NCBI GenBank assembly: GCA_030038275.1
Contig: JASHPG010000236.1
Location: 1 to 43,035 of the forward strand
Length of the DNA: 43,035 nucleotides
DNA from: Candidatus Acidiferrales bacterium
GTDB lineage: Bacteria; Acidobacteriota; Terriglobia; Acidiferrales; UBA7541
Reading direction: 5' to 3'
How positions within the stretch are numbered: the first letter of the stretch is position 1; every line of letters starts with the position of its first letter. The notes under the pieces were generated by a model. That model was not told the DNA's origin. It made no database searches and saw only the letters and a list, made by a program, of their open reading frames with translations. Shown in pieces: positions 1 to 43,035 of this stretch. The translations under genes were made by a program, and so were the position numbers.

Positions 1-8
1 GACGGTCC

Positions 9-188
9 ATGAGCACCACATCCGTTTTGGAATGGGAACGCGATCTAACCACCGGTGAACGCGAATTGCTCCGCGAGCTTTTGGCCGCCATTCGTCACAT
101 CCGGTACGGTTCTGTGGTGATAACGATCCACGACGGCCGCATCGTCGAGGTGAACAAAACCGAGCGCATTCGAAAGAATTCTGGCTGA
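9..188 (+). CDS. YezD-family (DUF2292) small protein
   Basis: A 59-residue protein starting at ATG 9 and ending with TGA at 186-188. The stretch IRYGSVVITIHDGRIVEVNK followed by TERIR matches the YezD/DUF2292 pattern, in which a short helix is followed by a beta hairpin with the YGSV.I..HDG..V.I...E motif. The molecular function of the family is not known to me, but members often sit beside sulfate or sulfur-assimilation genes, and here the sulfate ABC transporter follows in the same direction. Only eight bases precede the ATG, so its ribosome binding site and any upstream partner lie mostly outside the window. The family call rests on motif recognition. Confidence 0.8.
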   Translation: MSTTSVLEWERDLTTGERELLRELLAAIRHIRYGSVVITIHDGRIVEVNKTERIRKNSG

Positions 189-296
189 ACCCAAACACAA
201 ACAGCCCGACCCGCCATGCGGGAGGAAGAAATTAGGAGTGCCGGCCAACCGACCAGACCACTGGAGGCTTGAAGCCAACTATCTTAGGAGACTTCA

Positions 297-2111
297 ATGT
301 CAACAAACGTACCGTACCGGTCAAACCGAATTGTTCTAACTGTTGTTCTCTCTCTTGCATTCGCAGTTCCAGTGTTGGCTGCCCCGCACGGCGATGGGGC
401 GACCGGCACGGCTGGAAATGCGGCAGCTTCCCGAACGGTCGGTGCCTCGACCGCCTCGAATTCGGGTAATCCTGCAACAGCCGCTGATTCGCCGACGGCT
501 CTGCGCTCCGAACTGGAGCAGCTCAAGACTGCTCTGCAATCCGAAATGCAGCAGTTCGCTGCTCATAGTAAGGAACTCGATTCCGAAAGGACTGAGCTGA
601 GCCAACAACTGCAACAGATCGCCGCACTCGAAGCGAAATTGGGCATTGCGCCGGACGGCAGCGCACCGGCGGAGCTGTCAACTACCGGCGCGCCCGTTAA
701 CAGCCTTAGCGGATCTGCCGCGCAACCTAGCTCACAGAATCAGACCCCAATCAATATTGTGTCGCCGGAAAACCCGCTCTCCATCAAGATCGGCGGCGCC
801 GAGTTTACGCCCGGAGGCTACCTGGATTTGACCGGTATCTTTCGGAGCGCCGATGTTGGCAGCGGACTTGGCACGAACTTCACTACGCTTCCTTATAACA
901 ACTCGCTTCCCCTGGGACGGGAATCCGAATTCCGGTTCAGCGGACAGGGTTCGCGCCTTTCGTTAAGAGTCGATGCCAGCCCCACAAAATCAACCGACGT
1001 CTCGGGATACATCGAAAGCGATTTCAACGGGTACGAACCCGCGAACTCAAACATCAGCACAAAAAGCGATAGCTTTCGCTTGCGGCTCGCCTTTGTGCAG
1101 TTGCGTCATCAAAAGTGGGAACTCTTAGCCGGCCAGACTTGGTCGTTCTTGACGCCCACAAGAGAAGGACTATCGCCCTTTCCAGACAATATTTTTACAG
1201 CTCTTCGTCTGGATACAAGCTACTTGGCCGGCTTGGTCTATGGCCGTCAACCCGAAGTTCGCCTCATATATCACGCAACAAACTGGTGGTCTTTCGGCGT
1301 TGCCTTGGCGAACCCACAGCAGTTCGTGCCGAGCTCGGTCGTTTTTCCGACTGACGGCAGCACAAACTTCTTCAGCCAGCAATTCGACAACGGCAGCAGC
1401 AGCACCAGCGCGGCGAGTGCGACCATCAATCCGACGGTGCCGAACGTGCACCCCGATATCGTCGTCAAGACCGCCTTCGATTGGAAACTTGGCGGGAAAC
1501 TATTTCACGTCGATGCCGATGGCGTCGTCCGAACCTTCCGTGTCTTTAACAACCTTGAAACGCCCGAAACGACTAACAAAATTACAGGAGGCGGTGGCGG
1601 CATCAACGCAAATTTCGAAGTGCTTAAAAATTTTCACCTGATCGAGACTTCGTTCTACGGCGATGGCGTTGGCCGCTACATCGGTGGCCTTGGTCCTGAT
1701 GTCGTGGTTCGGCCTGATGGAGATCTGTCGGCAGTACGGGCTGCATCTGGTGTCGGCGGATTTGAATGGCAAGCCACGCCACACTTCTTGGTAGATAGCT
1801 ACTACAGCGGCGCATATTTCTGGCGCAATTACGCTTTAACTACCTCTGCGCTGGGCGCCGCTTGCGGCGCTACCGGGACGTACTGCGTTGGCTTCGGCTT
1901 CCCCGGGTCGGCGAATACCAACAATCGGGATTACCAGGAAGCATCCGTCGGGTTTATACCGACAATCTGGTCGAGCCGAAATTACGGAAAACTGGAGTTC
2001 ATTTCTCAGTTTTCTTACGTGGTTCGTACTCCTTGGTATGTTGCGCCCGGCAGCCCAAAGAATGCCCATGTGTTCATCAGCTACGTCGACTTGCGGTACA
2101 TCTTGCCTTAG
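297..2111 (+). CDS. outer-membrane porin, DcaP-like, in sulfate operon
   Basis: A 604-residue exported protein. Start ATG 297 is preceded by TAGGAGA at good spacing. Residues 1-28 form a signal peptide ending in VLAAP. About residues 65-115 form a Leu/Gln/Glu-rich coiled coil, and a linker rich in Ser and Pro follows. From about residue 165 ([17 protein letters not shown]) the sequence has the alternating, aromatic-rich pattern of a beta-barrel, including [10 protein letters not shown] and [10 protein letters not shown], and ends in a barrel-like LRYILP. An N-terminal coiled coil before a barrel is known for DcaP-type trimeric porins, and the AGQTWS motif fits that group. It lies 52 bases upstream of the sulfate-binding protein, so a role in anion entry across the outer membrane is inferred. 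Substrate is unproven. Confidence 0.75.
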
Positions 2112-2163
2112 CTGGTTTACAGCGGGAAAAAGAGGAGTTACGGACTGGAGGGAGAAGATTTCC

Positions 2164-3216
2164 ATGGCTCAACGTACGCGAAAAGAAAAATTCGTAGCTA
2201 GGCTAATCTCAAGACGGAAGGCTCTGCTCGCTATTGCCGGTTCGGTGGCTGCATTTGCCACGCGAACCGGCGCGGCGAGCCGCGTTTCGATTCTAAACGT
2301 CTCTTACGATCCCACGCGCGAGTTATACCAAGGCTATAACGTAGCTTTTGGAAAATATTGGAAGTCAAAAACCGGACAAGACGTCACGGTCGAGCAGTCG
2401 CACAACGGCTCGGGCGCTCAGGCCCGCGCGGTGATCGACGGCCTGCCCGCCGACGTTGTGACTCTCGCCCTGGCCTACGACATCGACGCTATCGCCGATA
2501 AGGCCAAACTCCTCCCAGAGAACTGGCAGTCGCGTCTTCCCGAGAACAGCACGCCCTACACGTCCACTATCGTTCTGCTCGTTCGATCTGGAAATCCGAA
2601 GGGCATAAAGGATTGGGACGACCTCGTGAGACCCGGAGTGTCCGTCATCACGCCGAATCCGAAGACTTCGGGCGGAGCGCGGTGGAATTTCTTGGGAGCG
2701 TGGGCCTATGCGCTCGGCCGTTCGGGAGGCAGCAAGCAGCACGCACAGGAATTCGTCGCCCGCCTCTACAAGAATGTGCCCGTTCTTGATTCCGGCGCGC
2801 GCGGTTCCACGAATACGTTTGTTGAACGCGGCCTGGGTGACGTCCTAATCGCCTGGGAGAACGAAGCCCTCCTCGTCACGCACAATCTCGGTCGAGGAAA
2901 ATTTCAAATCGTTGTGCCGTCCATAAGCATTCTGGCTGAACCGCCCGTAACGTGGGTGGACAAAAACGTCGACCGCAAGGGCGCGAAAGCGGTCGCCGAG
3001 GAATATCTCAAATATCTGTATTCGCAGGAAGGACAGGAGATTTGCGCCCAGCATTTTTACCGTCCGCGGCTTCAATCGGTTGCGGCTAAATATGCGTGGC
3101 AGTTTCCCGAGGTGAAGCTCGTAACGGTGGACAAGCAGTTCGGCGGATGGCGCAGCGCACAGCAAACCTTTTTCGCGGATGGCGGTGTATTCGACGAGAT
3201 TTATAGACCCGGTTAA
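2164..3216 (+). CDS. sbp: periplasmic sulfate-binding protein
   Basis: A 350-residue solute-binding protein of the sulfate/thiosulfate ABC family. The frame is open further upstream, but ATG 2164 is chosen because GGAGAAG sits six bases before it and a signal peptide starts there. Residues 16-40 ([11 protein letters not shown] onward) look like a twin-arginine signal. The mature part begins with the family hallmark [15 protein letters not shown], then [17 protein letters not shown] for ligand binding, and [20 protein letters not shown]. It should bind sulfate in the periplasm and deliver it to CysT/CysW. The stop is four bases from cysT, which supports an operon. Sbp and CysP cannot be told apart from sequence alone. 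Confidence 0.93.
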
Positions 3217-3220
3217 CCTT

Positions 3221-4117
3221 ATGCCTCTGGTTTTGAAGCGCCGCAGCGTCATACCCGGATTCGGATTGGCGTTCGGATTTACGGTGTTATACCTGTCTCT
3301 GCTCGTGCTGATTCCGCTGGCGGCAGCCTTTCTGAAGGCTTCCGCGCTTAGCTGGCACGAGTTTTGGCAATTGGTCCTCTCACCCCGGGCGATGGCATCT
3401 TATCGGCTGAGCTTTGGCGGCTCGCTGGTCGGCGCCATCGCAAACTTATTCTTCGGTGTGCTCGCCGCCTGGGTCTTGGTTCGCTACGATTTTCCGGGGA
3501 AGGGGATTCTTGATTCGCTCGTCGACTTGCCCTTCGCGCTCCCGACCGCCGTCGCTGGCATTTCGCTCGCCACACTCTACTCGCCGAATGGCTGGCTCGG
3601 TCGTCTGCTCGCGACTCTCGGAGTCCACATCGCGTATACGCGCATGGGCGTAATCGTTGCCTTGACCTTCATAGGTCTTCCGTTCGTGGTGCGCACAGTC
3701 CAACCCGTCTTGCAGGATCTCGATCGCGAATTCGAGGAAGCCGCCGCCAGCCTTGGAGCGAATCGCTGGCAGACGTTCACGCGCGTGCTTCTACCCTCCA
3801 TTTTCCCCGCTGCGCTCACTGGATTTGGCCTCGCATTCGCGCGTGCGGTGGGCGAGTACGGCTCCGTGATTTTTATTGCCGGCAATATGCCTATGCGCAC
3901 GGAGATCACTCCGCTGCTGATCGTTATTAAACTGCAGGAATACGACTACTCCGGGGCCACGGCGATTGCCATCTTCATGCTGATGATTTCTTTCGCCATG
4001 TTGCTGGGGATCAATCTTCTGCAAACGTGGAGCGGCCGACAAGGCCGCGCGGAATCGGCGCGCGGCGAGCCATCGCGCCCATTTGAATCCCTGTATGTCG
4101 CTGAAGGAGGCCAATAG
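3221..4117 (+). CDS. cysT: sulfate ABC transporter permease CysT (CysU)
   Basis: A 298-residue inner-membrane permease with about six hydrophobic segments. The start is taken as ATG 3221, four bases after the sbp stop; the frame remains open to an ATG at 3179, but that would overlap sbp and add a poor N-terminus. The permease coupling (EAA) loop is visible as [15 protein letters not shown], followed by [20 protein letters not shown] and [15 protein letters not shown], which are typical of CysT/CysU. It forms the membrane channel with CysW and contacts CysA through the EAA loop. Spacing implies co-transcription and coupled translation with its neighbours. Confidence 0.93.
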
Positions 4118-4152
4118 GCCCGCGAATTTCTCGGGCACTCTCGGCTCTTATT

Positions 4153-5058
4153 ATGGCTACATCGCTCACATGGACCGGCTCAAAAAGTTCCGGCCCTTCG
4201 TTCGCGGCGTCCGGCGCGCTTACAGAATCGGCGTCGCTGCGATGGATTCTCATCGGCACTGCGTTGGTGTTTCTCAGCGTCTTTCTATTTCTTCCGCTTG
4301 CCGTGGTCTTCAGCTCCGCTTTGGAGCGGGGTATCGGCGCGTATCTTGCCGGCATACGCGATCCAGACGCGCTCTCCGCCATCCGGCTAACACTGCTTGC
4401 CGCCGGGATCGCGGTACCGTTAAACATGGTTTTCGGAGTGGCGGCCGCTTGGGCGCTCGGCAAATTCGATTTTATCGGCAAAAGTATCCTGATCAGCCTG
4501 ATCGATTTGCCGTTCTCCGTTTCTCCGGTCGTCTCTGGCTTCATCTATGTGCTGATGTTCGGCTTGCAAGGGCTTCTTGGACCGTGGCTGATCGATCATG
4601 GAATCCGCATCATCTTTGCGGTTCCGGGAATCATTCTGGCCACCATTTTCGTCACATTTCCGTTCGTCGCTCGCGAATTGCTGCCGACCGTACAAGCGCA
4701 GGGCAACGACGAAGAAGAAGCAGCCGTATCGCTGGGGGCCAGCGGGTGGCAGACCTTCTGGCATGTCACCTTGCCCAACGCGAGATGGGCCCTTATTTAC
4801 GGCGTCATCTTGTGCAACGCGCGTGCCATGGGCGAATTTGGCGCCGTATCGGTCGTTTCCGGCCATATCCGCGGCCTGACCAATACAATGCCGTTACACA
4901 TTGAAGTCGTTTACGACGATTACCAATTTGTTGCCGCATTTGCCGTTGCATCGCTTCTGGCTCTGTTGGGGCTCGTCACTCTCGCGGTGAAAAGCCTTAT
5001 CGAATGGCAAGCGCGTCGCGCGGCGCAAATCGCGCAAGCCGGTGGAGGAGAGCCATGA
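4153..5058 (+). CDS. cysW: sulfate ABC transporter permease CysW
   Basis: A 301-residue permease with a hydrophilic N-terminus of about 30 residues and about six membrane spans. The EAA coupling loop reads [19 protein letters not shown], and the CysW-typical [19 protein letters not shown] follows, including the short TNTMPLHIE segment. It pairs with CysT to make the sulfate channel. It starts 35 bases after cysT, and its stop codon overlaps the start of cysA in an ATGA, a classic sign of translational coupling. Length is normal for the family, and nothing appears truncated. Confidence 0.93.
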
Positions 5059-6107
5059 GCATTTCCGTTCGCGGAGTCTCAAAAAAATTTGGCTCCTTCT
5101 CGGCGCTCGACCGGATCGATCTGGAGATTCCCGCCGGCGAACTCGTGGCGCTGCTTGGCCCGTCCGGCTCCGGCAAAACCACGCTGCTGCGCATAATAGC
5201 GGGCTTGGAGTTCGCCGATTCAGGCGCGGTCGAGTTCGAAGGCCAGGACATTTCCTCTCGCAGCGCGCGCGACCGGCGCGTCGGATTTGTTTTTCAACAT
5301 TTCGCCTTGTTTCGCTACATGACTGTCTTCGAAAATATTGCGTTCGGCCTGCGCGTGCGTCCCCGGCGCATCCGCCCCTCGCGCGAAGAGATTCGCGCCA
5401 AAGTGCACGAACTGCTGCGGCTCATTCAGCTCGAAAATCAGGCGCAGCGGTATCCATCCCAATTGTCCGGGGGGCAGCGGCAGCGTGTCGCCCTCGCTCG
5501 CGCCCTGGCGGTTGAGCCCAGCGTGCTCCTTCTTGATGAGCCCTTTGGCGCGCTTGACGCCAAGGTTCGCCTCGAACTTCGCCGTTGGCTTCGCGACTTG
5601 CACGACAAAGTGCAAATCACCAGTGTGTTTGTCACGCACGATCAAGACGAAGCCCTCGAAGTCGCTGACCGCGTCGCCGTCATGAACGAGGGCCGCATCG
5701 AGCAGTTCGGCACGCCAGCCGACGTTTACCACAGCCCCGCGACTTCCTTCGTTTACAATTTTCTTGGCAACGTGAATTTGTTCCGAGGACGCGTGGAGAA
5801 TGGCGCCACGTTCATTCACTCCTCGCCCACCGGAAGCATCATTTTCGTGCGGCCGCACTTCCTCGACGTGAGCCGGCAACCGAATGGCTCGTCACACTTT
5901 CGCGCCGTCACGAAACACATCCACACCGCCGGCCCGCTAGTGAAGATCGAAGCTGTAACCGAATGGGGCGCGCCAGTTCATATTGAAATGTCGCAGGAAC
6001 GGTTCGGTGCTTTAGGGCTTGTGCCTGATGAAACGGTATTCGTCACTCCGAAGGAATCAGCTGTATTCAGGGCGGATTCTCATCCGGCTGCGGCGGACAA
6101 GTCCTGA
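5055..6107 (+). CDS. cysA: sulfate ABC transporter ATP-binding protein CysA
   Basis: A 350-residue ATPase. The start is ATG 5055, which overlaps the cysW stop and is preceded by GGAGGAG; an earlier in-frame start would lie inside cysW. Walker A is GPSGSGKT (35-42), the Q-loop Gln is at 81, the ABC signature LSGGQ at 137-141, Walker B LLLDEP at 158-163 and the switch His at 195 in VTHDQDEA. Residues from about 235 form a C-terminal regulatory/TOBE-like region, as is usual for CysA. It hydrolyses ATP to power sulfate import through CysT/CysW. It is the last gene of the operon; no clear terminator is seen before 6182. Confidence 0.94.
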
Positions 6108-6181
6108 TTAACCGGAGTGTCGTGCCGTTCTCCACGGAGAGAAAAGTTACTCGAATATGATTTTCAGGAACGGATTACCGG

Positions 6182-6925
6182 CTAACCTTGGCCATTCTTT
6201 TCCGAATCGCGCTCGCCGTCCGGTGATGCGCCGTTCTGATGTGCTGCCCGCCAAATCGCGCTCTTCAGGTTGATGCTTCGCTTGGTCACGTATGCGTGTT
6301 CGAACATCAGCGCCGCCGCGCGCTGGCCTTCGCCGTTCTCCAGCGCCTGCACGATCGAATGGTGCTGCCGGTGTGAGAACCACAGCATGTCGTACATCCG
6401 CTTCAGGTCAACTCGGTCGAACGCAATCGCGTGCGCCGCGGCGAACGGAACGCGATCGTTCCGCTCCAGCGCGTCCGCGATCACTTTGCTGCCCGATCCT
6501 TGCACGATGATCGCGTGGAACTGCTTGTTCATATCGCCGTAGCGTTCTTCGTCGGACTCGACCAGTTGGCGCTTGGCGAAAATGTCGTCGCCTTCACGCA
6601 AGCATTCGTAGAGCGCCTGCATTACGCGCCGCGCCGCTCCTTGCTCTGCCAGGATGCGCGCCGCGAGTCCCTCCAGCACGCCACGTACGTCGATCGCGTC
6701 CATGATTTCCTGCGGTGTGAACTCGCGCACCACGAAACCGCGCGTGTCCAGTTGCGTGAGCATCCCTTCCTGCGCCAGGATCGGCAGCGCCTCGCGCACA
6801 GGAGTCCTCGAAACGCCCAGTGCCGAAGCCAGTTCCACCTCCCGTACCCGCTGCCCCGGAGCGAGCTGCCCGTGCAGGATCATCTCTCGGAGGCGTACGA
6901 TTACTCGCGAATTTTTACCGGCCAT
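6182..6925 (-). CDS. GntR-family regulator with FCD domain
   Basis: A 247-residue transcription regulator. Residues 8-67 form the winged helix-turn-helix of the GntR family (GQRVREVELASALGVSRTPV then REALPILAQEGML). Residues about 75-205 form the helical FCD ligand-binding domain of the FadR subfamily, with candidate metal-binding histidines in MNKQFHAIIV, HRQHHSIVQAL and FEHAY. These regulators usually respond to small organic acids. It is divergent from the VOC dioxygenase-like gene at 7236, with about 310 bases between the two starts, so it may control that gene and itself. The C-terminal 30 residues are polar and probably disordered. The ligand cannot be read from sequence. Confidence 0.88.
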   Translation of the reverse strand: MAGKNSRVIVRLREMILHGQLAPGQRVREVELASALGVSRTPVREALPILAQEGMLTQLDTRGFVVREFTPQEIMDAIDVRGVLEGLAARILAEQGAARRVMQALYECLREGDDIFAKRQLVESDEERYGDMNKQFHAIIVQGSGSKVIADALERNDRVPFAAAHAIAFDRVDLKRMYDMLWFSHRQHHSIVQALENGEGQRAAALMFEHAYVTKRSINLKSAIWRAAHQNGASPDGERDSEKNGQG

Positions 6926-7080
6926 GGCTCACTCACGCTGAGGATTGACAAGCGTTTGCGCGTTTTCTGTGTAATGCGGCAACTCATCGAATTTCCGCCC
7001 CCAGTTATGCGGATGTTATCAACTCTGCCAGTCCCAAGCAAATGCGCGCGTTCTGAAGTCGCGCTGCGGCTGAGGCGCGC

Positions 7081-7092
7081 AATGTATGCAAC
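7081..7092. promoter_or_regulatory. possible GntR/FCD operator
   Basis: The 12 bases AATGTATGCAAC form an imperfect palindrome around TGTATGCA. They resemble the TTGTATACAA-type sites bound by several FCD regulators. They lie between the divergent regulator and dioxygenase-like genes and end seven bases before a candidate -35 box. Inference only. Confidence 0.25.
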
Positions 7093-7098
7093 TTTCGC

Positions 7099-7127
7099 TT
7101 GACACTTCTTTCGCCCGCGTATTAACT
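7099..7127 (+). promoter_or_regulatory. candidate promoter of the VOC dioxygenase-like gene
   Basis: A perfect -35 TTGACA (7099-7104) is followed after 17 bases by a weak -10 TTAACT (7122-7127). A transcript would have a leader of about 100 bases before ATG 7236. The -35 is convincing, the -10 is not. Confidence 0.35.
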
Positions 7128-7235
7128 AACGCGCTGCGACTCGTCTGGCCGGCATCGAAAATCAGCGGACGGCTGGCGCGCGCGCCACTTTGCGCGCGCC
7201 TTTTGCGAGTCGTTGCAATCGTCGAGGAGAACGCC

Positions 7236-8207
7236 ATGAATTATCCCGCAACCGGATATCATCACATCACCGCTTGCGCCGGTGGCGCGCAGGAAGATGT
7301 TGATTTCTTCACCTCTGTTGTCGGTCAGCGCCTGGTGAAACAGACCATCCTGATGGATGGCAGCTTCCCGCACTACCACCTTTATTACGCGAACGCCAAG
7401 GCCGAACCCGGTTCGGTGATGACTACTTTCCCCTACAGCCGCATTCAGGGGCGTCCCGGCTCTGGCCAAATTCAGGCTACGGCCTATTCCGTTTCCAAGG
7501 ACAGCCTTCCTTTCTGGCAGGGCCATTTCAAGCGCCACAAAATCGAGCACAGCCCAATCGAAGAGCGCTTCGGCCAAAAATTCATCCGTTTCAAGCATCC
7601 CGCCGGCCTTTATTTCGAAATGATCGAGGACAAAGACGACGACCGCCAGCCCTGGAGCACCGACGAGATCAATCAGTCCGAAGGCGTCCGCGGTTTCCAC
7701 GGCGCGGTTCTTTCCGTCCGTGATATTCCCGAGCAGGAACGCTTCCTAGTCGAGGCTCTCGGCTTCAAGAAGACTGGGGTCGACGGCAAGTACCACCGCT
7801 TCGAAATCGCCGGAGGCGGTGCGAACAAGACTCTCACGCTTCTCCACGAGCCCGATCGAGCTCCCGGCAGTTGGACGTTTGGTGCCGGAACCGTGCATCA
7901 TCTGGCGCTCTGGGTCGCCGACGACGAGGCTATGGCCGCGCAGAAAGCCATCTACGAAGAGATCGGCTATACCGACGCTTCCGAAATCAAGGACCGCTAC
8001 TACTTCCATTCGATGTACGTCCGCTCGCCCGGAGGCATTCTCGTCGAGTGCTGCTGCAACGCCAACGGCGGCTTCGAGCGCGACGAGACTTTCGATCGGC
8101 TCGGCTCGCAGTTGCATTTGCCGCCGTGGTTTGAAGACCGCCGCCAGGAGATTCTCGCAACCCTTGAGCCCATCAAGGCGCCCGCAATCGCCACCGCCCG
8201 CGCCTGA
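7236..8207 (+). CDS. two-domain VOC protein, ring-cleaving dioxygenase-like (LinE/MhqO type)
   Basis: A 323-residue protein with two glyoxalase/VOC modules. ATG 7236 is preceded by GAGGAGA; the frame is open 50 codons further up but without a binding site. The first module starts YHHITACAGGAQEDVDFFTS, typical of the MhqO/LinE group of extradiol dioxygenase-like proteins. The second module begins near residue 150 (GFHGAVLSVRDI). Candidate metal ligands are the His in YHHIT, the His pair in TVHHLALWV and the Glu in GGILVECC. Members cleave hydroquinone-type rings with Fe(II) or act in quinone resistance; substrate is not assignable here. It is divergent from a GntR regulator that is a plausible controller. 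Confidence 0.82.
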   Translation: MNYPATGYHHITACAGGAQEDVDFFTSVVGQRLVKQTILMDGSFPHYHLYYANAKAEPGSVMTTFPYSRIQGRPGSGQIQATAYSVSKDSLPFWQGHFKRHKIEHSPIEERFGQKFIRFKHPAGLYFEMIEDKDDDRQPWSTDEINQSEGVRGFHGAVLSVRDIPEQERFLVEALGFKKTGVDGKYHRFEIAGGGANKTLTLLHEPDRAPGSWTFGAGTVHHLALWVADDEAMAAQKAIYEEIGYTDASEIKDRYYFHSMYVRSPGGILVECCCNANGGFERDETFDRLGSQLHLPPWFEDRRQEILATLEPIKAPAIATARA

Positions 8208-8404
8208 TCCGCGCGCTGCATTTTGGCGTTTGTCTGCGAGCGCTTCGGCCAATGCGTCGGCGCTACGCGGATCGGTTTGTGTAGCGGTGTTCTTCCGGCG
8301 AGTGCCATTAGGCGCTCTGTCGGCGCGGGTGATAACTGAGCCACACTTTTCGCGCGTTCTTGCATCTCAATCGCTTTTAACGAACGGAGCCGAATCCGAA
8401 TCTC

Positions 8405-9688
8405 ATGAAACGCAGCGAACATCGCATTCTTACCACGCACGTTGGCAGCATCGTCCGCCCTCCGCGCCTCCGCGAGTTGGCCGGAATGTCCCTGACGTCC
8501 CCTTCGCCTGAAAACAAAAAGGAATTCGAGGATTCTCTGGCCGCGTCCGTCGACGAAGTCGTCAGGCTACAAGCCAAGGCCGACATCGACATCGTTAACG
8601 ACGGAGAATTCGGCAAATCCAGTTGGTCGAATTACATCCTCGAACGCATCTCCGGTTTCGAGGCTCGCCCCGATTTGAAAACGCCCTTCGTCTGGCTCGG
8701 GCGCGACCTCCATCGCTTTCCCGACGTGATGGAAGCTGAGTTTCCCTGGGGACTCGCCGGCGTGCCCGCTGACGTTTGCGTCGGCCCCATCAAATACAGC
8801 AATCCTGCGCCTATGCAGCGCGATATCCGCAACTTGAAAGCCGCTCTGCGCGCCGTTAACGTCGAAGAAGCGTTTCTTCCCGTTGTCGCGCCCGCCAGCG
8901 CCATTTGGAACGGCGTCAACGAGCATTACACCACCGAAAAGGAATACATCTACGCCATCGCCGATGCGCTCCGCGAGGATTATCGCGCGATCGTTGACGC
9001 GGGCTTCGTCGTTCAGGTGGACGACGCCGTCCTCGCCAACATGTACGACCATCTCGTCCAGCAAAGCCCGGAAAATTACCGCAAATGGGCCGGCTTGCGC
9101 ATCGAGGCGCTCAATCACGCGCTGCAAGGCATTCCCGAGGACCGCGTCCGCTATCACGTCTGCTTTGGCAGTTGGCACGTGCCGCATCTTGCCGACGCGC
9201 CGCTTGAGGAAATTCTCGGCTTCATCCTCAGCGTTCGCGCCGGTGCCTATTCCATCGAAGCCGCCAACCCGCGCCACGAGCACGAATGGCGCGTTTGGGA
9301 ATCGACCAAGTTGCCTAACGGCAAGATTCTGATTCCCGGCGTCGTCACGCACCACACCATCACCGTCGAGCATCCGCGCCTCGTGGCTGACCGCATCATC
9401 CGCTTCGCGCGCTTGCTCGGCCGTGAAAACGTCATCGCCGGTACCGATTGCGGATTCGCGCAGGCGTCCTTCGTCGTTCGCCAGCAACCGTCCGTCATGT
9501 GGGCCAAATTCGAGACGCTCGCCGAAGGCGCCCGCATCGCTTCGGCTGAGCTCTGGCCGAGGAAAACGAAAGCCAGTGCCCGCGGCAACGGCGCTAAGGC
9601 CGCGCCGCAATCGAAGCGCTTGAAATCGGCTAAGCACGCCAAAGCGGCCGCCGGGCGCAAGTCCACAAAACCCGCCCGCCGCCGCTAG
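8405..9688 (+). CDS. cobalamin-independent methionine synthase (MetE C-domain) family protein
   Basis: A 427-residue protein similar to the C-terminal catalytic half of MetE. Features include the N-terminal TTHVGSIVRPPRL, the IVNDGEFGKSSW segment, YHVCFGSWH with candidate zinc His/Cys ligands, and GTDCGFA carrying the second Cys. It lacks the MetE N-terminal half, so it belongs to the short MetE-like proteins that transfer methyl groups from other donors or act in thioether or other C1 chemistry. The last 40 residues are rich in Lys, Arg and Ala (for example RKSTKPARRR), which is unusual for this family. It sits about 200 bases after the dioxygenase-like gene in the same direction. The substrate is unknown. 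Confidence 0.8.
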   Translation: MKRSEHRILTTHVGSIVRPPRLRELAGMSLTSPSPENKKEFEDSLAASVDEVVRLQAKADIDIVNDGEFGKSSWSNYILERISGFEARPDLKTPFVWLGRDLHRFPDVMEAEFPWGLAGVPADVCVGPIKYSNPAPMQRDIRNLKAALRAVNVEEAFLPVVAPASAIWNGVNEHYTTEKEYIYAIADALREDYRAIVDAGFVVQVDDAVLANMYDHLVQQSPENYRKWAGLRIEALNHALQGIPEDRVRYHVCFGSWHVPHLADAPLEEILGFILSVRAGAYSIEAANPRHEHEWRVWESTKLPNGKILIPGVVTHHTITVEHPRLVADRIIRFARLLGRENVIAGTDCGFAQASFVVRQQPSVMWAKFETLAEGARIASAELWPRKTKASARGNGAKAAPQSKRLKSAKHAKAAAGRKSTKPARRR

Positions 9689-9763
9689 CTGGCACACACC
9701 CGCGGCGCGCGGTGCGCCTCGCTCACCCATCGGCGCCCGCTCGCTCAAAAACTTCATTCTCTG

Positions 9764-12613
9764 CTAGTGCACGTTTTCGATCATGCCGATGTTGGCGGTA
9801 AGGATCGCAAGGTGGTCAGCGACGAGATAGCGTCCATCGGGAGATACAGTCAAATGGTCCTGAGGGTTCAGGCTCGGATCGACAAAATAGTCATGGCTCA
9901 TGCGTAACATCGCAGAAAGACGCGTCAGGCCCTGACCATCCCATCGAACCTTCCAAATGACTCCGTTCAAATCCGGCTTGCCTTCGACGACGTATATCTC
10001 GTCATTTGGCCCTACGGCATACGACTCGACCCATCCGCGGAACACCTGGCGAGGCGGATTTTTGAAATTCTCGACCCAGAGCCCCGCGACTGGGTCATCT
10101 TCACTGCTGGCATGGACCACATACGCGATTGAGCGGCCATCGGGAGACCAGCGTAAGGGCTCGGCCGAATCGCTCGGATGGCTGGTGGCATGTGTTTCCG
10201 CCGAACGGTTGCGCGGATCGAAGGCTTCCACCTGACCCGTGGCGTTGCGGAAGAGCAGCCGGCCGTCTAGCGCGACGTCAACGAAGATATCCGAGTTTTC
10301 CTTGACGATGGTCTTGGGCGCTCCCCCAGACAAAGGTATGATTCTGATCGCCTCGCCGTTGTCCACGTTGCCCTCCGACCAATAGATGACGTGCTTGCTG
10401 TCCGAACTCCAGCGGGGGAAGACGTTGCTCCAGTTGTCATGAACAAGCTGAACGGCGTTGGAGCCATCGGCGTCCGAGACCCAGATGTTCTCGTTCTCAG
10501 TGCCTTTTAAGTTCGAAAAATAGGCTAGATGCCTGCCGTCGGGAGAGTAGGCAGGCGCGAGCTGATTGCGGCCTGGGTCAGCTCCAAGAGGTTTCCAACC
10601 TTGCTCGTCCGGTTTAGCCATAAGGTCCAACCGGGCGAGATAATTGCTTTCGCGCCACGTGGAGAACACAATCCGGTTGCCGTCGGGAGAAACATCGAGT
10701 TGCGCGTCGTCTCCTTGGCCCTCGGTAATCTGCCGCGGTTCGCCGCCCTCGGCAGGAATTTCCCAGACGTTGATCGTACCGCCGCGGCTGGAGGCAAAGT
10801 AGATCGAACGTCCGCCGGGCGACCAGACCGGCGATAGCGTCAGCGCACCGTAGTTTGCCAAAGAGCGGATTTTCCCCGAGGACACGTCGAGCACTTGCAA
10901 TTCCGCATATGGGCCGTTGAAGCGCACCAGAAAAGCAATACGGTGGCCATCGGGCGAGAAGCGCGGCTCCGCGACACGGCCAGTATCCCCCAGATCAGAT
11001 CCCGTGAGTCTTCGGCCATTTTCGCCGTAAATGCCCGAAGCCCAAAGAGTGCCATCGGTGACGTTGACGTAAGCGAGCGACTTGCCGTCTGGCGACCACG
11101 CCGGGTCGGTGGCATTCAAAATCACGCGCCGTGGCGTTCCGCCAAGCGCCGGAACTTCCCAGATGTCCCACAGCCCTGAATCGTTCAGTTGCGCATACGC
11201 GATGGTCGCGCCGTCGGGCGACCAGGCAGGGCGGGATTTGAAATTAGCATCGTGCGTGATCTCGACGAGACTTCCGCCGCTGAGCAGGCCGACGTAGATG
11301 TTGTAGTGGCCATCGCGGTCGGAGACAAACGCGACGGATCGTCCATCCGGTGAAACCGCTGGCTGCGCCTGCACTCCCGCGAAACTGGTGACCGCGCTGA
11401 AACGCATCGAAAGTTGCGGCCTGGGAGCGTTGAATTTCCAGATGGCGGCGGCGATCAGCGCGATTGCTAATACGCCGGCTGCCCACCACCATCGGCGCGG
11501 CGGAGCTGATGCCGCACCTGCTTCGGCCACCGAGTGCGGTGCGATCACTTCGAGCGCTGCCCGCACCTCCGACGCTCGCTGGTACCGCTGTTCACGCTCC
11601 TTGGCCAGGCACCGCTGCATCACCGACTGCAATCCAGAGGGCACGCGCGACGGTAGCGCCGGTGGCGTCTCCCGCAAGATCGCCGAGCTTAACTCGTACG
11701 CCGTTTTGCCCTTGAACGGTGGGGCCCCCGCCGCCATCTCGTACATTATCGCGCCCAGCGCCCAGACATCCGCTCGCGCGTCCGCTTCCTCCCCGCGCAG
11801 CGTCTCCGGTGCCATGTAGGGCAGAGTGCCTACGATCGCGCCGATTTCCGTCAAAGTATTTTCCGTAACCGTCGCTTGCTCGATTCCCGAAGCCGTGAAG
11901 CGTTTGGCCAGGCCAAAATCCAGCACCTTGAGGTTGCCTTCCGGCGTAACCACCACGTTGGCGGGCTTCAGGTCGCGATGGACGATTCCGCGCTCGTGGG
12001 CATGGGCTAGCGCCGCAGTGATCTGCAGCGCGTATCGGGACACCGCCTGAGGCGCCAGTCCGTCCCTGCGGATGACCTCGTTCAGCGGCCGGCCTTCCAC
12101 CAGTTCCATGGCGATATAAATCTGAGGGCCATCTTCTCCGGCCTCGTAAATCGTCGCGATGTTCGGGTGATTGAGCGCGGATGCGTTCCGAGCCTCGCGC
12201 AACATTCGTGCTCGCGCCGTGGAGTTGGCCAAGGGTCCATCCGCGAGGACTTTCAATGCCACTAGGCGGCCCAGGTTCATGTCCCGGGCCTTGTACACAA
12301 CGCCCATCCCGCCGGCGCCAATCTGCCCGGCGATCTCGTAGTGGCCCAGCTTGCTTCCCGCTTGCAACCGAGCGCCCCCGAGCCTTGGTTCCGCGAAATC
12401 CCCCGGTGCTCGTTCGTCTGCGGCGATCAGGGATTCGACCTCGCGGCGCACCTCTGCGTTTGTGCACGCTTGCTCTAGGTAGGCTGACCTTTCCCGGGGA
12501 GGACGTTCGAGCGCTCCAGCTAGTATTCGCTTGATTTCCTGCCATTGCTCTGGCGTCACGCCTCGGCGCTCCTCTTCAGCTCCCGCTTCAGCCATGCTCG
12601 CGCCGCTAGCCAT
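9764..12613 (-). CDS. Ser/Thr protein kinase with C-terminal TolB-like beta-propeller
   Basis: A 949-residue protein. Residues 1-85 are a helical lead region (TPEQWQEIKRIL). The kinase domain spans about 90-355: glycine loop GAGGMGVVYK near 99-108, VALK with Lys121, HRDLKPAN with Asp214, DFG at 232-234, and GTLPYMAPE. One membrane span lies at about 375-393 (WWWAAGVLAIALIAAAIW). The rest is a set of PD40/TolB repeats with recurring SPDGRSIAY-like motifs, probably a periplasmic propeller. It should pass an envelope signal to intracellular Ser/Thr phosphorylation. Its start overlaps the 3' end of the sigma factor by 58 bases; a second Met at residue 7 would reduce this to 40. This pairing is common in Acidobacteria-like genomes. 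Confidence 0.93.
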   Translation of the reverse strand: MASGASMAEAGAEEERRGVTPEQWQEIKRILAGALERPPRERSAYLEQACTNAEVRREVESLIAADERAPGDFAEPRLGGARLQAGSKLGHYEIAGQIGAGGMGVVYKARDMNLGRLVALKVLADGPLANSTARARMLREARNASALNHPNIATIYEAGEDGPQIYIAMELVEGRPLNEVIRRDGLAPQAVSRYALQITAALAHAHERGIVHRDLKPANVVVTPEGNLKVLDFGLAKRFTASGIEQATVTENTLTEIGAIVGTLPYMAPETLRGEEADARADVWALGAIMYEMAAGAPPFKGKTAYELSSAILRETPPALPSRVPSGLQSVMQRCLAKEREQRYQRASEVRAALEVIAPHSVAEAGAASAPPRRWWWAAGVLAIALIAAAIWKFNAPRPQLSMRFSAVTSFAGVQAQPAVSPDGRSVAFVSDRDGHYNIYVGLLSGGSLVEITHDANFKSRPAWSPDGATIAYAQLNDSGLWDIWEVPALGGTPRRVILNATDPAWSPDGKSLAYVNVTDGTLWASGIYGENGRRLTGSDLGDTGRVAEPRFSPDGHRIAFLVRFNGPYAELQVLDVSSGKIRSLANYGALTLSPVWSPGGRSIYFASSRGGTINVWEIPAEGGEPRQITEGQGDDAQLDVSPDGNRIVFSTWRESNYLARLDLMAKPDEQGWKPLGADPGRNQLAPAYSPDGRHLAYFSNLKGTENENIWVSDADGSNAVQLVHDNWSNVFPRWSSDSKHVIYWSEGNVDNGEAIRIIPLSGGAPKTIVKENSDIFVDVALDGRLLFRNATGQVEAFDPRNRSAETHATSHPSDSAEPLRWSPDGRSIAYVVHASSEDDPVAGLWVENFKNPPRQVFRGWVESYAVGPNDEIYVVEGKPDLNGVIWKVRWDGQGLTRLSAMLRMSHDYFVDPSLNPQDHLTVSPDGRYLVADHLAILTANIGMIENVH

Positions 12614-13149
12614 TCTCGCTTAACTGTAGCCGGTGATACGTCGAGAACCACTGCAGTCTCTTCGATTGAAAGCCCCGCAAAAAAACGCAGCTCCACCAAC
12701 CGCCCTTGTCGCGCGTCCATGTCCGATAGCTTTTCGAGCGCCACATCCAATGCCAGCACTTCGACGTCCGCCTTCGCCGAATGCGCCAACTCGGGTTCGA
12801 GCGTGAGCCTCGTCACTCCAGCTCCCCGCTTTGCGGCCAAGTGCCGCCGCGCATGATCGACTAGAATTTGCCGCATCAGTTCCGCGGCCACGCCGAAAAA
12901 ATGCGCCCGGTTTTGCCACGGAGGTGTTTTTTGGCGAGCCAGCCGGAGATAGGCCTCGTTGACCAGCGCGGCGCTCTGCAGCGTGTGGTCTTGCCGCTCG
13001 TTGCGCAGGTGTCGTCGCGCGACCCGCCGCAGCTCCTCGTAAACCATCGGCATCAGCGCATCGCGAGCTTTTTCGTCTCCTCGCCCCCAATCGGCGAGTA
13101 ACCTGCTGATACGCGGCGACGAACCTCCAGACGCAAGCCCTCCCGCCAC
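12556..13149 (-). CDS. ECF-like RNA polymerase sigma factor (TIGR02999-type)
   Basis: A 197-residue sigma-70 family factor. Region 2 lies at about residues 25-95 (MVYEELRRVARRHLRNER, then LVNEAYLRL and FFGVAAELMRQILVDHAR), and region 4 at about 130-190 (LVELRFFAGLSIEETAVVL, then SPATVKREWLAARAWL). The YEELRRVAR and AELMRQILVDHARR strings are hallmarks of the TIGR02999 group found with Ser/Thr kinases in Acidobacteria and Planctomycetes. Its 3' end overlaps the kinase start, so the two are probably translated together and the kinase may control it. No anti-sigma gene is seen nearby. Confidence 0.92.
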   Translation of the reverse strand: MAGGLASGGSSPRISRLLADWGRGDEKARDALMPMVYEELRRVARRHLRNERQDHTLQSAALVNEAYLRLARQKTPPWQNRAHFFGVAAELMRQILVDHARRHLAAKRGAGVTRLTLEPELAHSAKADVEVLALDVALEKLSDMDARQGRLVELRFFAGLSIEETAVVLDVSPATVKREWLAARAWLKRELKRSAEA

Positions 13150-13379
13150 AGTTGCCCCCTTCCGTTATGTTCACTCGAACGGTACCCTCCTCCGAAGGAT
13201 AAAGTCAATTGGCTCAATTGGTTCAGCTGCTCGCCTCATACCTCGGAAGTTGCCTGTGAGAATCTCCAAATTTCATGAGCCGTTTTGCCTCCGCTTTCCG
13301 CTTTATAGGGCAAAGGCGTAACGAACTCCGCCGATCCCCGGAGGTCCGCCGCCGAAAATTAATCGACAGGAGAAATACG

Positions 13380-14063
13380 ATGAAGAGCATTCAGCTACAG
13401 GAATCGGCAAGCTCGACGTATTTTTTGCCGAATCGAGTTGTCAGACCATTCGTACTTAGGGGCGCGCGATTCTTTGCTCTCGCTGCGCTCTTAGCTTTGG
13501 GGCTAATGTGCACCGCTCGCGGAGCGAATGCCGCCGGCTGTGCTGTTCCATACGCCGCCGGGTCTCCTGTTCTATCTCCACTTGTGAACCCGCGCCTAGC
13601 CGGCGAGCCAAATCAGCCTCGGAGCATCGTCGGTTTGTGGCACGTGAACTACACCGCGAACTACGACAATAATTTTCCGCTTCCACCGGCGTCCCAAGCA
13701 ACGCCGCCATTCCCGTTTCTAGAGTCGTATAAGACGTGGCACGCGGATGGCACCGAATTTGAAAACGCTTTCTTGCCGCCATCCGGCGGTAACGTCTGCT
13801 TCGGCGTGTGGGAGGATCTTGGGCATGGCACGGTGAAGCTGCATCACATTGGGCTGATGTTTAATCCCGATGCCACCGGTCCGGCGGATGCCGTGGCGAA
13901 CGTTTTCACAGTGGACGAAACCGATACGGTAGCACCTAATGGCAAGACCTATACAGGAACCTTTGACTTCAAGATTTTCGGCCCCACCGACGTCTTTGGC
14001 ACCGGAACTCCGGTCGCCGAGGTGAGAGGTACAACGGCCGCTACCCGCATCACTGTTGATTGA
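13380..14063 (+). CDS. exported protein of unknown function
   Basis: A 227-residue protein. ATG 13380 is chosen because CAGGAGA lies just upstream and it precedes a long signal or anchor segment at about residues 27-52 (FFALAALLALGLMC). The mature part has SIVGLWHVNYTA, KTWHADGTEFENAF and GNVCFGVWEDLGHGTVKLHH, an arrangement with regular beta strands that suggests a lipocalin-like or small barrel fold. I recall similar exported proteins in Acidobacteria but know of no assigned function. It is divergent from the sigma factor, with about 230 bases between the starts. Confidence 0.7.
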   Translation: MKSIQLQESASSTYFLPNRVVRPFVLRGARFFALAALLALGLMCTARGANAAGCAVPYAAGSPVLSPLVNPRLAGEPNQPRSIVGLWHVNYTANYDNNFPLPPASQATPPFPFLESYKTWHADGTEFENAFLPPSGGNVCFGVWEDLGHGTVKLHHIGLMFNPDATGPADAVANVFTVDETDTVAPNGKTYTGTFDFKIFGPTDVFGTGTPVAEVRGTTAATRITVD

Positions 14064-14359
14064 TTCACTGCGAACTGTAGAGATGCACTGTCATTCTGCC
14101 GTGGCGAGGACGTCAATCGACCCCCTCGCCATGGCGGAATCTTCCGCTTCATCATCTGCCAGTTTGCGGAAGAACTCAGCTAGGCCGAAGTGCCGCCTAT
14201 CAACCCATGAATTTGTCGAAGCGCCTCCATTTTTGGTACAAGTGTGGGCTTGCGAACCGCGCACATCCGGTTCATGCCATCGATGTAGCAGGTCAGTTGA
14301 ATTTCTTGGTCGCGGCACGAAACTTAAAATTCGAGACCCAGCAACCGATAGGAGGGCCA

Positions 14360-16192
14360 ATGGCGCGATCCCGTCAGGTTCCGACATTTTCATCCCCTCG
14401 AACTCTCTGCCTCGGCGTCTCGCTCGTTCTCTTCGTGCTGGTTATTTTGCTTGCGCCATCCATCACTGCCGCGCAAGCCGCGCCCGCGTCTGCCTCGGAC
14501 CGTCTGCAAAGCCTCGCGAAAACAATCACCTTCGACTGGGCCAAGCTGCACCCGCTCGTTGCCACCAATCTCGGCATCGCCGGTGAAGACGGCCAGCTCG
14601 ACACTCCCTCGCCCGCCGAAAACGCTCGCGACCTCGCGCTGATCCGCCGATGGGAAGCCGCTCTCGCCGCCATTCCGCTTCATGGCGCGTCGCTCATCAC
14701 CGCCGACGACGCCAAGCTGCTCCGCGCCCAGCTCACTGCCATGGAGCGCCAGTACACCGTTTACAAGACCTACGAGAAGGACCCATCGCTTCCTTCCGTC
14801 ACCATTCTCAACGCCATTTTCACGCAATTTCTCAATCTGCCGATCGTTGGCACGGACGGAGCCACCGAGGCTGATCGATCCGCCGCCTGGCAGGACATCA
14901 TCGCCCGCCTGAACCGTTCTCCCGCTTACATCGCTGCCGGCAACGCGCTCGTCACTCACCCCGGCCATCTCTACGGCGTTACCGGCGCCGAGCAGCTCGC
15001 TGGCGCTCCCAGCTTCTTTGACGGCCCGCTCACCGCAGCCGCCAAAGAACAGTTGCCTCCCGACCGTTTCGCCGCTTTCACCAAGGCCCGCGACGCAACG
15101 CTCACCGCCATGAACCGCGCCAGCAAGTACATCGACGCACATGCTGCTTCGTGGCCTGAAAATTACGCCATGGGCCTCGCCAACTACAACGCCATGCTTC
15201 GCGACGAGCAGCTCCTGCCCTACACCGCCGCTGATTTCGAACGCATGGGCCGCGACGAACTCGCGCATGGTTGGACCGTCCAGATATGGGTTCAATCGCT
15301 CGCCACCGATCGCGGCACTCCCATTGGGCCCGAAACCGGAGGCGGCCTCGCTCCCGGAGGCCCCGCTCTGGTCGATTACTACCGCGCCCGCATCGAGCAC
15401 CTTCATCAGTTCGTCGATAGCCATCATGTTGTGGACGTTCCCTCCTGGCTCGGGAAAATGGACGTGCTTGAAACGCCCAAATTCCTGCAGCCCATTTCGC
15501 CCGGCGCATCGATGAACCCTCCGCGCACCTTCAGCAAGAGCGCCACGGGTTTTTACTTCATCACTCCTCCCACTTCGCTCGCCGAAGCCGCGAAAACACT
15601 CGACGTCAACGAAGACTTCGATCGCGACCGCATCCTCTCCACCGCCGCTCACGAATGCATGCCGGGCCATTTCTTGCAGCTCTCCATCGCCCGCCGGAAT
15701 CCCGATTTCGTGCGCAAAATTCAACAGAGCTCCTCCTTCATAGAGGGTTGGGCCTATTACGGCGAGGAAATGTTCGTTGACCTCGGCCTCTACGGCGGCG
15801 ATCTCGACGCGCGCTACTACACCGCGAATTGGGAACGCGTCCGCGGCGCCCGCGCCATCGTCGATCCGGAACTCGCCAGCGGCGAGTGGAGTTACGATCG
15901 CGCCGTGAAATTCTTTGCGCGGGAGACCGGCTTCACGCCCGAGCAGGCCAAAGCCGCCGTCGCCGGAATCGCCCTGCAACCCGGATACGTCATCGCCTAT
16001 ACCGCCGGGCGCACTCAGATCGAGGCTCTCTTGGCCGAGTATGAAATCCAAGAGGGCGCGCACGGTTCATTGCGCGACTTCCACGATCGCCTCTTGTCCT
16101 ACGGTTCCACGCCTCTATCGATCGTGGGCCCCGAATTGATCGCCGGCCTTTCGAAGCCGCTCGCCGAAGTCCGCGCCTCGGCCGGCTACTAA
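14360..16192 (+). CDS. DUF885 zinc-dependent peptidase, exported
   Basis: A 610-residue protein. The frame is open from 14207, but ATG 14360 has GGAGGG six bases upstream and begins a signal peptide (hydrophobic 18-38, cleavage near ITAAQA). The catalytic zinc motif HECMPGH is at residues 431-437 (HExxxGH, as in DUF885), followed by the conserved EGWAYYGEEMF. Length and layout match DUF885 proteins, which are related to carboxypeptidase-like gluzincins. It probably hydrolyses peptides in the periplasm; the substrate is unknown. The 296 bases before it hold no other convincing gene. Confidence 0.87.
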   Translation: MARSRQVPTFSSPRTLCLGVSLVLFVLVILLAPSITAAQAAPASASDRLQSLAKTITFDWAKLHPLVATNLGIAGEDGQLDTPSPAENARDLALIRRWEAALAAIPLHGASLITADDAKLLRAQLTAMERQYTVYKTYEKDPSLPSVTILNAIFTQFLNLPIVGTDGATEADRSAAWQDIIARLNRSPAYIAAGNALVTHPGHLYGVTGAEQLAGAPSFFDGPLTAAAKEQLPPDRFAAFTKARDATLTAMNRASKYIDAHAASWPENYAMGLANYNAMLRDEQLLPYTAADFERMGRDELAHGWTVQIWVQSLATDRGTPIGPETGGGLAPGGPALVDYYRARIEHLHQFVDSHHVVDVPSWLGKMDVLETPKFLQPISPGASMNPPRTFSKSATGFYFITPPTSLAEAAKTLDVNEDFDRDRILSTAAHECMPGHFLQLSIARRNPDFVRKIQQSSSFIEGWAYYGEEMFVDLGLYGGDLDARYYTANWERVRGARAIVDPELASGEWSYDRAVKFFARETGFTPEQAKAAVAGIALQPGYVIAYTAGRTQIEALLAEYEIQEGAHGSLRDFHDRLLSYGSTPLSIVGPELIAGLSKPLAEVRASAGY

Positions 16193-16266
16193 CAGCAGGG
16201 TGGAAGCGTCAGGCTTTTACCCTGAGCCCGCGAAGGGCAGCCCGGCGGCAAGCCTCGCCATCAAGT

Positions 16267-16284
16267 CCATGGCTTCAGCCATGG
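16267..16284. repeat. palindromic intergenic element
   Basis: CCATGGCTTCAGCCATGG: two 8-base arms around a two-base centre, all pairing perfectly. It lies in the 190-base gap after the DUF885 gene. No T-run follows on either side, so it is not an obvious terminator. It resembles the other small palindromes at 36760, 38239 and 38324. Confidence 0.55.
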
Positions 16285-16322
16285 GGGTCAGCGACCACAC
16301 CCTAGAGCTACTCGCTCATAAT

Positions 16323-16351
16323 TTGACAGGAACGATGACCTACGCTACAAG
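16323..16351 (+). promoter_or_regulatory. candidate sigma-70-type promoter
   Basis: A perfect -35 TTGACA (16323-16328), a 17-base spacer, and -10 TACAAG (16346-16351, 4 of 6 consensus). It would start transcription about 25 bases before the lipoprotein gene at 16383. Confidence 0.5.
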
Positions 16352-16382
16352 CTCTCTCGACGACTAGCCTTTTTCTTGAAAG

Positions 16383-17702
16383 ATGCTCGTCTCTAAGATG
16401 CAGGCCCGAACTCATTTTGCAGCGCTCTTTACCGTCCTGCTTTGTTTTTTCGTAGCAGCGGGCTGCGCTCGCAATTCTGCCGTCGTGCATCAGCCGAGCC
16501 CCGCCCCGCAAAATCCGCCTGCCTCTTATCTAACGCCGAGCTTGGTCCAGGGCACGCTCACTGCCGCGGGCCGCCCTCCATTTCACTTGAAAGCTTTGAT
16601 CGTTGAGGGACGAGACCAGAGTCCAGTCGCGCGCGTGGAAATGTGGTGGGCTGGTCCTCAAAAATGGCGGCGCGTCATCCGCTCCAGCGGCTTTTCACAG
16701 GTCCTCGACGTTAACGGCAACAGAGTCTTTGAGCAGGATTCGGATGGCTACTTTCCCATTGAACTTTATACGCTAATCACCGCCATGGTGAATCCCGGGC
16801 CAATTCTTCGCACTTATACGCCTGGCGGGGAATTGCTCACTAAGGCAAATGGCAGCTCCAATGAGTCGGGGACAGTGTGCCTTGGCGATTCGCATCGTCT
16901 CTGTATGCACTACCAGACCGGACTTACCGAGATGGTCGCCCTTCCGGGGCAGCGCCTCAACTTTACCGAGTACCAGGGGTTTCACGGCATTAGAGTGGCG
17001 AGATTCCTCACAGACTCGGTGGGGGTTGGCGAATTCATGCGCGCGGATATAACGGAATTGAGCATTCTTGACGAGCGAGACGATAGTTTCTTTTCAATCG
17101 CCCGGCCAACCCCGGCGGGGCAGCAGATTAGAATCGTCACGGTTCCTGAGCAGGAGCTGCAAAGCAGCGACTCTCGGCCGCACGTCATCGTCTGGCCGCA
17201 AGCTCTCGATGGCAGCATGCTCGGGACAGCCAGCTTTCTCATCTCAATCGACCGCTCAGGTCGCGTGCGCGAAGTGCTTCCCGTTCGCACCGATAATGAA
17301 CGGACGAATGACTCGGCGCACAATCAAATCATGAGATGGACCTTTAAGCCGCTCGTGCATGACGGACTGCCCGTGCAGGCGCTTTCGCTTGTGACGTTCA
17401 ATCTGAATACGCGAGCTTGGGGCCCCAGGCTGCCATTGACCGACGAGGAAGTGCGTGAACTCGCTTCCGACGAAGTTACACCAATCATTCCCTCTGGAAG
17501 CGCTCCCTCCGGCGCCGCCTATACGATCCGCGTCGCCATCGATTCAGACGGCAATCTCATCGAAGTTATTCCCGCCACGCCGGAATATCCTGCGCTATTT
17601 CAACCTTGCCTAGACGCCGTTCGAAAATGGCGCTTCAGACCTATCTTAAAAAACGGGCAAGCGCTTCCATACCGCGCGGAAATAACATTTCACGTCCCGT
17701 AA
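16383..17702 (+). CDS. lipoprotein with TonB C-terminal domains
   Basis: A 439-residue protein with a lipoprotein signal: hydrophobic 12-27 and lipobox VAAGC with Cys28. The middle part (about 50-250) is not recognised. Two stretches look like TonB_C domains: about 280-360 (SIDRSGRVREVLPV, MRWTFKPLVHDGLPV) and about 375-439 (IRVAIDSDGNLIEVIPATPE, VRKWRFRPILKNGQALPY). No ExbB, ExbD or TonB membrane helix is present, so this is one of the many exported TonB_C proteins of unknown role rather than an energiser. The start could also be ATG 16398; neither has a strong binding site. Confidence 0.72.
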   Translation: MLVSKMQARTHFAALFTVLLCFFVAAGCARNSAVVHQPSPAPQNPPASYLTPSLVQGTLTAAGRPPFHLKALIVEGRDQSPVARVEMWWAGPQKWRRVIRSSGFSQVLDVNGNRVFEQDSDGYFPIELYTLITAMVNPGPILRTYTPGGELLTKANGSSNESGTVCLGDSHRLCMHYQTGLTEMVALPGQRLNFTEYQGFHGIRVARFLTDSVGVGEFMRADITELSILDERDDSFFSIARPTPAGQQIRIVTVPEQELQSSDSRPHVIVWPQALDGSMLGTASFLISIDRSGRVREVLPVRTDNERTNDSAHNQIMRWTFKPLVHDGLPVQALSLVTFNLNTRAWGPRLPLTDEEVRELASDEVTPIIPSGSAPSGAAYTIRVAIDSDGNLIEVIPATPEYPALFQPCLDAVRKWRFRPILKNGQALPYRAEITFHVP

Positions 17703-17780
17703 CGCGTTGAATTAGTTCGCATCAACTCATTCCTGGCGCGCAAAACACCGCGACTCTGCGCCGTTCAACGTTAAAAGCTA

Positions 17781-17789
17781 TGTTATTAT
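17781..17789 (+). promoter_or_regulatory. candidate extended -10 promoter
   Basis: TGT followed by TATTAT (17784-17789) makes an extended -10 element. No good -35 is seen. Transcription would begin near 17796, which agrees with GTG 17824 as the start of the next gene and not GTG 17794. Confidence 0.4.
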
Positions 17790-17823
17790 CTCTGTGTCTT
17801 ATTCACTGGGGCAAGGAACTGTC

Positions 17824-18705
17824 GTGCGCCACTGCTTTACACACAAAACATTTCTGTCTTTCATAGCCGGAGCGGTGCTATGCCTTAGCCTGTCTGCCGT
17901 TCCGCTTGCAAACGCCCAAGAAAGCCCCATTGATACCGCCGGCGCGGACCTCGCTCACCATATCCTTCACAAAAAGCAGCATTCCGTCGCCGTCTTCGAT
18001 TTTTCTGGCCCCGGCCAGCAAGTCTCGCTCCTCGGGCAGCAGCTTGCCGATAACATCAGCGCCGCAATCGCCAAATCCAGCGGCAATCTCCGCGTCGAAG
18101 ACCGCTCGCAAATCGCTAATACTCGTGACCGCGAGTCCTTCGTCCCCGAAATCGTCCTCGATCCCAGTTCGCTCATTTTCCTAGCTAGAGACCTCAATGT
18201 GGGAGCGATGGTTACCGGCGACCTGGCGCTGGCTCAGGACGGAATCCTGGTCCTGCAATTGAAAGCCTTTCGCGTGTCAGACGGGAAAGGCCTTGTCGCA
18301 GTGAAGATCACCATGCCGGTAACTCCTCGAATGAAATCGCTCGCCGATAAATCCGCATCCCCGCCTTTGGCTGGCGTAGCGGATTTTGTTGAGGACAAAT
18401 CCCTCACGAAAGCCGGATACAAGCCCCCGACCTGCGTTTACTGCCCCCACGCCTCCTACACAGGTGATGCGATTGACCATCGCGACAACGGAACCGTTGA
18501 ACTGACCGCCACCATCGGCACCGACGGGACGGTAAAAGCCATCGCGGTCCGCAAGGGTATGCCCGATGGCCTCACCCGCCAGTCCATCGAGACCGTGAAA
18601 ACCTGGAAACTTTCGCCCGCCAGTTCGCCCGTCGGCAAACCGATTCCTGCTCGCGTGGCAATTATGGTGAGTTTCCAGATTTTTGGTGGGCCGTACCGCC
18701 ACTGA
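17824..18705 (+). CDS. exported protein, FlgO/CsgG-like N-domain plus TonB_C domain
   Basis: A 293-residue protein. GTG 17824 is preferred because AAGGA lies at 17813-17817; an upstream in-frame GTG at 17794 lies about where transcription should start. A signal peptide covers residues 1-31 (FIAGAVLCLSLSAVPLANA). About 45-180 reads SVAVFDFSGPG, LGQQLADNISAAI and LRVEDRSQI, the layout of CsgG/FlgO/TolB-N-like lipoprotein domains. The C-terminus (about 215-285, GTVELTATIGTDGTVKAIAV, TVKTWKLSPASSPVG) is a TonB_C domain. It directly follows another TonB_C protein, so the two may work in the same envelope process. Function unknown. Confidence 0.72.
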   Translation: MRHCFTHKTFLSFIAGAVLCLSLSAVPLANAQESPIDTAGADLAHHILHKKQHSVAVFDFSGPGQQVSLLGQQLADNISAAIAKSSGNLRVEDRSQIANTRDRESFVPEIVLDPSSLIFLARDLNVGAMVTGDLALAQDGILVLQLKAFRVSDGKGLVAVKITMPVTPRMKSLADKSASPPLAGVADFVEDKSLTKAGYKPPTCVYCPHASYTGDAIDHRDNGTVELTATIGTDGTVKAIAVRKGMPDGLTRQSIETVKTWKLSPASSPVGKPIPARVAIMVSFQIFGGPYRH

Positions 18706-18967
18706 GCCGATTTCGGCCCTCGCGGAGGCGGTGCCTTCTACAGCCTTCGTTCTCCGATCCTAACGTTGCTACCTTCCCATCGCAGATGGTTGGTACTATC
18801 CAAATTGGACCTCGACGCTACTCTGCAGCCGTGCTACCGTAGCTCGTTTTGTGTTGCTCGCGTGAAGCTGCTGAGCGCGAACAACTCTAAATTGAAATAG
18901 GATCAGCGGCATTTACGGTTCGTGCGCCCGACTGACGAAGCAGATCGGAGCCGCGGGAAAGGACGCG

Positions 18968-21133
18968 ATGGGAGCGCCGCATTCTTCTCCACCAGAAGCT
19001 GGTGTCGGCCCGCGTCGCTCCCGCGCTAAAGCGATACACCATCGAGTAGAACACCTCGTAAGTTGTGGCAAACAAATGGTCGCGGCTCATCCAAATCGAT
19101 ACAGGCTCGTAGCCGCATTTCAATCCTACCCACTCGCCGGAAATCAGCAAATCTCGAATCCTAATCGCGAAAATGCTTCGAGCTGTGCGCAACTTAAATC
19201 AAGCTGCATCAGCGACTTGCATTTTTCTAATAGCGAACCAATCGGCCCCGCCGCAAATCAGCAAAATCCCAATCCGCGCACCGCACGAACCACGCGTCAC
19301 GAATCACAAGTCACGAAACACGAGTCTCGAATCACGTCACCCCTCACCACTTACCACTCACCACTCACCGCACCCGGTTCCGTACTCCTCCGCGACGGCC
19401 CCTGCTGGCGCGCCTACAGCCAACCAAGAAAAATTCTCGTTGCAAACGATCCTGGTTCCCTCGAGCAAACGCTTCGCGCCATAGAAGCCCATCGCCAATC
19501 CGGCGGCGAGGCGGTTGGATTTCTCCGCTACGAAGCTGGTTACGCTCTGGAGCCGCATCTGCGCCATTTGCTTCGTCCCGCGCACGCGCCGCTCGCCTGG
19601 TTCGGCCTCTACGATCATTGTGACGTCCTGCCCGATCTCGGCGCCTTCTCCGATATTGGCAGCGCTCTCATCCGCAACTCCCGCCTTGCCATCACCCGCG
19701 CGAAGTATTTCGAAAAGCTGGCAGCCATTCGTCGCTACATCGAAGCCGGCGACGTGTATCAAATCAATTTCACCACCCGCGTCCATTTTGAATCCGAACT
19801 CGACGCCTGGGACTTGTTCCTTGCGCTCTTCCATCGCCATCCGGCCCCGCACGCGGCCTTCGTCAATACGGGCGACGAACAGATCGTCTCGCTTTCGCCC
19901 GAAATGTTCTTCGAAATTCGCAACGGGCGCATCTCCGTTCGCCCCATGAAGGGAACCGCTCCGCGCGGCCTGCTCCTCGAAGACGACGAAGCCTCGGCCG
20001 CGCGCCTTCGCGCCAGCGGAAAAAATCGCGCCGAAAACGTGATGATCGTCGATCTGATGCGCAACGATCTCGGCCGCATCTGCCGCCCCGGCTCCGTGAA
20101 GACAACTAGTCTCTTCGACGTCGAGCGTTATCCCTCCGTCTGGCAAATGACTTCCACCGTCCAGGGCGATCTCGCTGAGAATTGCAACGCCGAATCCATC
20201 GTGCGAGCGCTCTTTCCCTCCGGCTCTGTCACCGGCGCGCCGAAAATTCGCGCCATGGAAATCATCGACGAACTGGAAAACTCGCCGCGCGGCATCTACA
20301 CGGGCAGCATCGGCTACTTCGCCAAAGACCGTTCCTACTTCAACGTCGCCATCCGCACGATCGCGCTCACAGGCCGAAAGGGAACCATGGGCGTCGGCGG
20401 CGGCATCACCCACGATTCTTCCGCGCCGGACGAATGGAACGAATGCCACTGGAAAGCCGCTTTTCTTCTCGAAAGCGAGCCGCAATTCAAGCTCATCGAA
20501 ACTTTCTATTGGGACGGCAGCTATCGCCTGTTGCGCGAGCATCTCGCGCGCCTGCGCGACTCCGCCAAATATTGGAATTTCGCCTACAGCCGCGAAGCAG
20601 TCGTTGCGGCGCTTCAAAACGCGGCCAAGCAATTTTCCGCCGGTCCCCGCCGCGTCCGCCTCACGCTCTCCGCAAGCGGCGAAATCGAAATTACGCACGC
20701 CGATTATTCCGCCGCGCGCGTCGGCCGCGTCGGAATCTCAAAGCACGCCGTGAGCAGCCGCGACCGTTTCCTCTATCACAAAACCACGCACCGCGCCCTC
20801 TACGAGAGGGAACTAGCGACCGCTCGCAAGCGTGGCCTCGACGATGTTCTGTTTTTCAACGAACGCGACGAGCTAACCGAGGGCACGATTCACAACGTTT
20901 TCGTCGTCAGACGCGGCATCTGGCGCACTCCGCCAGTTTCCTGTGGACTCTTGCCCGGAGTCTTTCGCGATCACGTCCTAAAAACCCGCGAGAACGCGCG
21001 CGAGGCGATCCTGACGCTGAAAGATATCCAGTCCGCGGATGCAATCTATCTCTGCAACAGCGTGAGAGGCGTTTATCTGGTGACGCTGGACGGCAAAAAG
21101 AATAGGCGCAAAAAAAGCGCCGCTCGGAGGTGA
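18968..21133 (+). CDS. pabB: aminodeoxychorismate synthase component I fused to aminodeoxychorismate lyase (PabB-PabC)
   Basis: The frame encodes 721 residues, but only from about 19374 on is it clearly PabB. PabB signals: GDVYQINFTTRVHFE, SLSPEMFFEI, RPMKGTAPRG, KNRAENVMIVDLMRNDLGR, FPSGSVTGAPKIRAMEIID. The C-terminal 200 residues are a PabC-like class-IV PLP enzyme with the candidate PLP lysine in FLYHKTTHR and LTEGTIHNVFV. Together they turn chorismate into p-aminobenzoate for folate. The first 135 residues are not typical and run through a degenerate repeat (HESQVTKHESRITSPL). There is no ATG, GTG, TTG or CTG between the repeat and the PabB core, so the true start is unresolved: ATG 18968 (AAGGA upstream), ATG 19076 or TTG 19217. 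Confidence 0.87.
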   Translation: MGAPHSSPPEAGVGPRRSRAKAIHHRVEHLVSCGKQMVAAHPNRYRLVAAFQSYPLAGNQQISNPNRENASSCAQLKSSCISDLHFSNSEPIGPAANQQNPNPRTARTTRHESQVTKHESRITSPLTTYHSPLTAPGSVLLRDGPCWRAYSQPRKILVANDPGSLEQTLRAIEAHRQSGGEAVGFLRYEAGYALEPHLRHLLRPAHAPLAWFGLYDHCDVLPDLGAFSDIGSALIRNSRLAITRAKYFEKLAAIRRYIEAGDVYQINFTTRVHFESELDAWDLFLALFHRHPAPHAAFVNTGDEQIVSLSPEMFFEIRNGRISVRPMKGTAPRGLLLEDDEASAARLRASGKNRAENVMIVDLMRNDLGRICRPGSVKTTSLFDVERYPSVWQMTSTVQGDLAENCNAESIVRALFPSGSVTGAPKIRAMEIIDELENSPRGIYTGSIGYFAKDRSYFNVAIRTIALTGRKGTMGVGGGITHDSSAPDEWNECHWKAAFLLESEPQFKLIETFYWDGSYRLLREHLARLRDSAKYWNFAYSREAVVAALQNAAKQFSAGPRRVRLTLSASGEIEITHADYSAARVGRVGISKHAVSSRDRFLYHKTTHRALYERELATARKRGLDDVLFFNERDELTEGTIHNVFVVRRGIWRTPPVSCGLLPGVFRDHVLKTRENAREAILTLKDIQSADAIYLCNSVRGVYLVTLDGKKNRRKKSAARR
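19284..19370. repeat. degenerate short-unit repeat inside the pabB frame
   Basis: Degenerate copies of CACGAATCACGAGT-like units are followed by degenerate CTCACCACTTACCACTCACC-like units. The stretch reads as short repeated sentences rather than normal coding DNA. It falls in the open 5' part of the pabB frame, just before recognisable PabB sequence. Confidence 0.65.
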
Positions 21134-21148
21134 TCTCCTGAGCGGCGC
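21110..21148 (-). terminator. Rho-independent terminator of the VOC gene at 21221-22354
   Basis: Arms GCGCCGCTC (21117-21125) and GAGCGGCGC (21140-21148) pair perfectly, with an inner GGAG/CTCC stem and a GTGAT loop. On the - strand the hairpin is followed by seven Ts (21116-21110). It overlaps the last codons of pabB on the other strand. Confidence 0.8.
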
Positions 21149-21220
21149 ACGCACTTCTCGACTGTTCTTTCCTCGCGCTCGCCGGCATTATTTCCGCGCT
21201 GGAGCGCCTGGGAAAGTCGA

Positions 21221-22354
21221 TTAGTTGCCTTGGGTTGGAGCAGTCTTGGAAGACTGCCACAGTTCCACATACCCCAAGCCATTCGGGTCCAGCATCATCA
21301 CCGCGCGGCCGTTCTTCGCACCGTGCTTTACGGTCATGATGCCGCCATCCGTCACGTCTGTTGCGCCCGCAGCCTTTGCCTTCGCGTAAATCGCGTCGAT
21401 ATCGCTCACCTCGAAGCCAAGGTAGTTCACGTTGATGTCCGAGAGCTTTTCGCCAGGCCCCGGCTTACCGGCATTCGCCGCCGAGCCCAGAATCTCGAGC
21501 CGGACTTTCCCATCCGTCCCCGCTTGCGGGAACCAGCCATTCAGCATCGTCATGCCGCGTCCGAGCCCGCCCCCGCCCGCGGGATTGATCGGCGGATAAT
21601 CGCCGCCGAGCACGTCCTCGTAGAACGAGCGCTCCTTCGCCGCATCAGACACGTTCAACCCAATATGATTGAAGCCCGTCTGATATCCGAGCCGGTTCAT
21701 GTCGGCCATCGTCGCGGTCGAGTTCGAAAGTTTCCCTGCATCTATGCGAACGCCTGGTTTCGGATTGATGATCGCGAAGAGCTCGATGTACCATCCGTCG
21801 GGATCCTGCACGAACGCGAACGGCCTTGGCCCATGCGCCGGCGCGCGCGAAAACGCGCCCATGTTCGGCAGTATCAGCAGCCCCGCTGCTTTGAGCTTGT
21901 TTATCACGATGTTGCAGTCATCCATCACCGTCAGGTCCATGTGGCCCGCGCCCAGAGCGCCGGAATCGAGCTTGCTCCAATTTTTCTGATCGACGCCCTT
22001 GTATTGGTGCAGGATCAGATCCCACGGCGTGGTCGATACGGAGCTTTGCGTTTCCAGAACCGCCGTCCGCGACTGCGTGCCGGCCGGCAGACCCTCCAAC
22101 TGGTTCAGGGTCTTGTCCACTTTCCAGCCGCTCGGCCTCCGCACCACCTTGAAATCAAGAATCTTGTAGAACTTGATTGAGTTCTCCAGGTTCGAGACCG
22201 AATGGCCGTCGAACGCCATCCCCATCACCTGAGAGTTGCCTTCGTCCGCGGACACCTTGGGCAGATTCGCCGTTGCCAGCGCAACGAACAATGCGCAAGC
22301 CGCAATGGCGATGCCCAGTCCGCAGCACCACATCAAACCTGTTCGCTTTCTCAT
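21221..22354 (-). CDS. exported two-domain VOC (glyoxalase-like) protein
   Basis: A 377-residue protein. AAGGAG lies five bases before the ATG at 22354. Residues 1-36 form a signal peptide (GLGIAIAACALFVALATANL). The first VOC module is about 42-200 (GMAFDGHSVSNLENSIKFYK to DPDGWYIELFAI), the second about 225-368 (FNHIGLNVSDAAKERSFYED to DPNGLGYVELWQSS). Each has the DP(D/N)G..Y(I/V)EL signature with the usual Glu ligand. VOC proteins of this form bind a metal and act on or bind small molecules; export to the periplasm is less usual. It is convergent with pabB and ends at a strong terminator. Substrate unknown. Confidence 0.83.
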   Translation of the reverse strand: MRKRTGLMWCCGLGIAIAACALFVALATANLPKVSADEGNSQVMGMAFDGHSVSNLENSIKFYKILDFKVVRRPSGWKVDKTLNQLEGLPAGTQSRTAVLETQSSVSTTPWDLILHQYKGVDQKNWSKLDSGALGAGHMDLTVMDDCNIVINKLKAAGLLILPNMGAFSRAPAHGPRPFAFVQDPDGWYIELFAIINPKPGVRIDAGKLSNSTATMADMNRLGYQTGFNHIGLNVSDAAKERSFYEDVLGGDYPPINPAGGGGLGRGMTMLNGWFPQAGTDGKVRLEILGSAANAGKPGPGEKLSDINVNYLGFEVSDIDAIYAKAKAAGATDVTDGGIMTVKHGAKNGRAVMMLDPNGLGYVELWQSSKTAPTQGN

Positions 22355-22672
22355 GGACGCTCCTTGAATCCTCTGTTCCTAAACCTTTCGGCGATCCGCC
22401 GCCGAATTGGCCAAAACCGTTCATTCGCCCGGGCGCCCGCTATCGCCCGGCAAATCTTCTGGCGGCAAAATTCTACACTCTCGTGCGCCGGTGTCCAGTT
22501 TCTTATTGTTCGCCCTGGGGGGGAACCCATCTTCGAAGCGGTATCTGCCTCGAATCAGCCCGAACACCGCCTTTGGACGGAGCACCCGCCACTTCGGTTT
22601 CGCTCGCCGCTCGATGCGCGCTTTCGGTCCAAGCTAACAGCCGCGAAAAGGAGAAAATAACAAGAGGAGAAC

Positions 22673-22748
22673 TGGAGCCGAGGGCGAGACTTGAACTCGC
22701 GACCTGCCGATTACGAATCGGCTGCTCTACCAACTGAGCTACCTCGGC
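22673..22748 (-). tRNA. tRNA-Thr (anticodon CGT)
   Basis: On the - strand the gene folds as a complete cloverleaf: acceptor GCCGAGG with CCTCGGC, D-arm GCTCAGTTGGTAGAGC, anticodon arm GCCGA-TTCGTAA-TCGGC and T-arm GCGAG-TTCAAGT-CTCGC. The loop holds CGT at positions 34-36, reading ACG threonine codons. The discriminator is T and the CCA end is encoded (22675-22673). It resembles known bacterial threonine tRNAs with this anticodon. Confidence 0.96.
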
Positions 22749-22767
22749 GCCTGTCGGATCGTAGCCA

Positions 22768-22773
22768 ATTCTA
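22768..22773 (-). promoter_or_regulatory. candidate extended -10 of the tRNA-Thr gene
   Basis: On the - strand TGC-TAGAAT forms an extended -10 about 20 bases before the tRNA 5' end. The -35 match is poor. Confidence 0.4.
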
Positions 22774-22881
22774 GCATCGAACCGGCCCGCTTCGAAAAAA
22801 CCTGCTGCGGCCGTTGAAACTGTGAGCGGACCCGACAGAACTTTTGCCCGGCAAAATTCTGGCGCATCGCGTTTCTAATTC

Positions 22882-22910
22882 TTGACACACATCGCCTTGG
22901 CCGATATAGA
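22882..22910 (+). promoter_or_regulatory. strong sigma-70-type promoter giving a leaderless transcript
   Basis: TTGACA (22882-22887), exactly 17 bases, TATAGA (22905-22910). The expected start of transcription, about seven bases downstream, coincides with ATG 22917. Confidence 0.75.
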
Positions 22911-22916
22911 GAATGG

Positions 22917-23426
22917 ATGCCTCAATCCATCCTGGTATTTGATTTCGGTACGAATGAAGATGCCGCACAGCAGGCGCGGCACAAAGTGGAAGCCTGGAAG
23001 CAGGGTTTTCGCCTCGGCGACAAGATGCTGCTGAAATTCGAGCGCGAAGAAAACGCCGCGGAGACTCCGGCTTCCGCGGAGGCCTCATCAGACGAAGCTG
23101 CGGAGCCCGAGAAACCCGCCGCCGTAAAAAGCGGCAAAAAGAAGTCAGCGGCGAAAAGCGCGGCGAAATCTGGCGCGAAAACCAACAAGAAGGCAGGCGC
23201 TGACGCAGCGGCCGAGCCAGAGCAAGCCGAGACGCCTACCGCGCCGAAGGGAAAAGTGCGGCTCATGCTGCGCCTCAATTTTTCCGATCACGAAAAGCTC
23301 TCGCATCAGCGCTGGCTGGACCGCATCCCCGCCGAGGAGCCGTTCAAATCCGCAAGCGGAGAGACGATTCGGCCCGGCGATCCCGAATTTCCGAAGACGC
23401 TCGAAGCATTCGATTCTCTCGACTAA
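22917..23426 (+). CDS. conserved-looking protein with Lys/Ala-rich linker, probably leaderless
   Basis: A 169-residue protein I do not recognise. Residues 1-44 (ILVFDFGTNEDAAQQARHKV) look like a compact alpha/beta segment; about 45-112 are low-complexity Ala, Lys and Glu (KSGKKKSAAKSAAKSGAK); 113-169 (VRLMLRLNFSDHEKLSHQRW) form a second ordered part. The halves may pack together with the linker as a flexible loop. The ATG lies seven bases after a strong -10, with no room for a ribosome binding site, so translation is probably leaderless. It is divergent from tRNA-Thr. No signal peptide or membrane span. Confidence 0.72.
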   Translation: MPQSILVFDFGTNEDAAQQARHKVEAWKQGFRLGDKMLLKFEREENAAETPASAEASSDEAAEPEKPAAVKSGKKKSAAKSAAKSGAKTNKKAGADAAAEPEQAETPTAPKGKVRLMLRLNFSDHEKLSHQRWLDRIPAEEPFKSASGETIRPGDPEFPKTLEAFDSLD

Positions 23427-23483
23427 GCGCCAGGACGCGAACGATTTCATCGCCGCCTGCGCCGATCACAGGAGTGACCTGCC

Positions 23484-23897
23484 ATGGCGACCAATCCTGA
23501 CGCGGGGCCCGACATAACGCCGTTTCTCATGTTCACGGGACAAGCTGAAGAGGCCATGAATTTCTACGTCGGGCTCTTTGAGAACTCCCGCGTCTTGAGC
23601 ATCAAGCGTTATGGGCCGGGCCAACCGGGCCGCGAAGGCACGGTGCAAACAGCGGCCTTCTCTTTGAACGGCCGCGCGTTTAAGTGCATCGACAGTCCTG
23701 CCGTGCACGAGTTCACCTTCACGCCTTCAATCTCGTTCTTTGTCACCGCCGGCGACGAAGCGAGTGTGACGCGCTACTTTGAGGCGCTCTCCAAAGACGG
23801 CAAAGTGTTCATGCCGCTCGCGGAATATCCGTTCAGCAAACGGTTTGGCTGGGTGCAGGACCGGTTCGGCGTTTCGTGGCAGATTAGCGCGCAATAG
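23484..23897 (+). CDS. PhnB-like VOC family protein
   Basis: A 137-residue single-module VOC protein of the PhnB / 3-demethylubiquinone methyltransferase-like group. Signals are TPFLMFTGQAEEAMNFYVGL at the N-terminus, SISFFVTAGDEASVTRYFEA in the middle and the ending FGWVQDRFGVSWQIS, all typical of this group. AGGAG lies nine bases before the ATG. Members are soluble, probably dimeric, and mostly without known substrate; the methyltransferase name is historical. It follows the leaderless gene by 57 bases in the same direction and may share its transcript. Confidence 0.85.
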   Translation: MATNPDAGPDITPFLMFTGQAEEAMNFYVGLFENSRVLSIKRYGPGQPGREGTVQTAAFSLNGRAFKCIDSPAVHEFTFTPSISFFVTAGDEASVTRYFEALSKDGKVFMPLAEYPFSKRFGWVQDRFGVSWQISAQ

Positions 23898-24060
23898 TCT
23901 GCGCGGTGCGGTCCACTCGCGAACGCGCGCGAAATCCGGTGAGCGTACAACGAGGTTGGTATATAGTTTAGCGCGCTTTCGGGAAGTGGGTTTCAGCGGG
24001 GCTGGGCAAGGGAAAAGCTGCCGCAAAACCGCAGGGTATTTCTTAAGTCGGGGGATTTCA

Positions 24061-25146
24061 TTGAGACAACTTTCTGCGCTGTCGTTTCGGTCCGCGCGGT
24101 TCACCGCTGCGGCGCTGGCCTTGGCTGGGCTTTGCATCTCGTCAGCGGTGGCAAAAGGTGCCACTCGCACGCGATCGTCATCTGCGGCAAACTCCCGGGC
24201 GGCTCAAACGGCTAGCGAGGCCCCGGACGTGAATGACAATACGCCGGCGGAAGCGGCCAGGACGAAGTCCTGTGACCGCGCGTGCCTTGACGGAATCATG
24301 AGCCAATACCTCGACGCGATGGCGGCGCACGATCCCTCGAAAGCACCGCTGGCGTCCGACGTGCAGTACGCGCAGGACAACGTCCGGCTGAAGATCGGCC
24401 AAGCGTTGTGGGCTACCATCAGCGGCCTGGGCCACTATCGCCACGATTTCGACGATCCCGGCGAGGGCAACGTCGGCACGATTACGGTGGCGTACGAAAA
24501 CGGCGTTGGCGCGATTCTGATCGTCCGGCTGAAAGTGGTGAACCATCAGATCACCGAAGCCGAGCAGTTCGTGGCGCACGATCCGCACGGCGCCGCGGAG
24601 TACGAGAAAATGGGGAAGCCGGATCCGCGATGGCTGGAGCCGATTCCTCCCAATCAGCGCGAAACGCGCGCGGCGTTGGACCAAGCTGCGTACATGTACC
24701 TCGAGGGGCTGCAACTCAACGACGGCAAGGGCGTTTACGCATTCACTCCTGACTGTCAGCGAACCGAGGACGCAACGTACACTACAAATCGTCCGCATCC
24801 GCAGAACTACGGTCATGCCGATGAAAGCGTCGACTTCACCTCGCTGAATTGCACCGACCAGTACAAGCTCGGCTTCCTGGGATTCACCACCGGCGTGCGC
24901 GACCGGCGCTTTTTGGTGACGGACGTGGAGCGTGGCGCGGTGCTGGCCTCGTCCTATTTGGATTTTGACGGCACCGTAACCTCAATCAAGCTGACCACCG
25001 GCCAAGTCTGGCACGTGCCGCACTATTTCATGGTGCCGCGCACGAATATCGCCAACGAGGCGTATCGCGTCGAGAAGGGCAGCATCAGCCGCATTGAAAT
25101 GACGATGTACGAAATTCCGTTCAACATGAAGCCGGCGTTTCCATAA
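24061..25146 (+). CDS. exported NTF2-like protein, first of a tandem pair
   Basis: A 361-residue exported protein. The frame is open from 23779, but TTG 24061 is preferred: GGGGGA lies just before it and a signal peptide begins there (FTAAALALAGLCISSAVAKG). The mature part has two similar halves of about 130 residues, each starting with a helix pair like CDRACLDGIMSQYLDAM and YMYLEGLQLNDGK, then strands. This is the SnoaL/NTF2-like pattern seen in exported Acidobacteria-type proteins. It is clearly related to the next gene (shared CDR.CL, LRLKV.NHQITE.E, TTN.P). No catalytic function can be assigned. Confidence 0.72.
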   Translation: MRQLSALSFRSARFTAAALALAGLCISSAVAKGATRTRSSSAANSRAAQTASEAPDVNDNTPAEAARTKSCDRACLDGIMSQYLDAMAAHDPSKAPLASDVQYAQDNVRLKIGQALWATISGLGHYRHDFDDPGEGNVGTITVAYENGVGAILIVRLKVVNHQITEAEQFVAHDPHGAAEYEKMGKPDPRWLEPIPPNQRETRAALDQAAYMYLEGLQLNDGKGVYAFTPDCQRTEDATYTTNRPHPQNYGHADESVDFTSLNCTDQYKLGFLGFTTGVRDRRFLVTDVERGAVLASSYLDFDGTVTSIKLTTGQVWHVPHYFMVPRTNIANEAYRVEKGSISRIEMTMYEIPFNMKPAFP

Positions 25147-25160
25147 TTCGGAGAAGACCT

Positions 25161-26252
25161 TTGCGGAAAATTTTGCGTGGAGCAGTTTTTGCGACGTTGT
25201 TTCTGGCCGCGTGGGCGGTAATTGTGCCGTGCGTTTCGCGGCCGGCGCTGGCGGCGCCCGATCAGGGCACGAATTTGACTCGCATACCGAAGCCGGTCGT
25301 CGGTTCCATCCCGGAGCCATGCGACCGTAATTGCCTGGCGGGAGTCGTCGATAGCTATTTCAAGGCGATGGCGAACCGCTGCGCGTGCGGCGTGCCGCTG
25401 GCGCGAAACGTAAAGTACACGGAAAATGGGCAGGCCGTCCCGCCGGGCGAAGGCATCTGGAAGACGTTCACGAGCCGCGGAACCTATCGCGTCTATCTCG
25501 CCGACCCTGAAAGCGGCGAGGCTGGATATTACGGCGACATCGTCGAGTTCGGACAACTGAAAGGCATTATCGCGCTGCGGCTAAAAGTCCAAAACCACCA
25601 GATCACCGAAGTGGAAGCGATCGTCGCGCGGCAGGAGTTGCGGCCGAAAGGCGGGCTGGGCGACAACACGGCGGGCGTGATGACGCCTATCCTGATCGAC
25701 GAGCCCGATCCGAACGGTTTCATTTCGCCGGACGTGGCGCTGCTCGATCCCCTAGCGACAGACCAGCGCACGCCGCGCGCCGAGATGATCGAAGCCACGA
25801 AGAAGTACTTCGAAGGCTTTGCGCGCAAGGACGCTTCGCTCGTGCCGTTCGCAAGCGAATGCAGCATCACTGAGAATGGCATCGCGACCACCAACAATCC
25901 CAGCGGCCCGGTGATCGATCCGGCGCATCCAGATTTCCACGTCTTCGGCGGAAGCTGCGCGGATCAGATCAACCAGGGATTTTTCGGCGCGATACAGCAG
26001 GTGCGCGATTCCTTTCCGCTGGTCATCGATGAGCAGCAAGGCCTGGTGCTGAACCTCGCGCTCTACGACAACGAAGGAAACGTGAAGACGGTCAACGTGC
26101 CGGGGGTGGGAACGGTCACCGTGCCGCGAAATTTCCTGCGGCCCATCACCTTCTTGAAGCCGCAGCTTTTCAAGATCGAAGCGGGTAAAATCCGCGAAAT
26201 TAACGGGCTCTCCTGGCCCGTTCCGTTCGGCATGCCTTCCGGCTGGAAGTAA
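25161..26252 (+). CDS. exported NTF2-like protein, second of a tandem pair
   Basis: A 363-residue paralogue of the preceding gene, starting at TTG 25161 with GGAGAAG upstream. Signal peptide: GAVFATLFLAAWAVIVPCVS, cleaved near ALAAP. It repeats the CDRNCLAGVVDSYFKAMA opening, LRLKVQNHQITEVEAIVA, and a second half with EATKKYFEGFARKD, SCADQINQGFFG and FKIEAGKIREINGLSWPVPF. I recall similar proteins in several soil bacteria but no experimentally based function. It starts 14 bases after its partner, and the MFS transporter follows within 14 bases, so the three probably form an operon. Confidence 0.75.
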   Translation: MRKILRGAVFATLFLAAWAVIVPCVSRPALAAPDQGTNLTRIPKPVVGSIPEPCDRNCLAGVVDSYFKAMANRCACGVPLARNVKYTENGQAVPPGEGIWKTFTSRGTYRVYLADPESGEAGYYGDIVEFGQLKGIIALRLKVQNHQITEVEAIVARQELRPKGGLGDNTAGVMTPILIDEPDPNGFISPDVALLDPLATDQRTPRAEMIEATKKYFEGFARKDASLVPFASECSITENGIATTNNPSGPVIDPAHPDFHVFGGSCADQINQGFFGAIQQVRDSFPLVIDEQQGLVLNLALYDNEGNVKTVNVPGVGTVTVPRNFLRPITFLKPQLFKIEAGKIREINGLSWPVPFGMPSGWK

Positions 26253-26266
26253 ACCGCGCGGTGTAG

Positions 26267-27595
26267 TTGGGGGTGGCATTGGACGTCGATCGCAGCACGG
26301 CCGGCGCGGGCCAGAACATCGGCGCCGCGAAGACGCCTCTTTCCGCGCCGGCGATTTACGCGCTGGTCCTGCTCACCGCGATTTATTCGCTGAATTTCCT
26401 CGACCGCACCGTCATCAACATCCTCATCGACCCGATCAAGCACGCCTTCCACGTGTCCGACGCTGTGATGGGCTTCATCAGCGGCTTCGGATTCGTGATT
26501 CTCTATTCGATTCTTGCCGCGCCCGTGGCGCGCTGGGCTGATCGCGGCAGCCGGCGAGACATCATCAGTTGGGGCCTGGTGATTTGGAGCGGCATGACGG
26601 CGCTCGGCGGCGTGGCCCGCAACGCGCTGCAATTGACGCTCTCGCGCTTCGGCGTGGGCATCGGCGAAGCGGCCGGCACGGCGCCCTCCACGTCGATGAT
26701 CTCCGATTTGTATCCCGGCGAACGCCGCTCCACGGCGATGGCCGTCTATCAGCTCGGCCCGGCGTTCGGAATTTTCCTCGGTTCGTTCGTCGGCGGCTGG
26801 GTCAACCATTATTACGGCTGGCACGACGCATTCTTTGTCGCCGGCATTCCCGGATTGCTCGTGGCTCTGCTTTTCCGCTTCACAGTGAAGGAGCCTAAGC
26901 GCGGGCGCGCGGAAAAAACCAAAGTGGATACCAGCCAGCAGCGCCTCGGCGTCACCATGCGCTACATGGCGGGACGAACCTGCTACGTGCTGATCCTCAT
27001 CGGATTCTGCTTCACCACGTTCACGCAATTCGGATTCGGCACCTGGGTCGCGCCGTTCCTGGGCCGCATCTATCACCTCAATACCGCGCAAATCGGCACG
27101 TACATGGGGACGATTACCATCGTCGCCAGTGTGGCGGGCACTCTGATCGGCGGCTATCTTTCCGATTGGGCCGGACGGCGAAAAATCGAGTGGAAGATTT
27201 ACGTCCCGGCGATTTGCTCGATCTCCGCGAGCGTCGGAGTGCTGCTGTTCGTCTTGTCGCACAGTCTTTTCGTCTGCCTCGTTGGATTCGTCATCGTGCA
27301 GGCGCTTTCGCCGGTCCACGTCGGCCCGATGGTCGCCGTTTCGCATTCGGTGGTGAAAGTCGGCATGCGCGCTTTCGCCACGGCCCTGATTTACCTCGTC
27401 TCCGAACTGCTCGGGCTTGGCATGGGTCCGTACTTGATCGGCATCTTCAATGATCGCTTTCAAAAGGTGTTCGGAGTCAACGTCATTCGTTACACCATGT
27501 TTCCCGCGGCGATCACCACTCTGATCGGCGGCGTGCTCTTTATCATCGCCGCGCAATACCTCCGCCGCGACATGGCTCGCTCCGCCGCCGAATAA
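26267..27595 (+). CDS. MFS transporter (spinster/aromatic-acid-like)
   Basis: A 442-residue membrane protein with about 12 hydrophobic segments. It begins with ALVLLTAIYSLNFLDRTVIN and has the MFS loop motif ARWADRGSRRDIISWG between helices 2 and 3, plus GVGIGEAAGTAPSTSMISDL, which is typical of the spinster-like group. The second half mirrors it with GGYLSDWAGRRKIEW. The start is uncertain: TTG 26267, GTG 26273 or TTG 26279 all lack a clear binding site, though GGGGGTG precedes the last. The substrate is unknown. It follows the NTF2-like pair closely, so it may export or import whatever those proteins bind. Confidence 0.83.
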   Translation: MGVALDVDRSTAGAGQNIGAAKTPLSAPAIYALVLLTAIYSLNFLDRTVINILIDPIKHAFHVSDAVMGFISGFGFVILYSILAAPVARWADRGSRRDIISWGLVIWSGMTALGGVARNALQLTLSRFGVGIGEAAGTAPSTSMISDLYPGERRSTAMAVYQLGPAFGIFLGSFVGGWVNHYYGWHDAFFVAGIPGLLVALLFRFTVKEPKRGRAEKTKVDTSQQRLGVTMRYMAGRTCYVLILIGFCFTTFTQFGFGTWVAPFLGRIYHLNTAQIGTYMGTITIVASVAGTLIGGYLSDWAGRRKIEWKIYVPAICSISASVGVLLFVLSHSLFVCLVGFVIVQALSPVHVGPMVAVSHSVVKVGMRAFATALIYLVSELLGLGMGPYLIGIFNDRFQKVFGVNVIRYTMFPAAITTLIGGVLFIIAAQYLRRDMARSAAE

Positions 27596-27674
27596 CCGCC
27601 GCGCCGCCGCGCGCTCCGGCTCGCGACCGCTGTTCGCGGAGAGGCAGTAGAATCTGGCCCACCGGGAGGCTCGC

Positions 27675-29039
27675 ATGGTACTTGATTCAAATAAAGACTC
27701 GTGCTCCAACACAGCGGATATCGGCGACGTCACTCAAGGACCCGGCGAGGAGATCAAATACTACAGCTCACAACAAGAAGACCGGACCAAGAGATTCCTA
27801 CAGGCCGCATCGGATTGGCAGAGAAGATATTTACAGGGAGTCGAAGCTCGACTGATTTTCTGGCTGGGCGTAATCGCCATTATCGTTGCGGCCTCTTCAG
27901 GAATGTTCGGGCTCAGCGATGGACTGCTAATTGGTGCAGTCCTCGTTGCTCTTGTCGTCGCTGGCCGTACCTATTTTTGGACGCGGTTGATCCGGAAGCG
28001 GATGGATCACGTGGATAGGTTCCGGCAGCGTTTCCGTGAACTACTGGACAGTGTCAACGATATCCGGTGGCAGACCCAGCCTGAGGAAACTGTCCGTGAG
28101 GACAAGGCTTTTCTGGAAAAATATACGGATAGCATCCTTTTCCCATCGACCGTTTCAGACGCCAGAAGCGCCGAGGTTCCGTCGGATCGCGAGCTTGCGC
28201 ATATCGAGACTCTGTATCTGGAGTATCGCTCCTGGCGACACCTCCACTCGTGGCCCGATCCCAACGATCCAAACTCGAACACCAGGTTAAAGTGTGAATT
28301 GTGCATGGCGGCGGATCGCGTCAAGAAGAACATCGAAGGTGCGATATCCGCGTATGAGGCGGCAATCACATCCGCACGCCAAGAGTTTGTGGCGCGAATT
28401 GATGGCGCCAATCCCGAGGGAGCGCTGGATGCGAACACATTCTTGGATGAGTACAGTAAGCGCAGAGCACTCTATTACGTACCAGAGGACCTAGCCGACC
28501 AAGACGAGAAGCTTCTGGCTTGGCTGAACTCATTGTGTGACAAGCAATGCTGGACATTCGAGGATGCGGACAAGATACGCGACCTTTGTAAGATCAGAGC
28601 AAAGGGACAGAGCCATTGGCTCGAATCCTACGAACAAAGAGATCGTTTCGATCACCTTGTCCTCAAGATGACGCAAGAGATGACCAACGCCGCGAATCGG
28701 TTCGGACTGGCCGATACCTGGGACTGGTACGATTCCGCAAAACACAAGCTTTCCGTAAACGACGCGGCCATAAAGCACATTCGCCGCATTTTGCAACGGT
28801 CTAATCCGGGAGCGATGTTCCGTGAGTTGGAGGAAGAAAGCTGGCACAAACCGTGGTGGGGCGACGTTATCCTGCCGGGTCTAACAAAGTGGGGGTACGA
28901 TGGCGGTCTTCTGGCGAAGGAGTGCAGGAAAGCCCGACACAGGATGTTGAAGGAACGAGATGAGGCTGATCGACTGCGAGATGGACAGTTGCGTGCGGTG
29001 CAGGCGTTTCTTCGTACGGAGAGACGTGCGAGTGAATGA
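27675..29039 (+). CDS. unknown membrane-anchored protein, first gene of a two-gene cassette
   Basis: A 454-residue protein I do not recognise. ATG 27675 has GGGAGG upstream. Two close hydrophobic segments lie at about 62-78 (FWLGVIAIIVAASSGMFG) and 80-97 (LLIGAVLVALVVAG), forming a hairpin. The rest is charged and mostly helical, with Cys residues in CELCMAADRVKK, and should be cytoplasmic. The gene is visibly less GC-rich than its neighbours and uses more A/T-ending codons, which suggests transfer. Its stop overlaps the next start in an ATGA, so the two products are made together. The layout of a small membrane hairpin with a large cytoplasmic part resembles defence effectors, but no known domain is seen. 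Confidence 0.7.
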   Translation: MVLDSNKDSCSNTADIGDVTQGPGEEIKYYSSQQEDRTKRFLQAASDWQRRYLQGVEARLIFWLGVIAIIVAASSGMFGLSDGLLIGAVLVALVVAGRTYFWTRLIRKRMDHVDRFRQRFRELLDSVNDIRWQTQPEETVREDKAFLEKYTDSILFPSTVSDARSAEVPSDRELAHIETLYLEYRSWRHLHSWPDPNDPNSNTRLKCELCMAADRVKKNIEGAISAYEAAITSARQEFVARIDGANPEGALDANTFLDEYSKRRALYYVPEDLADQDEKLLAWLNSLCDKQCWTFEDADKIRDLCKIRAKGQSHWLESYEQRDRFDHLVLKMTQEMTNAANRFGLADTWDWYDSAKHKLSVNDAAIKHIRRILQRSNPGAMFRELEEESWHKPWWGDVILPGLTKWGYDGGLLAKECRKARHRMLKERDEADRLRDGQLRAVQAFLRTERRASE

Positions 29040-29626
29040 TTCAGGTTAGTCAACGAGAACCATTCGAGCGGAGCGGCATTGGGGAGGAATCCAATCGAGG
29101 CACGAACGTGGGCGGCGATTACTTGATCGACAAAATCTACGGCCTTGTGCTTGCGGTGGGTGGGTATTTCGGCAGGGTCTTTCAGGAGCGGATCAGTAAG
29201 GGCCGGATGCGCAAGCAGCTTTACCAGGAAATCTCCAACAACTATTACGCTGCGCACATTCGCATAGCCACGGCTACTTCACTCTCCGGTTTAGCGCAGG
29301 GCGCACCGCTGCGCTTCACGGACAAGCTGGACATATCGTTTCACGTTTACGAGCACAACAAAGTTAAGGGCTCTGTCTTCGATCTAAGGGAAGGAGAGGC
29401 AATCAGCAGGATTTACGATAAATTTCACCGAATCAAAGAAGAGCATCCGGGCTATCCCCACGTGCGCGCCAAAGAAGCATTGGCCGAAGTAGACGAGCGA
29501 CTTCTCGACGGCAGCCTGGACGCAAAGCTCTATCGCAAGGCTTCTTCCCCAAACGCCTGGCGGTTCATGGATGACCTTCTATCCGGCAGGCGAGCAAGCT
29601 GGACGAAGAGCTTGAATCCGATTTGA
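29036..29626 (+). CDS. unknown protein, second gene of the two-gene cassette
   Basis: A 196-residue protein coupled to the first by the ATGA overlap. The N-terminus (about 30-45, IYGLVLAVGGYFGRVFQ) is moderately hydrophobic and may be a membrane anchor; the rest is soluble and helical (FHRIKEEHPGYPHVRAKEAL). The first 24 residues look weakly coding, so an internal start (GTG near 29108) is possible. No family is recognised. It shares the AT-richer composition of its partner. After it come about 240 bases without a gene. Confidence 0.65.
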   Translation: MIQVSQREPFERSGIGEESNRGTNVGGDYLIDKIYGLVLAVGGYFGRVFQERISKGRMRKQLYQEISNNYYAAHIRIATATSLSGLAQGAPLRFTDKLDISFHVYEHNKVKGSVFDLREGEAISRIYDKFHRIKEEHPGYPHVRAKEALAEVDERLLDGSLDAKLYRKASSPNAWRFMDDLLSGRRASWTKSLNPI

Positions 29627-29840
29627 TTCACAAGTCTCGCCCACAATCCCTTTCGTCCCACAACGACTGACAACCGGAACCCCTTCGGCTTTTAACCCAA
29701 ACAAGCAAAACCGGATCAAGGCTATGCTCGACACACGGGTTTGGTCACGTGCTATGTTCCCCACAATTACTCAATTCTTCAGGAATTTTTTCGCCAGTCG
29801 GAAACTGCGAGAAGAGCAGTGCGGGCGAGGTCGAGTTTTT

Positions 29841-29876
29841 TTCTAACGTCCAACCTCTAACTTCTAGCCTCTAGAA
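29841..29876. repeat. degenerate CTTCTAACCTCTAACTTCTAG-type repeat, copy 1
   Basis: A run of degenerate TTCTAAC/CCTCTAA/CTTCTAG units. It overlaps the stop codon of the aminopeptidase gene (29871). A related copy lies in the opposite direction at 33447-33490. Confidence 0.6.
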
Positions 29877-31145
29877 AACCCACTCGCCGGAGCGCATCAC
29901 TGGTTCCGATGCGCCGCTCGACGTGATTCCGTCCACATCGATGCGATTCGAACCGATCATCCAATCCACGTGAATCAGGCTGGTGTTCGCGCCCTTGGCC
30001 GCGAGTTGCTCGGGCGGCAGATTGTCGCCATTCTTCACGCAGTTTGCGTAAGCCTGGCCCAGAGCAATGTGGCACGCGGCGTTCTCGTCGAATAGCGTGT
30101 TCATAAAGAGCAATCCGCTGGATGCGATCGGCGAAGAATGCGGCACAAGAGAAACTTCGCCCAGCCGGCGCGCCCCTTCGTCGGTTTCGATCATGCGCTG
30201 CAGGATCTGTTCGCCTTTGGACGCATGCGCCTCAACAACGCAGCCGCCCTCGAAGCGGACGGAAATCTCCTCGATCAGCGTGCCTTGATAAGAGAGCGGT
30301 TTGGTGCTGGTCACGCGGCCATCGACGCGATTTTTGTGCGGCGTGGTGAACACTTCTTCCGTGGGCATATTCGGAATGCAATAGACTCCGTTGCGCGCGG
30401 TGGTGCCGCCGCCGAGCCACAGATGATCGTCAGCCAATCCAACGCGCAAATCGGTTCCAGGCCCTCGGAAATGCAAAGTGGAGTAACGCTTGGCGTTGAG
30501 CCGGTCGGCCCATGCGTGCAACTTCGCGTCGTGCGCTTGCCACGCGGCGAGCGGATCGGGCTGGTCCGCGCGCGAAGCGGCAAAAATCGCGTCCCACAGG
30601 CGCGCGAATGCTTCTTCCGGCGCGAGCTTTGGGAACACGGCCGCGGCCCATGCTGGCGTGGCGCACGAAACGATGGTCCAGTTGATCTCATGCCGCGAGA
30701 TTAATTCGAGCGCCGGCCGATACGCTTTCGAAGTGGCGCGATTCGCGCGCGCCACTTTGTCTGGATCCTCGTGCGAGAGCAGGGAAGGGTCGCCACCCGC
30801 AATCGCCAGCCGCGCAGCGCCGCTGCGGTAGGCGCTGGCCATGGCCTCGTAGAGCCACGACGGCGCAGCGTCGAAGCTGGCATCGGAGGCGTTGCGGAAG
30901 CGGATCAGCGCGGATTGCTCGTCGGCAAAAATCGTGGTGACGAGCGAGGCACCCGCCTTATAAGCGTGCTCCGTGATGCGCCGCGCCAGCGGCACGGCGT
31001 CGAGCGTCGCGGTCATCAGCAGCTCTTGCCCCGGCTTGATGCCGAGGCCCGCGCGCACGGCTACTTCGGCGAGGCGGTCGAGCTTTTTTTCAAATTCGGG
31101 AGTCTGGGCGTATTCGCCCTGAACGGATACAGTGGTTGCAGTCAT
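29871..31145 (-). CDS. M29-family metallo-aminopeptidase
   Basis: A 424-residue protein of the thermophilic aminopeptidase (AmpS/AmpT, MEROPS M29) type. The frame extends up to a GTG at 31202, but ATG 31145 fits the usual family length of about 410. Metal-site candidates are PTEEVFTTPHKNRVDG, VVEAHASKGE and the C-terminal IHVDWMIGSNRIDV; the FRGPGTDLRVGLAD strand set is also typical. It should remove N-terminal amino acids from peptides in the cytoplasm, using zinc or cobalt. It has no signal peptide. The gene reads away from the small exported protein gene. Confidence 0.9.
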   Translation of the reverse strand: MTATTVSVQGEYAQTPEFEKKLDRLAEVAVRAGLGIKPGQELLMTATLDAVPLARRITEHAYKAGASLVTTIFADEQSALIRFRNASDASFDAAPSWLYEAMASAYRSGAARLAIAGGDPSLLSHEDPDKVARANRATSKAYRPALELISRHEINWTIVSCATPAWAAAVFPKLAPEEAFARLWDAIFAASRADQPDPLAAWQAHDAKLHAWADRLNAKRYSTLHFRGPGTDLRVGLADDHLWLGGGTTARNGVYCIPNMPTEEVFTTPHKNRVDGRVTSTKPLSYQGTLIEEISVRFEGGCVVEAHASKGEQILQRMIETDEGARRLGEVSLVPHSSPIASSGLLFMNTLFDENAACHIALGQAYANCVKNGDNLPPEQLAAKGANTSLIHVDWMIGSNRIDVDGITSSGASEPVMRSGEWVF

Positions 31146-31255
31146 GCGCTCATTATGGCCCGAGCGCCCGGCGTTGACAACGCTCAGTATGGCCAAAATC
31201 ACGCGGAGTTAGCGGCACTTGATGGCAGCTTAAGAGCGGTATCGGGCGCAAATGT

Positions 31256-31272
31256 CGCCCTCCATGAGGGCG
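31256..31272. repeat. perfect hairpin between two - strand genes
   Basis: CGCCCTC (31256-31262), loop CAT, GAGGGCG (31266-31272). It lies in the gap between the aminopeptidase and the gene at 31331. On the - strand only a short ACATTT follows, so it is a weak terminator candidate at most. Confidence 0.45.
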
Positions 31273-31330
31273 TCGTTAGCGCAGTTTTGTTTTCGCCTGC
31301 TGTTCGCTCTTGGCGGGTGGCGCCGGAGGT

Positions 31331-31873
31331 TCAGTAGTAAGGGCTGATCAAATATGGATGAGGCAACGTGATCTGAAGCAGGCGGCCGTAGTCGCCCATT
31401 TTGATGCGATAGAGTTCAGCAGGCCCCACATTTCGCCACACCCAATCGGACGTCGGAATCTCCCGCGCCGCACCGAGCAAATCGCCGGAAGCGATTTCGT
31501 CGCCTTGCTGGTGAAGCTGTTTCAGAGGAACCTCGTACACCTGCTTGGCCTTCAGATCGATGAGCAGATAGCGATGGCCGATGAGCACGAGAACTAGATT
31601 GGATAGTTTTTTATCGGGCTTGTCTTTTTTCCCAGCCGCCTGATACACGCCCCAGGTCAGCGGAGTTGTTTGATCCACCTTCACCTGCGCTTGAGCGATG
31701 GAACTCCAGTGGATGCTTTCGGAGCCGTCCGCGCGGGCTCGGCTCGCCGCGAACAGCAGAGCCGCTGCAATTGCAGCGAACGCGAAGGCGCGAACCAGCG
31801 GCCGCGCATATTGCGAGGCATGGCTGAGGATGCGAAGGCCAGCGCGACAGTTCACGGTGCAATCAGAATACAT
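31331..31873 (-). CDS. small exported protein of unknown function
   Basis: A 180-residue protein with a hydrophobic segment at about 27-48 (VRAFAFAAIAAALLFAASRA) that looks like a late signal peptide, cleaved near RARAD. The mature part is beta-rich (LTWGVYQAAG, LVLVLIGHRYLLIDLKAKQV) and ends LPHPYLISPYY. It has no recognised family. The annotated ATG has no good binding site, so a start nearer the signal peptide is possible. It lies 57 bases downstream of the aminotransferase on the same strand. Confidence 0.6.
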   Translation of the reverse strand: MYSDCTVNCRAGLRILSHASQYARPLVRAFAFAAIAAALLFAASRARADGSESIHWSSIAQAQVKVDQTTPLTWGVYQAAGKKDKPDKKLSNLVLVLIGHRYLLIDLKAKQVYEVPLKQLHQQGDEIASGDLLGAAREIPTSDWVWRNVGPAELYRIKMGDYGRLLQITLPHPYLISPYY

Positions 31874-31930
31874 CAGCGCGCGAAAATTGCGGCTGCGGCG
31901 ATTCGCCGCGTGGGTTCCGAAAGAAAATGG

Positions 31931-33247
31931 CTAACCGATCGGCACTTCCTCGAGCGATTTATCGAGGATGCGGACGGCTTCGTCCACGTCAGTCTTGGAA
32001 ATGTTGAGCGGCGGGGCGAGGCGGATCACGTTTCCGTAAAGGCCGCCCTTGCCGATCAGCAAGCCATTCGCGCGAGCGCGCTCCATCAATTCGTTGGTCT
32101 CGGAGGGCGCGGGTTCTTTCGTTTGGCGGTTGCGAACGAGTTCCAGGCCCTGCATCAGTCCCATGCCGCGCACGTCGCCGATCAGCGGGAATTTCTGCTG
32201 CAATTCTTCGAGCCGTTTCCGGAAATAACCGCCGACAACGTGGCAGTTGTCGAGGAGGTTTTCTTCTTCGATCACATCGATGACGGCGCGCGCGGCCACC
32301 GACGTGACCGGATTGCCGCCGAACGTGGAAATCGTGAGGCCCTGAAATTTTCCGGCGAGTTCCGAGGTGGTGATCGTGGCGCCGACGGGAACGCCGTTGG
32401 CCATGCTCTTCGCGCAGGTGATCACGTCCGGCACGACTTCCCACTGCTCGATGCCGAACCATTTGCGTCCCGTGCGGCCGAACCCCGTCTGTACTTCGTC
32501 GGAGATGAAGAGCCCGCCGTAATTTTTCACGATGCGGAAAACAATCTTGAAATATTCAGGCGGCGGAGTGATGAACCCGCCGACGCCTTGGATGGGCTCG
32601 GCGATGAACGCGGCGATCGAGCCGCTAGTCGAAGTCTGGATCACATTTTCAACGTCGTTCGCGCAAGCGACGCCGCACTCCGGATATTTCAGGTGCAGTG
32701 GGCAGCGGTAGCAATAGGGATTCAGCGCGTGCGCGATGCCCACGCTAATCACGCCGGATTTGCGCCAAGGCGCTTGCCCCGTAACGCTTTTCGCCAGCGC
32801 CGACGCGCCGGAATAGGAGTGGCGCAGAGCGACCACGTCGTAGCTTCGGCCGGCCATGCGCGCGAGCAAAATCGCGGCTTCGTTCGCCTCGGTGCCGGAG
32901 TTCGTGAAAAAACTTTTTTGCAGCGTGCCGGGAGTGATTTGCGCCAGCTTTTCAGCCAGATCGACGATCACTTCGTTGGGGTACAGCGTTGACGTGTGCT
33001 GGAGTTTATCGGCCTGCGCTTTGATTTCGGACGTGACTTTCGGATTGCAGTGGCCCACGCCGATGGTGAGGATTCCGCCGAAGAAATCGAGGTACTGCTT
33101 GCCCTCAACGTCCCAAACGTATTGCATCGAGGCGCGCTCGGCGACGAGCGGCTCGCGGTAGTAGTTCGTCACCGCCGGCCAAAGGTATTCGCGGTGCTTG
33201 CGGATTACCTCTTCGCTGCGAGTTGGAGTGGTTTTGACCGGCGCCAT
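31931..33247 (-). CDS. class-III aminotransferase (AGXT2-like)
   Basis: A 438-residue PLP enzyme. ATG 33247 is chosen because AGGAAAG lies five bases upstream; an earlier start at 33304 lacks one. PLP lysine is Lys280 in ITCAKSMANG, with Asp250 in FISDEVQTGFGRTG, and the SGTEANEAA phosphate-binding loop near 117-125. The sequence resembles alanine-glyoxylate and beta-amino-acid aminotransferases. A cluster of four Cys (179, 182, 191, 195 in CYRCPLHLKYPECGVAC) is notable and could bind metal. It transfers an amino group between an amino acid and an oxo acid; the exact substrates cannot be read. Confidence 0.88.
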   Translation of the reverse strand: MAPVKTTPTRSEEVIRKHREYLWPAVTNYYREPLVAERASMQYVWDVEGKQYLDFFGGILTIGVGHCNPKVTSEIKAQADKLQHTSTLYPNEVIVDLAEKLAQITPGTLQKSFFTNSGTEANEAAILLARMAGRSYDVVALRHSYSGASALAKSVTGQAPWRKSGVISVGIAHALNPYCYRCPLHLKYPECGVACANDVENVIQTSTSGSIAAFIAEPIQGVGGFITPPPEYFKIVFRIVKNYGGLFISDEVQTGFGRTGRKWFGIEQWEVVPDVITCAKSMANGVPVGATITTSELAGKFQGLTISTFGGNPVTSVAARAVIDVIEEENLLDNCHVVGGYFRKRLEELQQKFPLIGDVRGMGLMQGLELVRNRQTKEPAPSETNELMERARANGLLIGKGGLYGNVIRLAPPLNISKTDVDEAVRILDKSLEEVPIG

Positions 33248-33446
33248 CGATACTTTCCTAGCTGCTCCTAGCGGCGCTCGATTGGGGAATTGTACCGAAC
33301 GCACCGGCTGGCAGTGAAAATTCCCGCCCGAGAACGCGCAACTGACGTGCGGAGAAGTGTCTCGGGTAGAGCGGTATTCGACTCTTTGTTTTCAACAATT
33401 TAGAGGCGATTCTACTCGTTCGGTGTCTCGGGTAGCCGCCCCAAAA

Positions 33447-33490
33447 CGTTCTAGAAGTTAGAAGTTGGAGGTTAGAGGCCAGAAGAGAAA
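33447..33490. repeat. degenerate CTTCTAACCTCTAACTTCTAG-type repeat, copy 2 (inverted)
   Basis: GTTCTAGAAGTTAGAAGTTG and following bases are related, in the opposite direction, to the repeat at 29841-29876. Units are imperfect. Confidence 0.55.
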
Positions 33491-33833
33491 GCGCTCTGCA
33501 AGAACACTCGCGAGAAAATTGCGCGCGAGAAGATGCACCGCGACGTTCCGCCCTTGATAGGAGCCGGGCATTTGTTTTCAACAAGTTAGGCGTGACAAAG
33601 GTCGATCGGCGGTTCCGCCCTAAAGTGATGCTTGAGCGCGAACAAAAGGCGAATGCTTCTCCGGTTCTGTCCGGCGAGATTCGGAACGCTGAGCGCGAGA
33701 TGTCCGCATCGACGTTGTTGCCGGGAACTGACTTCGAATTGTGCGCGACCAGGTTCATTCGCCTCCCGGGCAAAAAAGCGCCCCGACTGACGATAACAAG
33801 ATTGCCCCGCAAACGCTATCGGGTAAATACACT

Positions 33834-33847
33834 CCGCAGATCTGCGG
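33834..33847. repeat. perfect palindrome CCGCAGATCTGCGG
   Basis: A 14-base perfect palindrome in the gene-free stretch. It is followed by mixed sequence with no T-run, so it is not a clear terminator. Confidence 0.5.
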
Positions 33848-33972
33848 GGTCTAGTACTCTTACTCTAAAGCGGGACGATCCGGAACTGCACGGCTGAACT
33901 GCTCGGCGGGCCTTGGGAGATTGCCGGTTAACTTTCCCGGCAGCGGATATTTTCGTGGCGCGGAACAGCCCC

Positions 33973-33991
33973 ACGCTCGCAAAACGAGCGT
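33973..33991. repeat. hairpin in the gene-free stretch
   Basis: ACGCTCG (33973-33979), loop CAAAA, CGAGCGT (33985-33991): seven perfect pairs. No T-run follows on either strand. It may be part of a dispersed intergenic element. Confidence 0.5.
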
Positions 33992-34216
33992 TGGGCACGC
34001 GCAACACCAAATCAAAACCACGCCTAAGCGCGCACCTCCATAACCCGAAGGCGCGGCACCCACACAATTTTTAGTCGGCGGCATTATGAAACGTGTTGTG
34101 TAGTCAGCCGTCTCCCCCGTCAATTTGAAACACTCAGTGGATGCGCCAAACCATGAACCGCCTTCACACTCATCGAGATCGTGCGATAATGACGCCCGGT
34201 CTACCAACCACTTCTC

Positions 34217-34873
34217 ATGCATCTTCAACAGACGAAGAGGGCCAGCATAGCCACCGGAGGACCGCAATACTATTTTCACGATCTCAGCGGCCCGGTGCAA
34301 ACGTATTTGCGATCACAAGGCGCTGTTCGGGTGGCGCTTGTGACCCCATATGGGGCGACAAAACCAGATTTTTTCGCGGTTGGAAAAGATCACAAGTTGG
34401 TGTCCGACAACGGGAAGGTTACGGCGGGCAAGGTCGGCCATGATCGGATTCAGCAAGGCAAGGCAGTCGGCAGCATCGGAGAGGCAATACGGGATTGGTA
34501 TCGATTGGACACGGGGAATTTTGAACGCATTGATGTGGACGTTCAGATCGTCGAAGACATTTTCTACGTTCGCCCGCTTCGCTGTAAGTATGCGTCGAGT
34601 GCTAGAACGACTGATTTACCTGTAGTCGAACGGCCACTAACATTTACCCTCGATTACCAAAGTCCTTTTTGGCGGAAACAAATCGAATCAGTTGAGCGCA
34701 AATTGGCAATGTGGTCCCTTGAGGAAATCTGCCGCGTCGCAAAAGATCACCGGCCCGGCTCGAAACTCCCACATATCCAAGAGACGGATATCTTGAGAGC
34801 GTCCGGGCCCTTGAAGCATCTAGGATTGACACTGGGCGGCTTCGTCGGGGAAAGGATACGACTGTTTCAGTAA
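34217..34873 (+). CDS. probable type II restriction endonuclease, N-terminal part, frameshifted
   Basis: The frame encodes 218 residues, ending LTLGGFVGERIRLFQ. It is soluble, with mixed alpha/beta character (AVRVALVTPYGATKPDFFAV, IDVDVQIVEDIFYVRPLR). I do not recognise a family from this part alone. If one base of the GGGG at 34847-34850 is skipped, the protein goes on in another frame (KGYDCFSKFEFNGFPPYQVP) with a PD-(D/E)XK-like motif. The last residues after the G-run (ERIRLFQ) are therefore probably not native. No strong binding site precedes ATG 34217. The neighbouring DNA methyltransferase supports a restriction role. Inference. Confidence 0.6.
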   Translation: MHLQQTKRASIATGGPQYYFHDLSGPVQTYLRSQGAVRVALVTPYGATKPDFFAVGKDHKLVSDNGKVTAGKVGHDRIQQGKAVGSIGEAIRDWYRLDTGNFERIDVDVQIVEDIFYVRPLRCKYASSARTTDLPVVERPLTFTLDYQSPFWRKQIESVERKLAMWSLEEICRVAKDHRPGSKLPHIQETDILRASGPLKHLGLTLGGFVGERIRLFQ

Positions 34874-34904
34874 ATTTGAGTTCAACGGATTTCCACCTTA
34901 TCAG

Positions 34905-35090
34905 GTGCCCGTAGAGCTCAAGCGAGACAGCACCGGCTTCACGTACCAGCAGCGCAAGTACGGGAAAGATGAATTGTCCCGAGCCGTCGTCCTGTGCGCG
35001 ACGCACGGACACAAACAGGTGCCGGTTAATATCGATGTCATCGAGCTAGACGCGCTCTGCCAATATCGTGACAGGCTGAAAGCGGGATGA
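34905..35090 (+). CDS. probable restriction endonuclease, C-terminal catalytic fragment
   Basis: As a separate frame this is 61 residues from GTG 34905, but it is open back to about 34830 without a start codon and reads like protein (FEFNGFPPYQVPVELKR). The motif D-x(17)-E-L-K, with the Asp in GYD, fits the PD-(D/E)XK nuclease core, and the next segment FTYQQRKYGKDELSRAVVLC looks like the strand and helix after it. The stop overlaps the methyltransferase ATG in an ATGA. It is best read as the end of the gene at 34217, detached by a one-base shift. If not, it is a small coupled protein of unknown role. Confidence 0.5.
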   Translation: MPVELKRDSTGFTYQQRKYGKDELSRAVVLCATHGHKQVPVNIDVIELDALCQYRDRLKAG

Positions 35091-36607
35091 AATCTTACGA
35101 ACAGATCCGAGCCATAGGCGCCCCGATAGCCGCTGACCGCCAAGGCGCCAAACGACATTACGGCGTCCATCCTTACTTCACGCGGCGACCATTCAACGTG
35201 GTGCGGCGGTACATCGAACACTACAGCCGCGAGGGAGATCACGTACTCGACCCGTTCGGCGGTTCCGGCGTGACTGCCATCGAAGCGTTCTTATCGAACC
35301 GCACCGGCATACAGAACGACATCAATCCACTCGCAAATTTCATCGCACGAGGCATCGCCGATCTGTCGAAAGGCCGGATTTGCGATTATGTGGCTGCACT
35401 CAAGGCAATCGCTGATCGTTGTGAGCGGCGCGTTCTCGCACTCGATGAGGCAGACGATACAGCCATTACACGACTTCTTAAACGGCTACCACTGCCCGCG
35501 AATGTGCGTCTGCCTGCAAATGCAGATGTAGAGCGGTACTACGATCTTTTCTCACCGCGCCAACTTGCCGCGTTAGCGATCATCCGCGAAGCTATCGACA
35601 ATATTTCTGACCGATACGCTCGGAATGCGCTGCGTCTGGCATGGTCTGCGACACTGGCCAAGATCAACCATACTTTTCTGTCGGCAGAGGGCCGAGCCGA
35701 GTCCCGCGGAGGTTCGAGCATCTTTAGCATCTATCGATACAAGATTGCGGCTAAACCAGTTGAACTCCCACCTTGGACTACTTTCTACGAGAGAGCGGAA
35801 AATGTGCTGGCGGCAAAGGACGAGATCGATAGTGAGATTGATTATCGGAGAAGAACCGGCGGCTTCTCGGGAAAGTTCGAAACGCACGAACTTGATATCG
35901 AAGATTTACGGAGCCAGATCGCACCCGTGGATTACATCTTCACTGACCCACCCTACGGCGGACACATCTCCTACCTCGATCTATCGACGCTTTGGAATGC
36001 GTGGAATGGCACCATGCCATCGCGGAGTAACCGCGAAAGCGAACTGATTGTTGGTGGCGATCTGAATCTCTCAGAGGATATTTACCTCACCCGCTTACGT
36101 GAAAGCATTCGAACGTGCTTCGCACTATTGAAACCGAAGCGTTGGCTATCGGTGGTATTTCAGCATTGGTCCACAGCTTATTTTGATGCCATCCTAACCG
36201 CAGCGGCGGAAGCTGGTGGTGACCTGCGGGCTGCGATTTCGCAAGTTGGCGACCCAATATGGTCCATGCACAAGAAGAAAAATAAGCAGTCCGTGTTGGC
36301 TGGCGAACTAATTTTAACGTTCCTTAAAACAGGCAGGGTGAAGACGCTCGACACCAGTGAACACTTTGACGTTGAGAAGGCAGTCGCTGGCATCCTCGAT
36401 CAGACGCCAAGTGAGATCGTCTATGGCGAATACCTGCTCAACCGTATCGTCATTGACGCTTGGGAGTCAGGTGCATTAGGTTCGCTGGACATGGACCGGA
36501 CGGAATTCGTGGACATGATGGAAAGGAAAGATTGGTCCTATGATGAAAAGGCGCATCAGTGGCGGCATGCTCGTGTCGCGTCCGTGCCTTTGCTCGGGCG
36601 TGGATAG
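35087..36607 (+). CDS. site-specific DNA methyltransferase (N4/N6 type)
   Basis: A 506-residue methyltransferase. A motif X-like HPYFTRRPFNVVRRYI (28-43) precedes the SAM-binding motif I DPFGGSGVTAIEA (55-67), and the catalytic motif IV DPPYGG is at 287-292. The order X, I, long insert, IV suggests an alpha-like class with the target-recognition region in the insert. DPPY fits adenine-N6 or cytosine-N4 methylation. Both key motifs are intact, so it should be active. It is translationally coupled (ATGA) to the nuclease fragment before it, as in type II restriction-modification loci. The gene is less GC-rich than the surrounding core genes, a sign of transfer. Recognition sequence unknown. Confidence 0.87.
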   Translation: MKSYEQIRAIGAPIAADRQGAKRHYGVHPYFTRRPFNVVRRYIEHYSREGDHVLDPFGGSGVTAIEAFLSNRTGIQNDINPLANFIARGIADLSKGRICDYVAALKAIADRCERRVLALDEADDTAITRLLKRLPLPANVRLPANADVERYYDLFSPRQLAALAIIREAIDNISDRYARNALRLAWSATLAKINHTFLSAEGRAESRGGSSIFSIYRYKIAAKPVELPPWTTFYERAENVLAAKDEIDSEIDYRRRTGGFSGKFETHELDIEDLRSQIAPVDYIFTDPPYGGHISYLDLSTLWNAWNGTMPSRSNRESELIVGGDLNLSEDIYLTRLRESIRTCFALLKPKRWLSVVFQHWSTAYFDAILTAAAEAGGDLRAAISQVGDPIWSMHKKKNKQSVLAGELILTFLKTGRVKTLDTSEHFDVEKAVAGILDQTPSEIVYGEYLLNRIVIDAWESGALGSLDMDRTEFVDMMERKDWSYDEKAHQWRHARVASVPLLGRG

Positions 36608-37039
36608 AACCTAGATCAAGCAAACCGCAGTCAAGATTATTTCGCTGATTCTGTATTTGCCGGGCGGCGCAGCCGGTTAACATCTCCAATTGACGCTGCG
36701 CCGCTGACCACCGCACAACTCGTTTCTTTTCCTACGAACTTTGAAGGATAAGAACTGCTGCCGACCTGAAGGTCGCCACTACACAAGCCAATGCGTTCGT
36801 GCGGACATGTAAGATTCGGACTCGGGATGACACGTCCGGCGAAAAGCAACGGAATCGTGAACGCGATAGCGATTGATTGACAGCTCCCCTGACCGGACAT
36901 ACATTCGGCCTGCATTCGGTCCGTCGGCCTCGGCCAGGCGCAGCGCCACGGCGCGAGGTACGACACGTGCAAAAGGCACTTGACGCGAATTCAGATTAGG
37001 GTGGCAGCCGGGGATATATGGCGGTCGGCCTGGGTGCTC
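36608..37039. other. intergenic stretch before the tandem repeats
   Basis: About 430 bases without a convincing gene. It contains the small palindromic unit at 36760-36777 and no clear promoter; TTGACG at 36980 lacks a -10 at normal distance. Short frames here look random. Confidence 0.5.
36760..36777. repeat. GCCGACCTGAAGGTCGCC element, copy 1
   Basis: An 18-base unit with CGACC and GGTCG arms around TGAA. An identical copy lies at 38324-38341, on the other side of the gene at 37160. It looks like a REP-type intergenic element. Confidence 0.6.
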
Positions 37040-37144
37040 GGGCAAGCCCTTCATACGTCAGGGCAAGCCCTTTGCACGTCAGGGCAAGCCCTTTGCACGT
37101 CAGGACAGGCCCTTCCTGTGTCAGGGCAAGGCCTTCCTGTGTGA
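37040..37144. repeat. five tandem copies of a 21-bp unit
   Basis: Units start at 37040, 37061, 37082, 37103 and 37124, each 21 bases (consensus GGGCAAGCCCTTTGCACGTC plus A). Units 2 and 3 are identical; units 4 and 5 share CCTTCCTGTGT. A sixth partial unit (GGCAAGGAGG) carries the ribosome binding site of the gene at 37160. Confidence 0.92.
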
Positions 37145-37159
37145 GGCAAGGAGGAGCGA

Positions 37160-38077
37160 ATGGCTGAGCGACTAAGCAAGCATTTCGGGCGATGCGTTGT
37201 TGTGGCGCTCGCGGAGGCAACATGCTGCGCGTGTGTGCTGGCGCTGTTCGCTTCTGTCACGCCAGCTCAAAGTTGGCTGGACTTCAAGCGTCCGGCGCCC
37301 ACCGCTGCGGACTGGGATGCCATCGCCAAATTGCCTGACTTCACGGGCGTGTGGGAAGAGCCCCTGGGGTCCACTCACCTGGTTGTGTCACCCGAAGAGG
37401 CTAAACAGGGTCACGCGAAAACGACGGACCGCTCTAAATTTCCCGCTTCGTCGGTGCAGCCAACGCTGCCTCTCACGCCCGCATGGGCCGCCAAAGTGAA
37501 ACAGTTGGAAGCCCACGCCGCGCAGGACAACGTGCAGTCGAACTGCGTGCCGTACGGCATGCCAACGATCATGACCATGCCGTATCCCTACGAGTTCTTG
37601 CTGACTCCCGGACAGGTGACCATCATCGGCGAGGAAGAGCGGATGATTCGCCATATCTACACCGACGGTCGCCCGCTTCCGAAAGACCCCGATCCGACCT
37701 TTTGGGGCACGTCGGTGGGACATTGGGAAGGCGACACGCTGGTGGCCGAAACCGTGGGCTTCTCTCCGCAAACGCTGATGATATCGACTCCGCCTGTGAC
37801 GGGCCACGACATGGTGGCAGTGCCGCACAGCAACAACATGAAAATCATCGAGCGGTTTCGGCTTCTCGATCCCGACACCATGCAGGTCAAGACCACGATT
37901 ATCGATCCGGTGGCTTTGACTCGCCCGTACACGACAACACGAATCATGCACCGTTACCGGAATTGGACCATCGATGAATACATCTGCCAGGAGAACAACC
38001 GAAACTCCGTAACCAGCAGCGGCAAAGCTGAGGTAGATACCATCCCTCCCGTTCCACCGGAACTGAGTTCTAAGTAG
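37160..38077 (+). CDS. exported protein of unknown function
   Basis: A 305-residue protein. AAGGAGG lies five bases before ATG 37160. A signal peptide covers residues 1-36 (VVVALAEATCCACVLALFAS). The mature part opens with LPDFTGVWEEP and continues with NCVPYGMPTIMTMPYPYEFL, RMIRHIYTDGRPLP, GTSVGHWEGDTLVAETVGFS and EYICQENNRN, a set of motifs I recall from a widespread but uncharacterised exported family in Acidobacteria and Proteobacteria. Length is normal for that group. The unusual feature is the 21-bp tandem repeat array directly in front of it, which may affect its expression. Confidence 0.77.
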   Translation: MAERLSKHFGRCVVVALAEATCCACVLALFASVTPAQSWLDFKRPAPTAADWDAIAKLPDFTGVWEEPLGSTHLVVSPEEAKQGHAKTTDRSKFPASSVQPTLPLTPAWAAKVKQLEAHAAQDNVQSNCVPYGMPTIMTMPYPYEFLLTPGQVTIIGEEERMIRHIYTDGRPLPKDPDPTFWGTSVGHWEGDTLVAETVGFSPQTLMISTPPVTGHDMVAVPHSNNMKIIERFRLLDPDTMQVKTTIIDPVALTRPYTTTRIMHRYRNWTIDEYICQENNRNSVTSSGKAEVDTIPPVPPELSSK

Positions 38078-38238
38078 GGCCGTCGCGAACTAATACGTGG
38101 AAGTCTGGCGATGACGGGCGGCGCTCTACTTTTCCGATTCGCCGTCCCGCTCCGCTCGCTCGAATTCCTCAGAGTATTCGCAATGCGACGGACTCGGGAC
38201 GAGGGCGAGCACGCCGCGAACCGGCCGGTCAGTCGCAT

Positions 38239-38257
38239 GCCGGGCATGAAGCCCGGC
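38239..38257. repeat. hairpin GCCGGGC-ATGAA-GCCCGGC
   Basis: Seven perfect pairs around a five-base loop, followed by GCTACAGG. It has the same design (short GC-rich arms around a GAA-containing loop) as the 18-base units at 36760 and 38324. Confidence 0.6.
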
Positions 38258-38323
38258 GCTACAGGGAACCAAGTCAGCCCAAACGCGAAGGTTTTGGGAG
38301 ACCTGCCGTGCACTCCGAAAGGC

Positions 38324-38341
38324 GCCGACCTGAAGGTCGCC
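38324..38341. repeat. GCCGACCTGAAGGTCGCC element, copy 2
   Basis: Identical over 18 bases to the unit at 36760-36777 and in the same direction. Confidence 0.6.
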
Positions 38342-38498
38342 GCGACACTAGGAAGAGGCCCGCGCTAAATCCGGACCTTCGAACGCCAAAATCCGAACCC
38401 TTCGGAGATTTCGCTCAGGATGCGGCACCCGTAAGAGCTAAACCGGCGGCGGGCATCAACGACACATAAACGGCGGGTGCGAATTGAAGAAGTTCCCG

Positions 38499-38504
38499 TA
38501 TAAT
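38499..38504 (+). promoter_or_regulatory. consensus -10 TATAAT just before the YihY-like gene
   Basis: TATAAT ends 11 bases before ATG 38516, giving a leader of only four or five bases. No good -35 is seen at normal distance. Confidence 0.5.
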
Positions 38505-38515
38505 CGCGCGAAAAG

Positions 38516-39370
38516 ATGGCAGCCTTCCTGAAGAACCTTGCCGGAGCTCTTCGGCGGCTTTTCCCCGACTGTATAACCTTGGGCCAGGCGATCGCGTTCA
38601 ACATGTTCTTCGCTTTTTTCCCCCTGCTTCTGTTCGCACTGGGGCTGCTTGGCGGAACTTCACTTTTTCACGACGCGTTGCGCGAGATTCCGCGCGGGCT
38701 CGACTTGATCCTCCCTCCGGGAAGCTCGGAAGTGCTGAGCGACTATTTCGTGCGGCGGGCGGCCCATCCGGAGCGGTGGATATGGCTGGGATTGGGCGGG
38801 ACGCTGATCGCCGGGACGCAGGTAATGGTCGGATACATGGAGGGCTTCCGGTCGATTGAAGGCGATTTGACCCGGCCGGGATATTGGCGCAGGCAGATTC
38901 GCGCGCTGGTGCTGGTTTGCGTGACGATCGTGCCGATGCTGACGGTTGTGGTGCTGACCGTGTTTGGCAAGCAGACGCGGCAATGGTTGATGGTGCGCAC
39001 GCGGTCGGTGCTGCTGACGCACGAACTGGAGCTGGCGTTTTACGCGGCGGTGGTGTTCGTGCTTGCGACGGGAGTTTTGGTGCTGCTGTATCGACTTGGC
39101 CGGCCGGGACATCCGGGATTGCGATGTCTGCTGCCGGGAACGTTTGTGGCGACCGTGCTCTGGTGGGCGGCAGACATCGGATTCGGCCTGTACGTGAGGA
39201 AGGTGCCCTACGACGCGGTTTACCGCGGGCTGGCATCGGCGATCGGAATGATGCTGTGGATGTTCTTGACGGCGTTGATTGTGCTACTGGGAGCAGCCTA
39301 CAACGCGGAAGTGCGCGAGAATGGCGGCGGGCGGCGCAGGAGGCGGGGGAAGGTTAGCGTGGCTGAGTAG
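38516..39370 (+). CDS. YihY/BrkB-family inner-membrane protein
   Basis: A 284-residue protein with six hydrophobic segments and the family signature near the first (LGQAIAFNMFFAFFPLLLFA), a re-entrant-like GGTLIAGTQVMVGYMEGF, and the closing YRGLASAIGMMLWMFLTALI, LLGAAYNAEV. These were once called ribonuclease BN, but that activity belongs to another gene; the true function is probably transport or envelope-related and is not established. The C-terminus is basic (GGGRRRRRGK). A TATAAT sits 11 bases before the ATG with no ribosome binding site between, so translation may be nearly leaderless. Confidence 0.85.
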   Translation: MAAFLKNLAGALRRLFPDCITLGQAIAFNMFFAFFPLLLFALGLLGGTSLFHDALREIPRGLDLILPPGSSEVLSDYFVRRAAHPERWIWLGLGGTLIAGTQVMVGYMEGFRSIEGDLTRPGYWRRQIRALVLVCVTIVPMLTVVVLTVFGKQTRQWLMVRTRSVLLTHELELAFYAAVVFVLATGVLVLLYRLGRPGHPGLRCLLPGTFVATVLWWAADIGFGLYVRKVPYDAVYRGLASAIGMMLWMFLTALIVLLGAAYNAEVRENGGGRRRRRGKVSVAE

Positions 39371-39391
39371 CAGGCCGCGCTCGCGCGAGTC

Positions 39392-39400
39392 TGGTAAAAT
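39392..39400 (+). promoter_or_regulatory. candidate extended -10 promoter
   Basis: TGG followed by TAAAAT (39395-39400) makes an extended -10 element about 60 bases before the small gene at 39461. The -35 is weak. Confidence 0.4.
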
Positions 39401-39460
39401 GGCGCTGGCGGCAGTCGATCCCACTCCGTTGCGGCCTGGTTCAGCCGCTTAGGAGGCGCG

Positions 39461-39688
39461 ATGAGCGATATACGCGTCGAGTGCTACGCTGGTTACCGCG
39501 CGGACGAGCACCCGCAGCGATTCGTGCTCCGGGGACATGAATACGCGGTCAGCGAGCTGGATGGGCAGTGGCATTCGCCCGATGCCACGTATTTTCGCGT
39601 GCGAGCCGACGACGGGAATTATTACGTCCTGCGCCACGACGAGGGGCAGGACCGTTGGACGCTCGATGGTTTCCGCGCGGCGCGCTAG
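39461..39688 (+). CDS. small conserved-looking protein of unknown function
   Basis: A 75-residue soluble protein with TAGGAGG placed well before the ATG, which supports it being real. The sequence (VECYAGYRADEHPQRFVLRG, then YFRVRADDGNYYVLRHDEG and WTLDGFRA) suggests an all-beta fold of five or six strands, possibly a small SH3-like or beta-sandwich domain. No signal peptide. I do not recognise a named family. It lies between the YihY-like gene and the cysteine desulfurase. Confidence 0.68.
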   Translation: MSDIRVECYAGYRADEHPQRFVLRGHEYAVSELDGQWHSPDATYFRVRADDGNYYVLRHDEGQDRWTLDGFRAAR

Positions 39689-39800
39689 GGTGCTTCTAGG
39701 ACGTGTGCGTACGCCAGCGGCAGGGCGCAGCAAGCGGTCTTTGATTGGGACAGGTCTACGCCCCTACGTACCTGATTCTTCAGAGGTAGTTGAGGCTTAG

Positions 39801-40988
39801 ATGCGGGTTTACCTGGATTACAACGCGACTACGCCGGTCGATCCGGCGGTGCTCGATGCCATGCTTCCGTTTCTTCGCGAGAACTTCGCGAACGCCGGTT
39901 CCGTGCATACGCCCGGGCAGCGGGCGCGCGCAGCGGTGGATGCCGCGCGCGACTGGGTGGCCGCGCTGATTGGAGCGAAGGCGAGCGAGATCGTCTTCAC
40001 CAGCGGCGGCACCGAAGCGGATAATTTGGCGATTTATGGAGCGGTGGCGGCGTCCGCGAGGCCGCGCAAGCATGTGATCGCGAGCGCCATCGACCATCAC
40101 GCAGTTTTGCATACGTGCGAAGACCTCGAGCAGCATGACGTGGACGTCACGTTCGTTCCAGTGAGGCACGGGCCGGAGGCGCAAGGAGTTGTTGATCCGG
40201 ACGAAGTGAAGCGCGCGATCCGTCCTGAAACTGTGCTGATCACCGTGATGCACGCGAACAACGAACTGGGAACCATTCAGCCGATTGAAGAAATCAGCCA
40301 AATCGCGCGCGAAGCGGGCGTTTGCTTCCATTGCGACGCGGTGCAGTCGGCGGGGAAAATTCCGGTGGATGTGAGCCGGCTGGGCGCCGATCTACTGTCG
40401 ATTTCAGCGCACAAGTTTTGCGGACCGAAAGGCGTGGGCGCGCTGTACGTTCGCACCGGTACGGCAATCGTGCCGCGGTTTCGCGGCGGACACGCCGAAC
40501 GCGACCGGAGGCCGGGAACGGAGAACGTGCCGGGAATCGTGGGGCTGGGCAAAGCGGCGGAACTGGCGAGAGTGAAGCTGGCGGAAGATTCCGCGCGCAT
40601 CAGCGCGTTGCGCGACCGGCTTGAGACGGAGCTTCTGGACCGCATCCCTGATGCTTTCGTGAACGGCGACCCAGCGCGGCGCGTGCCGAATACTTCGAAC
40701 ATCACATTTCGCGGGGCGGGAGGCGAAGCGCTGCTGATCGCGCTCGATCTGCAAGGCATTGCGTGCTCGACGGGCGCGGCGTGCTCGTCGGGATCAACGG
40801 AGCCGTCGCACGTGCTGCTTGCGGCGGGACTTTCGCACGACGATGCGCGGTCTAGCCTGCGTTTCAGCCTGGGCCGGGCAACCACTAGCGACGAGATCGA
40901 TTATGCGATCGAGACGATTCCGGCGGTCGTCGAGCGGCTGCGCGCGATTTCTCCGCGCTCGAACGCCGCGCCTGCCCTCGCGCAGTGA
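39801..40988 (+). CDS. cysteine desulfurase (NifS/IscS family)
   Basis: A 395-residue PLP enzyme. It has YLDYNATTPVDP at the N-terminus, TSGGTEADNLA (67-77), His100 in IDHHAVLH, Asp179 in FHCDAVQSAGK, the PLP lysine Lys205 in SAHKFCGPKG, and the catalytic Cys328 in TGAACSSGSTEPSHVL, the layout of NifS/IscS-type enzymes. It removes sulfur from cysteine as an enzyme-bound persulfide. The mnmA gene starts 16 bases after it, so the sulfur is probably passed to tRNA thiolation. No iscU, iscA or iscR is seen here, which argues against a full Fe-S cluster operon. A weak binding site precedes the ATG. Confidence 0.93.
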   Translation: MRVYLDYNATTPVDPAVLDAMLPFLRENFANAGSVHTPGQRARAAVDAARDWVAALIGAKASEIVFTSGGTEADNLAIYGAVAASARPRKHVIASAIDHHAVLHTCEDLEQHDVDVTFVPVRHGPEAQGVVDPDEVKRAIRPETVLITVMHANNELGTIQPIEEISQIAREAGVCFHCDAVQSAGKIPVDVSRLGADLLSISAHKFCGPKGVGALYVRTGTAIVPRFRGGHAERDRRPGTENVPGIVGLGKAAELARVKLAEDSARISALRDRLETELLDRIPDAFVNGDPARRVPNTSNITFRGAGGEALLIALDLQGIACSTGAACSSGSTEPSHVLLAAGLSHDDARSSLRFSLGRATTSDEIDYAIETIPAVVERLRAISPRSNAAPALAQ

Positions 40989-41004
40989 TTTCTGAATTTT
41001 GACA

Positions 41005-42168
41005 ATGGCGACTGAAACACAATTCGAGCTTGGGCGTACTCCCGCGGAGTGCGCGGGCGCGCCGACAGGCACGGTAGCGGTTGCGATGTCGGGCGGCGTG
41101 GACAGCTCCACGGTGGCGGCAATGCTGTGCGAAAGCGGCCGCGCGGTGGTTGGATTGACGATGCAGCTCTGGAACCAGCGGCGGCTGCCGCGGCTTCAAG
41201 GCGATGGACCGTCGCCGCATCGTTGCTGCTCGCTGGACGACGTGTACGACGCGCGACGCGTGGCCGAGCAACTGGGTATTCCGTTTTACGTGGTGAATTT
41301 CGAGCGCGCGTTCGAAGAGACGGTGGTGCGTCCATTCGTGGAGGATTATCTTGCCGGGCGCACTCCGATTCCATGCACGCGCTGCAACAACGATGTGAAA
41401 TTCGCAGAGTTGTTGACGACGGCGCGGCAGATTGGCGCGGAGCGCATTGCCACCGGCCACTACGCGCGCGTGCAGCTGAATCGCGAGACGGGCCGTTACG
41501 AATTGCTCCGCGCGATGGATGAATCGAAGGACCAGACGTATTTTCTTTTCGGTTTGACGCAAGAACAGCTCGGGCGCGCGGAATTTCCGCTGGGCGAGTT
41601 GACGAAGCATGAGGTGCGGCAAATCGCGCGGAGACTGGCGGTGCCCGTTGCCGAAAAGCCCGAAAGCCAGGAAATTTGCTTCGTGCCTTCGGGCAGTTAC
41701 GTTCGATTCATCGAAAGCTACTTGGAAGAGCAGGGAAGTGCACAGGTTGCCGTGCCAGGCGAGATAGTTCTCACGTCCGGCGAGGTTGTCGGGCGGCACG
41801 AAGGGCTGCATCATTACACGGTGGGACAGCGACGCGGGCTTGGCGTCGCGGTCGGGCGTCCCGTTTTCGTCGTGGCGCTGGACCGCGAGCGAAACCGGTT
41901 AGTGCTCGGAGAAGACGCCGAGTTGCGAAGCGGCACGTGCGAAGTTCGCGACGTGAACTGGATCGCGTGGGAGCAACCGGATGGCCCGGTCGAGGCCCAG
42001 GCGCGTATCCGTAACCGGCACGAACCGGCGGAGGCGATCGTCACCGCGCTTTCTAAGAACACCGCGCGCGTGGATTTTTGTGAGCCACAGCGGGCGATTA
42101 CTCCGGGGCAAGCGGCTGTGTTTTATGCGGGCGAGCGAGTGCTGGGGGGCGGCTGGATTTCGAAGTAG
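41005..42168 (+). CDS. mnmA: tRNA-specific 2-thiouridylase MnmA
   Basis: A 387-residue tRNA thiolase. The PP-loop ATP motif MSGGVDSS is at 28-35, the catalytic Cys in IPCTRCNND at 124 and the second Cys in EICFVPSG at 225; GHYARV (151-156) and DQTYFLFGL are also typical. It uses ATP and a persulfide sulfur to make 2-thiouridine at tRNA wobble position 34. An [15 protein letters not shown] segment (73-87) marks the subgroup found in Acidobacteria-like genomes. ATG 41005 is chosen over TTG 40999. It lies directly after a cysteine desulfurase, its likely sulfur source. Confidence 0.94.
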
Positions 42169-42280
42169 CAGAGGTACACGTTGAACACGAGCAGGATCCT
42201 CCCTGCGTCGCGAAACGCGTGCGACTCCGGTCGGAAATGACAAGCTTCTACCGTCTTGCGAGGAAAGAGAGAGCTACCGG

Positions 42281-42787
42281 TTAAATGAAGAGTTCTTCGT
42301 CCTGGGTGGCGCCTTCGCCGTCTTTTTCGCGCCCCGGCTTGCGAAGGAATTCCAGTCCTGCTTTGATACCCTTAACGACCGCCGACACCTGATTGACAGG
42401 TTCCCACAGCCTGCGCCGGAAAGTAGATCCCGCTTCTTCAATCACTTCGAGCGTGCCGGTGAGGATTTGATCGGCGCGAATGATCTGGGCACGCAAGCGT
42501 TCGGTGGCTTCGGTGACCACGCGGTCGGCTTTCTGCGCCTGTCCGCGGGCAAGGCGCGTCAACTCGGCCGCGTCGCCCATGATGCTGGCGATGCGGTCTT
42601 CGGAGTTTTCAAGGATCCGGTTGGTGCGCTGCAGGATGGGGTTGATTTTGTCCTGCATTTCCTTGCCCATGCGCATGAAGGTGGTCACCGCCAGCCGCAC
42701 TTGTACGAACATCGCGACCAGGATGCACATCTGGATGAAGATCGCGAGCGCGGCTATAACGATGAATGCTTCGAGCCAGCCGGACAT
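42281..42787 (-). CDS. membrane-anchored coiled-coil protein (DUF948-like)
   Basis: A 168-residue protein. ATG 42787 is chosen because GGAGG lies five bases before it; the frame's further start at 42799 is a TTG that overlaps that site. One membrane span at about 6-28 (AFIVIAALAIFIQMCILVAM) is followed by a long helical, probably coiled-coil region (NRILENSEDRIASIM, LTRLARGQAQKADRVVTEAT). This is the layout of DUF948-like general stress proteins, often beside YtxH genes as here. The C-terminus is acidic and ends EELFI. It lies 15 bases downstream of the YtxH gene, so the two form an operon. Confidence 0.78.
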   Translation of the reverse strand: MSGWLEAFIVIAALAIFIQMCILVAMFVQVRLAVTTFMRMGKEMQDKINPILQRTNRILENSEDRIASIMGDAAELTRLARGQAQKADRVVTEATERLRAQIIRADQILTGTLEVIEEAGSTFRRRLWEPVNQVSAVVKGIKAGLEFLRKPGREKDGEGATQDEELFI

Positions 42788-42802
42788 TGCTTCCTCCAAC
42801 TT

Positions 42803-43035
42803 CTACGAGATATTGGCCTCTCGCTTGTAGGTTTCTTTCCCGGCGTCGACCGCGGAGGAAATAGCGTCCTTCTGGCGGGACATGATTTCCTTGCTGCGTT
42901 CGATCAGGTCGTCCGCGCGTTCACGAAGCTCCCGGGCTTTCTTTTGAGCGTAATCGCGGCCTTCGTCGGCCTTTTTTGAGAGAAGCTCGCGTGTCTCATC
43001 GCCGGACTTCGGGGCGTACAGGATGCCCACCAGTG
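42803..43035 (-). CDS. YtxH-domain protein, 5' end cut by the window
   Basis: At least 76 residues are visible and the frame runs off the window end, so the N-terminus with its expected membrane segment is missing. It opens with LVGILYAPKSGDETRELLSK, the YtxH hallmark (GxLxAPKSGxETR), then a long charged helix (RERADDLIERSKEIM). YtxH proteins are small envelope proteins linked to general stress in Gram-positive bacteria, but their function is not known. It is followed on the - strand by the DUF948-like gene. Confidence 0.85.
   Translation of the reverse strand, partial: LVGILYAPKSGDETRELLSKKADEGRDYAQKKARELRERADDLIERSKEIMSRQKDAISSAVDAGKETYKREANIS

Follow-up and report, generated by a model that had tools for sequence, protein, structure and literature searches.

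Genetic Organization of the Locus

The window analyzed here (the whole stretch of 43,035 nucleotides) is an entire contig from the 240-contig draft genome of a soil-type acidobacterium, and carries on its + strand a putative restriction nuclease gene followed directly by a gene for an amino-methyltransferase. Of the two frames that make up the nuclease gene, the first (34217–34873, + strand) extends from an ATG at 34217 to a TAA at 34871–34873 and encodes 218 amino acids, equivalent to residues 1 to ~211 of the joined reading described below, with relatives matching from residue 1. According to fold searches, it encodes a B3-like N-terminal domain (about residues 1–140) and the helices that precede the catalytic core. 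The frame is lost at a GGGG run (34847–34850, + strand), where the conserved sequence ...FVG/KGYDC... places the frame change. A one-base shift within this run joins ...LGGFVG to KGYDC..., and the second frame (34851–35090, + strand), which encodes the predicted C-terminal PD-(D/E)XK core, then remains open up to a TGA at 35088–35090. The early stop shortly after the G-run and the one-base join open to 35090, both proposed in the original prediction, are borne out by the sequence; the joined protein exists as proposed as well, except that it has 290 residues and not 291.

In the joined reading, 17 residues lie between Asp215 (codon 34860–34862) and Glu233-Leu-Lys235 (Glu233 at 34914–34916 and Lys235 at 34920–34922, all on the + strand), which is the spacing that had been predicted. 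Two further claims also held, namely that the nuclease TGA overlaps the methyltransferase ATG at 35087 as ATGA, and that the second frame has no ATG of its own. Its sole alternative start is a GTG at 34905–34907, downstream of the catalytic Asp codon, so that a product initiated there would miss the Asp. The nuclease frame is therefore not intact in this genome, being broken at 34847–34850, and a genome search found no second nuclease copy in the draft.

The methyltransferase gene (35087–36607, + strand; 506 aa) is intact, and was matched by Pfam N6_N4_Mtase (4e-16) and by PADLOC MTase_II. Its product has a DPFGGSG motif I near the N-terminus and a TDPPYGG motif IV later in the sequence. The nuclease and the methyltransferase are thus encoded by separate, adjoining genes, as for a type II restriction-modification (R-M) system. 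Wherever a contig covers both genes, the pair recurs with its order and strand unchanged, and the nuclease stop and methyltransferase start overlap as ATGA in several loci. We looked in the relatives for a third conserved gene beside the pair and found none.

The pair resides in an inserted stretch (33305–38515) between a class III aminotransferase gene (31931–33304) and a BrkB/YihY-like gene (38516–39370), and in 12 genomes from the window's genus these flanking genes sit directly next to each other. The GC3 of the pair is 0.56–0.65, vs. 0.71–0.80 in nearby genes. Both the adjacency of the flanks in these genomes and the lower GC3 point to acquisition of the pair by horizontal transfer. The insert also contains about five tandem copies of a 21-base unit (GGGCAAGCCCTTTGCACGTCA-like) at 37040–37144, just upstream of a gene at 37160–38077 that has three relatives elsewhere in the genome and others in the genus, and has no Pfam match. 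Elsewhere in the window, two genes at 27675–29626 (454 and 196 aa) overlap in ATGA; neither has a Pfam match, and the 454-aa product has a likely membrane stretch near its N-terminus.

Distribution of the Nuclease Family and Its Ancestral Form

We scanned one genome per species, and found 20 loci with relatives of the nuclease in at least six phyla, the drafts being labelled Acidobacteria, Xanthobacteraceae, Ignavibacteriae, Zixibacteria, Chloroflexi, Deltaproteobacteria, Verrucomicrobia, and Nitrospinota. The family is rare, with presence in 2 of 396 genomes of the window's phylum and in 1/400, 3/388, and 2/392 genomes of three other groups. Among the 95 genomes of the window's own order, only the window carries it. 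No relatives of the nuclease were found in the viral contigs, phage records, and plasmids searched.

Unbroken copies in related genomes, which had been suggested as a check on the joined reading, were indeed found, 11 in number. Relatives that cover the gene match residues 1 to about 286 of the joined reading in one frame (E-values down to 2e-154), arguing that this reading is not a product of chance, and the second part of the nuclease alone gives matches at 1.3e-51 in a genome-wide search. The two-frame arrangement of the window, whose conservation as separate frames would have spoken against a broken gene, was found in none of the relatives. Because the unbroken relatives align along its whole length, the joined 290-residue reading represents, on sequence comparison, the ancestral form of the protein. 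We also considered that the two halves might be separate genes and rejected this reading, since the unbroken relatives cover both halves in one protein, and no start precedes the catalytic Asp codon in the second half.

Predicted Domains of the Nuclease

No family in Pfam, NCBIfam, PADLOC, or PHROG covers the nuclease, whether searched with each half, with the joined reading, or with the 11 intact relatives, and a family profile search of the PDB found nothing. Across the 11 unbroken copies and the joined reading of the window, Asp215 and Glu233-x-Lys235 do not vary; they form a PD-(D/E)XK motif (D215, E233-x-K235), with model strands at residues 217–222 and 230–239. The intact L010 protein was modelled with a pLDDT of 84 and a pTM of 0.82, and places the Glu and Lys on a long core strand. 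A Foldseek search with this model gave no match at E ≤ 0.001. Structural comparison of its residues 158–294 returned a match list dominated by PD-(D/E)XK enzymes, with low scores; the best match was SduA (Z 5.1, rmsd 4.0 over 130 residues), and the others included Shedu, Nt.BspD6I, NucC, Ecl18kI, AspBHI, EcoT38I, HindIII, EcoO109I, and BsaWI.

The N-terminal domain, modelled alone (pLDDT 84), best matched the NgoAVII R-protein (Z 4.6, rmsd 3.5 over 98 residues), followed by LlaJI.R1 and FUS3 (the three best Z being 4.6, 4.1, and 4.1) and then by TEM1, VAL1, EcoRII-N, and BfiI-C. The matches listed from NgoAVII to BfiI-C are without exception B3-type domains, from either restriction enzymes or plant factors, each with Z <5, and rows for MlaD and glutamine synthetase score about as high as the lower B3 rows. 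The nuclease thus probably consists of an N-terminal B3-like DNA-binding domain and a C-terminal PD-(D/E)XK core; each match is weak, and this model-based assignment is probable given the gene context and the agreement of the match lists with one another.

Recurrent Loss of the Nuclease Frame

In the lesion count, for which the paired methyltransferase was the control, we included 20 loci, the window among them, in which the pair is present and the state of the nuclease can be judged. Nine of these have a broken nuclease, each at a different place; seven carry a frameshift, one a nonsense codon, and one an IS insertion. Besides the frameshift in the window, there are frameshifts near residues 43 (L009), 62 (L019), 190 (L020), 29 (L023), 56 (L024), and 116 (L025). 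The nonsense codon is at residue 18 in L008, and the IS-like insertion, near residue 37 in L027/L029, shows up as two contig ends whose terminal inverted repeats match. This insertion shows the decay to be real in at least that case. The methyltransferase is broken in two loci (L013 and L017) and unbroken in 18; it is incomplete at a contig end in L009, and lies on a separate contig for L025. The nuclease accordingly holds 9 of the 11 lesions, vs. a share of 0.37 expected by length (p = 0.003), and the comparison by locus (9/20 vs. 2/20 broken) gives a one-sided p of 0.015, with loci that are partly related by descent and lesions that each fall at a different place. Broken and unbroken copies can be close relatives, as in L020 (broken) and L010 (unbroken), which are 92.6% identical over 5 kb.

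One further locus, L043 (G1032 C38), contains at ~5429–6403 a remnant of the whole cassette, in which a nuclease with a large internal deletion leads into the C-terminal part of the methyltransferase. In L013 (4443–5800) an intact nuclease lies beside a methyltransferase broken by a deletion with frameshift, and in L017 (5891–7400) beside one broken by a nonsense codon. With an active nuclease, loss of the methyltransferase would be expected to kill the cell, and the methyltransferase lesions in these two loci would either be errors or indicate a nuclease that is weak or silent there. Some lesions in the family may therefore be consensus errors.

The break in the window appears from its sequence to be recent, or not fixed, because the part behind it shows no decay: the window and L009, its nearest relative, differ by a non-synonymous distance of 0.089 before the break and 0.095 after it. 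Synonymous sites are saturated in this comparison, as they are in most pairs, so that a low level of non-synonymous change can be stated and a dN/dS value cannot. A search of this kind sees recognizable copies only, and is thus biased toward recent breaks. In several comparisons (L014/L015, L010/L020, and the window against L008–L010 and L019), the nuclease is less divergent at non-synonymous sites than its methyltransferase; the reverse is often said of restriction enzymes.

Possible Explanations for the Broken Frame

The combined evidence makes it likely that the locus is a transferred type II-like R-M cassette in which the nuclease was recently frameshifted in the GGGG run, leaving a functional-looking, solitary methyltransferase. 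A broken endonuclease beside an intact methyltransferase had been proposed from the sequence alone, and the unbroken copies, the invariant core residues, and the resemblance of the modelled fold to restriction nucleases support it. The extra base may instead be an assembly or sequencing error, with the gene intact in the living organism, as the break sits in a homopolymer of a 240-contig draft, five of the family's seven frameshifts involve a run of at least four identical bases, and the methyltransferase lesions in L013 and L017 hint at the presence of some errors. However, four consecutive G are usually read without difficulty, and IS insertions and nonsense codons are untypical of consensus errors. 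With both methyltransferase lesions (2 in 29.7 kb) taken as errors, their rate would account for about 1.2 of the nine nuclease lesions, an estimate from few events with an upper bound of about 4 of 9. An error in the G-run, already raised in the original prediction, is therefore an unlikely source of the frameshift.

The same prediction left room for a phase-variable gene, in which the length of the run would change within the population and only some cells would cut DNA. Such restriction systems are known elsewhere, and recent lesions in a gene that is otherwise strongly constrained would fit one. This part of the prediction did not hold up as the broken gene did: the run has only four bases, no conserved run occupies this position in 13 relatives, and the remaining broken copies have their lesions at eight other sites. 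We saw no long simple repeat in the nuclease gene, and regard phase variation as very unlikely. Programmed +1 frameshifting, by which the full protein would be made from the two frames, would account for the conserved residues kept in both, but the relatives read through this position in one frame and none shifts there. Further, known +1 shifts (prfB-type sites) use a stop or rare-codon site, and there is none at this position, which leaves programmed frameshifting extremely improbable. It is also conceivable, if doubtful, that some force regularly favors switching off this nuclease (e.g., self-damage when methylation lags), although it is conserved across phyla under strong purifying selection. 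Populations would then contain intact alleles alongside broken ones, and the cassette would cycle from an armed state to one of methylation only and back.

For the decaying R-M cassette that we favor, the pairing of the genes suggests that the nuclease would cut unmethylated target DNA and the coupled amino-methyltransferase would protect it, with the B3-like domain predicted to recognize the target. By truncating the nuclease ahead of its catalytic residues, the frameshift would abolish cutting in the strain of the window. The solitary methyltransferase left behind should go on marking DNA without restriction. Loss of the nuclease with the methyltransferase kept is the safe direction of decay, and has probably been taken independently in many carriers of the cassette.

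Comparison with Known Restriction-Modification Systems

Similarly to what is predicted for the window nuclease, the type IIE enzyme EcoRII has an N-terminal B3-like domain and a C-terminal PD-(D/E)XK domain (EcoRII-N match, Z 2.9). However, the family profile search of the PDB returned no EcoRII chain, and the partner of EcoRII is a cytosine-C5 methyltransferase, whereas the partner here is an amino-methyltransferase of the N6_N4_Mtase type. R.NgoAVII/R.CglI and BfiI would share the predicted B3-like DNA-binding domain, for which they include the best N-terminal match (Z 4.6), but their B3 domain is C-terminal and is combined with a phospholipase D-type nuclease domain. NgoAVII and CglI also require a helicase-like subunit (PMC4267653), whereas the cassette family of the window has no conserved third gene.

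R-M systems are often lost (PMC6471742, PMC4687349), many corrupted R-M genes are present in REBASE (PMC4687349), and solitary methyltransferases adjoining degraded nuclease genes have been reported (PMC6471742). The window shows the same end state of an intact methyltransferase and a broken nuclease. Unlike in those cases, the nuclease family here has no library model, and its lesions are recent and differ in place from lineage to lineage.

Implications

Decay of restriction genes is itself an already known process, and the break in the window is nothing unusual in kind; the nuclease family it affects is one absent from the reference libraries searched. This family, which occurs in at least six phyla and has no model in Pfam, NCBIfam, PADLOC, or PHROG, would extend the known restriction enzymes by one that combines B3 and PD-(D/E)XK domains. 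Its independent recent breaks beside an intact methyltransferase provide a clean comparative case of restriction decay via loss of the nuclease, with broken and unbroken copies from related genomes (L020 and L010) at hand for comparison.
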